Origin: Myxococcota bacterium
GTDB taxonomy: Bacteria > Myxococcota_A > Bradymonadia > UBA7976 > UBA1532
Assembly (NCBI GenBank): GCA_963169045.1
Contig: CAUJDF010000079.1
Coordinates: 1-64,000 of the forward strand
Direction of reading: 5' to 3'
Length of the DNA: 64,000 bases
Shown here: positions 1 to 64,000 of the stretch, in pieces
How positions within the stretch are numbered: the stretch's first letter is position 1
Layout of the letters: each line of letters begins with the position of its first letter
Translations under genes and position numbers: made by a program
The notes under the pieces: generated by a model
Database searches by the model: none
What the model was told of the DNA's origin: nothing
The model's input: only the letters and a program-made list of their open reading frames with translations

Positions 1-57
1 CGTGGTGCCGGATTTGGAAGCTGTTGTAGGCTCCCGTCCCGAAAACGGGGGAGCACC

Positions 58-2781
<2,724 letters not shown>

Positions 2782-2820
2782 CCCGAGCGCGGAGGCGGCT
2801 CCAGGCCCCCGCCATCGCCG

Positions 2821-4356
2821 TCAGCGCCCCAGGTCGCGCAGGATGCGGCGCGCCCCGTTCCGCCCCCCGCACCCGATGACCGCGCCGGCCGGGTGCGTCC
2901 CGGCCCCGCACGCGTACAGCCCGTCGATCGGCGTGGCGTACGGCAGCCGGTCCGCGAAGCCGAACCCGTTGTCGACGTGGTGGATGTGCCCGCCCGTGAT
3001 GCCGAAATGCTCTTCGATCTTGCGGGGATGCAGCGCGAACCAGTCGGCGGTGAGGTCGCTCGTGCCCGGCGCGAAGCGGTCGCAGATCGACAGCAGGTGG
3101 CGCACGTAGCGGTCCTCCTCGGCGGCCCAGGTCGTGCCCTCGAGCGTGTGCGGCACCCACTGCACGAACAGCGCGGACCCGTGGTGGCCCTCGGCGTCGC
3201 GCAGCGACGGGTCGACCGCCGTGTGGACGTACCACTCGATCGTCGGGAAGTCGGGGAGTTGCCCCGCACGGACCTGCCGGTACGCCGCCTCGAGCGCGCC
3301 GATCGGGTCCTCCTGCGGCAGGAGGTGCGTCGTCGCCCGGTGCTGGCCCTCGTCGCGCGCCAGGCAGGCGAACGCGGGCAGGCCCTTCAGCGCCAGGTTC
3401 ACCTTCATCGTCGTGCCGGGCCGCCGGTAGCCCTCGACGCGCCGCACGTAGTCGTCGGGCAGGCCGTCGACGAGCTTCAGCATCGCGAACGGGTCGGCGT
3501 TCACCGCGATGACCGGCGCCGCGACCGTCGTCCCGTCGCTCAGGACGACGCCCGACACCGCGCCGCCCGTGACCTCGATCCGCGCGACGCCGCGCCCCGT
3601 CTCGATCACCGCGCCGGCGTCGCGCGCGGCCCGCGCGAACGCTGCGGCGACGGCGCCCATGCCGCCGACCGGGATCATCCACGTGCCGTCGCTGCCCGGC
3701 AGGCGGCACATGTTGTGGACGAGGAAGTTCATGCCGGTGCCCGGCGTGCTCCAGGTGCCGCACAGCCCCGAGAAGCCGTCGGTGACGGCGTACATCGCCT
3801 TCACCAGATCGCTCGCGAAGCCGAACCGATCGAGCCAGTCGCCCACCGGGCCGCGGCACAGGTCGACGAACGCCGGACGGAGCGCCGGCCGCACGTACCG
3901 CTCGGCCGTCTCCTCGATCGACAGCGGCTCCTCGAGCCACGTCGGCGCGACGTCGTCGCGGAGCGCCGCGATCTCGGCCTCCATGCGCTCGTTCGCGCGC
4001 CAGTCGGCCTCGCTGAAGAAGTCGGTGAAGCGGCGCCGCGCCGCGCCCCGGTCCGAGCCGAGGAGCAGGTGGCGGTCGGCGAGCGTGGGCAGGAAGTAAT
4101 GCGGGTCGCGGCGCAGCAGCGCGACGTCGGCGCCCGTCTCGGCGAGGACCTCGGGCGGCATCGGGCCGAGCAGGTACGCGCCCGTCGACGTCGCGAGGCC
4201 GGGCGCGCGCGCGAACGGCCGCTCCGTCCGCGCCGCGCCGCCGATCACCGGCTTCTGCTCGAACACCCGCACCGACAGCCCGGCGCGGGCGAGGATCGCC
4301 GCCGCCACGAGGCCGTTGTGTCCCGCGCCCACCACGATCGCGTCGACCCGCGTCAT
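2821..4356 (-). CDS. Phytoene desaturase-family FAD-dependent oxidoreductase
   Basis: A 511-residue flavoprotein of the carotenoid desaturase / COG1233 type. The N-terminus MTRVDAIVVGAGHNGLVAA has the GxGxxG dinucleotide fold, followed by an E and GGAARTE as usual for FAD-binding amine-oxidase-like enzymes. The C-terminus has the second FAD motif, YACGAGTHPAGAVIGCGG. The length fits the family. The reading frame stays open far upstream, but homology begins at this ATG (4354-4356), so the longer version is rejected. No carotenoid genes lie next to it, so the substrate is unknown; it may act on a non-carotenoid polyene or lipid. It ends close to the convergent TSP3 lipoprotein and is divergent from the exported protein at 4504. 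Confidence 0.88.
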   Translation of the reverse strand: MTRVDAIVVGAGHNGLVAAAILARAGLSVRVFEQKPVIGGAARTERPFARAPGLATSTGAYLLGPMPPEVLAETGADVALLRRDPHYFLPTLADRHLLLGSDRGAARRRFTDFFSEADWRANERMEAEIAALRDDVAPTWLEEPLSIEETAERYVRPALRPAFVDLCRGPVGDWLDRFGFASDLVKAMYAVTDGFSGLCGTWSTPGTGMNFLVHNMCRLPGSDGTWMIPVGGMGAVAAAFARAARDAGAVIETGRGVARIEVTGGAVSGVVLSDGTTVAAPVIAVNADPFAMLKLVDGLPDDYVRRVEGYRRPGTTMKVNLALKGLPAFACLARDEGQHRATTHLLPQEDPIGALEAAYRQVRAGQLPDFPTIEWYVHTAVDPSLRDAEGHHGSALFVQWVPHTLEGTTWAAEEDRYVRHLLSICDRFAPGTSDLTADWFALHPRKIEEHFGITGGHIHHVDNGFGFADRLPYATPIDGLYACGAGTHPAGAVIGCGGRNGARRILRDLGR

Positions 4357-4503
4357 GCAGCCCCCCGATGGTCGTTTCGCCCCACGCTGTGGCGGAGTGG
4401 GACGCCGCCTCTCGCGCCTGTCAAGGTGAAACGGGCCCGGGACGGTTGGACCGGCGGTTGCAATCCGCGTCCTTCGCCCCGGGGGGGGAGGAAGGAGGCT
4501 CGA

Positions 4504-5007
4504 ATGCGCTCGCGCCTGGTCCTGCTCCTGTTCCTCCTGGTCCTGCCCGCGGCGGCGCCGGCCGTCACGCCGACGCAGCAGCTCGACGCCTACGAGGCGC
4601 TGCTCAAGCAGTTCCGCGACGAACGGTCGCTGAAGAACTACGACTTCGAGCTCGACCGCCTCGCCGACTGGATCGGCGAGGCGCGGCAGCACCAGGCGCG
4701 CGGCAACCGCGTCTGGATGAGCCGCACGCTGCGCCGCGTCGCCGCGCAGGCGCGCTACCTCGAGGCGCTGTCCGGCCGCACCCGCGAGATCGCCGTCACC
4801 GACCAGCGCCGCCGCGACCTCGAGGCCAAGGCGGCGAAGCTCGCGAGCCTGCACGCCGAGCTGCGCAAGCTCGACGGCCGCCCGCGCGCGACGGTGGAGG
4901 ACGCGAGCCAGGCCTCGCTCGAGATCGGCATCGACCGCCGCCCGATCGATCGCCACGAAGGGCGCCACGAAGGGTTGGATCCGGACCAGGAAGGCCAGGG
5001 GGACTGA
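4504..5007 (+). CDS. Small exported coiled-coil protein, partner of the OmpA lipoprotein
   Basis: 167 residues. A typical signal peptide (MRSRLVLLLFLLVLPAAAPA) precedes a charged helical region rich in Arg, Glu and Ala that is likely coiled coil. The start ATG has a strong purine-rich site, AGGAAGGAGG, a few bases upstream. The gene ends only three bases before the lipoprotein at 5011, so the two are almost certainly co-transcribed and may form an envelope complex. The C-terminal tail is acidic and low in complexity. I do not recognise a named family. In related gram-negative bacteria, small helical periplasmic proteins of this kind accompany DUF4398/OmpA lipoproteins, but that link is inference. 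Confidence 0.8.
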   Translation: MRSRLVLLLFLLVLPAAAPAVTPTQQLDAYEALLKQFRDERSLKNYDFELDRLADWIGEARQHQARGNRVWMSRTLRRVAAQARYLEALSGRTREIAVTDQRRRDLEAKAAKLASLHAELRKLDGRPRATVEDASQASLEIGIDRRPIDRHEGRHEGLDPDQEGQGD

Positions 5008-5010
5008 CAC

Positions 5011-6216
5011 ATGCGCCGGCTGCTCGCCGTGATGCTCGCGTCGTCGCTCGCCGCATGCGGCGCGTCGCGTCTGCCCGATGACATGGAGACCTACAAGATG
5101 CTGCGCAAGCGGGACTACGCGGTGTCCGTCGAGAGGCGGTACCCGCACCTGGCCGCCGCCGCGCAGCAGCACTTCCGCGCCGCGCTCGAAGCCGATCGCG
5201 AGGGCGACGACGACCTGCGGCGCCACTACACCTGGATGGCGCTGACGATCTGGCGGACGGCGCAGACGCTGAGCGAGCGGCAGGACGCGATGGACTCGCG
5301 CCTGGCGGTCGACGGCCGCCTCGCGCTCACCGACGAGGCGTTCGAGGAGGCGAAGCGCCGCCGCGAGGCCGCCAAGGTGGTGCTCGAGCGCGAGGCGCGC
5401 GTGCGCGAGATCGCCTGGCAGTATGCGGACCTGCCGCCGCAGGCGCTCGCGCGGCCCCAGGCGGCCGAAGAGGCGCTCGAGGAGACGATCGAGGCCCTGC
5501 GGCTCGCGGCCATCGCCGGCGCGAGCCAGCACGCGAAGCAGCAGTTCGAGGCCGCGCAGCGCGCGTTCGACGTGGCGGCGCGGTCGCTCGAGGGCGGCCG
5601 CCCCGAGGAGTCGGTGGTGCGGGCCCGCGAGGCGACGAACCTGGCGCGGCAGGCGGCGGTGGCGGCGTGTCCCGGCGACGCCCACGACCGGGCCCGCCGC
5701 GCGCTGCGCCGGCAGCTGGCGGTGCTGCTCTCGTCGGCGCAGGCGATCGCCGAGGTCGCGCCGCGCATCACCGACCGCGGCGTCGTCCTGACGCTGCGCC
5801 GGGCGCTCGCGGACGACGAGGAGGGCACGAGCCTGCGGCCCGACGCGCGCCCGGCGCTCGCCAAGATCGCCGAGCTGGCGGAGTGGTTCCCCGGCTTCCG
5901 CGTCGAGGTCGAGGGCCACGCGAGCGCCAGCGGCTCGCCCACCGACGACCTGATCAAGACGCGCTTCCAGGCGCAGACCGTGGTCGAGGCGCTGCGCTCG
6001 CTCGGCGTGCCGCCCGACCGGCTCAGCGGCGTCGGCAAGGGCGCGAACGAGCCGGTGGCCGACTTCCAGACCGCGTCGGGCCGCGCGCAGAACCGGCGCA
6101 TCGACGTCGTGTTCGTACCGGTGCAGGTGCCGATCGAGGCGGCGACGTGCGGCGCGCTCCCCGGCGCGACACGGCCGCAGATCACCGACACCGAGGCCAA
6201 CCAGCTCGAGCTGTAG
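5011..6216 (+). CDS. OmpA-family lipoprotein with helical N-terminal domain
   Basis: 401 residues. The signal peptide ends in the lipobox SLAAC (Cys16). Residues about 30-250 are helical and heptad-rich, resembling DUF4398-type domains. Residues about 265-375 form an OmpA C-terminal peptidoglycan-binding domain: VEGHASASGSPTDD, then RFQAQTVVEALRSLGV, and the terminal SGRAQNRRIDVVF. The protein should be anchored in the outer membrane by lipid and bind peptidoglycan non-covalently. It sits three bases after the exported helical protein, forming a two-gene unit. The domain order and length match lipoproteins common in Deltaproteobacteria and Myxococcota. Confidence 0.9.
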   Translation: MRRLLAVMLASSLAACGASRLPDDMETYKMLRKRDYAVSVERRYPHLAAAAQQHFRAALEADREGDDDLRRHYTWMALTIWRTAQTLSERQDAMDSRLAVDGRLALTDEAFEEAKRRREAAKVVLEREARVREIAWQYADLPPQALARPQAAEEALEETIEALRLAAIAGASQHAKQQFEAAQRAFDVAARSLEGGRPEESVVRAREATNLARQAAVAACPGDAHDRARRALRRQLAVLLSSAQAIAEVAPRITDRGVVLTLRRALADDEEGTSLRPDARPALAKIAELAEWFPGFRVEVEGHASASGSPTDDLIKTRFQAQTVVEALRSLGVPPDRLSGVGKGANEPVADFQTASGRAQNRRIDVVFVPVQVPIEAATCGALPGATRPQITDTEANQLEL

Positions 6217-6219
6217 ACG

Positions 6220-6618
6220 TCAGTCGCGCTCGATCCGGATCCGCACCCCCGCCACCGCCAGCAGCGCCTCGACCTCCGCCAGCGTCGCCTCGCGAAAGTC
6301 TTCGGAACGCAACGAGAAGAGGCGCTCCGCCCCCACGGCCGCCTCCGCCTGCGGCCCCGCGGCGACGTCGGCCAGCAGGCGCGCGAGGTCGCGGACGCCG
6401 CTCGGCGCCGGAGCGTGCGCGGCCTCGTGCTGGGCGATGCGCTCGGCGAGGCGCTGCGTGAAGCCGAGCAGCGGCCCCATCGCGCGCTCGACCTGGTCCG
6501 GCCGCAGGCCCATCGCCTCGAGCTGACGGCGGCGCGCCAGCAACTTCGCCTGCTCCTCGCGCAGCTTCGCGACTGCCTCGCGGTACGCCTCCTCGCTCTC
6601 GAACGGCTTCTCCGACAT
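6220..6618 (-). CDS. Small helical cytoplasmic protein, unknown function
   Basis: 132 residues beginning MSEKPFESEEAYREAVAKL, highly charged and almost entirely helical, with no signal peptide or membrane segment. It converges on the OmpA lipoprotein with three bases between stop codons. The start at 6616-6618 lacks a clear Shine-Dalgarno site, but CATACT lies exactly seven bases upstream on the minus strand. That is the spacing seen for other probable leaderless genes here, though no good -35 accompanies it. No family recognised; a DNA-associated or chaperone-like role cannot be distinguished. Confidence 0.65.
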   Translation of the reverse strand: MSEKPFESEEAYREAVAKLREEQAKLLARRRQLEAMGLRPDQVERAMGPLLGFTQRLAERIAQHEAAHAPAPSGVRDLARLLADVAAGPQAEAAVGAERLFSLRSEDFREATLAEVEALLAVAGVRIRIERD

Positions 6619-6705
6619 GCGCGGGAGTATGCCCGAACCGCGTCGTTGACGACGACCGCCGCCTCCAGGCACCGTGCTCCGGGGAAATGTGACCGGGGAG
6701 ACGGA

Positions 6706-8748
6706 ATGAGCTCGACGGGGAAGTGGCTCTGGCTCGCGCTGTCGATCGCCGCGTGCGGCGAAGGCGGCGGTGGCGCCGGTGACATCGACGGTGAGACGGA
6801 CGGGGGAATCTCCGATGCGACGGTCGACGCCGCCCCGGTGGGGCCGGATGCCACGGACGACGCCGCCCCGCCCGACCCCGACGCGGCGGTCGCCGCCATC
6901 GCGGTGCCTGCCGTCGAGGGCTGCGAGAACCTCAACCCCCGGCACTGCATGCTGCCGTGGCCGTCCGACCGCTGGCTCGCCGCCGACGCCGAGCGCGAGA
7001 CCGGCTACCACCTCGAGTACGACCCGCGCGCCCTGCCGCGCTCCCGGGCAGGCGCGCCGATCGACATCGAGCCGTACCGCCGGCTGGACGGCTACAGCCG
7101 CGCCTCCCAGCTCCTGACGATGTTCGACGCGCCCGCCGATCTGACGCGCGCGGCCACCGTCGATGCCATCGAGCGCTCGCTCGAGCCCGACTCGCCGACC
7201 GTCCTCCTCGACCTCGAGACGGGAGAGCGCATCCCGCACTGGGTCGAGAACGATGCGCGCGCCGTCGCGCCCGAACAGACGATCTTCTTCCTCCGCCCGG
7301 CGGCGCGCCTCGAGCAGAACCGCGCCTACGGCGTCGCCATCCGCGGCCTCGGCCCCGCCGGCGGCGCGCCGTTCGCGCCGGACGCCGCCTTCCGCGCGCT
7401 CCGCGACGGCGTTCCCAGCGACTCGGCGGAGATCGAGGGCCGCCGCGCCGGCTTCGACCGCCTGTTCACGAAGCTCGGCGAGGCCGGCGTCTCGCGCGGC
7501 GAGCTGCAGCAGGCCTGGTGGTTCCGCACCGAGTCGTTCGCCTCGGGCCATGACACGATGCTCGCCATGCGCGCGGACGCGCTCGAGCGCCTCGGCGACG
7601 AAGGCATCGGCTGCACGATCACCAGCGTCGAGCCCGACTTCGGCGGCGTCGCCTTCCGTCGCGTCCGCGGCACCGTCACCGTGCCCTGGTACCTCGACGC
7701 GCCCATGCAGCCGGCGGCGATCGTGCGCGACGGGGCCGGACGCCCCGTCTTCCAGCGCACCGAGGAGGTCGCCTTCACCGCCATCCTGCCGCGCTCGCTC
7801 GCCGCGGACGGCGAGACGGGGCCGCTCCTGCAGTGGGGCCACGGCCTGTTCGGCGAAGCCGAGGGCACCGTGTCCGACGGGGGACTGATGCGCCTCGCCG
7901 AGGAGGGCGGCCTCGTGCTCGCCGCCACCGACTGGGCGGGCATGAGCCAGAAGGACCTGCCGTTCCTCGCCACGGCCCTCGCGGACGTGACGCGCTTCTA
8001 TCGCATCGGCGAGATGCTGCAGCAGGGGATGATCAACCAGATCGCCCTGACGCGCAGCCTGATCGGCCGGTGCAAGGACCTGCCGGAGATGACGAGCGAC
8101 GGCGCGCCGCTCATCGACCCGTCGCGCCGCTGGTTCCTCGGCGGATCGCAGGGCTCCATCCTCGGCGGCGCCTACCTGACGCTGTCGCCCGACATCGACC
8201 GCGGCGCGCTCATCGTCGGCGGCGCGGGCTTCTCGTTCATGATCGAGCGCAGCATCCACTACAACACGTTCGAGCCGCTGCTCATCCCCACCTACCCCGA
8301 TCGCGTCGACCGCGCGCTGCTCATGGCCTTCTCGCAGCACACGTGGGACCGCGCGGAGACCGCGAACTTCCTCGACTACGCCGAAGAGGGCCTGCCCGGC
8401 GTCGGGCCGAAGCGCTTCCTCTACCTCGTCGCCGAGAACGACGCGCAGGTGCCCAACCTGTCGTCGCACCAGGCGGCGCGCCTCGCCGGCATCCCGGCGA
8501 TGCAGGGCTCGACGCACGTGCCGTGGGGCGTCGAGGTGCAGGCGCCGCCCTACACCGGCTCGGCCTACATCGCGATGAACACCGGCGATCGCCCGACGCC
8601 GCCGGGCAACGTCGCGCCCACCGCCGACGACGGCGGCCACAACACCGTCGGCCTGAAGACCGAGGCGGTGGCGATGATCGGCCACTTCCTCCTGACCGGC
8701 GAGATGGTCGTCCCGTGTACCGGCACCTGCGATCTCTCGGGGCGCTGA
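6706..8748 (+). CDS. Secreted lipoprotein alpha/beta-hydrolase
   Basis: 680 residues. The signal peptide ends in the lipobox SIAAC, followed by a Gly/Asp-rich linker typical of the other lipoproteins here. The body has alpha/beta-hydrolase hallmarks: an oxyanion-type QWGHGLFG around residues 376-383 and a nucleophile elbow GGSQG at 479-483, with Ser481 the likely nucleophile. A late Asp (AENDAQVPN) and His (DDGGHNTVG) could complete the triad. The ATG at 6706 follows GGGGAG. The enzyme should act at the cell surface on an ester or amide, but the substrate is unknown. It overlaps the next gene by 34 bases, suggesting coupled translation. Confidence 0.82.
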   Translation: MSSTGKWLWLALSIAACGEGGGGAGDIDGETDGGISDATVDAAPVGPDATDDAAPPDPDAAVAAIAVPAVEGCENLNPRHCMLPWPSDRWLAADAERETGYHLEYDPRALPRSRAGAPIDIEPYRRLDGYSRASQLLTMFDAPADLTRAATVDAIERSLEPDSPTVLLDLETGERIPHWVENDARAVAPEQTIFFLRPAARLEQNRAYGVAIRGLGPAGGAPFAPDAAFRALRDGVPSDSAEIEGRRAGFDRLFTKLGEAGVSRGELQQAWWFRTESFASGHDTMLAMRADALERLGDEGIGCTITSVEPDFGGVAFRRVRGTVTVPWYLDAPMQPAAIVRDGAGRPVFQRTEEVAFTAILPRSLAADGETGPLLQWGHGLFGEAEGTVSDGGLMRLAEEGGLVLAATDWAGMSQKDLPFLATALADVTRFYRIGEMLQQGMINQIALTRSLIGRCKDLPEMTSDGAPLIDPSRRWFLGGSQGSILGGAYLTLSPDIDRGALIVGGAGFSFMIERSIHYNTFEPLLIPTYPDRVDRALLMAFSQHTWDRAETANFLDYAEEGLPGVGPKRFLYLVAENDAQVPNLSSHQAARLAGIPAMQGSTHVPWGVEVQAPPYTGSAYIAMNTGDRPTPPGNVAPTADDGGHNTVGLKTEAVAMIGHFLLTGEMVVPCTGTCDLSGR

Positions 8749-9578
8749 TCGCGCTCGGCGGGACGGCGCACGCCGGCGGCTTCACGCAGCCCGAAGGCGC
8801 GCACTACGCCAAGGTCTGGGGCCGGGTGATGATCGGCCACGACGGCCACCTCGCGAACGGCGACGGCGCCGAGCTCTACATCGGCGTGCGCAGCGACGAC
8901 ATCGGCGGCGTCGCCTACCGCGACCTGTCGCTGAACGTCTATGCCGAGTACGGCCTGTTCGACGGCACGACGCTGATCGTGAGCGGGGTGCCCTACGGAC
9001 ATGCCCGCGTGAACCGGGCGCCGACGAGCTACGTGGGCCCGCTCGGCCTCGGCGCGCGGCAGCGCCTGCTCGTCGCCGGGCCGCTCCACCTCGCGATCGA
9101 GGGCCGCTACGCCTGGTACCCGGGCGTGGGATCCGACGTGCTCGCCTTCGGATGGAGCGACGCCGGCGACTGGACCTACCAGCCGACGCTCGAGGGTCAT
9201 CGCGGCGACGCCGAGGTGCAGGCGGGCCTCGGCCTGCCCTTCGGCCTGTGGGCGACGGCGAGCGCCGGCGGGCGCGTGACCTCGACGGCGGGCGTCGATC
9301 CGGCGATCCTCGCGAGCGGCCAGCTGGGCTGGTCCTCGCCCGTCGGCGTCGTGATCGACGCGCACCTCGTCGCGTACGAGCCGCTCGGCCGCGTCGAGTC
9401 GCCGGCCAACGTCGCCGGCACGGGCCAGACGCGCTACCTCGGCTACGGCTTCGGCGCCAGCTGGTGGTTCTCGCCGTCTTGGGCGGTCACCATCGGCGCC
9501 GACAGCGCGCTCTACGCCGATGCCAACGCCGCCGCGCTGCCCGTCATCATCGGCTTCGAGCACCGCGCGACGCGTTGA
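8715..9578 (+). CDS. Exported barrel-like outer membrane protein
   Basis: 287 residues if started at the GTG at 8715, which gives the compact signal peptide VYRHLRSLGALIALGGTAHA with an AHA cleavage site. The mature part alternates hydrophobic and polar residues with many Tyr, Trp and Gly, as in outer-membrane beta-barrels, and ends near an aromatic-rich strand. The start lies inside the 3' end of the hydrolase gene (34-base overlap), so the pair is probably translationally coupled and may work together, for example as a surface hydrolase with a porin. No named family is evident. The GTG choice rests on the signal peptide rather than on a strong ribosome site. Confidence 0.75.
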   Translation: MYRHLRSLGALIALGGTAHAGGFTQPEGAHYAKVWGRVMIGHDGHLANGDGAELYIGVRSDDIGGVAYRDLSLNVYAEYGLFDGTTLIVSGVPYGHARVNRAPTSYVGPLGLGARQRLLVAGPLHLAIEGRYAWYPGVGSDVLAFGWSDAGDWTYQPTLEGHRGDAEVQAGLGLPFGLWATASAGGRVTSTAGVDPAILASGQLGWSSPVGVVIDAHLVAYEPLGRVESPANVAGTGQTRYLGYGFGASWWFSPSWAVTIGADSALYADANAAALPVIIGFEHRATR

Positions 9579-9604
9579 CATCCGCCGCCGCGCCGACCGA
9601 GGAT
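9575..9604 (+). promoter_or_regulatory. Sigma-70-like promoter for a leaderless VOC gene
   Basis: TTGACA at 9575-9580, an 18-base spacer, GAGGAT at 9599-9604, then seven bases to the ATG at 9612. The -35 is a perfect consensus and the -10 keeps A2 and T6. The -35 overlaps the stop codon of the preceding gene. This geometry supports 9612 over the upstream ATG at 9603. Confidence 0.5.
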
Positions 9605-9611
9605 GCCGCCC

Positions 9612-10001
9612 ATGCAGATCAAGTTTGTCAGCCTGCTCGTCGACGACCAGGCGAAGGCCCTGGACTTCTACACCTCCGTGCTCGGCTTCGAGAAGATGGC
9701 CGACATCCCGCTCGGCGAGTACCGGTGGCTCACCGTGACGTCGCCCGATGGCATCGAGGGGGTCGAGCTCGTGCTCGAGCCGATGGCATTCCCGCCGGCG
9801 CGCGCGTACCAGAAGGCGCTGTTCGAAGCAGGTATCCCCGCCACCGCCTTGACGACGAAGGACATCCGGACCGAATACGAGCGGCTGAAGGCGCGCGGCG
9901 TCGTCTTCCGGGGCGAGCCCCAGACGCATGGCCCCGTCACCGTGGCGCTCTTCGAGGACACCTGCGGCAACCTCATCAACCTGGTGCAGCCGCCCGCCTG
10001 A
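9612..10001 (+). CDS. VOC-family (glyoxalase/dioxygenase fold) protein
   Basis: 129 residues of the vicinal oxygen chelate fold. MQIKFVSLLVDDQAKALDFY is the typical first strand-helix, and FEDTCGNLINLVQ is the typical last strand with its metal-ligand Glu position. The VOC family includes glyoxalase I, dioxygenases and antibiotic-binding proteins, and sequence alone does not say which this is. Short single-domain versions like this often dimerise. The start at 9612 is preferred because the promoter places transcription at the ATG, and because the in-frame ATG at 9603 adds only MPP. The gene stands alone between an outer membrane protein and a membrane fusion protein. Confidence 0.88.
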   Translation: MQIKFVSLLVDDQAKALDFYTSVLGFEKMADIPLGEYRWLTVTSPDGIEGVELVLEPMAFPPARAYQKALFEAGIPATALTTKDIRTEYERLKARGVVFRGEPQTHGPVTVALFEDTCGNLINLVQPPA

Positions 10002-10110
10002 CGCGCCCGCCCGGACCGAGCGAAACGTCCGCGCATCGGTCCCCGGGCCGATACGCGGCGCCCCCCGCTTCGCCTACACGTGAGCGCTCCATCCCTGCGA
10101 GGCGTCACGT

Positions 10111-11703
10111 ATGACGAGCGAGAGGTCGCGGCGCGTCTTTCTTCTGCCCTTGGCGGGCATCCTGTTGCTCGCCGCATCGCCCCTGCTGCCGAGGGTCGCA
10201 CGCCACCCGATGATCGTCGGCACCGTGCTCGCCGCCGCCGCGCTGCTCGGCGTGTGGACGGCAGTGCTGTATGCCCGGGCGCGCCGCGGCGTCGAGTACC
10301 GCCTCGACGTGGTCCTGCGGAAGAACCACTACCTGCAGCTCGTCGTGCAGCTCGTCCTGTTCGCCTACTGGTGGATGTACTGGCCGAAGGGCACCGACCA
10401 GATCGCGCTCATCCTCGTCCAGCTCGTGTTCGCCTACGTGCTCGACATGCTGCTGCTCTGGTCGAAGCACCGCGAGTGGCGCGCCGGCTTCAGCGTCGTG
10501 CCGCCGGTGCTGAGCGTGAACCTCTTCCTCTGGTTCCACGACGAGTACTTCCCCTTGCAGTTCGCGGTGATCGCGCTGGCGTTCGTCACCAAGGCGCTCG
10601 TCCACTGGAAGCGCGAGGGGCGCTCGACCCACATCTTCAACCCGTCGGGCATCGCGCTGTGGGTCCCCGCGGTCATCATGATCGCCGGCGGCTGGTGGGG
10701 CGTCGCGCGCGCGAACGAGATCTCGTCGACGCTCGGCGCGCCGCCCTACATCTACGAAGCCATGGCGATCGCATCGCTGCTCGTCCAGTTCTACTACCCG
10801 GTCATCCTGATCACGATGTCGGCGGCGCTGACGGTCGTCGCGGCGGGCTTCGTCTACACGACCGTGACCGGCGTCTATCTGTTCATCGACACGTCCATTC
10901 CCATCGCCGTCTTCCTGGGGATGCTGCTGCTGATCACCGACCCCTCCACGTCGCCGCGGTCGTGGCCGGGCCGCGTGCTCTTCGGCGTGCTGTACGGCCT
11001 GAGCATCGCGGGCTGCTACATCGCGCTGCGCGAGACGGGGCGCCCGTCCTACTTCGACAAGCTGCTCTTCGTGCCGGTGCTGAACCTGGCGGTGCCGGCC
11101 ATCGAGCGTTGGGGACGGCGCGTGGAGCTCGCCATCGGCCGGGCGCGCTTCAGCGTGCGCGAGGCGAACACGGCGCACCTCGCCGTCTGGATCGGCGTGT
11201 TCGCCGTCATGCTGCCGTGGCTCAAGGCCCACGCCGGACGCAGTCCCGAGTACTGGCAGCGCGCGTGCGCCGAGGGTCGCCACGGCGCGTGCAACAGCCT
11301 CGCGGCGCTCTACGGTGATGCCTGCGAGCGCGGCGTGGGTGAGGCCTGCCACAATCTGGGTGCCATGTTCGAGGGCGGCGAGGCCGGGCCCGCCGATCCC
11401 GCGCGCGCGCTGGTGGCCTACGAGCGCGGCTGTCGCGAGGGCGCGGCGGCGTCCTGCGACCGCGCGGGCACCATGCACGGCCTCGGCGAAGGCGTGCCGC
11501 GCAACGAGCCCCGCGCCGCGGTGTTCTATGGCAACGCCTGCACCGCGGGCGAGCCCGCCGGATGCCACAACCTCGGCGTCGCCTTCGAGAACGGGCTCGG
11601 CGTCCTGCGCGACACGGCGCAGGCGCTCTCGTTCTACGATCGCGCGTGCCACGCCGGCTTCGGTCCGGCCTGCGAGAACGGCCGCCGCCTGCGCATGCGG
11701 TGA
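10111..11703 (+). CDS. RnfD/UnbU-like multipass membrane protein fused to Sel1-like repeats
   Basis: 530 residues. Residues about 1-360 are a multi-pass membrane domain with the segment STHIFNPSGIAL, which resembles the core of NqrB/RnfD and UnbU-type proteins. The Thr that carries covalent FMN in RnfD/NqrB is not present (PSGIAL), so flavinylation by the usual route is doubtful. From about residue 385 to the end there are repeated Sel1-like units with paired Cys (ACxxGxxxACxxL...), three or four copies, likely exposed outside the membrane. The start follows GAGG. The fusion suggests a membrane protein with a protein-binding tail. No Rnf or Nqr partners are nearby, so it is probably not part of a classical ion-pumping complex. 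Confidence 0.8.
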   Translation: MTSERSRRVFLLPLAGILLLAASPLLPRVARHPMIVGTVLAAAALLGVWTAVLYARARRGVEYRLDVVLRKNHYLQLVVQLVLFAYWWMYWPKGTDQIALILVQLVFAYVLDMLLLWSKHREWRAGFSVVPPVLSVNLFLWFHDEYFPLQFAVIALAFVTKALVHWKREGRSTHIFNPSGIALWVPAVIMIAGGWWGVARANEISSTLGAPPYIYEAMAIASLLVQFYYPVILITMSAALTVVAAGFVYTTVTGVYLFIDTSIPIAVFLGMLLLITDPSTSPRSWPGRVLFGVLYGLSIAGCYIALRETGRPSYFDKLLFVPVLNLAVPAIERWGRRVELAIGRARFSVREANTAHLAVWIGVFAVMLPWLKAHAGRSPEYWQRACAEGRHGACNSLAALYGDACERGVGEACHNLGAMFEGGEAGPADPARALVAYERGCREGAAASCDRAGTMHGLGEGVPRNEPRAAVFYGNACTAGEPAGCHNLGVAFENGLGVLRDTAQALSFYDRACHAGFGPACENGRRLRMR

Positions 11704-11713
11704 GATCGGCCGG

Positions 11714-12166
11714 TCAGGCCCGCGGGATGCGCGCCTCGCGCTCGCGGCGCATCGCCGCCGCCCGCTCGCCGAGCGACGCGGCGTCCGCGTCGGGGACCGC
11801 GCGCGAGGCGAGGTCGAACAGCTCGAACTCCATGAGGGCGAGGTGCTGCCGCAATCGCGACGAGAACGCCTCGATCGCGACCTTCGCCTTGGGTTCCGCG
11901 AGGTCATGGAGCGCCGCGAACCGCTCCATGACCTCGGTAGCCTCGCGACGCCGGACCGCGGCGGCCTCGCGCGTCTCGGGCAGGACGCCGAGCAGCGGGT
12001 GGAGCAGCTCCTCTTCGATGCGCCGCTTCGTGTCGAGATCGGCGGCGAGGACGGCCAGCAAGCGCTCCCGCTCGACGGGCCGCGTGGCGCTCGTGTGCTC
12101 GAGCAGGTTGAGGGTGCGCAGCAGGTGCGCGTATTCGGCGCCCAGCGCCTCGTAGATGGTGGGCAT
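11714..12166 (-). CDS. Hemerythrin-like (HHE) fold protein with lost iron ligands
   Basis: 150 residues matching the layout of HHE hemerythrin-domain proteins: MPTIYEALGAEYAHLLRTL, then RIEEELLHPLL, then RQHLALMEFELFDLA. In the family the first segment reads like QDHRKV, the second HARIEEEVFYP and the last HxxxEExxLFP. Here the first His is replaced by Tyr (with a His two residues later), the second-helix His by Lys, and the EHK helix by REA. Only the last His and Glu are kept. It may therefore bind no di-iron centre and act as a structural or regulatory relic. It converges on the membrane-Sel1 gene. Confidence 0.7.
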   Translation of the reverse strand: MPTIYEALGAEYAHLLRTLNLLEHTSATRPVERERLLAVLAADLDTKRRIEEELLHPLLGVLPETREAAAVRRREATEVMERFAALHDLAEPKAKVAIEAFSSRLRQHLALMEFELFDLASRAVPDADAASLGERAAAMRREREARIPRA

Positions 12167-12234
12167 GTCGGTCGTCCGCTCCGGTCGGTTGCCGCCTCGA
12201 AGGGCGATGCCTCACGGCGCGGGGGGGTCGCTAC

Positions 12235-12264
12235 TTGCGGCAGGGGTCCCGGTGGGGCCATCCT
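12235..12264 (+). promoter_or_regulatory. Sigma-70-like promoter for a leaderless FIST gene
   Basis: TTGCGG (12235-12240), an 18-base spacer, CATCCT (12259-12264), seven bases, then ATG at 12272. There is no Shine-Dalgarno sequence before this ATG. The same geometry recurs at several genes in the window. Confidence 0.45.
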
Positions 12265-12271
12265 GTCTCCC

Positions 12272-13468
12272 ATGAAGGTGGCGAGCGGATCCAGCGCGGC
12301 GGCCGACGCGGAGGGGGCGGTCGGCGAGGCTTACGACCGCGTCCTGTCGGGGCTCGGCCGCGCCCCCGACCTGCTGCTCGTCGGCGCCACGAGTCGCTAC
12401 GACGCGACGCGCATCGTCGCGGCGCTCGCGGCGCGGGCGCCCGGCGTGCCGGTGCACGGCAGCTCGAGCTGTCTCGGCGTGATGAGCGACGACGGCTTCG
12501 TCTCCGACTGGGGCGCCGGCCTGGCGATGCTCGGCCTCTCCGACCCCGACGGCGCGTACGGCGTCGGCGCGGTGCCGATCGGCGACGACCCGCGGGCGGC
12601 GGCGGTGGCGGCGGCCCGACAGGCGCTCGAGCGCGCGGGGCGCCCCGGCGAGGTGCCCGGCCTCGTGCTGCTGGCCGCGCAGCCCGGCCACGAGGAGCGC
12701 CTCCTCGAGGGCCTCGAAGGCTGGTTCGGCCCGAACGTGGTCATCGCCGGCGGCTCGTCGGCCGACGAGATGACCGCGGCCAACTCGTACCAGCTGGCCA
12801 ACGACGCGGCGCTGCGGGACTCCGTCGTGGTGACGGCGCTGTTCCCGTCGGGCGAGGTGATGTCGTCGTTCCACTCGGGATACGAGCCTTCGGGGCACCG
12901 CGGCGTGGTCACGAAGGCGTGCGGCCGCACCATCCTCGAGATCGACGGCCGCCCGTGCGGCGACGTCTACGACGACTGGGCCGACGGCGTCTTCACGCAT
13001 TGGGTCAAGGAGGGCGGACCGCTGGCGCTCATGCGCGTCACGCTCCACCCGTTCGGCCGCGTCGTCGGTAACGCCGGCGGCGCGCCGTACTACGTGCTGT
13101 CGCACGCCCAGGGCGTCACCCCCGGGAAGGGCGTCACCTTCCTCACCGAGTTCGCCGAGGGCGACGTCGTCGAGCTGCTCCGCGGCACGCGCGACGGCCT
13201 GGCGATGCGGGCGGGACGGGTCATCCAGTCGGCGCTCGAGACCGCCTCGGCGTCGATCGACGAGGTCGCCGGCGCGCTGGTCGTCTACTGCGCCGGCTGC
13301 ATGCTCACGATGTACGACCGCATGCCCGAGATCGCGGCGAGCGTGCGCGCGGCCCTCGGCGGCCGCCCGTTCCTCGGCGTGTTCTCGTTCGGCGAGCAGG
13401 GGTGCTTCGTCGGCGGCGAGAACCGGCACGGCAACCTGATGATCTGCGCCACGCTGTTCGGCGCCTGA
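12272..13468 (+). CDS. FIST-domain sensory protein (FIST N + FIST C)
   Basis: 398 residues of the FIST family, predicted small-ligand sensors. The N-terminal part has the family pattern PDLLLVGATSRYD...VPVHGSSSCLGVMS, followed by VVIAGGSSADEM. The C-terminal part has GCMLTMYDRMPEIAASV and PFLGVFSFGEQG. The protein is soluble with no signal peptide. It is followed six bases later by a kinase with a sensory N-terminus. FIST proteins are often encoded beside signalling kinases or cyclases and are thought to pass a ligand signal to them, so this pair is probably a sensor-kinase unit. The start is fixed by family alignment and by the leaderless promoter geometry. Confidence 0.9.
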   Translation: MKVASGSSAAADAEGAVGEAYDRVLSGLGRAPDLLLVGATSRYDATRIVAALAARAPGVPVHGSSSCLGVMSDDGFVSDWGAGLAMLGLSDPDGAYGVGAVPIGDDPRAAAVAAARQALERAGRPGEVPGLVLLAAQPGHEERLLEGLEGWFGPNVVIAGGSSADEMTAANSYQLANDAALRDSVVVTALFPSGEVMSSFHSGYEPSGHRGVVTKACGRTILEIDGRPCGDVYDDWADGVFTHWVKEGGPLALMRVTLHPFGRVVGNAGGAPYYVLSHAQGVTPGKGVTFLTEFAEGDVVELLRGTRDGLAMRAGRVIQSALETASASIDEVAGALVVYCAGCMLTMYDRMPEIAASVRAALGGRPFLGVFSFGEQGCFVGGENRHGNLMICATLFGA

Positions 13469-13474
13469 AGGGCG

Positions 13475-15007
13475 ATGAGCGAGTCCGAGTTCCTGCGCGA
13501 GGCCCTCCTCGATCTCGAGCGCGCGCGGCTGCGGGAGCAGCAGCGGCGCATCGAGTCGACGAGCGTCCAGCAGGCGATGGCCGCGCTCACCGAGACCCAC
13601 GAGCCGCAGGCCGTCTTCGCGGCGCTGTTCGAGGCGTTCCGCGGCGCGCTCGAGTTCGCCGACGCGATCGTGATCCGGCGCGGTCGCGACGGGCGGCTGC
13701 AGACCGGGGCGACCACGCTGCGCGCCTACGAAGGCCGCGTCTGGACGCCGGCGTCGCTCTTCGGACGGGTGATCGGCGGCGCGACGGCGGCGGTCTTCGA
13801 CGTGCGGCTGGTCGAGGAGTGGCGCAGCCAGCCCGAGGTCGTGCGCGGCACGGTCGCCTCGGCGCTCCACGTGCAGGTGATGGCGGCGGGCCAGCCGGGC
13901 GTCCTCGTCTTCACCCACGCGAAGCCGGGCGCGTTCGGGCCGCGGCAGGCGCGGGTCGCCGAGCGCTTCGCGCCGATCGTCTCGCAGGCGCTCGTCAAAC
14001 GCGGCAACGACCGCTGGGCGCATTACGAGATCCTCGAGCGCATCGGCGTCGGCGGCATGGGCGAGGTCTTCCTCGCGCGGCAGCGCCTCGTGCGCGGCGT
14101 CGAGCGCCTCGTCATCCTCAAGACCATCCTGCCCAAGCTCGCCCGGCACATGCCGTTCGTGCACCAGTTCCTCGACGAGGCGCGCGTCGCGGCGACGCTG
14201 AACCACCCGAACATCGTGTCGATCCACGAGGTCGGCGAGGCCGACGGCGAGTGGTTCATCGCGATGGAGTACATCCGCGGCGTCGATCTGCTGCAGCTGC
14301 TGCAGGCCGCGGAGAAGCTCGGCGAGCGCGTGCCCGAGGGGGTGGTGGCGACGATGGTGCGCGACGCGGCGTCGGGCCTGCACCACGCGCACATGGCGAC
14401 CGACGCCCAGGGGCGGCCGCTCAACGTCGTTCATCGCGACGTCAGCCCCCAGAACCTGATGGTCCGCATCGACGGCGTGACGAAGGTGCTCGACTTCGGC
14501 ATCGCCAAGTCCGCGAATCGACTTGAAGAAACGATGCCGGGCACGTTCCGCGGCAAGCTGAGCTACATGTCGCCCGAGCAGGCCGGCGGCGAGGAGGTCG
14601 ACGCCCGGAGCGACCAGTTCTCGCTCGGCATCGTGCTGTGGGAGCTGCTCACCGGCGAGCGCCTGTTCGCGTCCGACAGCCCGGCGAAGACGATGCGGCG
14701 GGTCCTGGCGGGCGCGGTGGCGCCGCCGTCGTCGCACGTGCCCGGCGTCGACCCGGCGCTCGAGGCGATCGTCATGCGCATGCTGCGGCTGCGCGCGGAC
14801 GAGCGCTTCGCCGATTGTGCCACCGTGGCCGCCACGCTCGACCGCTGGCTGCGCGACCGCGGCCACGACGCCGCCGAGGTCGGCCGCTTCGTGCGCCGCA
14901 GCGTCGAGGCGCTGACCGACCTGCCCCAGGGCGAGGTCTCGGGCCGCGTCACCGGCTTCGAGGACGAGAAGACGCTCGTCAGCGGACCCCCCGCCCTGGA
15001 AGACTGA
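13475..15007 (+). CDS. Ser/Thr protein kinase with GAF-like sensory N-terminus
   Basis: 510 residues. Residues 1-30 are a coiled coil, about 35-175 a GAF-like sensory domain, and about 184-465 a Hanks-type kinase: GVGGMGEV glycine loop (191-198), Lys216, catalytic loop HRDVSPQN (320-327), DFG (340-342) and a YMSPEQAGG activation segment. The catalytic-loop Lys of the usual HRDLKPxN is Ser here, a variant common in myxobacterial kinases; Asp322 and Asn327 are kept, so the kinase is likely active. No transmembrane segment is visible. It lies six bases downstream of the FIST sensor, and the two should form a cytoplasmic sensing and phosphorylation module. Confidence 0.92.
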   Translation: MSESEFLREALLDLERARLREQQRRIESTSVQQAMAALTETHEPQAVFAALFEAFRGALEFADAIVIRRGRDGRLQTGATTLRAYEGRVWTPASLFGRVIGGATAAVFDVRLVEEWRSQPEVVRGTVASALHVQVMAAGQPGVLVFTHAKPGAFGPRQARVAERFAPIVSQALVKRGNDRWAHYEILERIGVGGMGEVFLARQRLVRGVERLVILKTILPKLARHMPFVHQFLDEARVAATLNHPNIVSIHEVGEADGEWFIAMEYIRGVDLLQLLQAAEKLGERVPEGVVATMVRDAASGLHHAHMATDAQGRPLNVVHRDVSPQNLMVRIDGVTKVLDFGIAKSANRLEETMPGTFRGKLSYMSPEQAGGEEVDARSDQFSLGIVLWELLTGERLFASDSPAKTMRRVLAGAVAPPSSHVPGVDPALEAIVMRMLRLRADERFADCATVAATLDRWLRDRGHDAAEVGRFVRRSVEALTDLPQGEVSGRVTGFEDEKTLVSGPPALED

Positions 15008-15008
15008 C

Positions 15009-15797
15009 TTGCGTTTCCATGCCAGCGTGACGGCCGAGGTGGTGTGTCTGTTGCGGGCCACCGGCACCGACGATCCCTTCGCGGAGCGCTTCCTGTCGCC
15101 GCCGTTCCGCGCGCTGCTGGCGGCGTGGCGGCGGACGCCCGGCATCGACGCGGCGACGCTGCACATGCGCGCGGCGGTGCTGGCGCGGCACCGCTTCATC
15201 GACGAGGCGCTGGCGCGCAGCGGCGCCGCGCAGGCGGTGCTGCTCGGCGCGGGATACGACTCGCGGCCGTGGCGCCTGCCCGGTCCGCGCTACTTCGAGG
15301 TGGACCACCCGGCGACGCTCGGATCCCGCCTGCGCCGGGCCGCCCGCCTGCCGTCCACCGGCGCCGTCCGCGTGCCCGCCGACCTGTCGCGCGCCGATCC
15401 CGCCGCTGCCCTGCGCGCCGCCGGCTTCGACGCCTCGCGGTCCTCGTTCTTCGTCTGGGAGGGCGTGTCGATGTACCTGCCGCGGTCGGGCGTCGTGCGC
15501 GCGCTGGAGCGCGTCGCGTCGTTGCTGGTGCCGGGCTCGGCGGTGGCGTTCGACGCGTGGTCCCCGGTCGGCGGCGCCGTGGAGCGCCTCGGCCTCGCGG
15601 GCGTTCGTCTCCTCGGCGAGCCGATCCGCTGTGCCATTGCGCCGGACGCGGTCCCGACGCTGCTCGAGGAGGCCGGCCTCGCCGTCCGCGAGCTGGTCGC
15701 CGCCGATGTGTTCGCCGCCCGCGCCGGCCTCGGCGTCGCCTATCCCGGCCTGTCCCTCGTCGAGGCCGTGCCCCATCCCGCGAAACAGCGGAGGTGA
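15009..15797 (+). CDS. Class I SAM-dependent methyltransferase, TcmP/LCMT type
   Basis: 262 residues with the SAM-binding motif LLGAGYDSRPWR (79-89) and the following acidic FEVDHP, characteristic of the leucine carboxyl methyltransferase / TcmP-like O-methyltransferases. The N-terminal ASVTAEVVCLLRA matches the start of that family, which requires initiation at the TTG at 15009; no in-frame ATG would keep it. The gene begins one base after the kinase stop codon, so it is probably translated from the same transcript. The substrate is unknown; relatives methylate small acids in secondary metabolism or protein carboxyl groups. A role in modifying the neighbouring signalling proteins is speculation. 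Confidence 0.82.
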   Translation: MRFHASVTAEVVCLLRATGTDDPFAERFLSPPFRALLAAWRRTPGIDAATLHMRAAVLARHRFIDEALARSGAAQAVLLGAGYDSRPWRLPGPRYFEVDHPATLGSRLRRAARLPSTGAVRVPADLSRADPAAALRAAGFDASRSSFFVWEGVSMYLPRSGVVRALERVASLLVPGSAVAFDAWSPVGGAVERLGLAGVRLLGEPIRCAIAPDAVPTLLEEAGLAVRELVAADVFAARAGLGVAYPGLSLVEAVPHPAKQRR

Positions 15798-15832
15798 GAC
15801 CGTCGTCGAACCCGGGTGACGGGAGCGACGCG

Positions 15833-17896
15833 ATGAAGAAGGCGATCCTGGTCCTCCTCCTGCTCGGCGCGGGCGGCGCGCTGGCCTGGTTCTTCGCGTT
15901 CAGCGGCGGCGATCGCCTCGCCGGCGGCGGGGAGGCGCCGCGCCTCGGGCGGGCCTTCGACGCCGAGCAGACCGTGATGCTGGCCGGCGTGGAGGGCCTC
16001 GACGGGCTGGCGCGCGAGACGGCCCGCCTCGTCCGGCTGCTGCCCGCCGGCGTGCGCGCGCAGTTCCCGCCCGAGCTGATGGACCCGAAGCTCCGCGCCG
16101 AGAAGCTCGGCTTCGATCCGATGACCGCCGAAGGCTGGAAGAGCATCGGCATCGATCCACGCGGCGGCGCCGGCTTCGCCCTCGACGCCCGCTTCGCGAC
16201 GTCGCCCGATCAGGAGCCGGCGCCGGTGCTCGCGCTGGCGGTGACCGATCGCGAGAAACTGCTGCCGGCGCTGAAGAAGCTCGAGGTCGAGGCGCAGGTC
16301 ACGACCGATCCCATCGCGGGCGACGTCGTCGTCCTCGACGGCGATCGGTTCCTGCTGGGTCGCCGCGGCGACTTCACCGTGATCGCGCCGATCTCCGTCG
16401 GGTTGTCGCCCGAGGGCGTGAAGGCGCTGCGGCAGACGTTCGACGCGTACCTGAAGGGCGGTGGCAGGACGCTCGCTGAAGATGCCACCTTCCGCCGGGC
16501 CTTCCGGGAGATCGGCGGCGCGCCGCGCTCCGTGTTCTACGCGGCGTCCGCGCCGGGCCTGGCGCTGCTGCGCGCCCAGGGACCGATGGAGGCGCGCGAG
16601 GCGGCCATCGCGCAGTTCTACGTCGATCGCTTCCCGGGCCTGGGCGTGACGTTCGGCCCGGGCGGCGGCGGCGTGCGGCTGTTGGCGGACGACGCCGCGG
16701 TGAAGGGACTGCGCCAGGTCATCGCGCCGAAGGTGGGCGCGCCGGCGTTCTCGCGGTACGTGCCGCGCAAGGGCGCGATGGTCCTGCGCTTCAGCCTGAA
16801 CCTCGCCGAGCTCTTCGACGGCGTCGTGGCGTTCGTGCCGCCCGAGCTCGAGCAGGCCAAAGGACAGATCCTGCTCGCCAAGAACATGCTGCCGCTGTTG
16901 CTCGGCGCCGCCTGGGAGGACGTCGCCGCCGGTTACTCGGGGCACTTCGCGCTGGCGACGACGCTGCCCGGTGACGGCCCGCCGCGACCCGAGGACGCGC
17001 TGTTGATGGCCGGCGTGGCGGACCCCGCGAAGGCGGACGTCGTGCTCGATGCGGTGCTCTCGCGCGCGGTGTCCCAGGTCCCCGGCGCCGCCAAGGAATC
17101 GGTGGAAGTCCTTGGAAACAAAGGATTTCGCGTCACTCTGCGCGACGTCGGCGCGACGATCGTGCGCGTCGGCGACGTCGTGATCGCGGCCACGGACGCG
17201 GCGCGCCTCGAGGCGGCGCTCGAACGGCAGGCGTCGCTGAAGGGGACGGCGCCCGGGGCGATGCTCGACGGCGAGGCGGTGTTCGGCTTCGCGATCGACG
17301 TCGACGCGATCACCGCCGGCCTGCGGAACGCCGGCGCCGACGTCGAGGGCGCCGCCGAACTGTGGCAGCCCTACGCGAAGGACGGCTACCTGCTGGGCCG
17401 GGCCCGCCTCGACGAGCACGGCCTGCTGTTCGGCGGCGAGGAGGGCGGCGGCGCCATGGTCGCCCTCCTCGCCGGCGTCGGCGCGGCGGTGGCCGTCCCC
17501 GCGTTCGTGCAGTACGTGCGGCGCGCGAAGACGGCGGAGGCCGCGCTGCACGTCCACCGGATCCACACCGCGGTGCTCGCCTACCACGCCGAGCACCGCG
17601 CGCTGCCGCCCGCGGCGCCGCTCACGCCCGTCGTCCCCTTCTGCGCGCAGGGCGACCGCTTCGCGCCCGACCCCGCCGCCTGGCAGCAGCCCGGGTGGCA
17701 GGCGCTGCGCTTCTCGATCACCGAGCCGCACGTCTACAAGTACGAGCTCGCCGTCGATGCGACCGGGTTCACCGCGCGAGCGGTGGGCGATCTCGACTGC
17801 GACGGGGTGCTCTCGACGTTCGAGCGCGGCGGCACGGTCACCGAGGACGGCGCGATCGAGAGCACACCGTTGCAGCGCATCGACGAGATGGAGTAA
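15833..17896 (+). CDS. Large exported protein with C-terminal type IV pilin-like domain
   Basis: 687 residues. An N-terminal hydrophobic segment (about residues 4-24) follows MKK and acts as a signal or anchor. Residues about 40-535 form a repeated alpha/beta region somewhat like DUF3352 periplasmic proteins (low confidence). From about 541 to the end the sequence reads like a myxobacterial pilin. It has a hydrophobic helix ending VAVPAFVQYVRRAKTAEAAL, then HRIHTAVLAYHAEH, and a globular tail with YKYELAVDATGF and GDLDCDGVLSTF. The prepilin Gly-Phe-Thr cleavage signal is missing, so the helix would be an internal membrane or assembly helix. The gene overlaps the promoter of the downstream dehydrogenase. 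Confidence 0.82.
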   Translation: MKKAILVLLLLGAGGALAWFFAFSGGDRLAGGGEAPRLGRAFDAEQTVMLAGVEGLDGLARETARLVRLLPAGVRAQFPPELMDPKLRAEKLGFDPMTAEGWKSIGIDPRGGAGFALDARFATSPDQEPAPVLALAVTDREKLLPALKKLEVEAQVTTDPIAGDVVVLDGDRFLLGRRGDFTVIAPISVGLSPEGVKALRQTFDAYLKGGGRTLAEDATFRRAFREIGGAPRSVFYAASAPGLALLRAQGPMEAREAAIAQFYVDRFPGLGVTFGPGGGGVRLLADDAAVKGLRQVIAPKVGAPAFSRYVPRKGAMVLRFSLNLAELFDGVVAFVPPELEQAKGQILLAKNMLPLLLGAAWEDVAAGYSGHFALATTLPGDGPPRPEDALLMAGVADPAKADVVLDAVLSRAVSQVPGAAKESVEVLGNKGFRVTLRDVGATIVRVGDVVIAATDAARLEAALERQASLKGTAPGAMLDGEAVFGFAIDVDAITAGLRNAGADVEGAAELWQPYAKDGYLLGRARLDEHGLLFGGEEGGGAMVALLAGVGAAVAVPAFVQYVRRAKTAEAALHVHRIHTAVLAYHAEHRALPPAAPLTPVVPFCAQGDRFAPDPAAWQQPGWQALRFSITEPHVYKYELAVDATGFTARAVGDLDCDGVLSTFERGGTVTEDGAIESTPLQRIDEME

Positions 17897-17899
17897 GTC
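17870..17899 (+). promoter_or_regulatory. Sigma-70-like promoter for the acyl-CoA dehydrogenase
   Basis: TTGCAG (17870-17875), an 18-base spacer, TAAGTC (17894-17899), seven bases, ATG at 17907. It spans the end and stop codon of the pilin-like gene, so the dehydrogenase can be expressed independently of it. Confidence 0.5.
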
Positions 17900-17906
17900 C
17901 GCCCCC

Positions 17907-19088
<1,182 letters not shown>

Positions 19089-19095
19089 CGCACCC

Positions 19096-19515
19096 CTACC
19101 GCATGCGGCCGTACACGGTCTCGACGTCCACCGGCTCGCGGTAGACGGTCTCGCGGTATGCCAGGCCTTCACCGACGGGACCGAGCCGCTTCTGCTCGTA
19201 GCGCGCGTTTCGGCGGCGCGCGATCAGCGCGAGGGCGACGATGCCCAGCCCGACCACCAGCGAAGGCACGGGGCGGCGCCGGATGAAGTCGAACGCGCCG
19301 CGGCCGACCTTCATCGCGCGCTGCGGAGTGAGATAGCGGCGCGCCATGGCCTTGGGCGCGTAGGTCGACTTGACCGAGCGCACGTTCGACTGCACGGCCG
19401 CCTTGAGGTTGTGCAGCGTGTTGCGCAGATCCGCGCGGTCGCGGGCGATGACACGCTCCAGCGCCTGCGGATCGTCCTCGTCGAGGCGCATCAGATCATC
19501 GCGCGTGGGGTTCAT
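19096..19515 (-). CDS. DUF3618-like membrane-associated protein
   Basis: 139 residues: an N-terminal charged helix resembling DUF3618 (ERVIARDRADLRNTLHNLKAA), a central linker, and one transmembrane helix (PVPSLVVGLGIVALALIA) followed by RRR. The C-terminal tail carries a repeated TVY motif. It overlaps the upstream holin-like gene by four bases (ATGA), so the two are translationally coupled. DUF3618 and holin-family (YqjE-type) proteins commonly appear together in envelope-stress operons of Proteobacteria, which is the likely setting here. Confidence 0.82.
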   Translation of the reverse strand: MNPTRDDLMRLDEDDPQALERVIARDRADLRNTLHNLKAAVQSNVRSVKSTYAPKAMARRYLTPQRAMKVGRGAFDFIRRRPVPSLVVGLGIVALALIARRRNARYEQKRLGPVGEGLAYRETVYREPVDVETVYGRMR

Positions 19516-19979
19516 CGCATCTCCTCCCGCATCATCTGCAGGGTCGTGCGCGCCTCGCGCATCGCCCGCTCCGGCTTGAGCCGCATGTGCTTCAGCTTCT
19601 TCGCGCCCGTCGCCAGCAGGGCCGCGCCGATCCCGAGGCAGGCCACGGCCACGATGAGCGCCGACAGCCACACCGGCATCACCAGGGCGAGCAGCGCGAT
19701 CGCGAAGCACAGCAGCGCGAGCGTGCCGCCGATCGCGAGGCCGGCGCCCACGCCCATCGACACCGAGCTCGCCTTGGCGATCTTGACCTGGTCGCGGATC
19801 TCGGCGCGGGCCAGCGCGATCTCGTGCCGGATGAAAGTCGACGCCTCGTCGCCGAGCTCGCGCACGAGCACGCGCAGATCGGCGTCGTAGGTGCGTCCCT
19901 CGGCCACCCGGCCGTCGGTCGTCCCGAACGGGTTGGCCGTCGTCGGCTCCCGGCGGATGGGTTCCTCGAATCTCGCCAT
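19512..19979 (-). CDS. Phage-holin-superfamily (YqjE/DUF1469-type) membrane protein
   Basis: 155 residues. A soluble N-terminus with DLRVLVRELGDEASTFIRHE leads into EIALARAEIRDQVKIAK, then two transmembrane helices separated by a short loop (GAGLAIGGTLALLCFAIALL and LSALIVAVACLGIGAALLAT). This is the YqjE / holin-X layout; such proteins are not lytic holins but stress-related membrane proteins. The start at 19977-19979 has GGAGGGA upstream. It is the first gene of a two-gene minus-strand unit and is divergent from the YihY gene about 110 bases away, suggesting joint control. Confidence 0.85.
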   Translation of the reverse strand: MARFEEPIRREPTTANPFGTTDGRVAEGRTYDADLRVLVRELGDEASTFIRHEIALARAEIRDQVKIAKASSVSMGVGAGLAIGGTLALLCFAIALLALVMPVWLSALIVAVACLGIGAALLATGAKKLKHMRLKPERAMREARTTLQMMREEMR

Positions 19980-20090
19980 CTCTCGATCCCTCCTGCCATC
20001 GACTCTCCGGGCCAGGATTGCATCGGCCGTGCCGGGAACGACCGTTGCACCTGCCACCGGCCGGAAGCAGATCTCGAGGAGGGCCGGACC

Positions 20091-20927
20091 GTGAGAGTGA
20101 TGCCGATCCTGCGGCACGTGAAGAAGGAGATCGGGCGCGACCACGTGGGCATCGTGGCCGCGGGGGTGGCGTTCTACGGCCTCCTGTCGATCTTCCCCGC
20201 GCTGATCGCGCTGATGATGCTCTACGGGCTCGTCGCCGATCCCGCGCAGGCGCAGCAACAGATCGAGGGTTTCTCGGCATGGCTGCCGGCGGACGCCCGC
20301 AACCTCATCGGCGAGCAGATGCAGCGCATGGCCGCCGGCGGGGGCAAGGGCCTCGGCATCGGCCTCGTCGTCGGTCTGCTGGCGGCGCTGTGGAGCGCGT
20401 CGGCGGGCATCGGCGCGCTGATCGAGGGCATCAACATCGCCTACGGCACCGAGGAGCAGCGCGGCTTCTTCAAGCGCAAGGCGCTGGCCCTCGGGCTGAC
20501 GCTGCTGGCGCTGCTCGTGGCGGTGGTGATGATCCTGGCGGTGGCGGCGGTGCCCATCCTCGTCGACATGCTGCCGCTGCCGGACCAGATGAAGACGCTG
20601 CTCGAGTGGGGGCGCTGGCCGGTGCTGGCGCTGCTGCTCATCATCGGGATGGCGGCCATCGACTACATCGCGCCGTGCCGGCCCAAGCCCCACTGGCGCT
20701 GGATCACGCCCGGCGCGCTCACCGCGATCGTGCTGTGGATGGCGGCCTCGGTGCTCTTCTCGGTCTACGTGTCGAACTTCGGCAAGTACAACGAGACCTA
20801 CGGCACGATCGGCGCCGTCATCGTGCTGCTGATGTGGCTGTACATCGGGGCCTGGGCGACGCTGCTCGGCGCCGAGATCAACGCCGAGATCGAGCACGCA
20901 AGGCAGCCGGAGCACGTGCCCGCCTGA
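20091..20927 (+). CDS. YihY/BrkB-family membrane protein
   Basis: 278 residues with six predicted transmembrane helices. Family segments are GIVAAGVAFYGLLSIFPALI, LWSASAGIGALIEGINIAYG and YGTIGAVIVLLMWLYIGAWA. The GTG at 20091 is chosen because AGGAGGG ends seven bases before it; the ATG at 20100 would have poor spacing. YihY proteins are inner-membrane proteins of uncertain function, once misannotated as ribonuclease BN and also suggested as transporters. Here it is divergent from the holin-like/DUF3618 pair, a combination found in osmotic or envelope stress regulons. Confidence 0.92.
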   Translation: MRVMPILRHVKKEIGRDHVGIVAAGVAFYGLLSIFPALIALMMLYGLVADPAQAQQQIEGFSAWLPADARNLIGEQMQRMAAGGGKGLGIGLVVGLLAALWSASAGIGALIEGINIAYGTEEQRGFFKRKALALGLTLLALLVAVVMILAVAAVPILVDMLPLPDQMKTLLEWGRWPVLALLLIIGMAAIDYIAPCRPKPHWRWITPGALTAIVLWMAASVLFSVYVSNFGKYNETYGTIGAVIVLLMWLYIGAWATLLGAEINAEIEHARQPEHVPA

Positions 20928-21011
20928 GGCGATCCGCCCCGGGGCGTGCGGAATTCCCCGATGCGATCGACCGACTGGCGGCCGCCGCGGCGCCCGCGTA
21001 CCTTCTGCCTC

Positions 21012-21548
21012 ATGCGACAGACGCTTCTGTGGGTGGCGGCCGGCCTCGTCGGCTGCGGCGGCGAGGACGGCGGCGGGGGCGGCGGCGGGGCGGCGCGCCT
21101 CGGGCTCATCGTGGACACGGGCTGCGGCAACTTCCTGCCCGTCCCCGAGGGCGAGGGCGCGCCGCGCACGGCGGCGGTGACGGTCTTCGGCGTGGATCCG
21201 TCGCAGCCGAACCACCAGGTGCTGGACGGCACCGAGGTGACGATCTACGCCGGCGACGGCGAGGGACGCGCCGCGCCCGTGGGCGGCCGTTTCGCGTCGG
21301 GAGCGGCCGACGGGCCGCCGGTGAGCGGTCCGCTCGTCCTCGCCGACGCGCAGGCCAGCGATCGCTTCCAGTGCGAGTCGCCCGGCGGGGTGCTGCTCTA
21401 CGCCGTCGTCGGGCGCGACGTGACGGGCGAGGCGCCCCCCGAATACCCGCCGGGCTCCGGCGACACGCCGCTCATCCGCACGCCGCGCGCCGAGGCCTTC
21501 GCCGTCGAGTGCCTGCCGGCCGCCGAGTTCGCCTCCCGCTGCCCCTGA
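21012..21548 (+). CDS. Small lipoprotein of unknown function
   Basis: 178 residues. Signal peptide MRQTLLWVAAGLVGC with lipobox Cys15, a poly-Gly linker, then a compact domain with four Cys and a beta-rich pattern (AVTVFGVDPSQPN, GTEVTIYAGDGEG). The ATG at 21012 is preferred over the upstream in-frame ATG at 20946 because only it starts with a signal peptide. TACCTT at 20999-21004 lies seven bases upstream with no Shine-Dalgarno site, as expected for a leaderless transcript, although the -35 is weak. No family recognised. It converges on the heme A synthase gene. Confidence 0.75.
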   Translation: MRQTLLWVAAGLVGCGGEDGGGGGGGAARLGLIVDTGCGNFLPVPEGEGAPRTAAVTVFGVDPSQPNHQVLDGTEVTIYAGDGEGRAAPVGGRFASGAADGPPVSGPLVLADAQASDRFQCESPGGVLLYAVVGRDVTGEAPPEYPPGSGDTPLIRTPRAEAFAVECLPAAEFASRCP

Positions 21549-21567
21549 CAGCGGCCGCCGCTGTGAG

Positions 21568-22632
21568 TCAGCGGCGGCCCTGGACGAGTCGCAGCGGCGC
21601 CGGCTCCTCGGCGGCGTCGCCGACCGGGTGGGGACGCAGCGCATAGACGCCGGCGACCGTCGCCGACAGCAGCACGAACGCCGCCACCTGGTGGGCGACG
21701 GCCAGCGCGATCGGCACATGCAGGACCACGGTCGCGATGCCGAGGCCGAGCTGCGCCAGCACGAGCGGCGGCAAGAGCGCGACCGAGCGCGCCCCCGGCG
21801 CGCGTCGCCGCGCGAGGAACCAGAAGGCCAGCGTGGCGACCGTCACGACGTAGCCGAGCGCGCGATGGACGAAGTGGATCGCCGTCGGGTTGTCGAGCCA
21901 GTTGCGCCACGCCGGCTCGATGGCGAACAGGTTCGAGGGCACCCACTCCCCATTCATCGTGGGGAAGGTCGGATACATCCAGCCGGCGCGCGTGCCCGCC
22001 ATGAACGCGCCGTACGCGATCTGCACGCACACGAGCGCGATGACCACGCGCCCGAAGCGACGCAGACGCGGCCCGGCGGTGCTCACCCGCTTCGGCCGCG
22101 TCTCGAGGGCCAGCCAGAGGATGTACTGCGCCACGAAGAACGCCAGCAGCAGGTGCGCCGCGAGCCGGTAGTGGCTGACGGCGGGCACGTCGACCAGCCC
22201 GCTCTTCACCATGAACCAGCCGAGCGCCCCCTGCAGCCCGCCGAGGAGGAACGCCACTCCGGTGCGCCACACCCAGCGCCCACGCAGGTGCCCACGAACC
22301 AGGAAGTACACCCACGGCACCAGGAAGACCACGCCGATGACGCGCCCGAACAGCCGGTGGAAGTACTCCCAGAAGAAGATGCGCTTGAAGTCGCCCAGCG
22401 TCATCCAGTCGTTGACGAGACGGTACTGGGGCGTCTGCTGGTACTTGCCGAAGACCTCGTTCCAGTCGTGCTCGGTGAGCGGCGGCAGCGCCCCGATCAG
22501 CGGCTGCCACTCCACCATCGACAGCCCCGAGCCGGTGAGGCGCGTGATGCCGCCGATGAGCACGATCACCAGGATCAGGCCGTAGAGGGTGAGCAGCCAG
22601 GCACGAACGGGGCGGAGCGATTCGAGGTTCAT
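21568..22632 (-). CDS. ctaA: Heme A synthase, COX15/CtaA family
   Basis: 354 residues, eight transmembrane helices. The enzyme hydroxylates the C8 methyl of heme O to make heme A for aa3-type cytochrome oxidase, in the inner membrane. Paired His ligands are visible in WEYFHRLFGRVIG, SHYRLAAHLLLA, AIHFVHRALGYVV and AVAHQVAAF, and the N-terminal GGITRLTGSGLSMVEWQPL is a family signature. The GSGLSMVEW/NDWMTLGDFKRIFFWEY pattern resembles the longer alphaproteobacterial/mitochondrial type rather than the Bacillus type. No cytochrome oxidase genes are adjacent. The next gene on this strand is a small lipoprotein 105 bases upstream. Confidence 0.95.
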   Translation of the reverse strand: MNLESLRPVRAWLLTLYGLILVIVLIGGITRLTGSGLSMVEWQPLIGALPPLTEHDWNEVFGKYQQTPQYRLVNDWMTLGDFKRIFFWEYFHRLFGRVIGVVFLVPWVYFLVRGHLRGRWVWRTGVAFLLGGLQGALGWFMVKSGLVDVPAVSHYRLAAHLLLAFFVAQYILWLALETRPKRVSTAGPRLRRFGRVVIALVCVQIAYGAFMAGTRAGWMYPTFPTMNGEWVPSNLFAIEPAWRNWLDNPTAIHFVHRALGYVVTVATLAFWFLARRRAPGARSVALLPPLVLAQLGLGIATVVLHVPIALAVAHQVAAFVLLSATVAGVYALRPHPVGDAAEEPAPLRLVQGRR

Positions 22633-22737
22633 GACGCGGCGCGGGGAGGATTCGCGGCAGGATGGCGTCGACGGCGGCCCCGGTCAAGGGCCGCCGTCGA
22701 GGTGGGTCCGCGGCGCGACGAGCCGCGGGAGACCGCG

Positions 22738-22938
22738 TCAGTCGTTCACGTCCTCGCCGGCCTCCTCCAGGCCGTCCTCGGTCTTCTCGCCGGCCTCTTC
22801 CAGCTCGTCACCGGCGTTGTCGACCGCCTCGTCGATCTCTTCGCCCGTCCGCTCGGCCGGACCGTCGCGGCGACAGCCCTCCATCAGCGGCAGGGCGGCC
22901 AGGGCGAACGTGAGCCCGAGAATACGTCGAACGTTCAT
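22738..22938 (-). CDS. Small acidic lipoprotein, probable sigma-54 regulon member
   Basis: 66 residues: MNVRRILGLTFALAALPLME followed by GC (likely lipidated Cys22), then a strongly acidic tail with repeated units DNAGDELEEAGEKTEDGLEE and a final AGEDVND, predicted helical. The start at 22936-22938 is set by AGGAGG ten bases upstream. The gene lies directly downstream of the NtrC-type regulator and has its own sigma-54-like promoter between them, so it is a likely direct target of that regulator. Function unknown; the size and acidity recall small envelope-stress lipoproteins. Confidence 0.78.
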   Translation of the reverse strand: MNVRRILGLTFALAALPLMEGCRRDGPAERTGEEIDEAVDNAGDELEEAGEKTEDGLEEAGEDVND

Positions 22939-22973
22939 CGTGCACCTCCTTGGAGTCACGATGAACGGGGGAG

Positions 22974-22989
22974 TGCATTCCCCGGGCCA
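22974..22989 (-). promoter_or_regulatory. Sigma-54 (-24/-12) promoter of the small lipoprotein
   Basis: On the minus strand the sequence TGGCCCGGGGAATGCA matches the consensus TGGCACG-N4-TTGCA with two mismatches and exact GG/GC spacing. It lies just after the regulator's stop codon and would start transcription near 22964, about 25 bases before the lipoprotein ATG. The same stretch can also form a CGGGG/CCCCG hairpin (22966-22984). Confidence 0.6.
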
Positions 22990-22995
22990 CCCTCA

Positions 22996-24387
22996 TCAGT
23001 TGTCTTCGTGGCCGTCGTCGCCGACCTTGCCTTCGGCGTAGCGCTCGAGCTTGCGGTAGAGGGTTTTGCGGTCGAGGCCGAGGATCTCGGCGGCGCGGGT
23101 CTTGTTGCCACCGACCACGTCGAGGACGTGCAGGATGTAGCGTCGCTCCACTTCGGCCATGGGCAGGAGCGAGGCCTCGCTGTCGGCGAGCGGGATGGGC
23201 TGGCCGGGCGTCGTCTCGCGCAGGTGGTCGGGCAGGTCGTCGAGGACGATGTGGTCGAAGCGGGCGAGGGCGACCGCACGCTCGACGCAGTTCTCGAGCT
23301 CGCGCACGTTGCCCGGCCACGGGGCGGCGAGCAGGCGCTCGGCGACGCCGCGGGAGATGCCCACCACCTTCGCGTTGTAGCGGTCGGCGTAACGCTCGAG
23401 GAAGTGCTGGGCCAGGAGCAGGATGTCGTGGCCGCGATCGCGCAGGGGCGGCAGGTGCAGCTTGACGACGTTGATGCGGTAGTACAGGTCCTCGCGGAAG
23501 CGGCGGGCCTGGACTTCGGCCTCGAGCTCGCGGTTCGTCGCCGCCACGATGCGCGTGTCGAACGGGATCTCGACGTTGCCGCCGACCGGGCGCACCTTGC
23601 GCTCCTGGACGGCGCGCAAGAGCTTGGCCTGGGTGCCGAGCGGCATCTCGCCGATCTCGTCGAGCAACAGGGTGCCGCCGTCGGCCTGTACGAAGAGGCC
23701 GGTGCGGTCCTGCCGGGCGTCGGTGAAGGCGCCGCGGACGTGCCCGAAGAGCTCGCTCTCGAGCAGCGTCTCCGGCATCGCCGCGCAGTTGATGGCGACG
23801 AAGTGCCCGCTTCGGCGCGGCCCCTGTTCGTGCAGGGCGCGGGCGACGAGCTCCTTGCCGGTCCCGCTCTCGCCGGTGATCAGCACCGTGGCGGTGTTGT
23901 CGGCGAGGCGCCGCACCAGGTCATAGACCCGCTTCATGGCCTCGCTGCGGCCGATGAGCGGGCCCATGAGCTCGGTGTTGCGCACCGCGCGGCGCAGCCG
24001 CTTGACCTCGTCGGAGAGCTGCCGGTGCTTGACGGCGCGCTCGGCCACGAGCGCGAGCTGGTCCATCTCGACCGGCTTGGTGACGAAGTCGTATGCGCCC
24101 GCGCGGATGGCCTGGATGGCGGAGTCGAGGCTGCCGAACCCCGTGATCACGATCACCGGGATGTCGGATCGATCGGCGGCGAGGCGCCGGCACAGCTCGA
24201 TGCCGCTCATGCCCGGGAGCGTGAGATCGGTGATGACCGCGTCGAACTCCTCCTCCTGCAGGCGCTGCCAGGCGCCCTGGCTCGTGGTGACGGTGACGAC
24301 CTCGAACTCGCCGCGGGTGCCGAGGTCGGCCGACACGAGGTCGCAGAAGGCGGGGTCGTCGTCGACGACCAGGAGGCGTGCGTTCAT
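22996..24387 (-). CDS. Sigma-54-dependent response regulator, NtrC family
   Basis: 463 residues: receiver domain (acidic pocket VVDDD, phosphoacceptor Asp54 in ITDLTLPG, Lys104 in TKPVE), AAA+ domain (Walker A TGESGTGKE, Walker B GGTLLLDEIGEMP, arginine-finger region REDLYYRINV) and a Fis-type helix-turn-helix (NKTRAAEILGLDRKTLYRKL). The sigma-54 contact loop reads GAFTDA instead of GAFTGA, a known variant compatible with activity. It activates sigma-54 promoters when phosphorylated. Upstream lies a lone receiver gene (37-base gap), and divergent from that is a sensor kinase, so these probably form one phosphorelay. Confidence 0.95.
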   Translation of the reverse strand: MNARLLVVDDDPAFCDLVSADLGTRGEFEVVTVTTSQGAWQRLQEEEFDAVITDLTLPGMSGIELCRRLAADRSDIPVIVITGFGSLDSAIQAIRAGAYDFVTKPVEMDQLALVAERAVKHRQLSDEVKRLRRAVRNTELMGPLIGRSEAMKRVYDLVRRLADNTATVLITGESGTGKELVARALHEQGPRRSGHFVAINCAAMPETLLESELFGHVRGAFTDARQDRTGLFVQADGGTLLLDEIGEMPLGTQAKLLRAVQERKVRPVGGNVEIPFDTRIVAATNRELEAEVQARRFREDLYYRINVVKLHLPPLRDRGHDILLLAQHFLERYADRYNAKVVGISRGVAERLLAAPWPGNVRELENCVERAVALARFDHIVLDDLPDHLRETTPGQPIPLADSEASLLPMAEVERRYILHVLDVVGGNKTRAAEILGLDRKTLYRKLERYAEGKVGDDGHEDN

Positions 24388-24424
24388 GGTTGCGCTTCGT
24401 CCACGGGGGGTCTACGCGCCCCCG

Positions 24425-24850
24425 TCACGCGGCCTGTAGGTTCAGGATGTCACGGACCATCGCCAGGAGCTCGTCGAGGTCGAAGGGCTTGTCGAGCACG
24501 CGCGCGTTCAGGGCGCGGGCCTGCTCGTGCGTCTCCGACTCGCCGAACGCCGTGGTGACGATGGCCGGGAGCTCGGGGTACTGCCGGCGGATGAGCGCCA
24601 GCGCGTCGATGCCGGTCATGCGCGGCATCCGGTGGTCGGTGACGATCGCGTCGGGCGGCCCGGCCACGGGGTCGAGCGCGCGATCGCGGAGCTGTTGCCC
24701 GTCGGCGGCCTCGACGACGCGAAACCCGGCCCGGCGGAGCGCGCCCACGAGCAGCGTGCGCATCTCGCGGTCGTCCTCGGCGACCAGCACGGTCGGCGGG
24801 GGCGGCGGGTCCGTGTCGTTCTGGAAGGGCAGGGAGTCGCCGGTGCGCAT
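24425..24850 (-). CDS. Single-domain response regulator receiver protein
   Basis: 141 residues. After a Pro-rich N-terminal tail (DPPPPPTV) the receiver fold begins with VLVAEDDREM. The phosphoacceptor is Asp72 in IVTDHRMPRMTG, with Thr in IVTTAFG and Lys121 in LDKPFDLDEL. There is no output domain. It is the first gene of the minus-strand unit with the NtrC-type regulator and has a sigma-54-like promoter upstream, which suggests autoregulation. It may serve as a phosphate sink or as an intermediate between the divergent sensor kinase and the NtrC-type protein. Confidence 0.92.
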   Translation of the reverse strand: MRTGDSLPFQNDTDPPPPPTVLVAEDDREMRTLLVGALRRAGFRVVEAADGQQLRDRALDPVAGPPDAIVTDHRMPRMTGIDALALIRRQYPELPAIVTTAFGESETHEQARALNARVLDKPFDLDELLAMVRDILNLQAA

Positions 24851-24890
24851 CAGTGCCTCTCGGGCCGGGTCCGGATGCCGCCGTGCCAAA

Positions 24891-24906
24891 TGCAGGCCGC
24901 GTGCCG
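24891..24906 (-). promoter_or_regulatory. Sigma-54-like promoter of the receiver-NtrC operon
   Basis: Minus-strand CGGCACGCGGCCTGCA fits TGGCACG-N4-TTGCA with mismatches only at the first base and the first T of the -12 box; GG and GC spacing is exact. Predicted transcription start is near 24881, about 30 bases before the receiver ATG. A second perfect -24-like box just downstream (TTTGGCACGG) lacks a matching -12. Confidence 0.5.
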
Positions 24907-25026
24907 CCGGTTGTCTTGAGCACGAGATCTGCAGATGCCTCGGGTCGCTGCCGGGTCGCCGCCCCCTGGAACCCTGCGGCCGGGGCTCGGTGCTCCCGCC
25001 GGGGGGGTGGCAGAAATCCCCGCTCG

Positions 25027-25040
25027 TTGCGGGTTGCGGG
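25027..25040 (+). repeat. Tandem heptamer TTGCGGG x2 in divergent promoter region
   Basis: Two perfect adjacent copies of TTGCGGG (25027-25033, 25034-25040) between the divergent receiver and sensor-kinase genes, about 65 bases before the kinase start. It could be an operator or enhancer half-site for the local regulator, or part of a promoter; nothing more can be said. Confidence 0.35.
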
Positions 25041-25105
25041 GCATTAGGCCACACCGTTGGGGCGATCACCCGGCGCGGCAGGTCGGGATCTGGGAGGGCA
25101 CGACG

Positions 25106-26476
25106 TTGCGACTGGCACCGAAGCTCATTCTCGCGCTGACGCTTCCGATCTGCGCGGTGATCACCGTGCACGCCATGTGGAGCATCGACGCGGTCGTGGA
25201 GCGGATGCGCCGGACGGCGGCCACCGACCTCCACCTGCGCGGTCGGACGCTGGCGCTCGCCGTCGAGGCGATGCTCGCGCGCGGCGACGAGGCCGGCGCG
25301 CGGCGTCTCGTCGACGCGGTCTCCGCCGAGTACGAGCAGAGCGAGGTGCGCTGGGTTCCGGGGGCGAGCGCCGACGTGCCCGCGCGGCCCGACCACCTCG
25401 TGCAGGTGGTGCCCGTGCACGCGGGCGCGCAGGTGCCCGGCCACCTGCTGCTCTCGGTCTCCTCGGCGACGGCGCGGGACGAGGTCCGCGAGATCGTGGT
25501 GCACACCGCGGTGACGGCGGCGCTGCTGCTCGTCGCGTGCGGCCTGATGATCGCGCTCGCGTCGGTGCGGCTGGTGGGCCGCCCGCTGGCGGCGGTGGCC
25601 GGTCAGGTGCGGCGCATCGCCGACGGCGATCTCACGGGGCGGGCGGCGGTCGACTCCGACGACGAGATCGGGCGGCTGGCGGAGCAGGTCAACGCGATGA
25701 CGGCGCGCCTGCGCGAGACGCGCGAGGCGCTGACGAAGGAGGCGGAGCGGCGCGTCGCCGCCCTCGACGAGCTGCGGCACGCCGAGCGTCTCAAGACCGT
25801 CGGCCAGCTGGCGTCGGGCGTCGCCCACGAGCTCGGCACGCCGCTCAACGTCGTCGCCGGGCGGGCGCGCATGATCGCGCGCGGCCAGGTCGAGGGGAAG
25901 GACCTGGTCGAGAGCGCGAACATCATCGTCGAGCAGACGCAGCGCATGTCGAAGCTGATCACGCACCTGCTGACCTACGCGCGCCGGCGGCCCTCGCCGC
26001 GCCAGAAGCTCGACCTCGCCGCGCAGATCGACCACGCGATCACGCTGGTGGAGCCCCTGACGCGCAAGGCGCGGGTCACCCCGCGCATCGAGGCGGGCGT
26101 GGGGCCGTTCGTCGTCGAGGGCGACACGGCCCAGGTGGAGCAGGTGCTCGCGAACCTGCTGATGAACGCGACGCAGGCGATGCCCGACGGCGGCGAGGTG
26201 ACGGTCAAGCTCGAGCGCGTCCACGAGGCGCGCGACGAGGAGACGCCGATCGACTTCGTGCGGGTCAGCGTGATCGACCAGGGCATCGGCATGTCGCCGG
26301 AGGTTCGGGCCCGCATCTTCGAGCCGTTCTTCACCACCAAGGACGTCGGAGCCGGCACCGGTCTCGGTCTGTCGGTGGCCTACGGCATCGTGCGCGACCA
26401 CGGCGGCTGGATCGACGTGGACAGCGCGCCGGGCGAGGGCACGACCTTCCGCGTGCACTTCCCCGCCGTCGCCTGA
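25106..26476 (+). CDS. Membrane sensor histidine kinase (HAMP type)
   Basis: 456 residues. Initiation at the TTG at 25106 is supported by GGGAGGG eight bases upstream and by the signal-anchor that follows directly. Layout: transmembrane helix 1, a short periplasmic sensor of about 95 residues, transmembrane helix 2 (TAALLLVACGLMIALASVRL), HAMP, and a HisKA domain with phospho-acceptor His241 in VAHELGTPLN. The ATPase domain has the N box NLLMNATQA, DQGIGMS, FEPFFTTK and GTGLGLSVAYGI. It is divergent from the receiver/NtrC operon and probably phosphorylates one or both. The TTG start may limit its level. Confidence 0.92.
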   Translation: MRLAPKLILALTLPICAVITVHAMWSIDAVVERMRRTAATDLHLRGRTLALAVEAMLARGDEAGARRLVDAVSAEYEQSEVRWVPGASADVPARPDHLVQVVPVHAGAQVPGHLLLSVSSATARDEVREIVVHTAVTAALLLVACGLMIALASVRLVGRPLAAVAGQVRRIADGDLTGRAAVDSDDEIGRLAEQVNAMTARLRETREALTKEAERRVAALDELRHAERLKTVGQLASGVAHELGTPLNVVAGRARMIARGQVEGKDLVESANIIVEQTQRMSKLITHLLTYARRRPSPRQKLDLAAQIDHAITLVEPLTRKARVTPRIEAGVGPFVVEGDTAQVEQVLANLLMNATQAMPDGGEVTVKLERVHEARDEETPIDFVRVSVIDQGIGMSPEVRARIFEPFFTTKDVGAGTGLGLSVAYGIVRDHGGWIDVDSAPGEGTTFRVHFPAVA

Positions 26477-26482
26477 GCGCCG

Positions 26483-27943
26483 CTATTCGGAGACCCTGCC
26501 TTCATCGACCGTCCACCGCCGCGTGGTGCAGGCGCGGGCGAAGCGCTCGTCGTGGCTGACGAGCAGCAGGGCGCCGGGATACGCGGCGAGGGCGGCCTCG
26601 AGGCGCAAGATGGCGGGCAGGTCGAGGTGGTTGGTGGGCTCGTCGAGGACGAGGCCCCACGCATGCTGGCCGAGGCCGCGGGCCAAGAGGAGCTTGCGCG
26701 CTTCGCCGGGGGAGGGCCGCGCGGAGGCGAGCAGGCGCTCCGGGTCGACCCCGAGGGCGGCGACGACCGAGAGCACACGCCCACGGACGGCGGGCGCCAG
26801 GGCGCGCACCCCGGCCAGGGCGGCGGCGCCTTCGTCGGGGGTGACCTCCTGCGGCAGCCAGAGCAGGCGGTCGCGGGGGACGCGGGCGGCGGCGAGCATC
26901 GCGCGGACGAGCGTGGTCTTGCCGGCGCCGTTCCGGCCGGCGACGTGCACGCGGTCGTCGCGGCCGAGCGCCACCGAGACGTCGCGCAGGAGGATGGCGT
27001 CGCCGGCGCGGACCGCGGGGGCGTCGAGCGCGAGCAGCCAGGGGACCGGCGCGCGCTCGTAGCCCGCGAAGACGGCGCGGCCGAGCTCCGGCTCCACCTC
27101 GGCGGCCAACGCGGCCTCGCCTGCCCGGTCCGCGGCGCGCCGGACGACGCCGACCTCGCGGCCGAGGCGCGCCTCGGCCCAGCCGGCGACGACCTTGGCG
27201 CCCATGGAGCGCGCGTCGCGGTCGTTGCGGTCGCGCATGCGCTTGCGGGCGGAGCGCCCGGCGTCGGCGGCCTCGCGCTCGCGGCGGACGGAGTCGAGAC
27301 GCCGTTCGATCCGGCGCTGCGCCTGCTGCGCGGCGTCGCGGGCGGCGACGCGACCGCGGTGCTCCGCCTCCCACTCGCGCCGCGCGACGTCGTAGCCGCC
27401 GCTCCACTGGCGGACGCGGCCGGCGTGGACGCGCACGGTCGAGGTGGTGAGCGCGTCGAGCAGGTCGCGATCGTGGGACACGAGCACGCCGACGCCGCGG
27501 AAGCGGCGGAGCGCGCCGGCGATCACGTCCCGCGTGGCGGCGTCGAGGTGGTTCGTGGGCTCGTCGAGCAGCAGCACGTCGGGCTCGGCGGAGAGCGCGA
27601 CGGCGATCTGCCAGCGCTTGCGCTCGCCGGGGGAGAGCGTCTCCCACGGGCGGGACTCGACGAGCTCGAGGCGCGCCGCCCAGCGCGGGTCGACGGGGCC
27701 GTCCGGCGGCTCGTCGATCGTCTGCGGACAGAGCAGGACGAGCGCGTCCGGCGGGTCGAGGCGCACGTGGCCCTCGGTCGGCGCCAGCGCGCCCGTCAGC
27801 AGGCGCAGCAGCGTCGTCTTGCCGGCGCCGTTGCCGCCGACGAGGCCCGTCCAGCCGGGGGCGAGGTGAAGGTCCGCGCCGGCGAACACGGCGGATCCAT
27901 TGGGAAAAACGAACGAGACCCCGAGGGTCCGGAGGGATGACAT
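26483..27943 (-). CDS. ABC-F-type ATPase with two nucleotide-binding domains
   Basis: 486 residues, no membrane segments. First ATPase: Walker A GGNGAGKTTL, signature LSPGERKRW, Walker B VLLLDEPTNHLD. Second: AGRNGAGKTTLV, a weaker signature PSPGEARKLL, and GLVLDEPTNHLD. An Arg-rich helical linker separates the domains. This is the ABC-F architecture, whose members act on ribosomes in translation or antibiotic resistance rather than in transport. The start at 27941-27943 is chosen for GGAG six bases upstream; two further in-frame starts lie at 27949 and 27955. A 9-base direct repeat is found about 80 bases upstream. Confidence 0.88.
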   Translation of the reverse strand: MSSLRTLGVSFVFPNGSAVFAGADLHLAPGWTGLVGGNGAGKTTLLRLLTGALAPTEGHVRLDPPDALVLLCPQTIDEPPDGPVDPRWAARLELVESRPWETLSPGERKRWQIAVALSAEPDVLLLDEPTNHLDAATRDVIAGALRRFRGVGVLVSHDRDLLDALTTSTVRVHAGRVRQWSGGYDVARREWEAEHRGRVAARDAAQQAQRRIERRLDSVRREREAADAGRSARKRMRDRNDRDARSMGAKVVAGWAEARLGREVGVVRRAADRAGEAALAAEVEPELGRAVFAGYERAPVPWLLALDAPAVRAGDAILLRDVSVALGRDDRVHVAGRNGAGKTTLVRAMLAAARVPRDRLLWLPQEVTPDEGAAALAGVRALAPAVRGRVLSVVAALGVDPERLLASARPSPGEARKLLLARGLGQHAWGLVLDEPTNHLDLPAILRLEAALAAYPGALLLVSHDERFARACTTRRWTVDEGRVSE

Positions 27944-28023
27944 GCACATCTCCACTGAGCAGGGTTGGCGACGAACAGGTCGGTGCCGGGCTCAGCGAAC
28001 GATGCGCAAGGGCAGGGTCCTCC

Positions 28024-28043
28024 TCAGGTGTGCGTCAGGTGTG
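28024..28043 (+). repeat. Direct repeat TCAGGTGTG, period 11
   Basis: Two perfect copies of TCAGGTGTG (28024-28032, 28035-28043) separated by two bases, so one helical turn apart. They lie between the cytochrome gene and the ABC-F gene, on the upstream side of the latter. The spacing suits a regulator binding the same face of the helix. Regulator unknown. Confidence 0.35.
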
Positions 28044-28052
28044 GGCCCGAGG

Positions 28053-28931
28053 CTACGGATTGCGGCCCTGCGGCGCAAGGCCGGGACGCGCCAGCGGGCG
28101 GTAGGGCGCCTGCCGGCCGGCGGCGAGCGCGCGCAGCCAGGCGTGGAGCGCGGCGGCGTCCTCGGCGGTCATGGGCTTGATCGCCGGCATCATCTGGCCG
28201 AGCGCGGCGGCGTCGCTCGAGCGGAACACGAGGTGCCCGTGCAACTTCGCCGGCGTGGGCCGCAGGTCGGCGGCGGGCAGCGGCTCGACGAGGTCCCAGC
28301 CGAAGCCCGCGCCGACGCGCCGCGCGCCGTGGCAGAAGGCGCAGCTCTCGCGGAAGAGGTCGCGCCCCGCCTGCGTGCGATCGTCGCCGGCGACGTCGAA
28401 CTGCGCCTCGTAGGGCACGCGCTCGACGAACTCCACGCCGGCCAGGCTGTCGGCGTACAGCCAGGGCGAGAAGCCGCCGTCGGTCAGGCGCCGCGACACG
28501 TCGGGGTGGTCGAGCGCGGAGGCGACGAGCTTGTTGCCGGCGAACGTGATCGGCCGCGGATCGGAGGCGCCCTCGTTCCGCTTCGGCACGGGCGGGAAGT
28601 CGCCCACCGCGAGCAGGACGTCCGGGGGCGCGGCCAGCGACGCCGGCACGATCATGCCGTTGCGCAGGTGCAGCAGCGCCGTGTCCGTGCCGTGCGGCGG
28701 CTCGAGCGACCGCAGGAAGGCGGCCAGCGGCACGCCGCGGTACGTCCGCTCCGCGCCGTACTGCACGTCGAAACGCGTCGACTCGGTCAGCGGGAGCTTC
28801 GCCGGGTCGACGCGGGCGACGACGCCCCGGTCGGGCGCGCCGGCGGGCGGACGCAGCCAGATCTCGATCTCGCCGGCGGACGCCGCGTTCGCCGACAGAA
28901 GCAACACCATCAGGAGCAGCCGCGGGGTCAT
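28053..28931 (-). CDS. Periplasmic protein with C-terminal cytochrome c domain
   Basis: 292 residues. The signal peptide ends near ANAASA. Residues about 20-185 are a beta-rich domain of unclear type; the segment YRGVPLAAFLRSLEPP is loosely reminiscent of oxidoreductase molybdopterin-type domains. Residues about 190-275 are a mono-heme cytochrome c with CAFCH and a Met-containing loop (GQMMPAIKPMT) that supplies the distal ligand, ending with AAALHAWLRAL. It is probably a soluble electron carrier or the cytochrome subunit of an unknown periplasmic dehydrogenase. No partner oxidoreductase is adjacent. Confidence 0.85.
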   Translation of the reverse strand: MTPRLLLMVLLLSANAASAGEIEIWLRPPAGAPDRGVVARVDPAKLPLTESTRFDVQYGAERTYRGVPLAAFLRSLEPPHGTDTALLHLRNGMIVPASLAAPPDVLLAVGDFPPVPKRNEGASDPRPITFAGNKLVASALDHPDVSRRLTDGGFSPWLYADSLAGVEFVERVPYEAQFDVAGDDRTQAGRDLFRESCAFCHGARRVGAGFGWDLVEPLPAADLRPTPAKLHGHLVFRSSDAAALGQMMPAIKPMTAEDAAALHAWLRALAAGRQAPYRPLARPGLAPQGRNP

Positions 28932-29041
28932 GGGACACCTCCCTCGCGACCTGGGAGTGGAGCATCGGCCGTGCCACCGCCTGTTTCGGGGCCGGCGGCG
29001 CGGCGCGGGTTACCGCGCGGTGCCGGAGGTGGGCGACGGTG

Positions 29042-29653
29042 TCAGCGGACGGGGACGAGCACGTCGAGCCGCGCACGGCACGCGGGGCCCGGCTCGCCGG
29101 TGCCGTCGTCGGTGTTGGCGATGCCGCCCTCGGCGTCCTGCATCACGCAACGCGCCTCGGGGCAGTGCGGCAGGCCGAGCGTGTGGCCCGCCTCGTGGAC
29201 CGCCGTCGAGACGACGCGGAAGCGCAAGTGCTCGGGATCGCGCGCGTTCCGGCGGAGGCGGTGCAGGGAGATCACCGCCGCGGGGCCGCCGAGGTGGGCG
29301 AGGCCGAAGACGCCCCAGTCCGCGTGCGGGCCCTTGGTGGTCGAGATGTCGACGGAGGTCAGGCCGAGGATGCGGGTCCCGGCGGGCGCCTCGCGGAGCT
29401 GGCCGGCGAGGTGCTCGATCAGCCTGTCGGCGCGATAGCGCTTGCGCGGCGCGTAGTACGCCTCGCGCGGAAGCGGCGCGCGGCCCACCGGTGCGACGCG
29501 CACCTCGAGGGAGCGCGCGAGGCCGGCGGCGACGGCGTCGACGAGCGCGGGCGGGAAGTCGCCGAGCACGACGAGGCGCACCTCGGCGCGGGCCGGCTGG
29601 GCGCGGACGGCGGCCGGTAGGCAGAAGAGCGGCAGCAAGAGCGCGAGTCGCAT
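29042..29653 (-). CDS. Secreted archaemetzincin-like zinc protease
   Basis: 203 residues. A signal peptide (MRLALLLPLFCLPAAVRA) distinguishes it from the usual cytoplasmic archaemetzincins. The zinc motif HEAGHTLGLPHC is followed by the family-specific CVM. The family pattern continues to a CxxC, but here it reads CRAR, so the last structural Cys is missing. The catalytic Glu and three His ligands are intact, so it should be an active metalloprotease, probably periplasmic or secreted. It starts at the palindromic CATG at 29651 and has TAGACT seven bases upstream without a Shine-Dalgarno site. It is divergent from the kinase-FGE gene by only 37 bases. Confidence 0.85.
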   Translation of the reverse strand: MRLALLLPLFCLPAAVRAQPARAEVRLVVLGDFPPALVDAVAAGLARSLEVRVAPVGRAPLPREAYYAPRKRYRADRLIEHLAGQLREAPAGTRILGLTSVDISTTKGPHADWGVFGLAHLGGPAAVISLHRLRRNARDPEHLRFRVVSTAVHEAGHTLGLPHCPEARCVMQDAEGGIANTDDGTGEPGPACRARLDVLVPVR

Positions 29654-29659
29654 GGATTT

Positions 29660-29671
29660 CAGTCTAGACTG
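29660..29671. promoter_or_regulatory. Palindromic bidirectional -10 element
   Basis: CAGTCTAGACTG is a perfect 12-base palindrome that yields TAGACT on both strands (plus 29665-29670; minus 29666-29661). On the minus strand it lies seven bases before the archaemetzincin ATG. On the plus strand it would start transcription near 29677, ahead of the ribosome site of the kinase-FGE gene. No convincing -35 is seen on either strand. Confidence 0.4.
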
Positions 29672-29690
29672 CGCGCGCCAGGAGGGGTGG

Positions 29691-32255
29691 ATGGACGATC
29701 GCGAAATCCTCGTGCTGGCCGAGACGTTCGGGCTCGGCGGCGAGTGCGTCACGGCGATCCGGCAGCTGATCGACCGGGCACAGGCGTCGACGCGGGGGGT
29801 GACGACGCCGGGCGGACCGGCGATCGACTCGCGCACGACGACCGAGCTGCACACGCTGCCGGACTCGACGCCGGCGCCGCTGCCCGATCGTTACGAGGAC
29901 CTCGGCACGATCGGCCGCGGGGGCATGGGCGAGGTGCGGCGCGTGCGCGACCGCCTGCTCGAGCGCACGCTGGCGATGAAGATCGTGCTGCCGGGGCTCG
30001 GCACGCTCGACCGCGTGCGCTTCCTCGAGGAGGCGCAGATCGCGGCGCAGCTGCAGCACCCCGGCATCGTGCCCGTCCACGACTTCGGCGAGCTCGGCGA
30101 CGGCCGGCTGTGGTTCACGATGAAGGAGGTGCGCGGGCGCACCCTCGCCGCCGTCATCGACGAGCTGCACGGCGCGGCGCGCGACGGCCACTGGGCGCCG
30201 ACGTCCGACGGCTGGACGTTCCGCCGGCTCGTCGACGCCTTCCAGCGCGCCTGCGAAGCGGTGGCGTACGCGCACAGCCGCCGCGTCGTGCACCGCGACC
30301 TCAAGCCGCAGAACATCATGGTCGGCGAGTACGGCGAGGTCTTCGTGATGGACTGGGGGCTCGCCAAGGCGCTGGATGGCGTCGCCGCCGAAGACTGCGA
30401 GTCGCGCGTCGTCTCGGGGCCGCGCGAGACCGGCGACCTCCTGCAGACCGCCTACGGGCAGGTGCTCGGGACGGTGGCGTACATGCCGCCGGAGCAGGCG
30501 CGGGGCGAGACGGGGAGCATCGGACCGGCGAGCGACGCGTACGCGCTCGGCGGCGTGCTCTACCACCTGCTCTCGGGGCGGCCGCCGCTGACCGGTCCGT
30601 CGGCATGGGCGCGGCTGCTGATGCGCGACGCGCCGCCGCCGCTCGAGACGGTCGTGCCGGACCACGTGCCCGAGCCGCCGCCGGAGCTGGCCGAGCTGTG
30701 CCGGCGAGCGATGGAGCGCGAGCCGGAGGCGCGGCCGGCGGACGCCCGCGAGCTGGCGCAGGCGGTGTCGGCGTGGCTCGACGGCGCCCGCAAGCGGGAG
30801 CGCGCGCTCGAGGTCGTGCAGCGGGCGGCGGCGATCGAGCCGGCGATCGCCGAGGAGCGGGCGCAGGTGGAGGCGCTCCGGGCGCAGGCCGCGGACATCC
30901 TCGGGCCGCTGCCGGACCACGCGCCGGCGGCGGAGAAGATCCCGGGCTGGCGGCTCGAGGACGAGGCGACGGAGCGCGAGCGCGCGTTCCGCCGCAAGCA
31001 GGCGGAGCTCGAGCAGACGCTACAGGCGGCGCTGGCCGTCGAGCCGGAGCTGCCCGAGGCGCACGCACAGCTCGCCGACCTGTACCGACGGCGGCTCAAG
31101 GAGGCCGACGCGGTGCGCGATGCCAACGCGGCCCTGCACTGGGAGGCGCTGCTGCGGGCCCACGACGACGGGCGCTACGCGGCGTTCCTGAGCGGCGAGG
31201 GCGCGGTCAGCCTGCTCACCGAACCGCCGGGGGCGCGCGTGGAGGCCTTCCGCTTCGAGGAGCGCGACCGCCGCCTCGTACCGGTACCCGTGGGCGCGCT
31301 GGGGACGACGCCGCTGGTGCGCGCCCGCTTGCCGCGCGGCAGCTACCTGTTGCGCTTGACACTGGCCGGACACGTGCCGGTCGACTACCCGGTCGTGCTC
31401 GAACGGCAGACGCACTGGAGCGGGCGCGATCCCGACGGGCGCGTGGTGCCGGTGCGGCTGCTGCGCGACGGCGACCTGGGGCGGGACGACGTCTACGTGC
31501 CGGGCGGCTGGTTCTGGAGCGGCGGCGATCCGTTCGCGGCGGACAGCCTGCCGCGGCGGCGCCTGTGGGTCGACTCGTTCGTGATCCGGCGGTACCCCGT
31601 CACCGAGGCCGAGGTCGTCGACTTCCTCAACGCCCTCGTGGCGGAGGGGCGCGGCGCCGAGGCCGCGGCGATCGCGGCGCCCGAGGAGAACGCCGTCGGC
31701 CAGCTGCCGGTGCGCGCTCTGGCCGACGGGCGCTACGTGTTCGTCGAGGGCGCGCGGCGGGACTTGCCCGCCGTCCGGCTCGACTGGCGCACCGCGGCCG
31801 CGTACGCCGGCTGGTTGGCGCGCCGCACCGGGCTCCCCTGGCGTCTCCCGCACGAGCTCGAGTGGGAGAAGGCCGCGCGCGGCGTCGACGGCCGCTTCTA
31901 CCCCTGGGGCGACCAGCCCGAGACGACGTGGGCCTGCGTCCTGAACTGCCGCCCCACGCCCCCGGAGCGCGCGCCGCTCGACGCCTTCCCCGAGGACGTG
32001 AGCCCGTACGGCGTGCGGCACATGGCGGGGAACGTCCGCGAGCCGTGCCTGAACGCCTACCGGCGCGCGGGGCCGGAGGTGGTGGGGCAGCGTGTGATCG
32101 TCGCCGGGCCCGACGACGACGACGAAGGCCTTCGCTCGGTCCGGGGCGGCGCGTGGGGCAGCACGGTCATGTTCGCGCGGACGGCGGTGCGTTTCGGCGG
32201 TCAGCCGGACCAACGGTACATGCTCGGCGGCGTGCGCCTCGCGCGCAGCGTGTGA
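29691..32255 (+). CDS. Ser/Thr kinase fused to an FGE-sulfatase-like domain
   Basis: 854 residues. Kinase: glycine loop IGRGGMGEV (74-82), Lys97, HRDLKPQN (201-208), then DWG (221-223) in place of DFG, a frequent bacterial variant. Residues about 350-470 are helical, TPR- or coiled-coil-like. A PEGA-like beta segment follows (LLTEPPGARVEAF, LPRGSYLLRL). The last ~260 residues are an FGE/SUMF1-like domain: YVPGGWFWSGGDPF, RRYPVTEAEVVDFL, WRLPHELEWEKAARG, FYPWGDQPE, RSVRGGAWG. The catalytic Cys pair of true formylglycine-generating enzymes is absent, so this is more likely a binding domain. AGGAGGGG precedes the ATG at 29691. It ends one base from the convergent caspase gene. Confidence 0.9.
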   Translation: MDDREILVLAETFGLGGECVTAIRQLIDRAQASTRGVTTPGGPAIDSRTTTELHTLPDSTPAPLPDRYEDLGTIGRGGMGEVRRVRDRLLERTLAMKIVLPGLGTLDRVRFLEEAQIAAQLQHPGIVPVHDFGELGDGRLWFTMKEVRGRTLAAVIDELHGAARDGHWAPTSDGWTFRRLVDAFQRACEAVAYAHSRRVVHRDLKPQNIMVGEYGEVFVMDWGLAKALDGVAAEDCESRVVSGPRETGDLLQTAYGQVLGTVAYMPPEQARGETGSIGPASDAYALGGVLYHLLSGRPPLTGPSAWARLLMRDAPPPLETVVPDHVPEPPPELAELCRRAMEREPEARPADARELAQAVSAWLDGARKRERALEVVQRAAAIEPAIAEERAQVEALRAQAADILGPLPDHAPAAEKIPGWRLEDEATERERAFRRKQAELEQTLQAALAVEPELPEAHAQLADLYRRRLKEADAVRDANAALHWEALLRAHDDGRYAAFLSGEGAVSLLTEPPGARVEAFRFEERDRRLVPVPVGALGTTPLVRARLPRGSYLLRLTLAGHVPVDYPVVLERQTHWSGRDPDGRVVPVRLLRDGDLGRDDVYVPGGWFWSGGDPFAADSLPRRRLWVDSFVIRRYPVTEAEVVDFLNALVAEGRGAEAAAIAAPEENAVGQLPVRALADGRYVFVEGARRDLPAVRLDWRTAAAYAGWLARRTGLPWRLPHELEWEKAARGVDGRFYPWGDQPETTWACVLNCRPTPPERAPLDAFPEDVSPYGVRHMAGNVREPCLNAYRRAGPEVVGQRVIVAGPDDDDEGLRSVRGGAWGSTVMFARTAVRFGGQPDQRYMLGGVRLARSV

Positions 32256-32256
32256 G

Positions 32257-33360
32257 TCAGGGCACGAAGTTGTCGATGCAGCGGTACAGCGTGAGGCTGC
32301 CGCTGTTGGGATTGGCGATGAACTGCGTCTCGGCGGCGGCGAAGTCGCTGATCGCGCTCGTGGCATACCAGACGTACTTCGACGCCTGGCGGTCGAGGTA
32401 GCCCACGACGCTGCCGCCCTGCTTGATCTGGTACTCGACGCCACTCATCGAGTAGGTGCCGGCCGTGCCCGAGAACGTGTTGTGCTCGTGGGACACGACA
32501 TGGGGTGTGTCTCCGGGCGACGTGCCGCTCGACTTGAGCGTGAAGGTGCTCGGAAACGAAGCCGACTGGGATGTCCACCGCCAGTCGATGCGGGTCGAGC
32601 TCACCGAGATGGTGCCGATGGCCTTCCCGCCGCTGTCGAAGATCACATAGCCGTTCATGCCTGGATTGAGCTCGCGCGCGACGGCGGCGGGCGCCGGGGC
32701 CGCGTCGCCTTGGACGCGGCCGTGCAGCGCGGGCAGCGCGCCTTCGAAGGCCGGGCGCCCGTCGATGCCGAGCGCGTCGAGCGACGCGCGCAGGCGGGCG
32801 AGCAGGTCCCGCCAGGTGAGGCCCGCGGCGGCGCGATCCAGCAGGGCGGTGGCGGCGAACGAGAAGGCGCCGTGCCATGCGCCGTGCACCTCGACCTCCC
32901 AGGCGGTGGCGCCGGCGGTGAGGGCGACCGCGTCGCCCGTGGGCGGGAAGGGGGCCGGCGCGGCGTCGCGCAGGGCGCGGCGACCCAGACCGCGGCCGCC
33001 CTGGCAGGCGTCGTAGAAGAGCGTGGAGGCGCGCTCGAGGACCTCGGCGACGGGCAGGGCGGCGCGCAGGTCGGGGCCCGTGTCGCCGAGGCACAGCAGC
33101 GGCCCGCGCGCGTCGGCGTCGCCGTGGCCGCAGAAGACGACGGTGGCGTCGGCGGGCAGGGCGTCGAGCGCGGCGCGGACCTCGGCGGCGGTGGGGTTCG
33201 ACAGCGCGCGGGCGCGGACGCCGAGACGCGCGAACGTCGACGCCCACAAGCGCAGATCGTTCGCCGGACCGCGCAGATCGCTCGCACCGCGCGGCAAGCC
33301 CGCGCCCGTGTCATACGTAGAGTAGTCAGATACGCCGATGAGCAGCGCCTCGCTCGCCAT
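32257..33360 (-). CDS. Caspase-like (orthocaspase) peptidase with beta-rich C-terminus
   Basis: 367 residues. The N-terminal ~220 form a caspase p20-like fold: LLIGVSDYS, GASDLRGPANDLRLWASTF, catalytic His79 in VVFCGHGDAD and catalytic Cys119 in LFYDACQGG. The prokaryotic family cleaves after basic or small residues and is often tied to programmed death or stress. The C-terminal ~130 residues are a distinct beta-rich domain of unknown type starting near NGYVIFDSGGKAIGTI. The start has GGAGG upstream. It is the last gene of a minus-strand run with the DUF2914 protein and the MopE lipoprotein, and meets the kinase-FGE gene tail to tail. Confidence 0.88.
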   Translation of the reverse strand: MASEALLIGVSDYSTYDTGAGLPRGASDLRGPANDLRLWASTFARLGVRARALSNPTAAEVRAALDALPADATVVFCGHGDADARGPLLCLGDTGPDLRAALPVAEVLERASTLFYDACQGGRGLGRRALRDAAPAPFPPTGDAVALTAGATAWEVEVHGAWHGAFSFAATALLDRAAAGLTWRDLLARLRASLDALGIDGRPAFEGALPALHGRVQGDAAPAPAAVARELNPGMNGYVIFDSGGKAIGTISVSSTRIDWRWTSQSASFPSTFTLKSSGTSPGDTPHVVSHEHNTFSGTAGTYSMSGVEYQIKQGGSVVGYLDRQASKYVWYATSAISDFAAAETQFIANPNSGSLTLYRCIDNFVP

Positions 33361-33449
33361 GGCACACCTCCGGTCCCGGGATGGGATGTGCCTCAGCTGT
33401 AGCGCATCGTGAGGCACTCCGCCATCGGATTCGCGGCCGACGCGATCGC

Positions 33450-34741
33450 TCAGCGCGCGCGTAGGGTCGCGGTGGCCTCGCGCTGCCGGGGGAGGGGCGA
33501 GGGCTCGTCGTCCGCGAGCCAATAGACACCGAGCACGGCGGTGGCGCGCACCTCCCCCGCGGGCGTCAGGATGCCTTCGGCGCCGACGCGCGCGGCGAGG
33601 CGGCCGCCGGCGAGGCCCACGGCGCCGCAGCCATCGGGGGCGGCGAAGGCACCGTCGCTTCCCGGGAGCCAGGCGGCGAGGGCGGGGGCGGCGACGGGGC
33701 GCTCGACGCGGCCGGCGTTCGGGAGACGGGTGGCCAGGAGGAGGCGGCCGTCGCGCAGGAAGAGCGCGGAGCGGCGCAGGTCGGGCAGCCCCTGGCCGGC
33801 GCCGCGCGCCCGCTCGATCAGGACGCGCCCGAACGCGACGCGGTCCCGCGCGTCGACCAGCTGGGTGGCATCGAAGCCCTCGCCTGGAGCGCGCAGGGTC
33901 ACATAGCGCGAGTGATCGACGGGGCCGCCGCCGGGCGGCTGCGCCGTGAGCGAGGCGTACAGGGCGACGTAGGGTCCCGTGATCCCGAGGATCTCGAGGC
34001 GGTTCGTCTCGTGGTGGCGCGCGCCGGATGCGTGGGCGGGGGCGGCGAGCGTGGCGGGATAGCCGTGCCAGGGGCGGGGCTCGGCGCCCGGCGCGAGCTC
34101 CTGGCCCATCAGCACGTCCCAGCGCTGGCGGACGCTGCCCGCCTCGCGCTCGTGGGGGACGAGCGCGAGGGCCCAGGCGCGGCCGCCGTCGCGGACGAAG
34201 AGGCCGGGCGCCGTCTCGGCGTCGGCCGAGCGTCCGACGCGCACCTCGGCGACGTGGTGGCCGGAGGCGGTGGCGAAGTTGACGAGCGCGCGGCAGCGGG
34301 TCGGGGGGACCGCGACGGGCGCGGGCCCGGCCAGTGCGTCGTCCGGGCGCGAAGCCGACGGCGCCCCGATGCGGAACGGCACGACGCCGACCTCGCGCCG
34401 GCGAACATCGACGAGGCGCACCGTCCAGGCGCCGGTGCGCGCGGGCGGGATGTCGCGGTGGGCGAGGACCGTGGTCGTCGCGCCGGCGGGCAGAGCGAAG
34501 TCGCGCGTGGACAGGCGGTCCGTCCCGTGATGCCACTCCACGTACAGGCGACCGGCGGCGCCGTCATTGCGCACGCGAGCGAAGAGGCGGACGCGCCCGA
34601 CGTCGGCGGGGAAGACGTCGGCGGGCCCGACCGGCGCGCCGTCGGCGACGTCGGTGCACGTCGTGGCCTGGACGAGCTCGAAGGCCTGGGGCGGCGCCGC
34701 AGCGGTGAGGAGCAACGCCGCGAGCGCCAGCGCGGGTCTCC

Positions 34742-34745
<4 letters not shown>
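33450..34745 (-). CDS. Exported DUF2914-like protein
   Basis: 431 residues with a signal peptide (MRRPALALAALLLTAAAPP). Residues about 20-125 match the DUF2914 pattern: RVRLFARVRNDG, RLYVEWHHGTDRLST, TGAWTVRLVDVRRREVGVVP. The rest is beta-rich without a recognised domain. Translation is coupled to the upstream MopE-like gene by an ATGA overlap (34742-34745). The caspase gene follows 89 bases downstream on the same strand. It is likely an envelope protein; function unknown. Confidence 0.8.
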
Positions 34746-38896
<4,151 letters not shown>

Positions 38897-38982
38897 GGAG
38901 CCTCCCCCGGGGTGACTTCCGAGGACTACGCCGGGCGGGGGGGAGCGGTCAACGATGGCGGTGGCGACCGGCGCTCCGGTCG

Positions 38983-38998
38983 TGGCACGGTACCGGCG
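38983..38998 (+). promoter_or_regulatory. Possible sigma-54 promoter upstream of the VWA-PurA pair
   Basis: TGGCACGGTACCGGCG has a perfect -24 box (TGGCACG) and the -12 GC at the right spacing, but the two T's of the -12 box are C and G. It sits about 68 bases before the VWA start codon at 39066, in the divergent region with the MopE gene. Confidence 0.3.
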
Positions 38999-39065
38999 CT
39001 CCGCACGATCGAAAGGGGTCCATCGTGAGCAAGGGTGTCCACGCGATGTGTCGGGAGGCGAACTG

Positions 39066-40034
39066 ATGGGCTACGGCGAGTATGACTACGAGGCGCACAC
39101 GGCGGCGACGCAGGCGCGCGCGGACCTCGACGCCGAGGCGGTCTTCCGGCAGGGGGCGTGCCACCCCGAGATGGTCCCGCTGGGCGTGAAGATGCGCGAG
39201 AGCCGCGACAGCGAGGCGCACCCGGCGTCGGTCGGCATGGTGTTCGCGCTGGACGTCAGCGGGTCGATGGGTCAGATCCCGCGCGAGCTCGCCACGAAGA
39301 CCCTGCCCGGCTTCATGCGCGGCGTCACGGCGACGCTCCCCGACGCGCAGCTGATGTTCATCGCGTTCGGCAACACCCGCGGCGACCGCTCGCCGCTCCA
39401 GGTCGGCCAGTTCGAGAGCGACGAAGCGCTGATCGACAAGTGGCTCGCCGCGCTGCACCTCGAGGGCGGCGGCGGCCTGCTCGGCGAGTCGTACGACCTC
39501 GCGATGTACTTCGCCGCGCGCCACACCGCGATGGACTGCCTCGAGAAGCGCGGGCGGCGCGGCTACTTCTTCATGACCGGCGACGAGCCGCCCTACGTGC
39601 GGCTCGGGCCGGACGACGTGAAGCAGCAGATCGGCGACGACCTGCCGGCGCCCATCGTCATCGAGGCGATGGTCGACGAGCTGGCCACGCGCTTCCACCC
39701 GTTCTTCTTCGTCCCCGATCCGAAGCGGGCCGCGCAGGACGGCGTCGAGAGCGTCTGGCGGCGCCTGTTCGGCGACTGCTGCATCGTGCTCGACCGCCCC
39801 GAGGACACCGCGGTCGCCGCCGCCGTCCTCGTCGGCATCCGCGAGGGCCGGCTCCCCGACGTCGCCGCCGTGGAGCGCGCGCTCGAGCACGAGCTCGGCC
39901 GGACGGGCGTCGAGCGCGACCGGGTGGTGCGCGCGGTGGCCCACTACATCGAGGCCGTGGCGCGCGGCGGCGGCGACCCGCCCAAGGAGCGCGTCCCGGT
40001 GGGGGAGCGCCCGGCCACGCCGTCGCCCGGGTGA
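39066..40034 (+). CDS. Cytoplasmic VWA-domain protein
   Basis: 322 residues, no signal peptide. The VWA metal-ion site is intact: DVSGSMG (Asp63, Ser65, Ser67), with later Thr/Asp positions in FMTGDEPPY. The N-terminus (MGYGEYDYEAHTAATQARA) and the inserted ESYDLAMYFAARHTAMDC are unusual for well-known VWA families. GGGAGG lies eight bases before the ATG at 39066. The stop codon overlaps the GTG start of the divergent PurA homologue (GTGA, 40031-40034), so the two are translationally coupled and probably functionally linked. Function unknown. Confidence 0.85.
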   Translation: MGYGEYDYEAHTAATQARADLDAEAVFRQGACHPEMVPLGVKMRESRDSEAHPASVGMVFALDVSGSMGQIPRELATKTLPGFMRGVTATLPDAQLMFIAFGNTRGDRSPLQVGQFESDEALIDKWLAALHLEGGGGLLGESYDLAMYFAARHTAMDCLEKRGRRGYFFMTGDEPPYVRLGPDDVKQQIGDDLPAPIVIEAMVDELATRFHPFFFVPDPKRAAQDGVESVWRRLFGDCCIVLDRPEDTAVAAAVLVGIREGRLPDVAAVERALEHELGRTGVERDRVVRAVAHYIEAVARGGGDPPKERVPVGERPATPSPG

Positions 40035-41275
40035 CGTCGCGCGAGGCCTGGATCGTCGTCGACCTGGGATACGGCGACCAGGGCAAGGGCACCGTCACCG
40101 ACTTCCTCGTCCGCGACCGCGGCGCGCACACCGTCGTGCGCTTCAACGGCGGCGCGCAGGCGGGCCACAACGTGGTCACGACCGACGGGCGCCACCACAC
40201 GTTCGCCCAGTTCGGCGCCGGCAGCTTCGTGCCCGGCGTCGGGACGCTCCTCACGCGCCATTTCCTGTTGCAACCGTGGGCGATGTGTGTCGAGGCGGAG
40301 CACCTCGCGCGCAAGGGCGTGCCGGACGCGTTCGCGCGCACGCGCATCCACGAGGACGCCCGCGTCGTGACGCCTTTCCACCGCGCCGCCAACCGGCTGC
40401 GGGAGCGCGCGCGCGGGGCGGCGCGCCACGGCAGCTGCGGCGTGGGCATCGGCGAGACGGCCGGCGACGCGGAGCGCCTCGGGCCCGATCTCGTCGTCCG
40501 CGCCGGCGACCTGCTCGACGCGCCGCGGTTGCGCGCGAAGCTGCGCCGCCTCCAGGCCCACAAGCGCGAGGAGATGGCGCCGCTCCGCGCGGCTTCGCCC
40601 GAGGACTTCGCGGCGCTCGAGGACGCGGCCCGGGTCGACGTGTGGGTGGCGCAGGCGGCGCCGTTCGCGCGGCAGGCGCGCCTCTGCGACGACGAGGCGG
40701 TGCGCGCGCTGCGCGAGCGGCCCGGCGCGGTCGTCTTCGAAGGGGCGCAGGGCGTCCTGCTCGACGAGCGCCACGGCTTCGCGCCGCACACGACGTGGAG
40801 CGACTGCACCCCCGCGAAGGCGCTCGAGATCCTCGACGGCTGGGGCGGCGCCGTCACGCGGCTCGGCGTCGTGCGCGCCTATGCGACGCGCCACGGCCCC
40901 GGCCCGTTCGTGACCGAGGACGCCGCGCTGTGCCTGCCCGACGCGCACAACGGCCGGCATCCGTGGCAGGGCGCCTTCCGGGTCGGCTGGTTCGACGCCG
41001 TCGCGACGCGCTACGCCATCCGGGCGTGCGGCGGCATCGACGCGCTCGCCGTCACGTGTCTGGACCGCATCGACGCCCGATGCCGCGTGGCGTCCCGGTA
41101 CGTGATCGACGGCGCCGAGGTGCGCGACATCGGCCCCGAGACCGAGCCGCTGTGGCGCGCGCGACCGCTCTACCGCGAAGGCTCGCTGCAGGTCATCGAG
41201 GAGGAGTGCGGCGTGCCGGTCCGCCTCGTCTCCCACGGACCGACCGCCGCGGACAAAGGCTGGCGCGGCCCGTGA
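40031..41275 (+). CDS. Divergent adenylosuccinate synthetase homologue
   Basis: 414 residues recognisable as PurA-like: DLGYGDQGKGTVTDFL (PurA: WGDEGKGK), VVRFNGGAQAGHNVV (PurA: GGxNAGHT), FEGAQGVLLDERHG, VGWFDAVATRYAIRACG and LAVTCLDRIDA. Catalytic Asp16 and His46 are kept. Changes at key sites include Gln for the IMP-binding Asn (AQAGH), Cys/Ser around the usual TTGRGIGP segment (SCGVGIGE), loss of the usual TTGRPRR Arg loop, and Cys for Lys in the GTP-base motif TKLD. It may use a different purine substrate or not be a housekeeping enzyme. Its GTG start overlaps the VWA gene. The true purA is probably elsewhere. Confidence 0.82.
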   Translation: MTSREAWIVVDLGYGDQGKGTVTDFLVRDRGAHTVVRFNGGAQAGHNVVTTDGRHHTFAQFGAGSFVPGVGTLLTRHFLLQPWAMCVEAEHLARKGVPDAFARTRIHEDARVVTPFHRAANRLRERARGAARHGSCGVGIGETAGDAERLGPDLVVRAGDLLDAPRLRAKLRRLQAHKREEMAPLRAASPEDFAALEDAARVDVWVAQAAPFARQARLCDDEAVRALRERPGAVVFEGAQGVLLDERHGFAPHTTWSDCTPAKALEILDGWGGAVTRLGVVRAYATRHGPGPFVTEDAALCLPDAHNGRHPWQGAFRVGWFDAVATRYAIRACGGIDALAVTCLDRIDARCRVASRYVIDGAEVRDIGPETEPLWRARPLYREGSLQVIEEECGVPVRLVSHGPTAADKGWRGP

Positions 41276-41297
41276 GTCGTCTGGCAAGGTCGCGCCC

Positions 41298-42155
41298 ATG
41301 AGGCGCCGCCTGATCGCCGTCGCGTCCCTGCTCGTGCTGGCGATCGCCGCGACGCGCCTGCCCTCGGTGCGCAGCGCGTTCGCGGGCCGCGGCGTCGACG
41401 TGCGCCCCGATCAGGCCTTCGGTGACGATCCCAAGCAGCGCCTCGACCTGTTCGTCCCGCCGGCGGCGGATCCGTCGCTGCCGGCTGTCCTCTTCGTGCA
41501 CGGCGGGTGGTGGCGCGGCGGCGACCGCCGCTACTGGGCGCCGCTGACCGGGCTGTACGGCAACGCCGGGCGCGCCCTGGCCGAGCGCGGCTACCTCGTC
41601 GCCGTCACGAGCTACCGCCTGTTCCCGCAGGTCGGGCTCGACGCGATGCTCGACGACGTCGCCGACGCGGCGCGCCTCACGCTGGCGCAAGGACGCGCGC
41701 GCCTCGTCCTGGTCGGCCACTCGGCGGGCGCGCACCTCGTCGCCTCGCTGGCCACCGACCCGGCGCGGCTCCGGGCGCGCGGCGTCGATCCCGCGGCGGT
41801 CGCCGGGCTCGTCGGGCTCTCGGGCGTGTACGACGTCGCCGCGACGTTCCCGCTGGTCGACGAGGCGCTGCGGTCCGAGGTGTTCGTGCCGCTGTTCTCG
41901 ACGGACGCCGCCCGGCAGCGCGCCGCCTCGCCGCTCTTCCGCTTCGGGGCGGACACGCCGCGCACGCTCTTCCTCGCCGGCAGCGACGACTACCCCGCCG
42001 CGCTGCGCGGGCTCGAGGACGCCCGCCGCGCGCTCGCCGGCGCCGCGTCCGCCACCATCGTCGGCAACACGCACGAGGACATGGTGCTCGAGATGGGCAC
42101 CGCCGACGACGAAGTGACGCCGCGCATCGACGCGTTCGTCCGCGGGCGGCCATGA
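41298..42155 (+). CDS. Exported alpha/beta-hydrolase, esterase/lipase-like
   Basis: 285 residues with an N-terminal hydrophobic signal or anchor. HGGWWRGGDRRYW is the HGG oxyanion motif of the hormone-sensitive-lipase/BD-FAE group; GHSAGAH holds the nucleophile Ser, and the acid and His lie in AGSDDYPA and GNTHEDM. It is likely a periplasmic carboxylesterase. CAAGGT lies seven bases before the ATG with no Shine-Dalgarno site, as in the leaderless genes here, but the -35 is weak. It overlaps the downstream methyltransferase by ATGA (42152-42155), an odd pairing since one product is exported and the other cytoplasmic. Confidence 0.85.
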   Translation: MRRRLIAVASLLVLAIAATRLPSVRSAFAGRGVDVRPDQAFGDDPKQRLDLFVPPAADPSLPAVLFVHGGWWRGGDRRYWAPLTGLYGNAGRALAERGYLVAVTSYRLFPQVGLDAMLDDVADAARLTLAQGRARLVLVGHSAGAHLVASLATDPARLRARGVDPAAVAGLVGLSGVYDVAATFPLVDEALRSEVFVPLFSTDAARQRAASPLFRFGADTPRTLFLAGSDDYPAALRGLEDARRALAGAASATIVGNTHEDMVLEMGTADDEVTPRIDAFVRGRP

Positions 42156-43285
42156 AGTCGCTCAGCGTCCCGGCGGCCGAGACCGCGCGCTGGCGGGCGG
42201 CGCTCGCCGAGCGCGGCTGGCTCGGCCGCACGCGCATCCTCGAGGCCGGCGAGCGGCGCCTCATCCCGCTCTCGTCCGCGGCGCCCACGCCGCTGCCGCC
42301 GCCGTTCGGCGCGCTCCCGCTGGTCGACTCGCCCGAAACCGCAGCGCCGGCGCGCACTTACGTCGATCACCTGCGCGACCTGCTCCCCGCGGACGTCGTC
42401 GCCCGGCACGTCGACGACTGGACGAGCCCCCACGACCTGCTCGGCGATCTGGTCATCGTGAAGCTGCAGGACGCGGTGCTGCCCTACGCGGAGGCGGTGG
42501 GGCAAGCGTTGCTCCGGTACCGGGTCGCAGCGCGCCTGGCGCTCCTGGACGAGGGCGTGCAGGGCGAGATGCGGGTGCGCGCGCTGCGGCCGCTGGCGGT
42601 GCGCGTCGACGGCGAGCCGCGGCCCGCGACAGGCGCCGATCCCGCGCTGCTGACGACGCTGACCCGCGTGCGCGAGAACGGCCTCGAGATCGAGGTGGAT
42701 CCGGCGGTCGCCTACTACTCGCCGCGGCTCGCCAACGAGCGTCTGGGCACGCTGGCGGCCGCCCGCGCGCTGCGCGCGGTGCTGGGCCGCCCGCTGCGCG
42801 TGATCGACCCCTACGCGGGCGTGGGCCCCGGCGTCGTGCCGCTGCTGCGGGCGCCGGGCCTCGTCGCGTCGCTGTTCGCGTCCGATCTGAACCCGGCCGC
42901 CGTGCCGCTGCTGCGGGGCAACGTGCGCCGCCACGCCCGCCGCGCCGGCGTCCGCGCCTTCACGGTGCGGTGCGCCGACGCGCGCCGGCTCGCGGCGGAG
43001 CCCGCGCTGCGCGGCGCCTTCGATCTGCTGCTCGTCAACCTGCCCCACGACAGCATCGAGCACCTGCCCGACCTCATGCCGCTGCTCTCGCGCGGCGCGC
43101 CGGTCCTCGTCCGCGGCTGGGCCATCGTCTCGTACGAGGCGTGGGACGCGTCGAACGCCCGCCTGCGCGACGTCCTCTGGCCGCTCGCGCCGGACTCGCC
43201 GGCGCCCGAGCTCGCAACCGTGCGGACCTACAGCGCTTTTCAGGCGTTCGCGCGCTTCGGGGCGCGGCTGCTCCTCCCTTCGTAG
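42152..43285 (+). CDS. Trm5/Tyw2-like class I methyltransferase
   Basis: 377 residues with the motif series of the archaeal-eukaryotic Trm5 family, which makes m1G37 in tRNA: HDLLGDLVIVKL (family: DIIGDIAIVK), GVQGEMRVRALRPLAV, EVDPAVAYYSPRLANER (family: VYFSPRL..ER), VIDPYAGVGPGVV (SAM site), ASDLNPAAV and LLVNLPHDSIEHL (family: NLP). Bacteria normally use the unrelated TrmD, so this is either a horizontally acquired tRNA enzyme or a relative with another target. It is coupled to the esterase gene by a four-base overlap. The N-terminal ~60 residues do not match a known D1 domain clearly. Confidence 0.8.
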   Translation: MKSLSVPAAETARWRAALAERGWLGRTRILEAGERRLIPLSSAAPTPLPPPFGALPLVDSPETAAPARTYVDHLRDLLPADVVARHVDDWTSPHDLLGDLVIVKLQDAVLPYAEAVGQALLRYRVAARLALLDEGVQGEMRVRALRPLAVRVDGEPRPATGADPALLTTLTRVRENGLEIEVDPAVAYYSPRLANERLGTLAAARALRAVLGRPLRVIDPYAGVGPGVVPLLRAPGLVASLFASDLNPAAVPLLRGNVRRHARRAGVRAFTVRCADARRLAAEPALRGAFDLLLVNLPHDSIEHLPDLMPLLSRGAPVLVRGWAIVSYEAWDASNARLRDVLWPLAPDSPAPELATVRTYSAFQAFARFGARLLLPS

Positions 43286-43340
43286 ATCGTCGCGCCGGGG
43301 CGCGCGTTCCCACACCCCGAACGCTGGGGAGGTGGAAACG

Positions 43341-44735
43341 ATGACTCGCTCGCTCTGGTTGCTCGCGCTCTGTCTCTCGGCCTGCCAGGTCGCCGGCCCG
43401 CGCGCCGACGCGCCGACCGCCCCCGCGAGCGCCGCGCCGCTGACGATCGCGGCGCCGGCCTCGGTCGCGGCGCCGGCCGCCGAGGGCGCGGTCACCCTCG
43501 AGGTGCTGCCGCAGTTCGACGCGCTCTTCGCGCCCGGCCCCACCTCGCTGAACGTGCTCGTCCGCCTGAAGGGCGGGGGCCGGGCCGCGGCGCAGCGCCC
43601 GCCGCTCGATCTGGCCGTCGTCATCGACCGTTCGGGCAGCATGACCGGCGACAAGATCCGCTCGGTCAAGGAGGCGGCCCTCGACCTGCTCGGCCGACTC
43701 GGCCCGGCCGACCGCGTCACGCTCGTCTCGTACGCGAGCGACGTGCGCGTGCACCAGACGCGCCGACCGGTGGACGAGGACGGCCGCCACGACCTGCGCC
43801 GCGACATCCTCGGCCTCGACGCGGCCGGCAACACGGCCCTCGGTCCGGCGATGATGGCCGGCCTCGACCTGCTCGAGCGCGGCGACCGCGGCGACACCCG
43901 CATCGCGCACCTGATGCTGCTCTCCGACGGCCTGGCCAACGAGGGCGAGTCGCGGCCGGAAGCGCTCGCCGCCCGCGCCGCCCAGGCCTTCGTCCGCGGC
44001 GTGAGCCTGTCCACGCTGGGCGTCGGCCTCGACTACAACGAGGACCTGATGACGAAGCTCGCCGATCAGGGCGGCGGCCGCTACCACTTCATCCGCGACG
44101 GGCAGGCGATCGCCGGCGTGCTCGGCGACGAGATGTCCGGCCTCGCGGCCACCGTCGCGCGCAACGTCGAGCTCGAGCTGGCACCGCCCGCCGGCGTCCG
44201 GGTGGAGCGCGTGTTCGGCTACGCGGCGCGCCACGACGACGGCCGCGCCCGGGTCCGCGTCGGCGCCCTCGCCGCCGGCCAGACCCGCGAGATCGTCCTG
44301 CGCCTCGGCCTCGACGGGACCTCGCTGACGCTGGGCCGCTTCGACGTGCGCTTCCGCGACGTCGCCATGGGCGGCACGGAGCGCAGCCTGGGCGTCGAGG
44401 CCGCGGTCGTCCGCGCGGCCGACGCCGCCGCGATGCTCGCCAGCGAGAACGCCGCGGTCGCGGTGCGCGTCGCCGAGGTCGAGAGCGCCGAGCGCGTCGA
44501 GATCGCCGCCCGCGCCACCGATGCCGGCCGGTACGACGAGGCGCGCCAGACCCTGCGCCGCGCCGCCGAGGACCTGCGCGAGAAGCACCGCGCCGCGCCG
44601 AGCCCCAAGCTCGCCCGCAAGATCGACGAGCTCGAGGCCGCCGCCGCCGAGGTGCAGGGCGCGGCCTCGAGCACCGAGGGCCGCAAGGCGTTCACCAAGA
44701 AGTACAAGGCGCAGTCCTACGACGCGATGAAGTGA
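43341..44735 (+). CDS. VWA-domain lipoprotein
   Basis: 464 residues. The ATG at 43341 follows GGGGAGG; the upstream GTG at 43332 adds only MET and is rejected. Signal peptide MTRSLWLLALCLSAC with lipobox Cys15, an Ala/Pro linker, and a VWA domain with intact DRSGSM metal site and LLSDGLANEG. A beta-sandwich-like region follows, then a C-terminal helical tail that could be coiled coil (EARQTLRRAAEDL, KIDELEAAAAEV). The layout resembles YfbK-type secreted VWA proteins. It is probably an outer-membrane-anchored adhesion or assembly factor. Confidence 0.9.
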   Translation: MTRSLWLLALCLSACQVAGPRADAPTAPASAAPLTIAAPASVAAPAAEGAVTLEVLPQFDALFAPGPTSLNVLVRLKGGGRAAAQRPPLDLAVVIDRSGSMTGDKIRSVKEAALDLLGRLGPADRVTLVSYASDVRVHQTRRPVDEDGRHDLRRDILGLDAAGNTALGPAMMAGLDLLERGDRGDTRIAHLMLLSDGLANEGESRPEALAARAAQAFVRGVSLSTLGVGLDYNEDLMTKLADQGGGRYHFIRDGQAIAGVLGDEMSGLAATVARNVELELAPPAGVRVERVFGYAARHDDGRARVRVGALAAGQTREIVLRLGLDGTSLTLGRFDVRFRDVAMGGTERSLGVEAAVVRAADAAAMLASENAAVAVRVAEVESAERVEIAARATDAGRYDEARQTLRRAAEDLREKHRAAPSPKLARKIDELEAAAAEVQGAASSTEGRKAFTKKYKAQSYDAMK

Positions 44736-44787
44736 CGTTGCCCGCCGGGGCCGGGGCGCGGTAGATCCGCGCTCTCCCGGAGGACGC

Positions 44788-46284
44788 ATGTCGAAGGCCG
44801 AGTCGGATCGGGTCGCGGGGGTCCTGCTGCATCCCACGTCGCTGCCGGGGCCCCACGGCATCGGCGACCTCGGCGAGGGCGCGCGCGCCTTCGTCCGCTG
44901 GCTGGCGAGCGCAGGGATGCGCCGCTGGCAGGTGCTGCCGCTGGTGCCGCCGGGCGCCGGCGACTCGCCGTACTCCACGGGGTCGGCCTTCGCCGGCAGC
45001 CCGTGGCTCGTCGATCTGAGCGCGCTGGCGCAGCACGGCCTGCTCGACGCCGCCGACCTCGCGCCCGACCGCGACCTCGGCCGCCCCGACCGGGTCGACT
45101 TCGGCGCCGTCCACGCCTTCAAGGGGCCACGCCTCGAGAAGGCCGCCGCGCGCCTGCTGGCCAGCCCGGGGCACCCCCTGCGCGCCGATCTCGAGCGCTT
45201 CCGCGCCGCCCACCCCTGGATCGCCGACCACGCCCTGTTCTTCGCGCTGCGCGACCGCGAGCGGCAGCCGTGGTGGCGCTGGCCCGAGCCCCTGCGCGAC
45301 CGCGACCCCGCCGCGCTGCGCGAGGCGCGCGTCGCGCTCGCCGGCGAGGTCGACCGGTGGATCGCGGTCCAGTGCTTCTTCGACGGCCAGTGGGCGGCGC
45401 TCCGCCGCGAGTGCGAGGCCGCCGGCGTGCGGCTCGTCGGCGACGTGCCCATCTATGTGGACGCCGACAGCGCCGACGTCTGGACGCACCGGCACCTCTT
45501 CGATCTCGACGCCGACGGCCGCCGCCGCTTCGTGGCCGGCGTCCCGCCCGACGCGTTCAGCGACGTCGGCCAGCTCTGGGGCAACCCGCTCTACCGCTGG
45601 GACCGCCTCGCCGAGGACGGCTACGCCTGGTGGGCGGAGCGCCTGGGGCGCGCCATCGAGCAGACGCACTTCGTGCGCATCGACCACTTCCGCGCCTTCT
45701 CGGCCTACTGGTCGGTGCCCCACGGCGCGCCCGACGCGCGCACCGGCGAGTGGATCGAGGGTCCGGGCATGGCGCTCTTCGACGCGCTGCGCCGGCGCCT
45801 CGGGGCGCTCCCCGTCATCGCCGAGGACCTCGGCGACATCGACGCGCCCGTGCGCCGGCTGCTCGCGGAGACCGGCTTCCCCGGGATGAAGGTGCTGCAG
45901 TTCGCCTTCGGCGGCGGCGCCGACAACCTGTACCTGCCGCACCACCACACCACGGGCTCGGTCGTCTACACCGGCACCCACGACAACGACACGACGCTCG
46001 GCTGGTGGGCGCACAACCCGGAGCACGTCCGTGACCACGTGCGCCGCTACTTCGGCGTGTCCGGCCACGACGTGGTCTGGGACCTCATCCGCGCCGCGTT
46101 CGCCTCGGTGGCCGACACCGCCCTCGTCCCGATGCAGGACGTCCTCGCCCTCGGCCGCGAGGCGCGCATGAACACGCCGGCGACCGCCGAGGGCAACTGG
46201 CGGTGGCGCATGGGCCAGGGCGCGCTCCGCGACGACCACGCCGCGCGCCTGCGCGACCTCGCCACCCTCTACGACCGGGTCTGA
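44788..46284 (+). CDS. malQ: 4-alpha-glucanotransferase (amylomaltase), GH77
   Basis: 498 residues, the usual length for bacterial amylomaltase. It transfers alpha-1,4-glucan segments between maltodextrins in glycogen or maltose metabolism, in the cytoplasm. Typical stretches are GVLLHPTSLPGPHGIGDLG, the substrate site GDSPYSTGSAFAGSPWL, LVGDVPIYVDADSADVWTH, LWGNPLYRWD, RIDHFRAF (nucleophile Asp), VIAEDLGDI (acid/base Glu) and TGTHDNDTTLGWW. GGAGG precedes the ATG. No other glycogen genes are in the window. It ends in a cluster of hairpins facing the universal stress gene. Confidence 0.96.
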   Translation: MSKAESDRVAGVLLHPTSLPGPHGIGDLGEGARAFVRWLASAGMRRWQVLPLVPPGAGDSPYSTGSAFAGSPWLVDLSALAQHGLLDAADLAPDRDLGRPDRVDFGAVHAFKGPRLEKAAARLLASPGHPLRADLERFRAAHPWIADHALFFALRDRERQPWWRWPEPLRDRDPAALREARVALAGEVDRWIAVQCFFDGQWAALRRECEAAGVRLVGDVPIYVDADSADVWTHRHLFDLDADGRRRFVAGVPPDAFSDVGQLWGNPLYRWDRLAEDGYAWWAERLGRAIEQTHFVRIDHFRAFSAYWSVPHGAPDARTGEWIEGPGMALFDALRRRLGALPVIAEDLGDIDAPVRRLLAETGFPGMKVLQFAFGGGADNLYLPHHHTTGSVVYTGTHDNDTTLGWWAHNPEHVRDHVRRYFGVSGHDVVWDLIRAAFASVADTALVPMQDVLALGREARMNTPATAEGNWRWRMGQGALRDDHAARLRDLATLYDRV

Positions 46285-46384
46285 CAGCGCCGGCTGTCCA
46301 AGTGGGTAACGCCTCGCTTGTCCGTCGAGGCGATGGCGGCGTTGCGACCCCTCGACAGGACGACGGCCCTGCCGTCGGGGTCGC
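46283..46384. terminator. Cluster of inverted repeats between convergent malQ and usp
   Basis: Three perfect inverted repeats fill the 134-base gap: GACAGC/GCTGTC (46283-46288 / 46293-46298), GCCTCG/CGAGGC (46311-46316 / 46326-46331) and CGACGGC/GCCGTCG with a three-base loop (46361-46367 / 46371-46377). The last is nested in GCGACCCC/GGGGTCGC (46344-46351 / 46377-46384). Position and structure fit bidirectional termination, although T-runs are absent. Confidence 0.6.
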
Positions 46385-46418
46385 GCCTTGCCCTCGCCTC
46401 GACGTCCTGCGCGATCCG

Positions 46419-47318
46419 TCACTCACTTGAACGCCCGCCGCTGTGAGGCTCGGGGACGATGCACAGCGCCGGCGGCTGGCGCTGCACGAGGCCGTGGGCC
46501 GTGCTGCCGAGCAGGCCGGGCAGGCGGGCCCCGGCGCCGGCCTGACCGACGACGACCAGCTCGATGGCGTGGTCGCGCGCGAACGCGGCGAACGTCTCGG
46601 CGATGGGGCCCACGGGTACGTGCGTGCGGCACTCGAGGCCCGGCGCGGAGCGCCTGACGACGTCCTCGCGCAGCGCGGTCAGGTTCATCTCGCCCCGCGC
46701 GCGCACGCCCTCGATCGTCACCTCGCTGCCGAGCAGCGTCGCGATCACCGCCACCGAGCGCGGCACGTCGGCCACGAACACCAGGTCGAGCGAGCCCCCG
46801 AGCCGCCCCGCGAGGTCGGCGGCGGTGGCGACCGCCCGGTCCGAGGCCGGCGAGAAGTCGGCGCCGGCGGCCACCCGCATCCCGCGGTGGGGCGGGGCGG
46901 CGTCCTCGCGGACGATCACCAGCGGGCAGGGCGGCCCGCTGGCGACCTGCTGCACGCGCGAGCCGACGAAGACGCGGTGCACGGGGCCGCTCGTCGACGA
47001 CGCCATCACCAGCAACGCCGCGGCGCGCTCGCGCGCCGCCTGCGCGAGCCCGCCCGGCACGTCGCCGAAGCGCAGGTCGGGCGTCGCCGCAGCCCCCCCG
47101 GTCGCCTCGGCGTACCACCGGGCGAGCCGCTGCTCGACCACGGCCCGGCGCTCCGGCGCCGTCGCGGCCACGTCGCCGTCGGACCACCACGGGGGCTCGA
47201 CCACGTGCGTCACCACGACCGGGAGCCCGAGCAGCTCGCCGGCCGACGCGGCCCAGCGCGCCGCGCCACCCGCCGCCGGGGACAGATCCGTCGCCACCAG
47301 GATTCGCGAGCCTTCCAA
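46419..47318 (-). CDS. Tandem universal stress protein (two UspA domains)
   Basis: 299 residues. Start at TTG (47316-47318) with GGAGG seven bases upstream; LEGSRILVATDLSPAAGGAA is the first strand of a UspA fold. Domain 1 ends LLVMASSTSGPVHRVFVGSR and CPLVIV. Domain 2 starts RVAAGADFSPASDRAV and ends with VVVGQAGAG, LLGSTAHGLV and ALCIV. Both have the Gly-rich ATP-binding loop (GxxG-x9-GS/T), degenerate in domain 1. The protein is likely cytoplasmic and induced by stress. It is divergent from the large kinase gene. Confidence 0.93.
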   Translation of the reverse strand: MEGSRILVATDLSPAAGGAARWAASAGELLGLPVVVTHVVEPPWWSDGDVAATAPERRAVVEQRLARWYAEATGGAAATPDLRFGDVPGGLAQAARERAAALLVMASSTSGPVHRVFVGSRVQQVASGPPCPLVIVREDAAPPHRGMRVAAGADFSPASDRAVATAADLAGRLGGSLDLVFVADVPRSVAVIATLLGSEVTIEGVRARGEMNLTALREDVVRRSAPGLECRTHVPVGPIAETFAAFARDHAIELVVVGQAGAGARLPGLLGSTAHGLVQRQPPALCIVPEPHSGGRSSE

Positions 47319-47493
47319 GACACACCTCCTCGATCGCCACCACGTGGCCGGATTCCGATGCCGCGAGCCCGCCGTCCGCCGCCCGCGCCGCGCGCTGCAG
47401 GCGCATTCTGCACGCGCGCGATGTCTCGACGACACGGGTTCGCATCGAGTAGGTAGAGAGAGCGCCCGGTGGCGCGGGGGGCGGGCCGTCCGC

Positions 47494-50400
47494 ATGTTCG
47501 AGGTCGCCGACGAACGCTTCGTCGTTCTGCGCTCGCTGGGCGCCGGCACCTCCGGCCAGGTCCTCGAGGCCTGGGACCGCCTGCGCGACGCGCCGGTCGC
47601 CCTCAAGCGCCTCGCCCGCCTCGAGCCTGCCGCCCTCCATCGCTTCAAGCAGGCGTTCCGCGCCCTCGCCGACGTCGGCCACCCCAACCTCGTCGCCCTG
47701 CACGACCTCTTCACGCTCGACGGCGACTGGTGCTTCACGATGGAGCGCGTCGTCGGCGCCGACTTCCTCGCCTGGACGCGGCCCGGCGGCGCGCTCGACG
47801 AGGCCCGCCTGCGCGACGCCCTGGCGCAGCTCGTGGCCGCCGTCGGCGCGCTGCACGCCGCCGGCCTGCTGCACCGCGATCTCAAGCCGTCGAACGTGCT
47901 GGTGGAGCAGGCGACGGGGCGCGTCGTCGTGCTCGACTTCGGCCTCGTGGCGGCCCTGGGCGCCGGCGGCGCGATGGAGGCGTTCGACGCGCGGGTGAGC
48001 GGCACGCCGGCGTACATGGCGCCGGAGCAGGCGACGGGGCTGCCGGTCACGCCCGCCGCGGACTGGTACGCCGTCGGCGTGATGCTCTACGAGGCCCTGA
48101 CCGGCGCGCTGCCGTTCGACGGGAGCGCCGCGGAGGCGATGGCGCGCAAGGCCGCCGAGCCGGCGCCCGAAGTGCCGGCGGGGGCGCCCGCCGACCTGGC
48201 CGCGCTGGCGGCCGCGCTGCTGCAGCGCACGCCGGGCGCGCGACCCGACGGGGCGATGGTCGCGGCGGCGGTGGGCGCGGCGCCCGGCGGGCGGACGGCA
48301 CGCGGCGGCGCCTTCGTGGGCCGGGCGGCGGCGCTCGCGACGCTCGAGGGCGCGCTCGACGACCTCGAGGCCGAGATGCCGCGCGTGATCCTCGTCCACG
48401 GGCCGTCCGGCATGGGCAAGAGCACGTTGCTGTCCCGCTTCGGCGCGCTCGCGGCGCACGCGGGCGCGGTCGTGCTCGCCGCGCGTTGTCACGAGCGCGA
48501 GGCGGTGCCCTTCAAGGCCCTCGACGGCCTCGTGGACGAGCTGACGCGGCACCTGCGCGCCCTCGGCGCCGACGAGGTCCGCGCGCGCCTGCCGCGCGAC
48601 GTGGGGGCCCTGGCGCGCGTGTTTCCGGTGCTGCGGCAGCTGCCCGGCGTCGCCGACGCCCCCGCGCCGCCCGCGCACGCCGACCCGCACGAGCAACGCC
48701 GTCGCGCGTTCGGCGCGCTGCGCGAGCTGCTGGCCCGGATCGGCGACCGCGCGCCGCTCGTGCTGCTGCTCGACGACCTGCAATGGGGTGATCTCGACAG
48801 CGCCGCGGCGCTCGGCGAGCTCCTGCTGCCGCCGGAGCCGCCGCTGCTCCTGCTCGTCGCCAGCTTCCGCAGCGAGTCGGCGTCGGCGCCGGTGGTGCGG
48901 GCGCTGCGCGACGGCCCGTGGGCCGACGCCCTCGAGATCGCGGTGGGGCCGCTCGACCTCGACGAGTCGCGCGCGCTCGCCCTCGCCGAGGGCGCCGACG
49001 AGCAGGCCGCCGTGGTCGTCGCGCGCGAGGCCGGCGGCAGTCCGTTCTTCATCGGCGAGCTGGTCCGCGCCGGGCCCGTGCCGGTCCACGACGTGATCGC
49101 CGCGCGCGTCGCCCGCCTGCCCGACGCGGCCCGGCGCCTGCTCGAGACGGTGGCCGCGGCGGGTGGTCCGCTGGGGCGCGCCGCCGCGCGCCGGGCGGCG
49201 GATCTGTCGGGCGAGGACGAGGCGGCGTCGCTGACGGTGCTGCGCCGCGAGCGCCTCGTCCGCTCCGGCGAGGGAGACGCCGTCGAGACGTCCCACGACC
49301 GCGTGCGGGAGGCCGTCATCGCCGGCCTCTCGCCCGAGCGCCGGGCGCAGGTGCACGCCGGCCTCGCCGCCGCCCTCGAGCGCGAGGCCGATCCCGAGTG
49401 GTCCGCCCACCACTTCCGCGCCGCCGGCGATCGCGCGAGCGCGCGCCACTACACCGAGCGGGCCGCCGAGCGCGCCATGGTCGCCTTCGCCTTCGAGCGC
49501 GCGGCGGCGCTCTTTCGCGACGCGCTCGAGCTGGGCGACGATCCGCGCCCGTGGCCGCTCTGGGTCCGCCTGGCCGAGGCGCTGTCGTGCTCGGGGCGCG
49601 GGCCCGAGGCGGCGGCGTGGTTCCTGCGCGCCGCCACCGACGCCCCGGAGCTGCAGGCGCTCGACCTGACGCGCCGCGCGGCCCAGCATCTCCTGCGCAG
49701 CGGCCACGTGGACGAAGGCCTCGAGGTGGTCCGCCCCGTCCTCGAGGCCCTCGACCTCGCGCCGCCGCGCAAGCACCTCGTGGCCATGGCGGCGCTCGTC
49801 GTGAACCGGGCGCGCGTGCTCGGCCGCGGCTTCGACTTCGCGGAGCGGCCCGCCGCCGACCTCGGCGCGCGCGAGCGGCTGCGCATCGACGTCTGCTGGA
49901 CGATGGGCAACGGCCTGGGCGGCGTCGATCTCGTGCAGGGGGGCGAGTTCCAGGGCCGACACATGCTGCTGGCGCTCGAGGCCGGCGAGCCGTACCGCGT
50001 GGCGCGCGCGCTCGCCTGGGAGGCGGTGATCTCGGCGCTCGAGGGGCCGACCGGGGCGGCGCGCGCCGAGGAGTGCTGCCGGCGCGCGCTCGCGATCGCC
50101 GATCGCATCGGGCATCCGCACGCGAAGGCGTGGGGGCTCGCCGCTTCGGTCGTCGGCCACTGGTGCGAGGGGCGCTGGCGCCAGGCGGACGCGATCTGCG
50201 CCGAGGCGGCGGCGGCCTTCCGCGCATGCCACGAAGACATCGCGTGGGAGCTGGGCTCGCTGCACGCGTGGTGGAGCCTGCCGGCGCTCTTCTACCTCGG
50301 CGAGGCGCGGGCGCTGCGCGACCGGGCGCCCGCCGCCGCCGCCGAGTTCGCGCGCCGCGGGGACCGGTACGCGCTCACGACGCTGCGGACCTACGTCGCG

Positions 50401-51012
50401 CCGCTGATCCACCTCCTCGACGGCCGGCCCGACGAGGCGCGGCGCGAGTCGGCGGAGGCGATCGCGGCGTGGTCGCGCCACAGCAGCGGGTGGCACCTGC
50501 AGCACTGGTGTGATCTCGTCGCGCAGTGCCAGGCCGACGTCTACGAAGGCGACAGCAAGGCGGCGCTCGATCGCATCGCGCGCCGCTGGGTGGCCATCGT
50601 GCACGCCCAGGGGCATCGCAGCCGGATCGTGCGCATCGTCACCGGCGATCTGGCCGCGCGGGCGGCGCTCGTGGCCGCGCGCCGCCATCCGCGATACCGG
50701 CGCCGCGTCGCCGAGGAGGCCGAGCGGCTCGAGCGCGAGTCCACGCCCTGGGCGGACGCGCTCGCCCGGTGCCTGCGCGGCGGCCTCGCCGCCTTCCGGG
50801 GGGAGGTGGCCGCCGCGCGCGCCGCCTACGCCGACGCCGTCGCGGCCTTCGGCGCGCTCGAGATGCCCCTCCACGCCGCCGCCGCCGCGCTGCGTCGCGA
50901 CGAGCTCGCCGGCGAGCCCCCCGACCTGCGTCCCTTCGACGACCGCGGCGTCGCCGACCCACGACGCTTCGCCGATCTGCTCGCGCCCGGCCCCGAGTCA
51001 CGCCGCGACTGA
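47494..51012 (+). CDS. Ser/Thr kinase - AAA ATPase - TPR-like signalling protein
   Basis: 1172 residues. Kinase: LGAGTSGQV (15-23), Lys38, HRDLKPSN (127-134), DFG (148-150), GTPAYMAPEQ. AAA ATPase from about residue 275 (GGAFVGRAAALATLEGAL), Walker A HGPSGMGKST (about 302-311), Walker B LLLLDDLQWGD. From about 620 onward there are helical repeats of the TPR kind, rich in Ala. This is the PknK / AfsK-like architecture of large cytoplasmic kinases that integrate signals through an STAND-like ATPase. No output domain is seen at the C-terminus. The ATG at 47494 sits immediately before the kinase fold; the longer upstream frame has no homology. No clear ribosome site. Confidence 0.92.
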   Translation: MFEVADERFVVLRSLGAGTSGQVLEAWDRLRDAPVALKRLARLEPAALHRFKQAFRALADVGHPNLVALHDLFTLDGDWCFTMERVVGADFLAWTRPGGALDEARLRDALAQLVAAVGALHAAGLLHRDLKPSNVLVEQATGRVVVLDFGLVAALGAGGAMEAFDARVSGTPAYMAPEQATGLPVTPAADWYAVGVMLYEALTGALPFDGSAAEAMARKAAEPAPEVPAGAPADLAALAAALLQRTPGARPDGAMVAAAVGAAPGGRTARGGAFVGRAAALATLEGALDDLEAEMPRVILVHGPSGMGKSTLLSRFGALAAHAGAVVLAARCHEREAVPFKALDGLVDELTRHLRALGADEVRARLPRDVGALARVFPVLRQLPGVADAPAPPAHADPHEQRRRAFGALRELLARIGDRAPLVLLLDDLQWGDLDSAAALGELLLPPEPPLLLLVASFRSESASAPVVRALRDGPWADALEIAVGPLDLDESRALALAEGADEQAAVVVAREAGGSPFFIGELVRAGPVPVHDVIAARVARLPDAARRLLETVAAAGGPLGRAAARRAADLSGEDEAASLTVLRRERLVRSGEGDAVETSHDRVREAVIAGLSPERRAQVHAGLAAALEREADPEWSAHHFRAAGDRASARHYTERAAERAMVAFAFERAAALFRDALELGDDPRPWPLWVRLAEALSCSGRGPEAAAWFLRAATDAPELQALDLTRRAAQHLLRSGHVDEGLEVVRPVLEALDLAPPRKHLVAMAALVVNRARVLGRGFDFAERPAADLGARERLRIDVCWTMGNGLGGVDLVQGGEFQGRHMLLALEAGEPYRVARALAWEAVISALEGPTGAARAEECCRRALAIADRIGHPHAKAWGLAASVVGHWCEGRWRQADAICAEAAAAFRACHEDIAWELGSLHAWWSLPALFYLGEARALRDRAPAAAAEFARRGDRYALTTLRTYVAPLIHLLDGRPDEARRESAEAIAAWSRHSSGWHLQHWCDLVAQCQADVYEGDSKAALDRIARRWVAIVHAQGHRSRIVRIVTGDLAARAALVAARRHPRYRRRVAEEAERLERESTPWADALARCLRGGLAAFRGEVAAARAAYADAVAAFGALEMPLHAAAAALRRDELAGEPPDLRPFDDRGVADPRRFADLLAPGPESRRD

Positions 51013-51075
51013 CACATTTCGGTCAGGCAGCCATCGCGAGACAGACGGAGACATCGCCCCCCCGGATCGGAGCCG

Positions 51076-51104
51076 TTGCGGGCCCCGGCGTCCCTCGCTA
51101 CATT
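51076..51104 (+). promoter_or_regulatory. Sigma-70-like promoter of the globin operon
   Basis: TTGCGG (51076-51081), 17-base spacer, TACATT (51099-51104), seven bases, ATG at 51112. There is no Shine-Dalgarno site, so the mRNA is probably leaderless. Confidence 0.55.
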
Positions 51105-51111
51105 CGTCGCG

Positions 51112-51528
51112 ATGCTGGACGACATCGATCAGACCCGTGTGCGCGAGACATTCGAGCTGGCGCTCGAGCGCGACGACGAGTTCCCGCGGCTCTTCTACGA
51201 CATCCTGTTCCACCGCCACCCCGAGACGGTGCCGCTGTTCTGGCGCAACACCATCGGGGCACAGCGCACGATGGTGGGACAGACGCTCGCGGCCATCGTC
51301 GACCACCTGGGCGACGAGGAGTGGCTGTCGACGAACCTGAGGCACCTCGGTCGCGGCCACCTCGACTACGGTGTGACGCCGGTCATGTACGACTGGGTCG
51401 GCGACGCCCTGATCGACGCCGTCGCCGAGCGGTGCGCCGACGAGTGGACGCCCGACCACGGCCGCGCCTGGCGCGCGGCCTACGAGCGCATCGTCGCCTT
51501 CATGCGCGCCGGGGAGGTCGACCCGTGA
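51112..51528 (+). CDS. Single-domain bacterial globin
   Basis: 138 residues with a globin fold: FELALERDDEFPRLFYDILF (A-B helices), HPETVPLFW (C/CD), then the proximal His83 in LRHLGRGHLDYGV, and a G-H region with ALIDAVAERC and AWRAAYERIVAFM. It lacks reductase or methyl-accepting domains. The in-frame ATG at 51076 is rejected because the promoter lies between it and 51112. It is coupled to the next gene by GTGA (51525-51528). An oxygen or NO sensor feeding the adjacent FHA/AAA+ protein is the likely role. Confidence 0.88.
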   Translation: MLDDIDQTRVRETFELALERDDEFPRLFYDILFHRHPETVPLFWRNTIGAQRTMVGQTLAAIVDHLGDEEWLSTNLRHLGRGHLDYGVTPVMYDWVGDALIDAVAERCADEWTPDHGRAWRAAYERIVAFMRAGEVDP

Positions 51529-52985
51529 GCCTCACCGAGACGATCGACGACGGCCACCTCCCATGGGAGGAGGGGCGGGGGGTCCCGGGGCCCCAGACGT
51601 CGCTGGCCATCCTCTGGTCGCTCGAGGAACCCGACCGCATCGGCGAGACCGCCGTCGTGCAGGGCGAGCGCATCCTCGGTCGCGGCGACCCGCAGGCCGA
51701 CGACCCGGCCCCGCGCCTGCGCTTCGGGCGCGCGCGCCCGGGCGGCCACCTGCCCGGTCCCATGTTGCAGGGCGCCCGGCTCTCGCGGCAGCAGCTCCAG
51801 CTCTCGCCGCGGACCGACGGCGGCCTCCACGTCCGTTCGCTCGGCCGCTGCCGGCTGCTCGTCAACGGCCGCGAGACGAGCGAGGCCGAGGTCGGCGACG
51901 GCGACGTGCTGCACCTGCGCAACGCCCTGATGTTGCTGGTGATCCGCCGCAAGCCCTTCGCGCGCTCGCGCGCCTGGCCGGCGTCGCTCGAGTTCCCGTT
52001 CGGCGCCGCCGACAAGTTCGGCATCGTCGGCGAGAGCCAGGCCGCGTGGACGCTGCGCGACGCACTCGCGGTCGCGGCGGGCAGCGGGCTGCACGTCCTG
52101 CTGCGCGGCGAGAGCGGCGCCGGCAAGGAGCTGGCGGCCCGCGCGCTCCACGCCCTGTCGCCGCGCGCGAACCGCCCGCTGATCGCCCGCAGCGCCGCGA
52201 CGTTCACCGAGACGCTGATCGACGCCGAGCTCTTCGGCAACGCGAAGAACTTCCCGAACGTCGGCACGCCCGAGCGCTCAGGGCTCGTCGGCGACGCCGA
52301 CGGCTCGTCGCTGTTCCTCGACGAGATCGGCGAGCTGCCGCCGTCGATGCAGGCGCACCTGCTGCGCTTCCTCGACCGCGGCGGCGAGTACCACCGGCTC
52401 GGCGAGTCGCGGCCGCGGCGCGCCGACGTGCGCTTCATCGCCGCCACCAACCGGCCCATCGAAACCCTCAAGCACGACTTCGCCGCGCGGCTGATGGCGC
52501 GCGTCGAGATCCCCGGTCTCGGCGAGCGCCCCGAGGACGTGCCGCTCATCACGCGCTCGCTGCTGGTGGCGCTCGCCGAGCGCAGCCCCGAGATCGCGGC
52601 GCGCTTCTTCGAACGCCGCGGCGGCCGCCTCGCCGAGCCGCGCATCGAGCCGGAGTTGATCGAGCTGATCGTGCGACACCGCTACACGCTGCACGTGCGC
52701 GAGCTCGAGCGGTTGCTGTGGACGTCGCTGTCGAGCAGCATCGGCGAGTTCATCGCCGTGACCCAGCCGCTGCTCGACGCGCTGAAGGTGGCGGAGCCCC
52801 CGCCCCCCCGCTCGGAGACCTCACCGAGCGCCCCGCTGCCGGACCGCGGCGCCGTCGAGTCCGCCCTCGCCGCCGCCGGCGGTCGCGTCGCCCTCGCCGC
52901 CCGCAGCCTGGGCCTGTCGAGCCGCTACGTCCTCTACCGCCTCATGCGTCAGTATGGCCTCGAGGGGGCCGAGGCCACCGCCTGA
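51525..52985 (+). CDS. FHA-AAA+ sigma-54-activator-like regulator lacking GAFTGA
   Basis: 486 residues. N-terminal FHA-like domain ([29 protein letters not shown]) that reads phosphothreonine. AAA+ domain with Walker [11 protein letters not shown], Walker [13 protein letters not shown] and [19 protein letters not shown]-terminal Fis-like helix-turn-helix ends the protein ([20 protein letters not shown]). The loop that carries GAFTGA in true activators reads [16 protein letters not shown], so contact with sigma-54 in the usual way is unlikely. Such proteins are frequent in myxobacteria and may control other targets. The GTG at 51525 follows GGGGAGG and overlaps the globin stop codon. Confidence 0.9.
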
Positions 52986-52996
52986 GGCGACGCCCT

Positions 52997-53138
52997 GGCG
53001 ACCACGAAGTGGCCTGGGGTCGCCCCTCAGGGCGGGCGACCACGAGGTGGTCGTCGTCCCAAGGTCGTGCCTTGGAAACTACCTACGACGTCGCGGGCCT
53101 TCCGGAGGGCGCCCCTTAGAGACGACCTACGATGTCGT
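52997..53138. terminator. Hairpin-rich convergent intergenic region with near-repeats
   Basis: Between convergent genes. GGCGACCACGAAGTGG (52997-53012) recurs with one change at 53035-53050. CGACCAC/GTGGTCG is a perfect stem (53037-53053), CCAAGG/CCTTGG another (53059-53064 / 53070-53075), and ACGAC/GTCGT a third (53122-53126 / 53134-53138). The segment around 53077-53095 is repeated imperfectly near 53118-53136. It probably terminates transcription from both sides; the duplicated units are unexplained. Confidence 0.55.
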
Positions 53139-53174
53139 GTTCGCCCGCGACGGCGCCCGTCTCCGACGACGCCG

Positions 53175-53822
53175 TCAGCGGCCGACGCGCGCGTTCTCGA
53201 CGGCGCGGATCGCGTCGACGACGGCCTCCTCGCCGGCGGCGAACGCGGCGTCGCCGGTGCAGTCGGCCCAGTCCTTCACCGTGATCTGGCTCTCGGGCGG
53301 GTCGCGGAACGGGACCTCGGGCATCTTCGGCGCGACCTCGCCGACCCACGGCACGAGGCGCGCGGGCGCCACGCCGGCGCCGGAGACGACGGCGACGACG
53401 ACGCAGGCGCCGGGCTTGCTGCCGCCGGCGACGACGGCGCCCACGGTCATCGCCTGGCAGCCGTCGCGCGGGCAGACGCGCTCCGGCGCGGGGCGGACGT
53501 CGACTGGCGCGCCGGGCACCGCCTGCTCGACGGCCGCGCGCAGGCGCTGCTGCGCGCGCTCGGCGAGCGACTGCAGCTGGGCGTCGCCCGCGGGCACGAC
53601 GCGCGGCCAGAAGACGACGAAGCCGCTCGGCTCGCCGAGCGAGCGCGAGATCTCGGGCGCGTCGCGCAAGCCGCCGACGGCGGACATCGGCGCGGCCCCG
53701 GAGGGCGGCGGGGCCGCCGGCTCGGCGGAGACGGGCGCCTGGGGCGCCGGCGCGGGTTGCGGGGCGGCGCCGCCACCACAGGCGGCGAGCAGGCAGGCGG
53801 ACACGAAGAGATGCGCGCGCAT
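53175..53822 (-). CDS. Small lipoprotein of unknown function
   Basis: 215 residues. Signal peptide MRAHLFVSACLLAAC (lipobox Cys15), a Pro/Ala-rich linker of about 30 residues, and a compact domain with four Cys (VCPRDGCQAM, KPGACVVV, DWADCTGD). SGFVVFWPRVVPAGDAQLQS and VGAVVAGGSKPG are its best-defined parts. No family recognised. The start has a leaderless-type promoter immediately upstream. Divergent from the lamin-tail lipoprotein gene. Confidence 0.78.
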   Translation of the reverse strand: MRAHLFVSACLLAACGGGAAPQPAPAPQAPVSAEPAAPPPSGAAPMSAVGGLRDAPEISRSLGEPSGFVVFWPRVVPAGDAQLQSLAERAQQRLRAAVEQAVPGAPVDVRPAPERVCPRDGCQAMTVGAVVAGGSKPGACVVVAVVSGAGVAPARLVPWVGEVAPKMPEVPFRDPPESQITVKDWADCTGDAAFAAGEEAVVDAIRAVENARVGR

Positions 53823-53828
53823 GCGGCG

Positions 53829-53857
53829 GTCATAGGCCGGTGCGGCGCTCGCCGCAA
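53829..53857 (-). promoter_or_regulatory. Sigma-70-like promoter of a leaderless lipoprotein gene
   Basis: Minus strand TTGCGG (53857-53852), 17-base spacer, TATGAC (53834-53829), six bases, ATG at 53822. No Shine-Dalgarno sequence. Confidence 0.5.
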
Positions 53858-53944
53858 GCGCTTCGTCACCCCCGTCCGTCGTCTCGGGTGGACGGGACCC
53901 GCCCCGTGCGGCTACCGTCCGCGCCTTCGGCAGCGAGGTGCAAC

Positions 53945-55474
53945 GTGAGGCGCACGGCAGTTCCTCTCCTGGTCACGGCGGCCCTGCTGGGCTGCGAGGA
54001 CCGCAACAACGCGGCGAACGGGTCGCCCCCGCCGGGCGACGCCGACGCCGACACCCGGCCGATCGCCGACGGCCAGCCGATGCCCGACGCCGCGCGCGAC
54101 CAGGGGCCGCCGAACTGGGACGGCATGGTCCTGCCCGACGCGGCGATCCCCGACGGCGACGTGACGGACGGCGGCGCCCCCGACCGCGGCCCGCTGGTCG
54201 ACTTCGGCGTCTTCGACGACGGCGCGGTCCCGCTCGACCCGCAGTGTGTCGCGCCCGAGCCCGCGCCGAGCAACGCCGGCGTCGACCTCGCCCCCCGCTG
54301 CCGCGAGCGCGGCGCCGCCCTGCGCATCCGCGACCTGCGCGACCGCCGCTGCAACGACTTCCGCCAGCTCCCGACCTCGCGCCCCGGCGTCGACGTCACG
54401 TTCGAGCAGGCGATCGTCACCGGCGTCTACGGCAACGACTTCGCCGTCCAGGACCCCGAGGGCGGCCCGTGGTCCGGCATGTGGGTGTACTTCGGCGGAC
54501 GCGAGCCGCCCGAAGGCATCCGGCCCGGCGCCATCGTGCGGCTCGAGGGCGAGGTCTTCCGCTTCTTCGAGCTCGTCGAGTTCATCCCCGACGGCCGCGA
54601 CGGGGTCGAGGTCATCGGCGAGGCGCCGGCGCCCGCGCCGCTCTATGTACCCGATCCCGTACGGCTGGCCGACGGCGGCGACCTCGTCGAGGCGCTGCAG
54701 TCGGTGCTCGTCGAGATCCGCGACGTCAAGGTCACGAACACCGCGCCCGACTGTCCGCGCGACTTCGGCATGTTCGTCGTCAGCGGCAACCTGCGCATCG
54801 AGGACGAGGCGCCGTTCGACTACGCGCCGGCGCGCGCCGACGCCTTCCGGCGCATCGTCGGCGTCGAGCACCACAGCTTCGACCACGCCAAGCTCCTGCC
54901 GCGCAGCGACGCCGACCTCGACGTCGTGGCCTGCGGCGGCATCCCCGACAAGTGCGAGGGCACGCCGTGCCCCGTCGAGCCCGACGCCCCCGAGACGGGC
55001 GCGCTCGTCATCACCGAGCTGCAGACGAACCCGGTGGGCGAGGATGTGCCGCGCGAGTGGGTCGAGCTGTACAACCCGGGCGATGCGCCGGTCGACCTCA
55101 CCGGCTGGACGCTCCAGGACTGCGCCGGCAACACGGCGCACCTCGGCGGCGAGGTGGCGCCCCACGGCTTCCACCTGCGCGCCGGCGACCCCGACCGCGA
55201 CCGCAACGGCGGCGTGCGCGACGTCGACGGCGCGATGGGCGAGTTCTTCCTCCCGAACGGCTATGGCTCCGTGCTCGTGTTCGACGGCGAAGGCATGCTC
55301 GTCGACCAGGTGCGCTACGAGCCCTCGGATCCGTGGCCGCGGCGCGACACGGGCGAGACGCTCGAGCTGCGCGATCCCGCGCTCGACAACCGCCTCGGCG
55401 ACAACTGGGCGAAGGGTCGCGGCAACTATGGCGAGGGCGGCGAAGGCAGCCCCGGACGCCTGCCGCGGCGCTGA
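53945..55474 (+). CDS. Lipoprotein with lamin-tail-like domain
   Basis: 509 residues from the GTG at 53945 (GAGGTG upstream). Signal peptide VRRTAVPLLVTAALLGC, then a long Asp/Gly/Pro linker. A central domain (RIRDLRDRRCNDF, VTGVYGNDFAVQDPEGG, GAIVRLEGEVFRFFELVEF) resembles the nucleic-acid-binding-type OB folds found in secreted nucleases. The C-terminal ~140 residues match the lamin-tail / LTD pattern: LVITELQTNPVGEDVPREWV, ELYNPGDAPVDLTGWTLQD, GSVLVFDGEGMLVDQVRY. LTD domains are usually in secreted nucleases or surface proteins; no nuclease motif is visible here. Confidence 0.85.
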   Translation: MRRTAVPLLVTAALLGCEDRNNAANGSPPPGDADADTRPIADGQPMPDAARDQGPPNWDGMVLPDAAIPDGDVTDGGAPDRGPLVDFGVFDDGAVPLDPQCVAPEPAPSNAGVDLAPRCRERGAALRIRDLRDRRCNDFRQLPTSRPGVDVTFEQAIVTGVYGNDFAVQDPEGGPWSGMWVYFGGREPPEGIRPGAIVRLEGEVFRFFELVEFIPDGRDGVEVIGEAPAPAPLYVPDPVRLADGGDLVEALQSVLVEIRDVKVTNTAPDCPRDFGMFVVSGNLRIEDEAPFDYAPARADAFRRIVGVEHHSFDHAKLLPRSDADLDVVACGGIPDKCEGTPCPVEPDAPETGALVITELQTNPVGEDVPREWVELYNPGDAPVDLTGWTLQDCAGNTAHLGGEVAPHGFHLRAGDPDRDRNGGVRDVDGAMGEFFLPNGYGSVLVFDGEGMLVDQVRYEPSDPWPRRDTGETLELRDPALDNRLGDNWAKGRGNYGEGGEGSPGRLPRR

Positions 55475-55489
55475 CATGCACGCGGCCCG

Positions 55490-55526
55490 GCGCGCCTCGA
55501 ACCCGGTTGTGGTTCGGGCGGCGCGC
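55490..55526 (+). terminator. Intrinsic-terminator-like hairpin after the lamin-tail gene
   Basis: Two stacked stems: GCGCGCC (55490-55496) with GGCGCGC (55520-55526) and CGAACC (55498-55503) with GGTTCG (55511-55516), loop of seven bases. It begins 16 bases after the stop codon; no T-run follows. The remainder of the 211-base gap up to 55685 shows no convincing gene. Confidence 0.55.
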
Positions 55527-55685
55527 TCCTAACCTCGCGTCCCGCATGACTCGGCGAAACGCCTCCTGCAGCTGCGGTCCGCGACTGCCGCGACGTCTCG
55601 CGACGCCGCCGATGCGCCTGCAGTCGGTCGCGACGTTCGGCCCCTTCGTCGAGCTCCGCGACACCCTCCCACGCGCCGAGCAGGC

Positions 55686-56612
55686 GTGAACGTCCTGGTC
55701 CTCGGAGGCACGCGCTTCGTCGGGCGGCACATCGCCTTGGCGCTGCTGGCCGGCGGGCACCGGGTCACGGTGCTGAACCGCGGGTGTTCGCCGGACGCGC
55801 TGCCCGATGCCGTCGAGCGGCTGCGCGGCGACCGGGACGCGCCGGCGCTCGAGGCGCTCGCGGACCGCGTCTGGGACGCCTGCGTCGACGTCAGCGGCTA
55901 CACGCCGCGCCAGGTGCGGGCGAGCGTCGGCGCGCGCGTGGGCCGCTATGTGTTCGTCAGCGCGGTGAGCGTCTACGGCGACCCGCAGGCCCGGCCCGTC
56001 GTCGAGGGCCATCCGCGGCTCGCGCCCTGCGAGGCCGACGAGGTCACGGCCGAGACCTACGGACCGCTCAAGGTCGCGTGCGAGGACGTCGTCGCGGATG
56101 CCTTCGGCGACCGCGCCGCGATCCTGCGCCCGCAGATCGTCGTCGGCCCGCACGACCCGGAGAACCGGTACGCGCACTGGGTGCGGCGCGCCGCCGCCGG
56201 CGGGCCGATGCTCGCGCCGGGCGACGGCACGGACCACGTGCAGGTCGTCGACGTCCGCGACGTCGCCCGCTTCGCGCGGACCGTCGTCGAACGGGACCTC
56301 GCCGGCCCGTTCAACCTCGCGGGGCCGAGGCTCACGTGGGCCGACTTCCTGCGTGTGCTCGGCGCGCGGGACCTCGTCTGGGTCGGCGCGGAGCGCCTCG
56401 CGGGCCTGACGTTCCGCGAGCTGCCGCTCTATCGGCCGGAGCGCGGGCCGCGCAGCGGCCTGATGGACGTGAGCAGCGCCCGCGCGCTCGCCGCCGGCCT
56501 GACGCTGACCGATCCCGCGGTCACCGCCCGCGACACGCGCGCCTGGCTGGGGGACGGGGCGTGGACGCCGGCCCTGCCGCCCGCGCTGGAGGCGGCGCTC
56601 CTGGCCACTTAG
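55686..56612 (+). CDS. NAD-dependent epimerase/dehydratase family protein
   Basis: 308 residues, extended SDR fold. MNVLVLGGTRFVGRHIALAL is the nucleotide-binding motif, with Asn/Arg (LNRG) suggesting NADP-type preference. Active-site residues are Ser in VFVSAVSVYGD and the YxxxK of TYGPLKV. The motif series LRPQIVVGPHDPENRYAHWV, VQVVDVRDVARF and FNLAGP fits the NAD(P)-binding epimerase group that includes chloroplast CSP41-like proteins. The GTG start has GAGCAGG upstream. Substrate unknown, perhaps a nucleotide sugar. It converges on the zincin gene with three bases between stops. Confidence 0.9.
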   Translation: MNVLVLGGTRFVGRHIALALLAGGHRVTVLNRGCSPDALPDAVERLRGDRDAPALEALADRVWDACVDVSGYTPRQVRASVGARVGRYVFVSAVSVYGDPQARPVVEGHPRLAPCEADEVTAETYGPLKVACEDVVADAFGDRAAILRPQIVVGPHDPENRYAHWVRRAAAGGPMLAPGDGTDHVQVVDVRDVARFARTVVERDLAGPFNLAGPRLTWADFLRVLGARDLVWVGAERLAGLTFRELPLYRPERGPRSGLMDVSSARALAAGLTLTDPAVTARDTRAWLGDGAWTPALPPALEAALLAT

Positions 56613-56615
56613 GCG

Positions 56616-58400
56616 TCAGGGCACGCGCACGGTCGTCTCGCCGATGTTGCCGTCGTCGTCGATGACGGTGACGCCGATCTCGGCGGCGTCGGGGACGCGC
56701 GCGGCGATGTCCTCGAGCGGCAGCGTCACGGTCGCTGGCGGTTCGGCGAGGTGCTCGTCGTGGTCCACGACGTTGCCGTCCCGGTGGTACGCGACGTGGC
56801 GCAGGCCGGCGGCGCTCGAGACGTGGAGCGCGCCGTCGCGGACTTCCAGCGACGGCGGCGCGTCGACGGCGTGGACGACGGCGTCGAGGTCGAGCCAGCG
56901 GTGGAAGGCGAGGCGCACGGCGGCGCTGCGGTCCCAGCCGGCCTCGTCCTCGGGCCGGAGCGGCGCGATGGCCGGCGTGCGGGCGCTCGGCGGCTCCACG
57001 ACGACGAACGTGCGGTTCACGTGGTCGAACGCGCGCGCCATGACGCCTTCGCCGCTCTCGGGGTGCGGCAGGCTCAGGCAGTGCCCGAGCTCGTGGAGCG
57101 TCGCGCCGAGGCCGGTCGCATAGTTGGCCCAGTGCGTCTCGCGGAAGGCGCTGTCGTCGAAGAGCGCGGCGGGGTCGATGCGGCGCTCGTCCGCGAAGCG
57201 CGGGACGAGCTCGTCGAGATCCTGGGCCCAGGTGTGCAGCGTGCCCGATCCGAACAGCGCCAGGCGGTCGCCGCCGAGCGCGGTGTGCGCGCGCGGCGTA
57301 CGCGTCGCCCCGTCGTAGTCGGTCATGCTCAGCAGGACGACGTCCTTGGTGTGGTCGCGGTCGGGAAGCGATGCCAGCTCGCCGTACAGGCGGGACCAGA
57401 GCGCGTTGCCGTCCATTGCGCGGGCAGCGGCGGTCGTGAGCGTCTCGCTGCGGAACACCGTCACCTCGGGCTCCCCCGTCGCGTCGCGCACGAAGTCGAA
57501 GGTGCGCCGGTCGAAGCCCTGCGCGCGCATCTTCTCGGCGGTGAACGTCTGCATCAAGCGCGCGCCGAGCCGCAGGCGCGCCGCCGCGCTCGCGGCGTCG
57601 TTCGGCTCCCCCGCAGGCGCGAGGAAGGCGCCGTCGCCGTCGGATCCCACGTACCAGACGAGGCGCACGCGGCGCGGGTTCGTCTGCGGGACGTAGCGCA
57701 GGCGGAGGGCGTGCTCGAGGCCGTCGGCGACGAGCGCGATGGCGTTCTCGCCGGCGCGCAGCGGGACGAGCGCCTTGAACCGGCCGCCGACCGCGGGCCA
57801 GTCGCGGACGTCGTCGCCGTTCGTCACGGTGACCGCGTCGAAGCCGCCGTCGACGGCCCCCGAGAGCAGGGCGAGGTCGTAGCGGAGCGTCTCGCCGTCG
57901 GCCAGGTTCTCCACGCGCACGAGCGGGTCGCTGACGGTGACGGCGCCCGGCGCGCGGGCGACGACCTCGGTGCGCTCGTCGCGCGTGCGGGCGAAGACGA
58001 CGTAGCGCTGCCGGGGGGCGTCGCGCGTGTCCCAGGCCACGGCGCGGCGCGTGCCGTCGGTCTCGGCGAGGCCGGTGGCGATCGCGATCTGGTCCGCGGT
58101 CGTCGCCGGATCGCCGTCGGCGTCGGCGAACAGATCCGTGGCCGCCGTGCCGTCGGGATCGGCGTCGATCCACGAGACCTGGACGGGCGTGCCCGCGAGG
58201 ACGCGGACGTCGGCGGCGGGCTGCAACACCGCCACGCTGGGCGGGGCGGGGACGGCGCTGTCGTCGGGTCCGGCGTCGGGCGGCGCGCCGTCGCCGGGGG
58301 GCGCGCCGTCGCCGGGCGGCGGCGTGCCCTCGTCATCGTCGTCGGCGGGCCCGCAGCCGAGCCAGGCGGCCGCGCACAGCAACAGGGCAGCGAAGCGCAT
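56616..58400 (-). CDS. Lipoprotein zinc metalloprotease (Metallopep-like)
   Basis: 594 residues starting at 58398-58400 with signal peptide MRFAALLLCAAAWLGC (lipobox Cys16) and an Asp/Pro-rich linker. The N-terminal half is beta-rich. The zinc site HELGHCLSLPH is followed by GEGVMARAFDHVNRTFVV. That arrangement is typical of the putative peptidase family found in fungi (YIL108W-like) and some bacteria. The C-terminal part is another beta domain. The start is supported by a promoter that leaves seven bases before this ATG; the ATG at 58407-58409 (MAP) lies too close to it. It is probably an exported protease. Confidence 0.8.
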   Translation of the reverse strand: MRFAALLLCAAAWLGCGPADDDDEGTPPPGDGAPPGDGAPPDAGPDDSAVPAPPSVAVLQPAADVRVLAGTPVQVSWIDADPDGTAATDLFADADGDPATTADQIAIATGLAETDGTRRAVAWDTRDAPRQRYVVFARTRDERTEVVARAPGAVTVSDPLVRVENLADGETLRYDLALLSGAVDGGFDAVTVTNGDDVRDWPAVGGRFKALVPLRAGENAIALVADGLEHALRLRYVPQTNPRRVRLVWYVGSDGDGAFLAPAGEPNDAASAAARLRLGARLMQTFTAEKMRAQGFDRRTFDFVRDATGEPEVTVFRSETLTTAAARAMDGNALWSRLYGELASLPDRDHTKDVVLLSMTDYDGATRTPRAHTALGGDRLALFGSGTLHTWAQDLDELVPRFADERRIDPAALFDDSAFRETHWANYATGLGATLHELGHCLSLPHPESGEGVMARAFDHVNRTFVVVEPPSARTPAIAPLRPEDEAGWDRSAAVRLAFHRWLDLDAVVHAVDAPPSLEVRDGALHVSSAAGLRHVAYHRDGNVVDHDEHLAEPPATVTLPLEDIAARVPDAAEIGVTVIDDDGNIGETTVRVP

Positions 58401-58407
58401 GGGCGCC

Positions 58408-58437
58408 ATGCTGGGCGAGCGCGGCGCCGGCGCACAA
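58408..58437 (-). promoter_or_regulatory. Sigma-70-like promoter of the metalloprotease gene
   Basis: Minus strand TTGTGC (58437-58432), 18-base spacer, CAGCAT (58413-58408), seven bases, ATG at 58400. It is back to back with the EncFtn promoter. Confidence 0.4.
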
Positions 58438-58455
58438 GCCCGATCGCCGGGGCGG

Positions 58456-58484
58456 TTGCCGCCGCCGCGAAGGCGGCCTATACC
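58456..58484 (+). promoter_or_regulatory. Sigma-70-like promoter of the EncFtn gene
   Basis: TTGCCG (58456-58461), 17-base spacer, TATACC (58479-58484), seven bases, ATG at 58492. The -10 keeps TATA. A transcript would start at or one base before the ATG, so it is leaderless. Confidence 0.6.
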
Positions 58485-58491
58485 TTCGGCC

Positions 58492-58866
58492 ATGTCGAGC
58501 GAGAACTACCACGAGCCGTACGACCTCTTGTCCGACGAGACCAGGGACCTCCACCGCGCGATCCTGTCGCTGATGGAGGAGCTCGAAGCCGTCGACTGGT
58601 ACAACCAGCGCGCCGACGTCACCGCCGACGCGCAGCTCAAGGCCATCCTCGAGCACAACCGCGACGAGGAGATCGAGCACGCCGTGATGGTGCTCGAGTG
58701 GCTGCGGCGGCGGCTGCCCAAGCTGGACGAGCAGCTGCGCGCCATCCTCTTCCGCGAGGGCGAGATCACCCACGGCGAGGCCGGCGCGGGGGACGACGCC
58801 GCGCGCCGCCTCATCGACGGGCGTCAGTCCACGGTGGGGTCGCTGCGCGGCCGCAAGGACGGATGA
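58492..58866 (+). CDS. Encapsulated ferritin-like protein (EncFtn) with targeting peptide
   Basis: 124 residues closely matching the EncFtn family: a ferroxidase that forms annular decamers inside encapsulin nanocompartments and oxidises Fe2+ for storage. The hallmark LMEELEAVDWYNQRAD holds Glu30, and EHNRDEEIEHAVMVLEWLRR holds Glu60 and His63. These are the ferroxidase ligands (Glu32, Glu62 and His65 in the Rhodospirillum rubrum protein). The C-terminus after a flexible linker reads STVGSLRGR, an encapsulin cargo-loading peptide. No encapsulin shell gene is in the window. It is leaderless and translationally coupled (ATGA) to a flavin reductase gene. Confidence 0.95.
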   Translation: MSSENYHEPYDLLSDETRDLHRAILSLMEELEAVDWYNQRADVTADAQLKAILEHNRDEEIEHAVMVLEWLRRRLPKLDEQLRAILFREGEITHGEAGAGDDAARRLIDGRQSTVGSLRGRKDG

Positions 58867-59795
58867 CGCCGGACGACCGGGGCGTCGCCGCGTCGGCCCT
58901 GCGCGCCGAGCGCGAGGCGTCGCGCGCGCTGGCGCTGCGGGCGGCGTGCTGCCGCGATCCGCAACTCGCGGGGCTGCTGATGCGCGGCGGGCAGGGGGCG
59001 CGGGCGCGCGCCGACCGCGTGCGGGCGTGGATGTCGGGCGCGCCGGTGCTGCCCGCGCCGGACGCCGCGACGACCGCGACCGCGGCGCCGCCTGCCGCCG
59101 TCGCGACGCCGCCCGCGGTCGCCACGAACGCCGCGCCCGGCGTCGTCATCGAGCGCCGCGACGTCGGCCCGGACGTCGTCATCCTCCGCCTCGGCAAGCC
59201 GCGCGGCTTCACCCACCGCCCGGGCCAGTACGTCCGCGTGGGCCTCGACGGCGCGAGCCGCCGCTACTCGATCGCCTCCGCCCCGCACGAGCCCTTCCTC
59301 GAGCTGGCCATCGAGCGCGTCCCCGGCGGCCGCCTCTCGCCGCGCCTCCACGCGCTGCGCCCGGGCGACCGCGTCACGCTCGGCGCCGCCGGCGGCGGCT
59401 TCCTGCTCGACCCGAAGGCCGCCACGCACCTCATGGTCGCCACGGTCACGGGCGTCGCCCCGTTCGTGAGCATGATCCGGCACGCGCTCCACACCGGCGC
59501 GCCGGGCCGCTTCGTCCTGCTCCACGGCGCCAGCCACCGCGACGAGCTCGCCTTCGCCGACCAGCTCGCCGCCCTCGCCGCCGCCCACCCCGACCGCCTG
59601 ACCTACGTGCCCGCCGTCAGCCGCCCCGCCGAGCCGCGCAACGCCGGCTGGACGGGCGAGACCGGCCGCCTCGGCCCGCTCGCCGCGCGCCTCCCCCCGC
59701 CCGGCGCCCGCGTCTACGCCTGCGGCCACCCCGGCCTGGTCGACGACATCCGCCAGCGCTTCGGCGCCGGCGTGCTCACCGAAGCCTACTTCTGA
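58863..59795 (+). CDS. Ferredoxin-NADP reductase-like flavoprotein coupled to EncFtn
   Basis: 310 residues. The N-terminal ~95 residues are helical and then Ala/Pro/Thr-rich, not typical for the family. From about 96 an FNR fold: FTHRPGQYVRVG, RRYSIASAPHE (FAD), GGRLSPRLHALRPGDRV, AAGGGFLLD, ATVTGVAPFVSMIRH (NADPH), YACGHPGLVDDI and the terminal Tyr-Phe. It should transfer electrons from NAD(P)H through FAD. The ATG at 58863 overlaps the EncFtn stop codon, which makes a job in reducing stored Fe3+ plausible. The unusual N-terminal extension could contact the compartment or the cargo. Substrate and partner are inference. Confidence 0.9.
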   Translation: MTPDDRGVAASALRAEREASRALALRAACCRDPQLAGLLMRGGQGARARADRVRAWMSGAPVLPAPDAATTATAAPPAAVATPPAVATNAAPGVVIERRDVGPDVVILRLGKPRGFTHRPGQYVRVGLDGASRRYSIASAPHEPFLELAIERVPGGRLSPRLHALRPGDRVTLGAAGGGFLLDPKAATHLMVATVTGVAPFVSMIRHALHTGAPGRFVLLHGASHRDELAFADQLAALAAAHPDRLTYVPAVSRPAEPRNAGWTGETGRLGPLAARLPPPGARVYACGHPGLVDDIRQRFGAGVLTEAYF

Positions 59796-60349
59796 CCGGA
59801 TTTCGCGATCTTGCGGACGGCGCGGCGCACCGACTCGTCCGTCTCGATCGTCGGCAGCGCGTCGAGCGGGAACCAGCGCGCGTCCTTCACGTCCTCGCCG
59901 GCGGCCAGCGCCGTCGTGCGCGCCCGCAGGAGGACGCGCACGTCGAAGTGCTCGTGCCCCGGCTCGCCGGACTTCGGGTGCGGCGGGATGGCGTGGACGT
60001 CGAGGTCGAGCAGCCGCGGCCACGCGGGATCGACGTCGACCGCCGTCAGGCCCGTCTCCTCGGCCACCTCGCGCCGCGCCGCCGCGAAAACGTCCGCGTC
60101 GTCGGGGTCGATGTGCCCGCCGGGCTGCAGCCACCGCCCGAGCTTGCGGTGCAGGATGAGCAGCAGCGCATCGCCGTCGGGCGAGAGCACGAACGCCGAC
60201 GCCGTGAAGTGTCCGGGCGCGAAGTGCGTCCGCGCGAACGGATCCGCCGCGTCGAGCAGCGCCAGCATGCGCGCGCGGTGCGCGGCCTCGGTGTCGTCGG
60301 CGGGGGCGTGGGCCGCGAGCAGGTCGCGGAGGGACGGGCGTCGGTCCAT
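59786..60349 (-). CDS. NUDIX hydrolase
   Basis: 187 residues. NUDIX box GGHIDPDDADVFAAARREVA followed by EETGL; the REVAEETG catalytic segment is intact, with one extra residue in the first part as in the GGHIEP subfamily. Flanking HFTASAFVLSPDG and HFDVRVLLRA are typical of that subfamily. It hydrolyses a nucleoside diphosphate linked to another group; substrate unknown. The start has CGAGGA upstream. It overlaps the end of the convergent flavoprotein gene by 10 bases. Confidence 0.9.
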   Translation of the reverse strand: MDRRPSLRDLLAAHAPADDTEAAHRARMLALLDAADPFARTHFAPGHFTASAFVLSPDGDALLLILHRKLGRWLQPGGHIDPDDADVFAAARREVAEETGLTAVDVDPAWPRLLDLDVHAIPPHPKSGEPGHEHFDVRVLLRARTTALAAGEDVKDARWFPLDALPTIETDESVRRAVRKIAKSGQK

Positions 60350-60433
60350 GTTCCTCGGGGGCGTCGTCGACGGCGCCGCCGTCAGGTGTAGCCCACGACC
60401 ACCGCCGCGTCGAGCGCCGCCGCCCGGCGGGTG

Positions 60434-60462
60434 TTGACACGGTTCGGTGCCTCGCCGACGCT
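60434..60462 (+). promoter_or_regulatory. Possible promoter upstream of the sigma-4-like membrane gene
   Basis: A perfect TTGACA at 60434-60439 with 17 bases to GACGCT at 60457-60462. The -10 is poor, so the call is tentative. The gene start lies 21 bases further on. Confidence 0.25.
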
Positions 60463-60483
60463 CGGCGCCGGGGGGAAGGCGGC

Positions 60484-61113
60484 ATGACGGATCCCATCGC
60501 GCGGATGCGGACCGGGCCCGCGGCGAGCGGGAAGAAGGGCGGTGGCGGCCTGGGCGTGGGTCTCGCGACGGCCCTCGTCGTCGGCGCCGGCGCTGGCTAC
60601 TACCGATACTCGGAGAAGCAGGACGAGAAGGACGGGAAACGCGGCGCGATCGTCTCCGCGTGCTTCGAGAGGCTCGTCGAGCGGCGCGGCTTCGAGGAGT
60701 CCGCCTACCGAGAAGCGGCACGCAAGTTCAGGAAACACGGCGACACCTACGTGAACTGCGTGGCGCTCGAGACGTGCAGCCGCACGCCCCAGGAGCCGGT
60801 CTCCTACTTCTTCGAGCTTCTGAAGGGCCGCAACGCCTGCCTCCGCGACGAGTACCGGTATCGCGCCCGCAACAAGACCGGCCTGCCCGCGCGCGACGAG
60901 CCCGCCCCGAGCGTCGATCCGGCGCTGCTCGGCGACTTCTACCCGTGCTTCGCCGAGCTCTCGGAGCGGGAGCGGGAGGTCCTGCTCGTGAGCGTCGGGA
61001 AGGGCGACGACGTCTCGTACGCGCGCAAGTGGGACGTGAAGCTCGCCACGGTCCGGCAGGACCGCGGGCGGGCGGCTCGCAAACTCAAGAAATGCATGGA
61101 CGCGGACGACTGA
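60484..61113 (+). CDS. Membrane-anchored protein with sigma-region-4-like C-terminus
   Basis: 209 residues. One transmembrane helix near the N-terminus (GGLGVGLATALVVGAGAGYY, about residues 21-40) preceded by KKGG, so the bulk probably faces the cytoplasm or periplasm depending on topology. A middle segment with four Cys (ACFERL, NCVALETC, NACLRDE) has no recognised fold. The C-terminal ~55 residues, FAELSEREREVLLVSVGKGD and onward to VKLATVRQDRGRAARKLKKC, look like sigma-70 region 4 / a LuxR-like helix-turn-helix. No region 2 is seen. It lies 103 bases upstream of the kinase-helicase gene on the same strand. GGGGGGAAGG precedes the ATG. Confidence 0.65.
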   Translation: MTDPIARMRTGPAASGKKGGGGLGVGLATALVVGAGAGYYRYSEKQDEKDGKRGAIVSACFERLVERRGFEESAYREAARKFRKHGDTYVNCVALETCSRTPQEPVSYFFELLKGRNACLRDEYRYRARNKTGLPARDEPAPSVDPALLGDFYPCFAELSEREREVLLVSVGKGDDVSYARKWDVKLATVRQDRGRAARKLKKCMDADD

Positions 61114-61138
61114 TCGCGCCTCCTCGAGAAAAACGCAC

Positions 61139-61152
61139 GTCACGTGTCACGT
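61139..61152 (+). repeat. Tandem heptamer GTCACGT x2
   Basis: Two perfect adjacent GTCACGT copies (61139-61145, 61146-61152), containing the palindrome CACGTG, about 65 bases before the kinase-helicase start. Could be an operator. Confidence 0.35.
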
Positions 61153-61178
61153 TTCGCCCGCCCACGGCTGGAACCTCC

Positions 61179-61201
61179 GAGCCGCGCACTCTCCGCGGCT
61201 C
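61179..61201 (+). promoter_or_regulatory. Leader hairpin before the kinase-helicase ribosome site
   Basis: GAGCCGCG (61179-61186) and CGCGGCTC (61194-61201) form a perfect 8-base-pair stem with a 7-base loop, ending a few bases before AAAGGAGG and the ATG at 61217. It may stabilise the leader or modulate translation. Confidence 0.4.
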
Positions 61202-61216
61202 CGAAAGGAGGTCCCC

Positions 61217-64000
61217 ATGTCGTCGCCATTGCCCCGGACGCTGGATCGCGGCCGCTACGAGATCGTGAGCCGCCTCGGCGAGGGGTCGTCATCCCAGGTG
61301 TACGTCGTCCACGACCGCACCGACGATCGCCGGTACGCTGCCAAGATCCTCGACACGGTCGGTCCTCAGCGAGACATCGCGCGCGCCATGTTCCAGCGCG
61401 AGCAGGCGGCGCTCGACGGCTTCGAACACCCCGCAGTCGTCCGCCTCGAGCGCTGGTTCGGCGACGAGGACCGGCTCGTGCTCATCCTCGAGTTGGTCTC
61501 CGACGGCCGCACGCTCACCGACGTCCTCGACGACGTCGCCGCCCGGCGCCGCGACCGGCCCGCGGTGCAGTGGCGCGTCGCGCAGGCGCTGGCGCTCGTC
61601 GAGGCGCTGCTGGCGGCGCACGCCCGCAACGTCATCCACCGCGACATCAAGCCGGGCAACCTGCTGTTCAGCCGCGGCGAGGAGACGCTGAAGCTGGCCG
61701 ACTTCGGCATCGCGCTCGTGCTCGAGATCGCCGCCGCCGCTCCCGCGGGCACGACCCTGCGCGAGTTCCACACCCTGCCGTACGCGCCGCCGGAGCAGCT
61801 GCTGCAGCAGGACGTGTCGTTCCCCGCCGACGTCCACGCGCTCGGCCTCGTCCTCGCCTGCCTCTTCGCGCTGACGCTGCCCGACGACGACTTCCGCGCC
61901 ACGGGCGTCGAGGCGCTGCTCGACGCGGCGGCGCCCGACTTCGAGGCCGCCGGCTGTCTCCCGGAGGACTGGCGCCCGCTGCGTGACGTCCTCGTCCGAT
62001 GCCTCGCGACGGACCCCCGCGCGCGACCGCGCCTGCAAGAGCTGCAGCCGCTCCTCCGCGCGGTGGCCGACCGCGTGGCGCCGCCGGTGACCGCCTGCCT
62101 CGCCTTCACCCGGGCCGCGCGGGACAAGCTGCGTGCCGCCGGCTTCGCCGACGAGGCCGAGCTGCTGGCGGACCTGAACGACGGCCTGCGGGTCGGCATC
62201 ATGGACGACGCCACGTCGGCCACGCCCCGGATCGAGTGCCTCGGCAGGCATGCCTTCGTCGTGGTCGTGGCGGACCGCACGGACGCGCCGCTCACCGTGA
62301 TCGACGCCGGCCGCGGCAAGGCGCTCGGCCACGACACGGCCCGGCGGCGCTCGGCTCCGTGCCGCATCGTGCTCCGCGAGGGGCGGGGCGACGCCGGCGC
62401 CCTGGTCCGGTTCGCCGAAGAGACCGTCAGTATCGTCCACTCCGCCGAGACGGCGCAGCTCCTCGAGACGGCAGAGCAGGTCGTGAAGCTGGAGCTCGAG
62501 CGACTGGCGAAGCTGCGGGTGCACTATGTGCTGCACGACGGAGAGAGCGACGCCCGGTCGTCCGACATCGATCGCGCCCGCGCCGCTGGGCTCACCGCCA
62601 CCTGGGACGACTGCGTCACGCTGAAGGGCACGGTCAGGCTCGAGGTCGGGCGCGTCGTCCCGTGGTCCCCGCCGCGCAACAAGCCCACGGTCCGCCAGTC
62701 CGTCGACGCGCAGCTCGGCACGCGGACGGCAGCCTTCGACGACGCCGACGCGATGCAGCCGCTCGAGGGCTGGCACGAGCTCTACGAGGACCCGACCAAG
62801 GTGACGGTCGGCCTGCCGACGGCGAACGATCGCATCGAGGAGATCGGCAGCTTCGCCTGGTTCGACGAGGCGACCGGCGAGCTCACTATCGAGCTCCGCA
62901 AGAAGACGCGGCTGCCGCGTATCGGCGCGCTGCAGCTCCGCGACAAGCAGGCGGAGGTCGTCCTCAAGCGGCAGCGGGACGCCCTGAACAAGCTGCGCAC
63001 CGGCGAGACCGTGCGCCGCGACCTGCCGCTCCTGCTGGCGAGGACGGGCGCGCATCGGATGGGCGAGCGTGTGCTCTGCTCTCCGCTGCAGCCGGAGCTC
63101 GCCCGGTCGCCACAGGTCGCAGATCTGGTCGAACGCATCCTCGCGGCGGAGGGCATCTTCACGCTCCAGGGGCCACCCGGGACCGGCAAGACGACGCTGA
63201 TCACCGAGGTGGTCGCCCAGGCGTTGATGCTGCACCCGGAGTGGCGCATCGGCGTCGTCGCCCAGGCCAACGAGGCCGTGGCCAATGTCTTCGAACGCCT
63301 GCGCGACACACGCGCGGCGCTCAGCGCGCCCTGGATGCTGTGCCGCGACGTCCGCGACGAGCTCGCGAAGGAGGAGAACGAGGCGGAGCGGCGGCGCCTG
63401 GCGGCGCGCGGATCGATCGCGCCCGAGGACTCGCAGGTGTCCGGCCGCCGGCATGCTTTCCGGGCCTTCGCGCAGCGGACGGCCGCGGCCTCGGAGCGCG
63501 CGGAGCGCGCGCACGCGGACCTGCCCCCCGGTGCCGCGGCGGCCCTGGCGCAGTGGCGCGAAGCGCTGCGGGCGGGCGCCCGGGGCACGCAGCGCGAGTT
63601 CGCCGAGCTCGTCCAGGTGTGGGGCGTCACGCTCGTCCGATCGGCGGGCGTGCTCGCCAACCTCGAACGCCAGGAGCTCGATCTCCTGGTGGTCGACGAG
63701 GCCGCGAAGGCCTCCGTCGCCGAGACGCTCGTGCCGATGGTCGCCTCGCGGCGCTTCCTGCTCGTGGGCGACCACAAGCAGCTCCCGCCCTACCTCGACA
63801 CGCTGACGAGCGACCAGCTCCGGCAGCTGCAGCGCGATCCCGCGCGGGCCCGATTCTCACTCTTCGAGCACCTGCGGGCCATCGTGCCCCGGGAGTCGCG
63901 CGACATGCTGCGGACTCAGTTCCGGATGCACCGCTCCATCGGCGACTTCGTCAGTCAGCTCTTCTACGCCGAGGAGGGCGGCGTGCGCACCGGCGTGGCC
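61217..64000 (+). CDS. Ser/Thr kinase - SF1 (COG1112) helicase fusion, partial
   Basis: The frame stays open for 928 codons to the window end, so the C-terminus is missing. Kinase: LGEGSSSQV (20-28), Lys43, HRDIKPGN (141-148), DFG (162-165 region), PEQLL; it looks active. Residues about 290-640 are unassigned. The helicase part has Walker A GPPGTGKTT (652-660), Walker B VDEAAKAS (826-833, DEAA), GDHKQLPP (851-858) and QFRMHRSIGDFVSQLFY, the Upf1/DNA2-like AAA_11/AAA_12 set. Kinase plus COG1112 helicase is the architecture of MkoA from the Mokosh type I anti-phage system, whose second gene encodes a PLD nuclease; that would lie beyond this window. AAAGGAGG precedes the ATG. Confidence 0.9.
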   Translation, partial: MSSPLPRTLDRGRYEIVSRLGEGSSSQVYVVHDRTDDRRYAAKILDTVGPQRDIARAMFQREQAALDGFEHPAVVRLERWFGDEDRLVLILELVSDGRTLTDVLDDVAARRRDRPAVQWRVAQALALVEALLAAHARNVIHRDIKPGNLLFSRGEETLKLADFGIALVLEIAAAAPAGTTLREFHTLPYAPPEQLLQQDVSFPADVHALGLVLACLFALTLPDDDFRATGVEALLDAAAPDFEAAGCLPEDWRPLRDVLVRCLATDPRARPRLQELQPLLRAVADRVAPPVTACLAFTRAARDKLRAAGFADEAELLADLNDGLRVGIMDDATSATPRIECLGRHAFVVVVADRTDAPLTVIDAGRGKALGHDTARRRSAPCRIVLREGRGDAGALVRFAEETVSIVHSAETAQLLETAEQVVKLELERLAKLRVHYVLHDGESDARSSDIDRARAAGLTATWDDCVTLKGTVRLEVGRVVPWSPPRNKPTVRQSVDAQLGTRTAAFDDADAMQPLEGWHELYEDPTKVTVGLPTANDRIEEIGSFAWFDEATGELTIELRKKTRLPRIGALQLRDKQAEVVLKRQRDALNKLRTGETVRRDLPLLLARTGAHRMGERVLCSPLQPELARSPQVADLVERILAAEGIFTLQGPPGTGKTTLITEVVAQALMLHPEWRIGVVAQANEAVANVFERLRDTRAALSAPWMLCRDVRDELAKEENEAERRRLAARGSIAPEDSQVSGRRHAFRAFAQRTAAASERAERAHADLPPGAAAALAQWREALRAGARGTQREFAELVQVWGVTLVRSAGVLANLERQELDLLVVDEAAKASVAETLVPMVASRRFLLVGDHKQLPPYLDTLTSDQLRQLQRDPARARFSLFEHLRAIVPRESRDMLRTQFRMHRSIGDFVSQLFYAEEGGVRTGVA

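What the first reader, a model, noticed from the sequence alone, without database searches (positions are those of the whole stretch)
60484..64000. Kinase-helicase fusion resembling Mokosh type I MkoA, preceded by a membrane sigma-4-like protein
The sequence shows a complete Ser/Thr kinase (Lys43, HRDIKPGN, DFG) fused to an Upf1/DNA2-type SF1 helicase (GPPGTGKTT, DEAA, GDHKQLPP, QFRMHRS). From established knowledge, a kinase plus COG1112 helicase with a PLD-nuclease partner defines the Mokosh type I anti-phage system. The upstream gene, with a transmembrane helix and a region-4-like tail, is not part of the described system and may be a new accessory, and a tandem heptamer plus a leader hairpin suggest tight control. 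That the two genes form one system is inference.
Basis: partly seen in the sequence, partly recalled or inferred. Interest (0 to 1): 0.75.

Follow-up and report, generated by a model that had tools for sequence, protein, structure and literature searches.

The report
Mokosh-like kinase-helicase without its nuclease
A soil-type bacterium carries a two-gene relative of the known anti-phage system Mokosh in which the nuclease half of the second gene is gone while the protein kinase of the first is intact, so if it is a defence it must act by some route other than that nuclease.

Summary
Window 61217-64000 starts a 1098-aa gene (B) that ends at contig position 64513. It fuses an intact Ser/Thr kinase to an SF1 (COG1112/Upf1-type) helicase, and PADLOC calls it MkoA over its full length (E=3.5e-149).

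The predicted PLD nuclease is absent. The next gene (C, 64513-65274, 253 aa, overlapping B's stop by one base) matches only the N-terminal third of MkoB (profile 6-228 of 610), with no HxKxxxxD motif, and a convergent gene follows 11 bp later. Short PLD-less partners also follow MkoA in two other genomes, so this is a lineage form and not a broken gene.

In the helicase tree B falls with a Mokosh branch that keeps an active kinase: cyanobacterial members have a one-HKD MkoB, rhizobial members an MkoB without HKD plus a PP2C phosphatase. It does not fall with the E. coli-type branch: 17 of 17 sampled there have a two-HKD nuclease and a pseudokinase.

The upstream gene A is not a conserved part: one relative in 237 genomes, with no kinase-helicase beside it. 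Its sigma-4 and membrane calls are sub-threshold.

Verdict: a divergent, nuclease-less variant of Mokosh I. Anti-phage activity and kinase-based action are inferred, not shown.

The parts
61217..64000 (+). Gene B, 1098 aa: MkoA-like kinase-helicase fusion. It continues past the window end to contig C79 position 64513.
   Evidence: PADLOC MkoA PDLC03920 E=3.5e-149; strong Shine-Dalgarno AAAGGAGGT before ATG
61238..62068 (+). Ser/Thr kinase domain, residues 8-284 of B, catalytic residues intact (K43, E62, HRDIKPGN, DFG, PPE, D205)
   Evidence: Pfam Pkinase E=2.9e-36; alignment with relatives
62069..63112 (+). Middle region, residues 285-632 of B, no recognised domain; weak similarity to Mokosh models only
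   Evidence: PADLOC MkoA E=0.0013; hhalign to active-kinase branch E=1.1e-5 over 60 columns next to the helicase
63113..64000 (+). SF1 Upf1/DNA2-type (COG1112) helicase domain, residues 633-1082 of B (continues to contig position 64462)
   Evidence: Pfam AAA_11, AAA_12; PADLOC MkoA 331.7 bits for this part alone; tree
63999..64000 (+). Place-holder for gene C, which lies wholly beyond the window at contig C79:64513-65274 (+): 253 aa, short MkoB with an N-terminal winged-helix-like region and no PLD nuclease domain; starts in the TGATG overlap with B's stop
   Evidence: PADLOC MkoB PDLC03922 E=1.1e-9, profile 6-228 of 610; no HxKxxxxD; hhalign E=4e-10 to MkoB of the active-kinase branch
61114..61216 (+). 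Leader between A and B with predicted hairpins that pair the Shine-Dalgarno of B; tandem heptamer at 61139-61152
   Evidence: fold z=-2.7; heptamer not above chance
60484..61113 (+). Gene A, 209 aa, marginal N-terminal TM helix, six cysteines, region-4-like tail; same strand, 103 bp before B; not shown to belong to the system

Best explanation
Genes B and C form a two-gene operon that is a divergent member of the Mokosh type I family: the end of a branch in which the MkoB nuclease has been lost while the MkoA kinase stays intact. Proposed working: the Upf1-type helicase, with the winged-helix protein C as its adaptor, engages phage or otherwise abnormal nucleic acid. This releases or activates the fused Ser/Thr kinase, which phosphorylates host or phage proteins and stops infection or growth, instead of (or upstream of) nucleic acid cleavage by a PLD enzyme. 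Shown by sequence: the domain architecture, intact catalytic motifs, the B-C overlap, the absent PLD domain, the same short partner in two other genomes, and the branch placement. Inferred: anti-phage function, nucleic acid sensing, kinase activity, and the kinase as the output.
For: PADLOC MkoA full length E=3.5e-149 and MkoB N-terminus E=1.1e-9 in adjacent, overlapping genes. Short PLD-less partner directly after MkoA in G226 (244 aa) and in JADLAB010000027 (251-265 aa, itself MkoB at 9.4e-11), each about 30% identical to C, so probably kept under selection. The MkoA of these genomes is one clade (95/87), joined with a Deinococcus MkoA whose partner also lacks HKD (100/99), inside a branch (90/93) with cyanobacterial and rhizobial active-kinase Mokosh loci. 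In that branch the rhizobial MkoB has no HKD and no Pfam PLD hit, and a PP2C phosphatase gene overlaps it in 3 of 3 loci, which fits functional kinase signalling. Kinase intact in all three readable clade members. This MkoA form is rare and scattered (3 of 284 genomes of the phylum), and relatives lie on conjugative plasmids or beside an integrase in E. coli, as defence genes do.
Against: The locus is not in a recognisable defence island: neighbours are lipoproteins, an epimerase, ArsA-type ATPases and a tRNA synthetase. The Deinococcus sister has both a degenerate kinase and a degenerate nuclease, so the kinase cannot be the output everywhere. The middle region shows almost no similarity to Mokosh. 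No phosphatase or kinase substrate was found at this locus. All relatives of the PLD-less form are draft metagenome assemblies; in one the kinase part and in another the MkoB part is off the contig.
Confidence: 0.55

Rival explanations
1. Mokosh-like defence whose nuclease acts in trans: a PLD or other nuclease encoded elsewhere in the genome is recruited by C.
For: The genome has other stretches that match the PLD part of the MkoB profile, on contigs 70, 4, 53, 75, 29 and 90.
Against: Those hits are weak (E 1e-8 to 6e-3) and of the kind many control genomes also give (the profile rings in 11 of 14); none was seen beside a helicase of this kind. Two other genomes show the same short partner without a neighbouring PLD gene.
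Confidence: 0.12
2. Not a defence system: a kinase-regulated RNA/DNA helicase with a housekeeping or stress role in this lineage.
For: No defence island around it; GC and GC3 not far from the genome (72.8% / 93.4% against 74.6% for the window and 97-98% GC3 for housekeeping genes); these genomes are rich in Ser/Thr kinases.
Against: Absent from 12 of 12 sampled members of the same family and from most of the class; Mokosh models fit best; the nearest relatives outside the phylum are on plasmids.
Confidence: 0.18
3. A-B-C is one three-gene system with A as a membrane component or membrane effector.
For: A lies 103 bp upstream on the same strand; G226 has membrane-helix proteins on both sides of its MkoA-MkoB pair.
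Against: A is not upstream at G226 or G127; the one homologue of A lies next to a type I restriction locus without a kinase-helicase; the A-B gap carries its own leader, unlike the B-C overlap.
Confidence: 0.08
4. Complete, ordinary Mokosh type I with a PLD nuclease.
For: Full-length MkoA match.
Against: The partner gene lacks the PLD half, and the following gene is convergent.
Confidence: 0.02
5. Decaying Mokosh that lost its nuclease and is no longer functional.
For: Loss of the catalytic nuclease half.
Against: All kinase and helicase motifs intact; B and C open with strong Shine-Dalgarno and translational overlap; the same short form recurs at about 30% identity in separate genomes.
Confidence: 0.05

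Closest known systems
Mokosh type I, E. coli-type branch (MkoA + two-HKD MkoB; E. coli G3/10, rhizobial plasmids, five genomes of the same phylum)
   Same: Kinase-like domain fused to a COG1112 helicase; downstream overlapping partner with an N-terminal winged-helix-like region
   Different: There MkoB is about 580-1100 aa with two HKD motifs and the kinase domain is a pseudokinase (HRD replaced by HG/HRN/HRH, DFG by GFE/RFE) in 17 of 17; here the kinase is intact and the PLD part is gone
Mokosh type I, active-kinase branch (cyanobacterial plasmids: kinase-helicase + one-HKD MkoB)
   Same: Intact kinase; same helicase branch (90/93); partner N-terminus homologous to C (hhalign E=4e-10)
   Different: Cyanobacterial MkoB (475-511 aa) keeps a PLD domain with one HKD; C (253 aa) ends before it
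Rhizobial kinase-helicase + HKD-less MkoB + PP2C phosphatase loci (S. medicae, Microvirga, A. fabrum plasmids)
   Same: Intact-looking kinase, MkoB without nuclease motif
   Different: They keep a degenerate PLD-like C-terminus and have a phosphatase gene; neither is present here
Mokosh type II (MkoC)
   Same: COG1112 helicase
   Different: Single gene with helicase and PLD nuclease, no kinase
Stk2 / PD-T4-6 / KKP kinase-based phage defences
   Same: Ser/Thr kinase as the proposed output
   Different: No helicase fusion or MkoB-like partner known to me; resemblance of mechanism only

Membership tests
Mokosh type I | COG1112 (Upf1-type SF1) RNA helicase in MkoA | tested here: met
   Pfam AAA_11/AAA_12; PADLOC MkoA E=3.5e-149; tree
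Mokosh type I | Ser/Thr kinase domain in MkoA | tested here: met
   Pkinase E=2.9e-36 with all catalytic residues; note that the E. coli-type members have only a pseudokinase
Mokosh type I | PLD-family nuclease encoded by a separate adjacent gene (MkoB) | tested here: not met
   Adjacent gene C covers MkoB profile 6-228 of 610 only, no HKD, no Pfam PLD hit; next gene convergent. Definition as stated in PMC11672841
Mokosh type I | MkoB N-terminal (winged-helix-like) region in the downstream gene | tested here: met
   PADLOC E=1.1e-9; hhalign E=4e-10 to active-kinase branch and 2.6e-5 to two-HKD branch
Mokosh type I | Anti-phage activity | not testable with these tools
   Needs expression and phage challenge
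Mokosh type II | Helicase and PLD nuclease in one protein | tested here: not met
   Gene B ends after the helicase, no PLD hit
Housekeeping IGHMBP2/Upf1-type helicase (TIGR00376) | Score above family cut-off, no kinase fusion | tested here: not met
   194.5 bits against cut-off 348.9; kinase fused at N-terminus
Sigma-70 family (gene A) | Region 4 above curated cut-off | tested here: not met
   12-13 bits against 24-26
Conserved accessory of kinase-helicase loci (gene A) | Co-occurrence with kinase-helicase genes in other genomes | tested here: not met
   One homologue in 237 genomes, not beside a kinase-helicase; other genes upstream at G226 and G127

The most novel reading that the evidence does not exclude
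Within Mokosh the output changed from nucleic acid cleavage to protein phosphorylation: the helicase-winged-helix pair is the sensor, and in this branch the active kinase (with a PP2C off-switch in rhizobia) is the weapon, with the nuclease first losing its active site and finally the whole domain. B-C would be the nuclease-free end state.
Probability: 0.33. Interest if true: 0.72.

Novelty: new variant of a known kind. Interest (0 to 1): 0.52.

Why it matters
Mokosh is defined by its PLD nuclease, and its kinase has no explained role. Natural loci that keep the kinase and drop the nuclease, beside E. coli-type loci that keep the nuclease and have lost the kinase's catalytic residues, offer a ready natural experiment on what each half does. 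Profile-based defence finders that demand a full MkoB are likely to miss such loci (inference).

Tried and rejected
(1) A strict rule that an active kinase excludes a nuclease, first suggested by 3 against 15 and later 17 loci, was dropped when cyanobacterial loci with both an active kinase and a one-HKD MkoB turned up, and a Deinococcus locus with neither.
(2) Viral-contig scans with gene B, its alignments and gene A gave no MkoA relative, only unrelated prophage kinases.
(3) Structure prediction of the short MkoB from JADLAB without an alignment was worthless (pLDDT 33), so no fold search was made.
(4) The tandem heptamer was tested and is not above chance.
(5) The long MkoA model PDLC03921 was searched in the phylum and found nowhere, so the kinase of that subtype is untested.
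(6) Gene C had no PDB, Pfam, NCBIfam or PHROG match.
(7) hhalign of the middle region against E. coli-type MkoA was negative, so homology over that stretch is not claimed.
Full report
What is there. The window is the first 64 kb of a 195-kb contig of a 9.0-Mb draft genome; the window is 74.6% GC. The sequence past the window end was read directly. Gene B runs 61217-64513: 1098 aa, an intact Ser/Thr kinase, a middle region without a recognised domain, and an SF1 helicase of the Upf1/DNA2 (COG1112) type. Gene C (64513-65274, 253 aa) starts inside B's stop codon (TGATG). The next gene is convergent and ends 11 bp after C. Gene A lies 103 bp upstream of B on the same strand.

Identity of B and C. 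PADLOC's MkoA model matches B over its whole length (E=3.5e-149). The MkoB model matches C at E=1.1e-9, but only positions 6-228 of 610. Split into parts, the support comes from the kinase (133 bits) and the helicase (332 bits), with almost none from the middle (15 bits). NCBIfam's IGHMBP2-family helicase model scores 194 bits, below its cut-off of 349. C has no HxKxxxxD motif and no Pfam PLD match.

Is the missing nuclease an accident? Probably not. Among 284 genomes of the phylum only G000, G226 and G127 have a close B homologue, and a scan of about 85,000 species added one more, a contig titled Polyangiaceae bacterium isolate SJ101. In G226 and in that contig the gene after MkoA is again about 250 aa, about 30% identical to C, an MkoB N-terminus, and PLD-less. 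In G226 the next gene (589 aa, TM helix plus FGE-sulfatase-like domain) overlaps it by 4 bp. In G127 the contig ends inside MkoA.

Comparison with other Mokosh loci. In the same phylum, five MkoA of 617-791 bits all have a PLD partner with two HKD motifs. The same holds for ten rhizobial-type plasmid loci, one prophage-like contig and an E. coli locus beside ssrA and an integrase gene. In all 17 the kinase domain lacks the catalytic Asp of HRD and the Asp of DFG: it is a pseudokinase. Pfam's kinase model is not found at all (E below 0.01) in the E. coli protein. Mokosh I is described in the literature as carrying a serine-threonine kinase domain (PMC11672841).

A second branch. A search with B in plasmids found kinase-helicase proteins with intact kinases. 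Five cyanobacterial loci have an MkoB of 475-511 aa with one HKD. Three rhizobial loci have a 490-505-aa MkoB with no HKD (no Pfam PLD hit in the two scanned), followed by a PP2C phosphatase gene. A Deinococcus locus has a degenerate kinase and a partner without HKD. In the helicase tree B's clade (95/87) joins the Deinococcus protein (100/99), and both lie with the cyanobacterial and rhizobial active-kinase proteins (90/93), apart from the E. coli-type branch (100/99). C's profile matches the MkoB N-terminus of the active-kinase branch at E=4e-10 and that of the E. coli-type branch at 2.6e-5. The root is not known, so the direction of change (nuclease lost or gained) is inferred from the degenerate rhizobial and Deinococcus forms. 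The kinase tree puts B's kinases nearer to ordinary bacterial kinases than to the pseudokinases; a replacement of the kinase domain cannot be excluded.

State of the two catalytic halves in the sample: two HKD with pseudokinase 17 of 17; one HKD with active kinase 5 of 5; no HKD (PLD degenerate) with active kinase 3 and with pseudokinase 1; PLD absent with active kinase 2 of 2 readable. Each class is one or a few clades, so this is a handful of evolutionary events and not dozens of independent data points.

How it most likely works. The shared core of all these loci is the helicase plus the winged-helix partner, so that pair is the likely sensor (inference). Where the nuclease is gone, the intact kinase is the only enzyme left besides the helicase, and in rhizobia a phosphatase is added, as expected if phosphorylation needs a brake (inference). 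Kinase-driven phage defence has precedent in Stk2 (reviewed in PMC12926258) and in the KKP module (PMC11341870, abstract). The Deinococcus case, with neither catalytic half, warns that the helicase may suffice or that another effector exists.

Gene A. The single homologue among 237 genomes (31-33% identity, G038) keeps the basic N-terminus, a hydrophobic stretch, the region-4-like tail and all six cysteines. Conserved cysteines and a positive N-terminus would fit an exported domain, while the tail would fit a cytoplasmic one; the topology is open. That homologue is a lone gene beside an HsdR-type restriction locus, with no kinase-helicase. A is therefore not a demonstrated part of the B-C system.

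Leader. The predicted fold of 61114-61219 pairs CCUCC with the AGGAGG of B (z=-2.7). Translational control is possible but untested; the heptamer repeat is within chance.

Verdict. The sequence observation is right and the family assignment is right in descent. The defining nuclease is missing, and the accessory claim for A fails. It is a new variant of a known kind, moderately interesting because the loss and retention of the two catalytic halves make the role of the Mokosh kinase testable.

Noticed in passing
L138:6385-10335 (-) (G127:C61): A 1316-aa protein fuses an intact Ser/Thr kinase, a PD-(D/E)XK/Dna2-like nuclease and a COG1112 helicase in one chain, a different kinase-nuclease-helicase architecture in a genome that also holds a relative of gene B.
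   Followed up: partly
L144:3915-9653, L147:3930-9731, L150:2957-8650: Rhizobial plasmid operons: active-kinase MkoA, MkoB whose HKD motif is gone, and a PP2C phosphatase gene overlapping it; possibly a kinase-phosphatase form of Mokosh.
   Followed up: partly
L111-L120, L124, L141 and G152, G241, G213, G171, G103: The kinase domain of all 17 sampled E. coli-type MkoA proteins is a pseudokinase, although Mokosh I is described as having a serine-threonine kinase domain.
   Followed up: yes
L123:5113-5793 (G038:C35): Lone homologue of gene A with the same six cysteines and region-4-like tail, convergent with a YgjP-type hydrolase and HsdR-type restriction gene.
   Followed up: partly
L016:4382-6151 (-) and 10209-13304 (-): In G226 the kinase-helicase/short-MkoB pair is flanked by two proteins with a membrane helix, one with an FGE-sulfatase-like domain overlapping the short MkoB by 4 bp; possible partners.
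   Followed up: no
L125:7325-9290 and L126:7563-12699: Viral contigs with COG1112 helicases beside winged-helix-like proteins, one with a PLD-like half and one without, and no kinase: the helicase plus winged-helix pair seems to be a wider module (by eye).
   Followed up: no
window 61114-61219: Predicted hairpin in the leader of gene B that pairs its Shine-Dalgarno sequence.
   Followed up: partly
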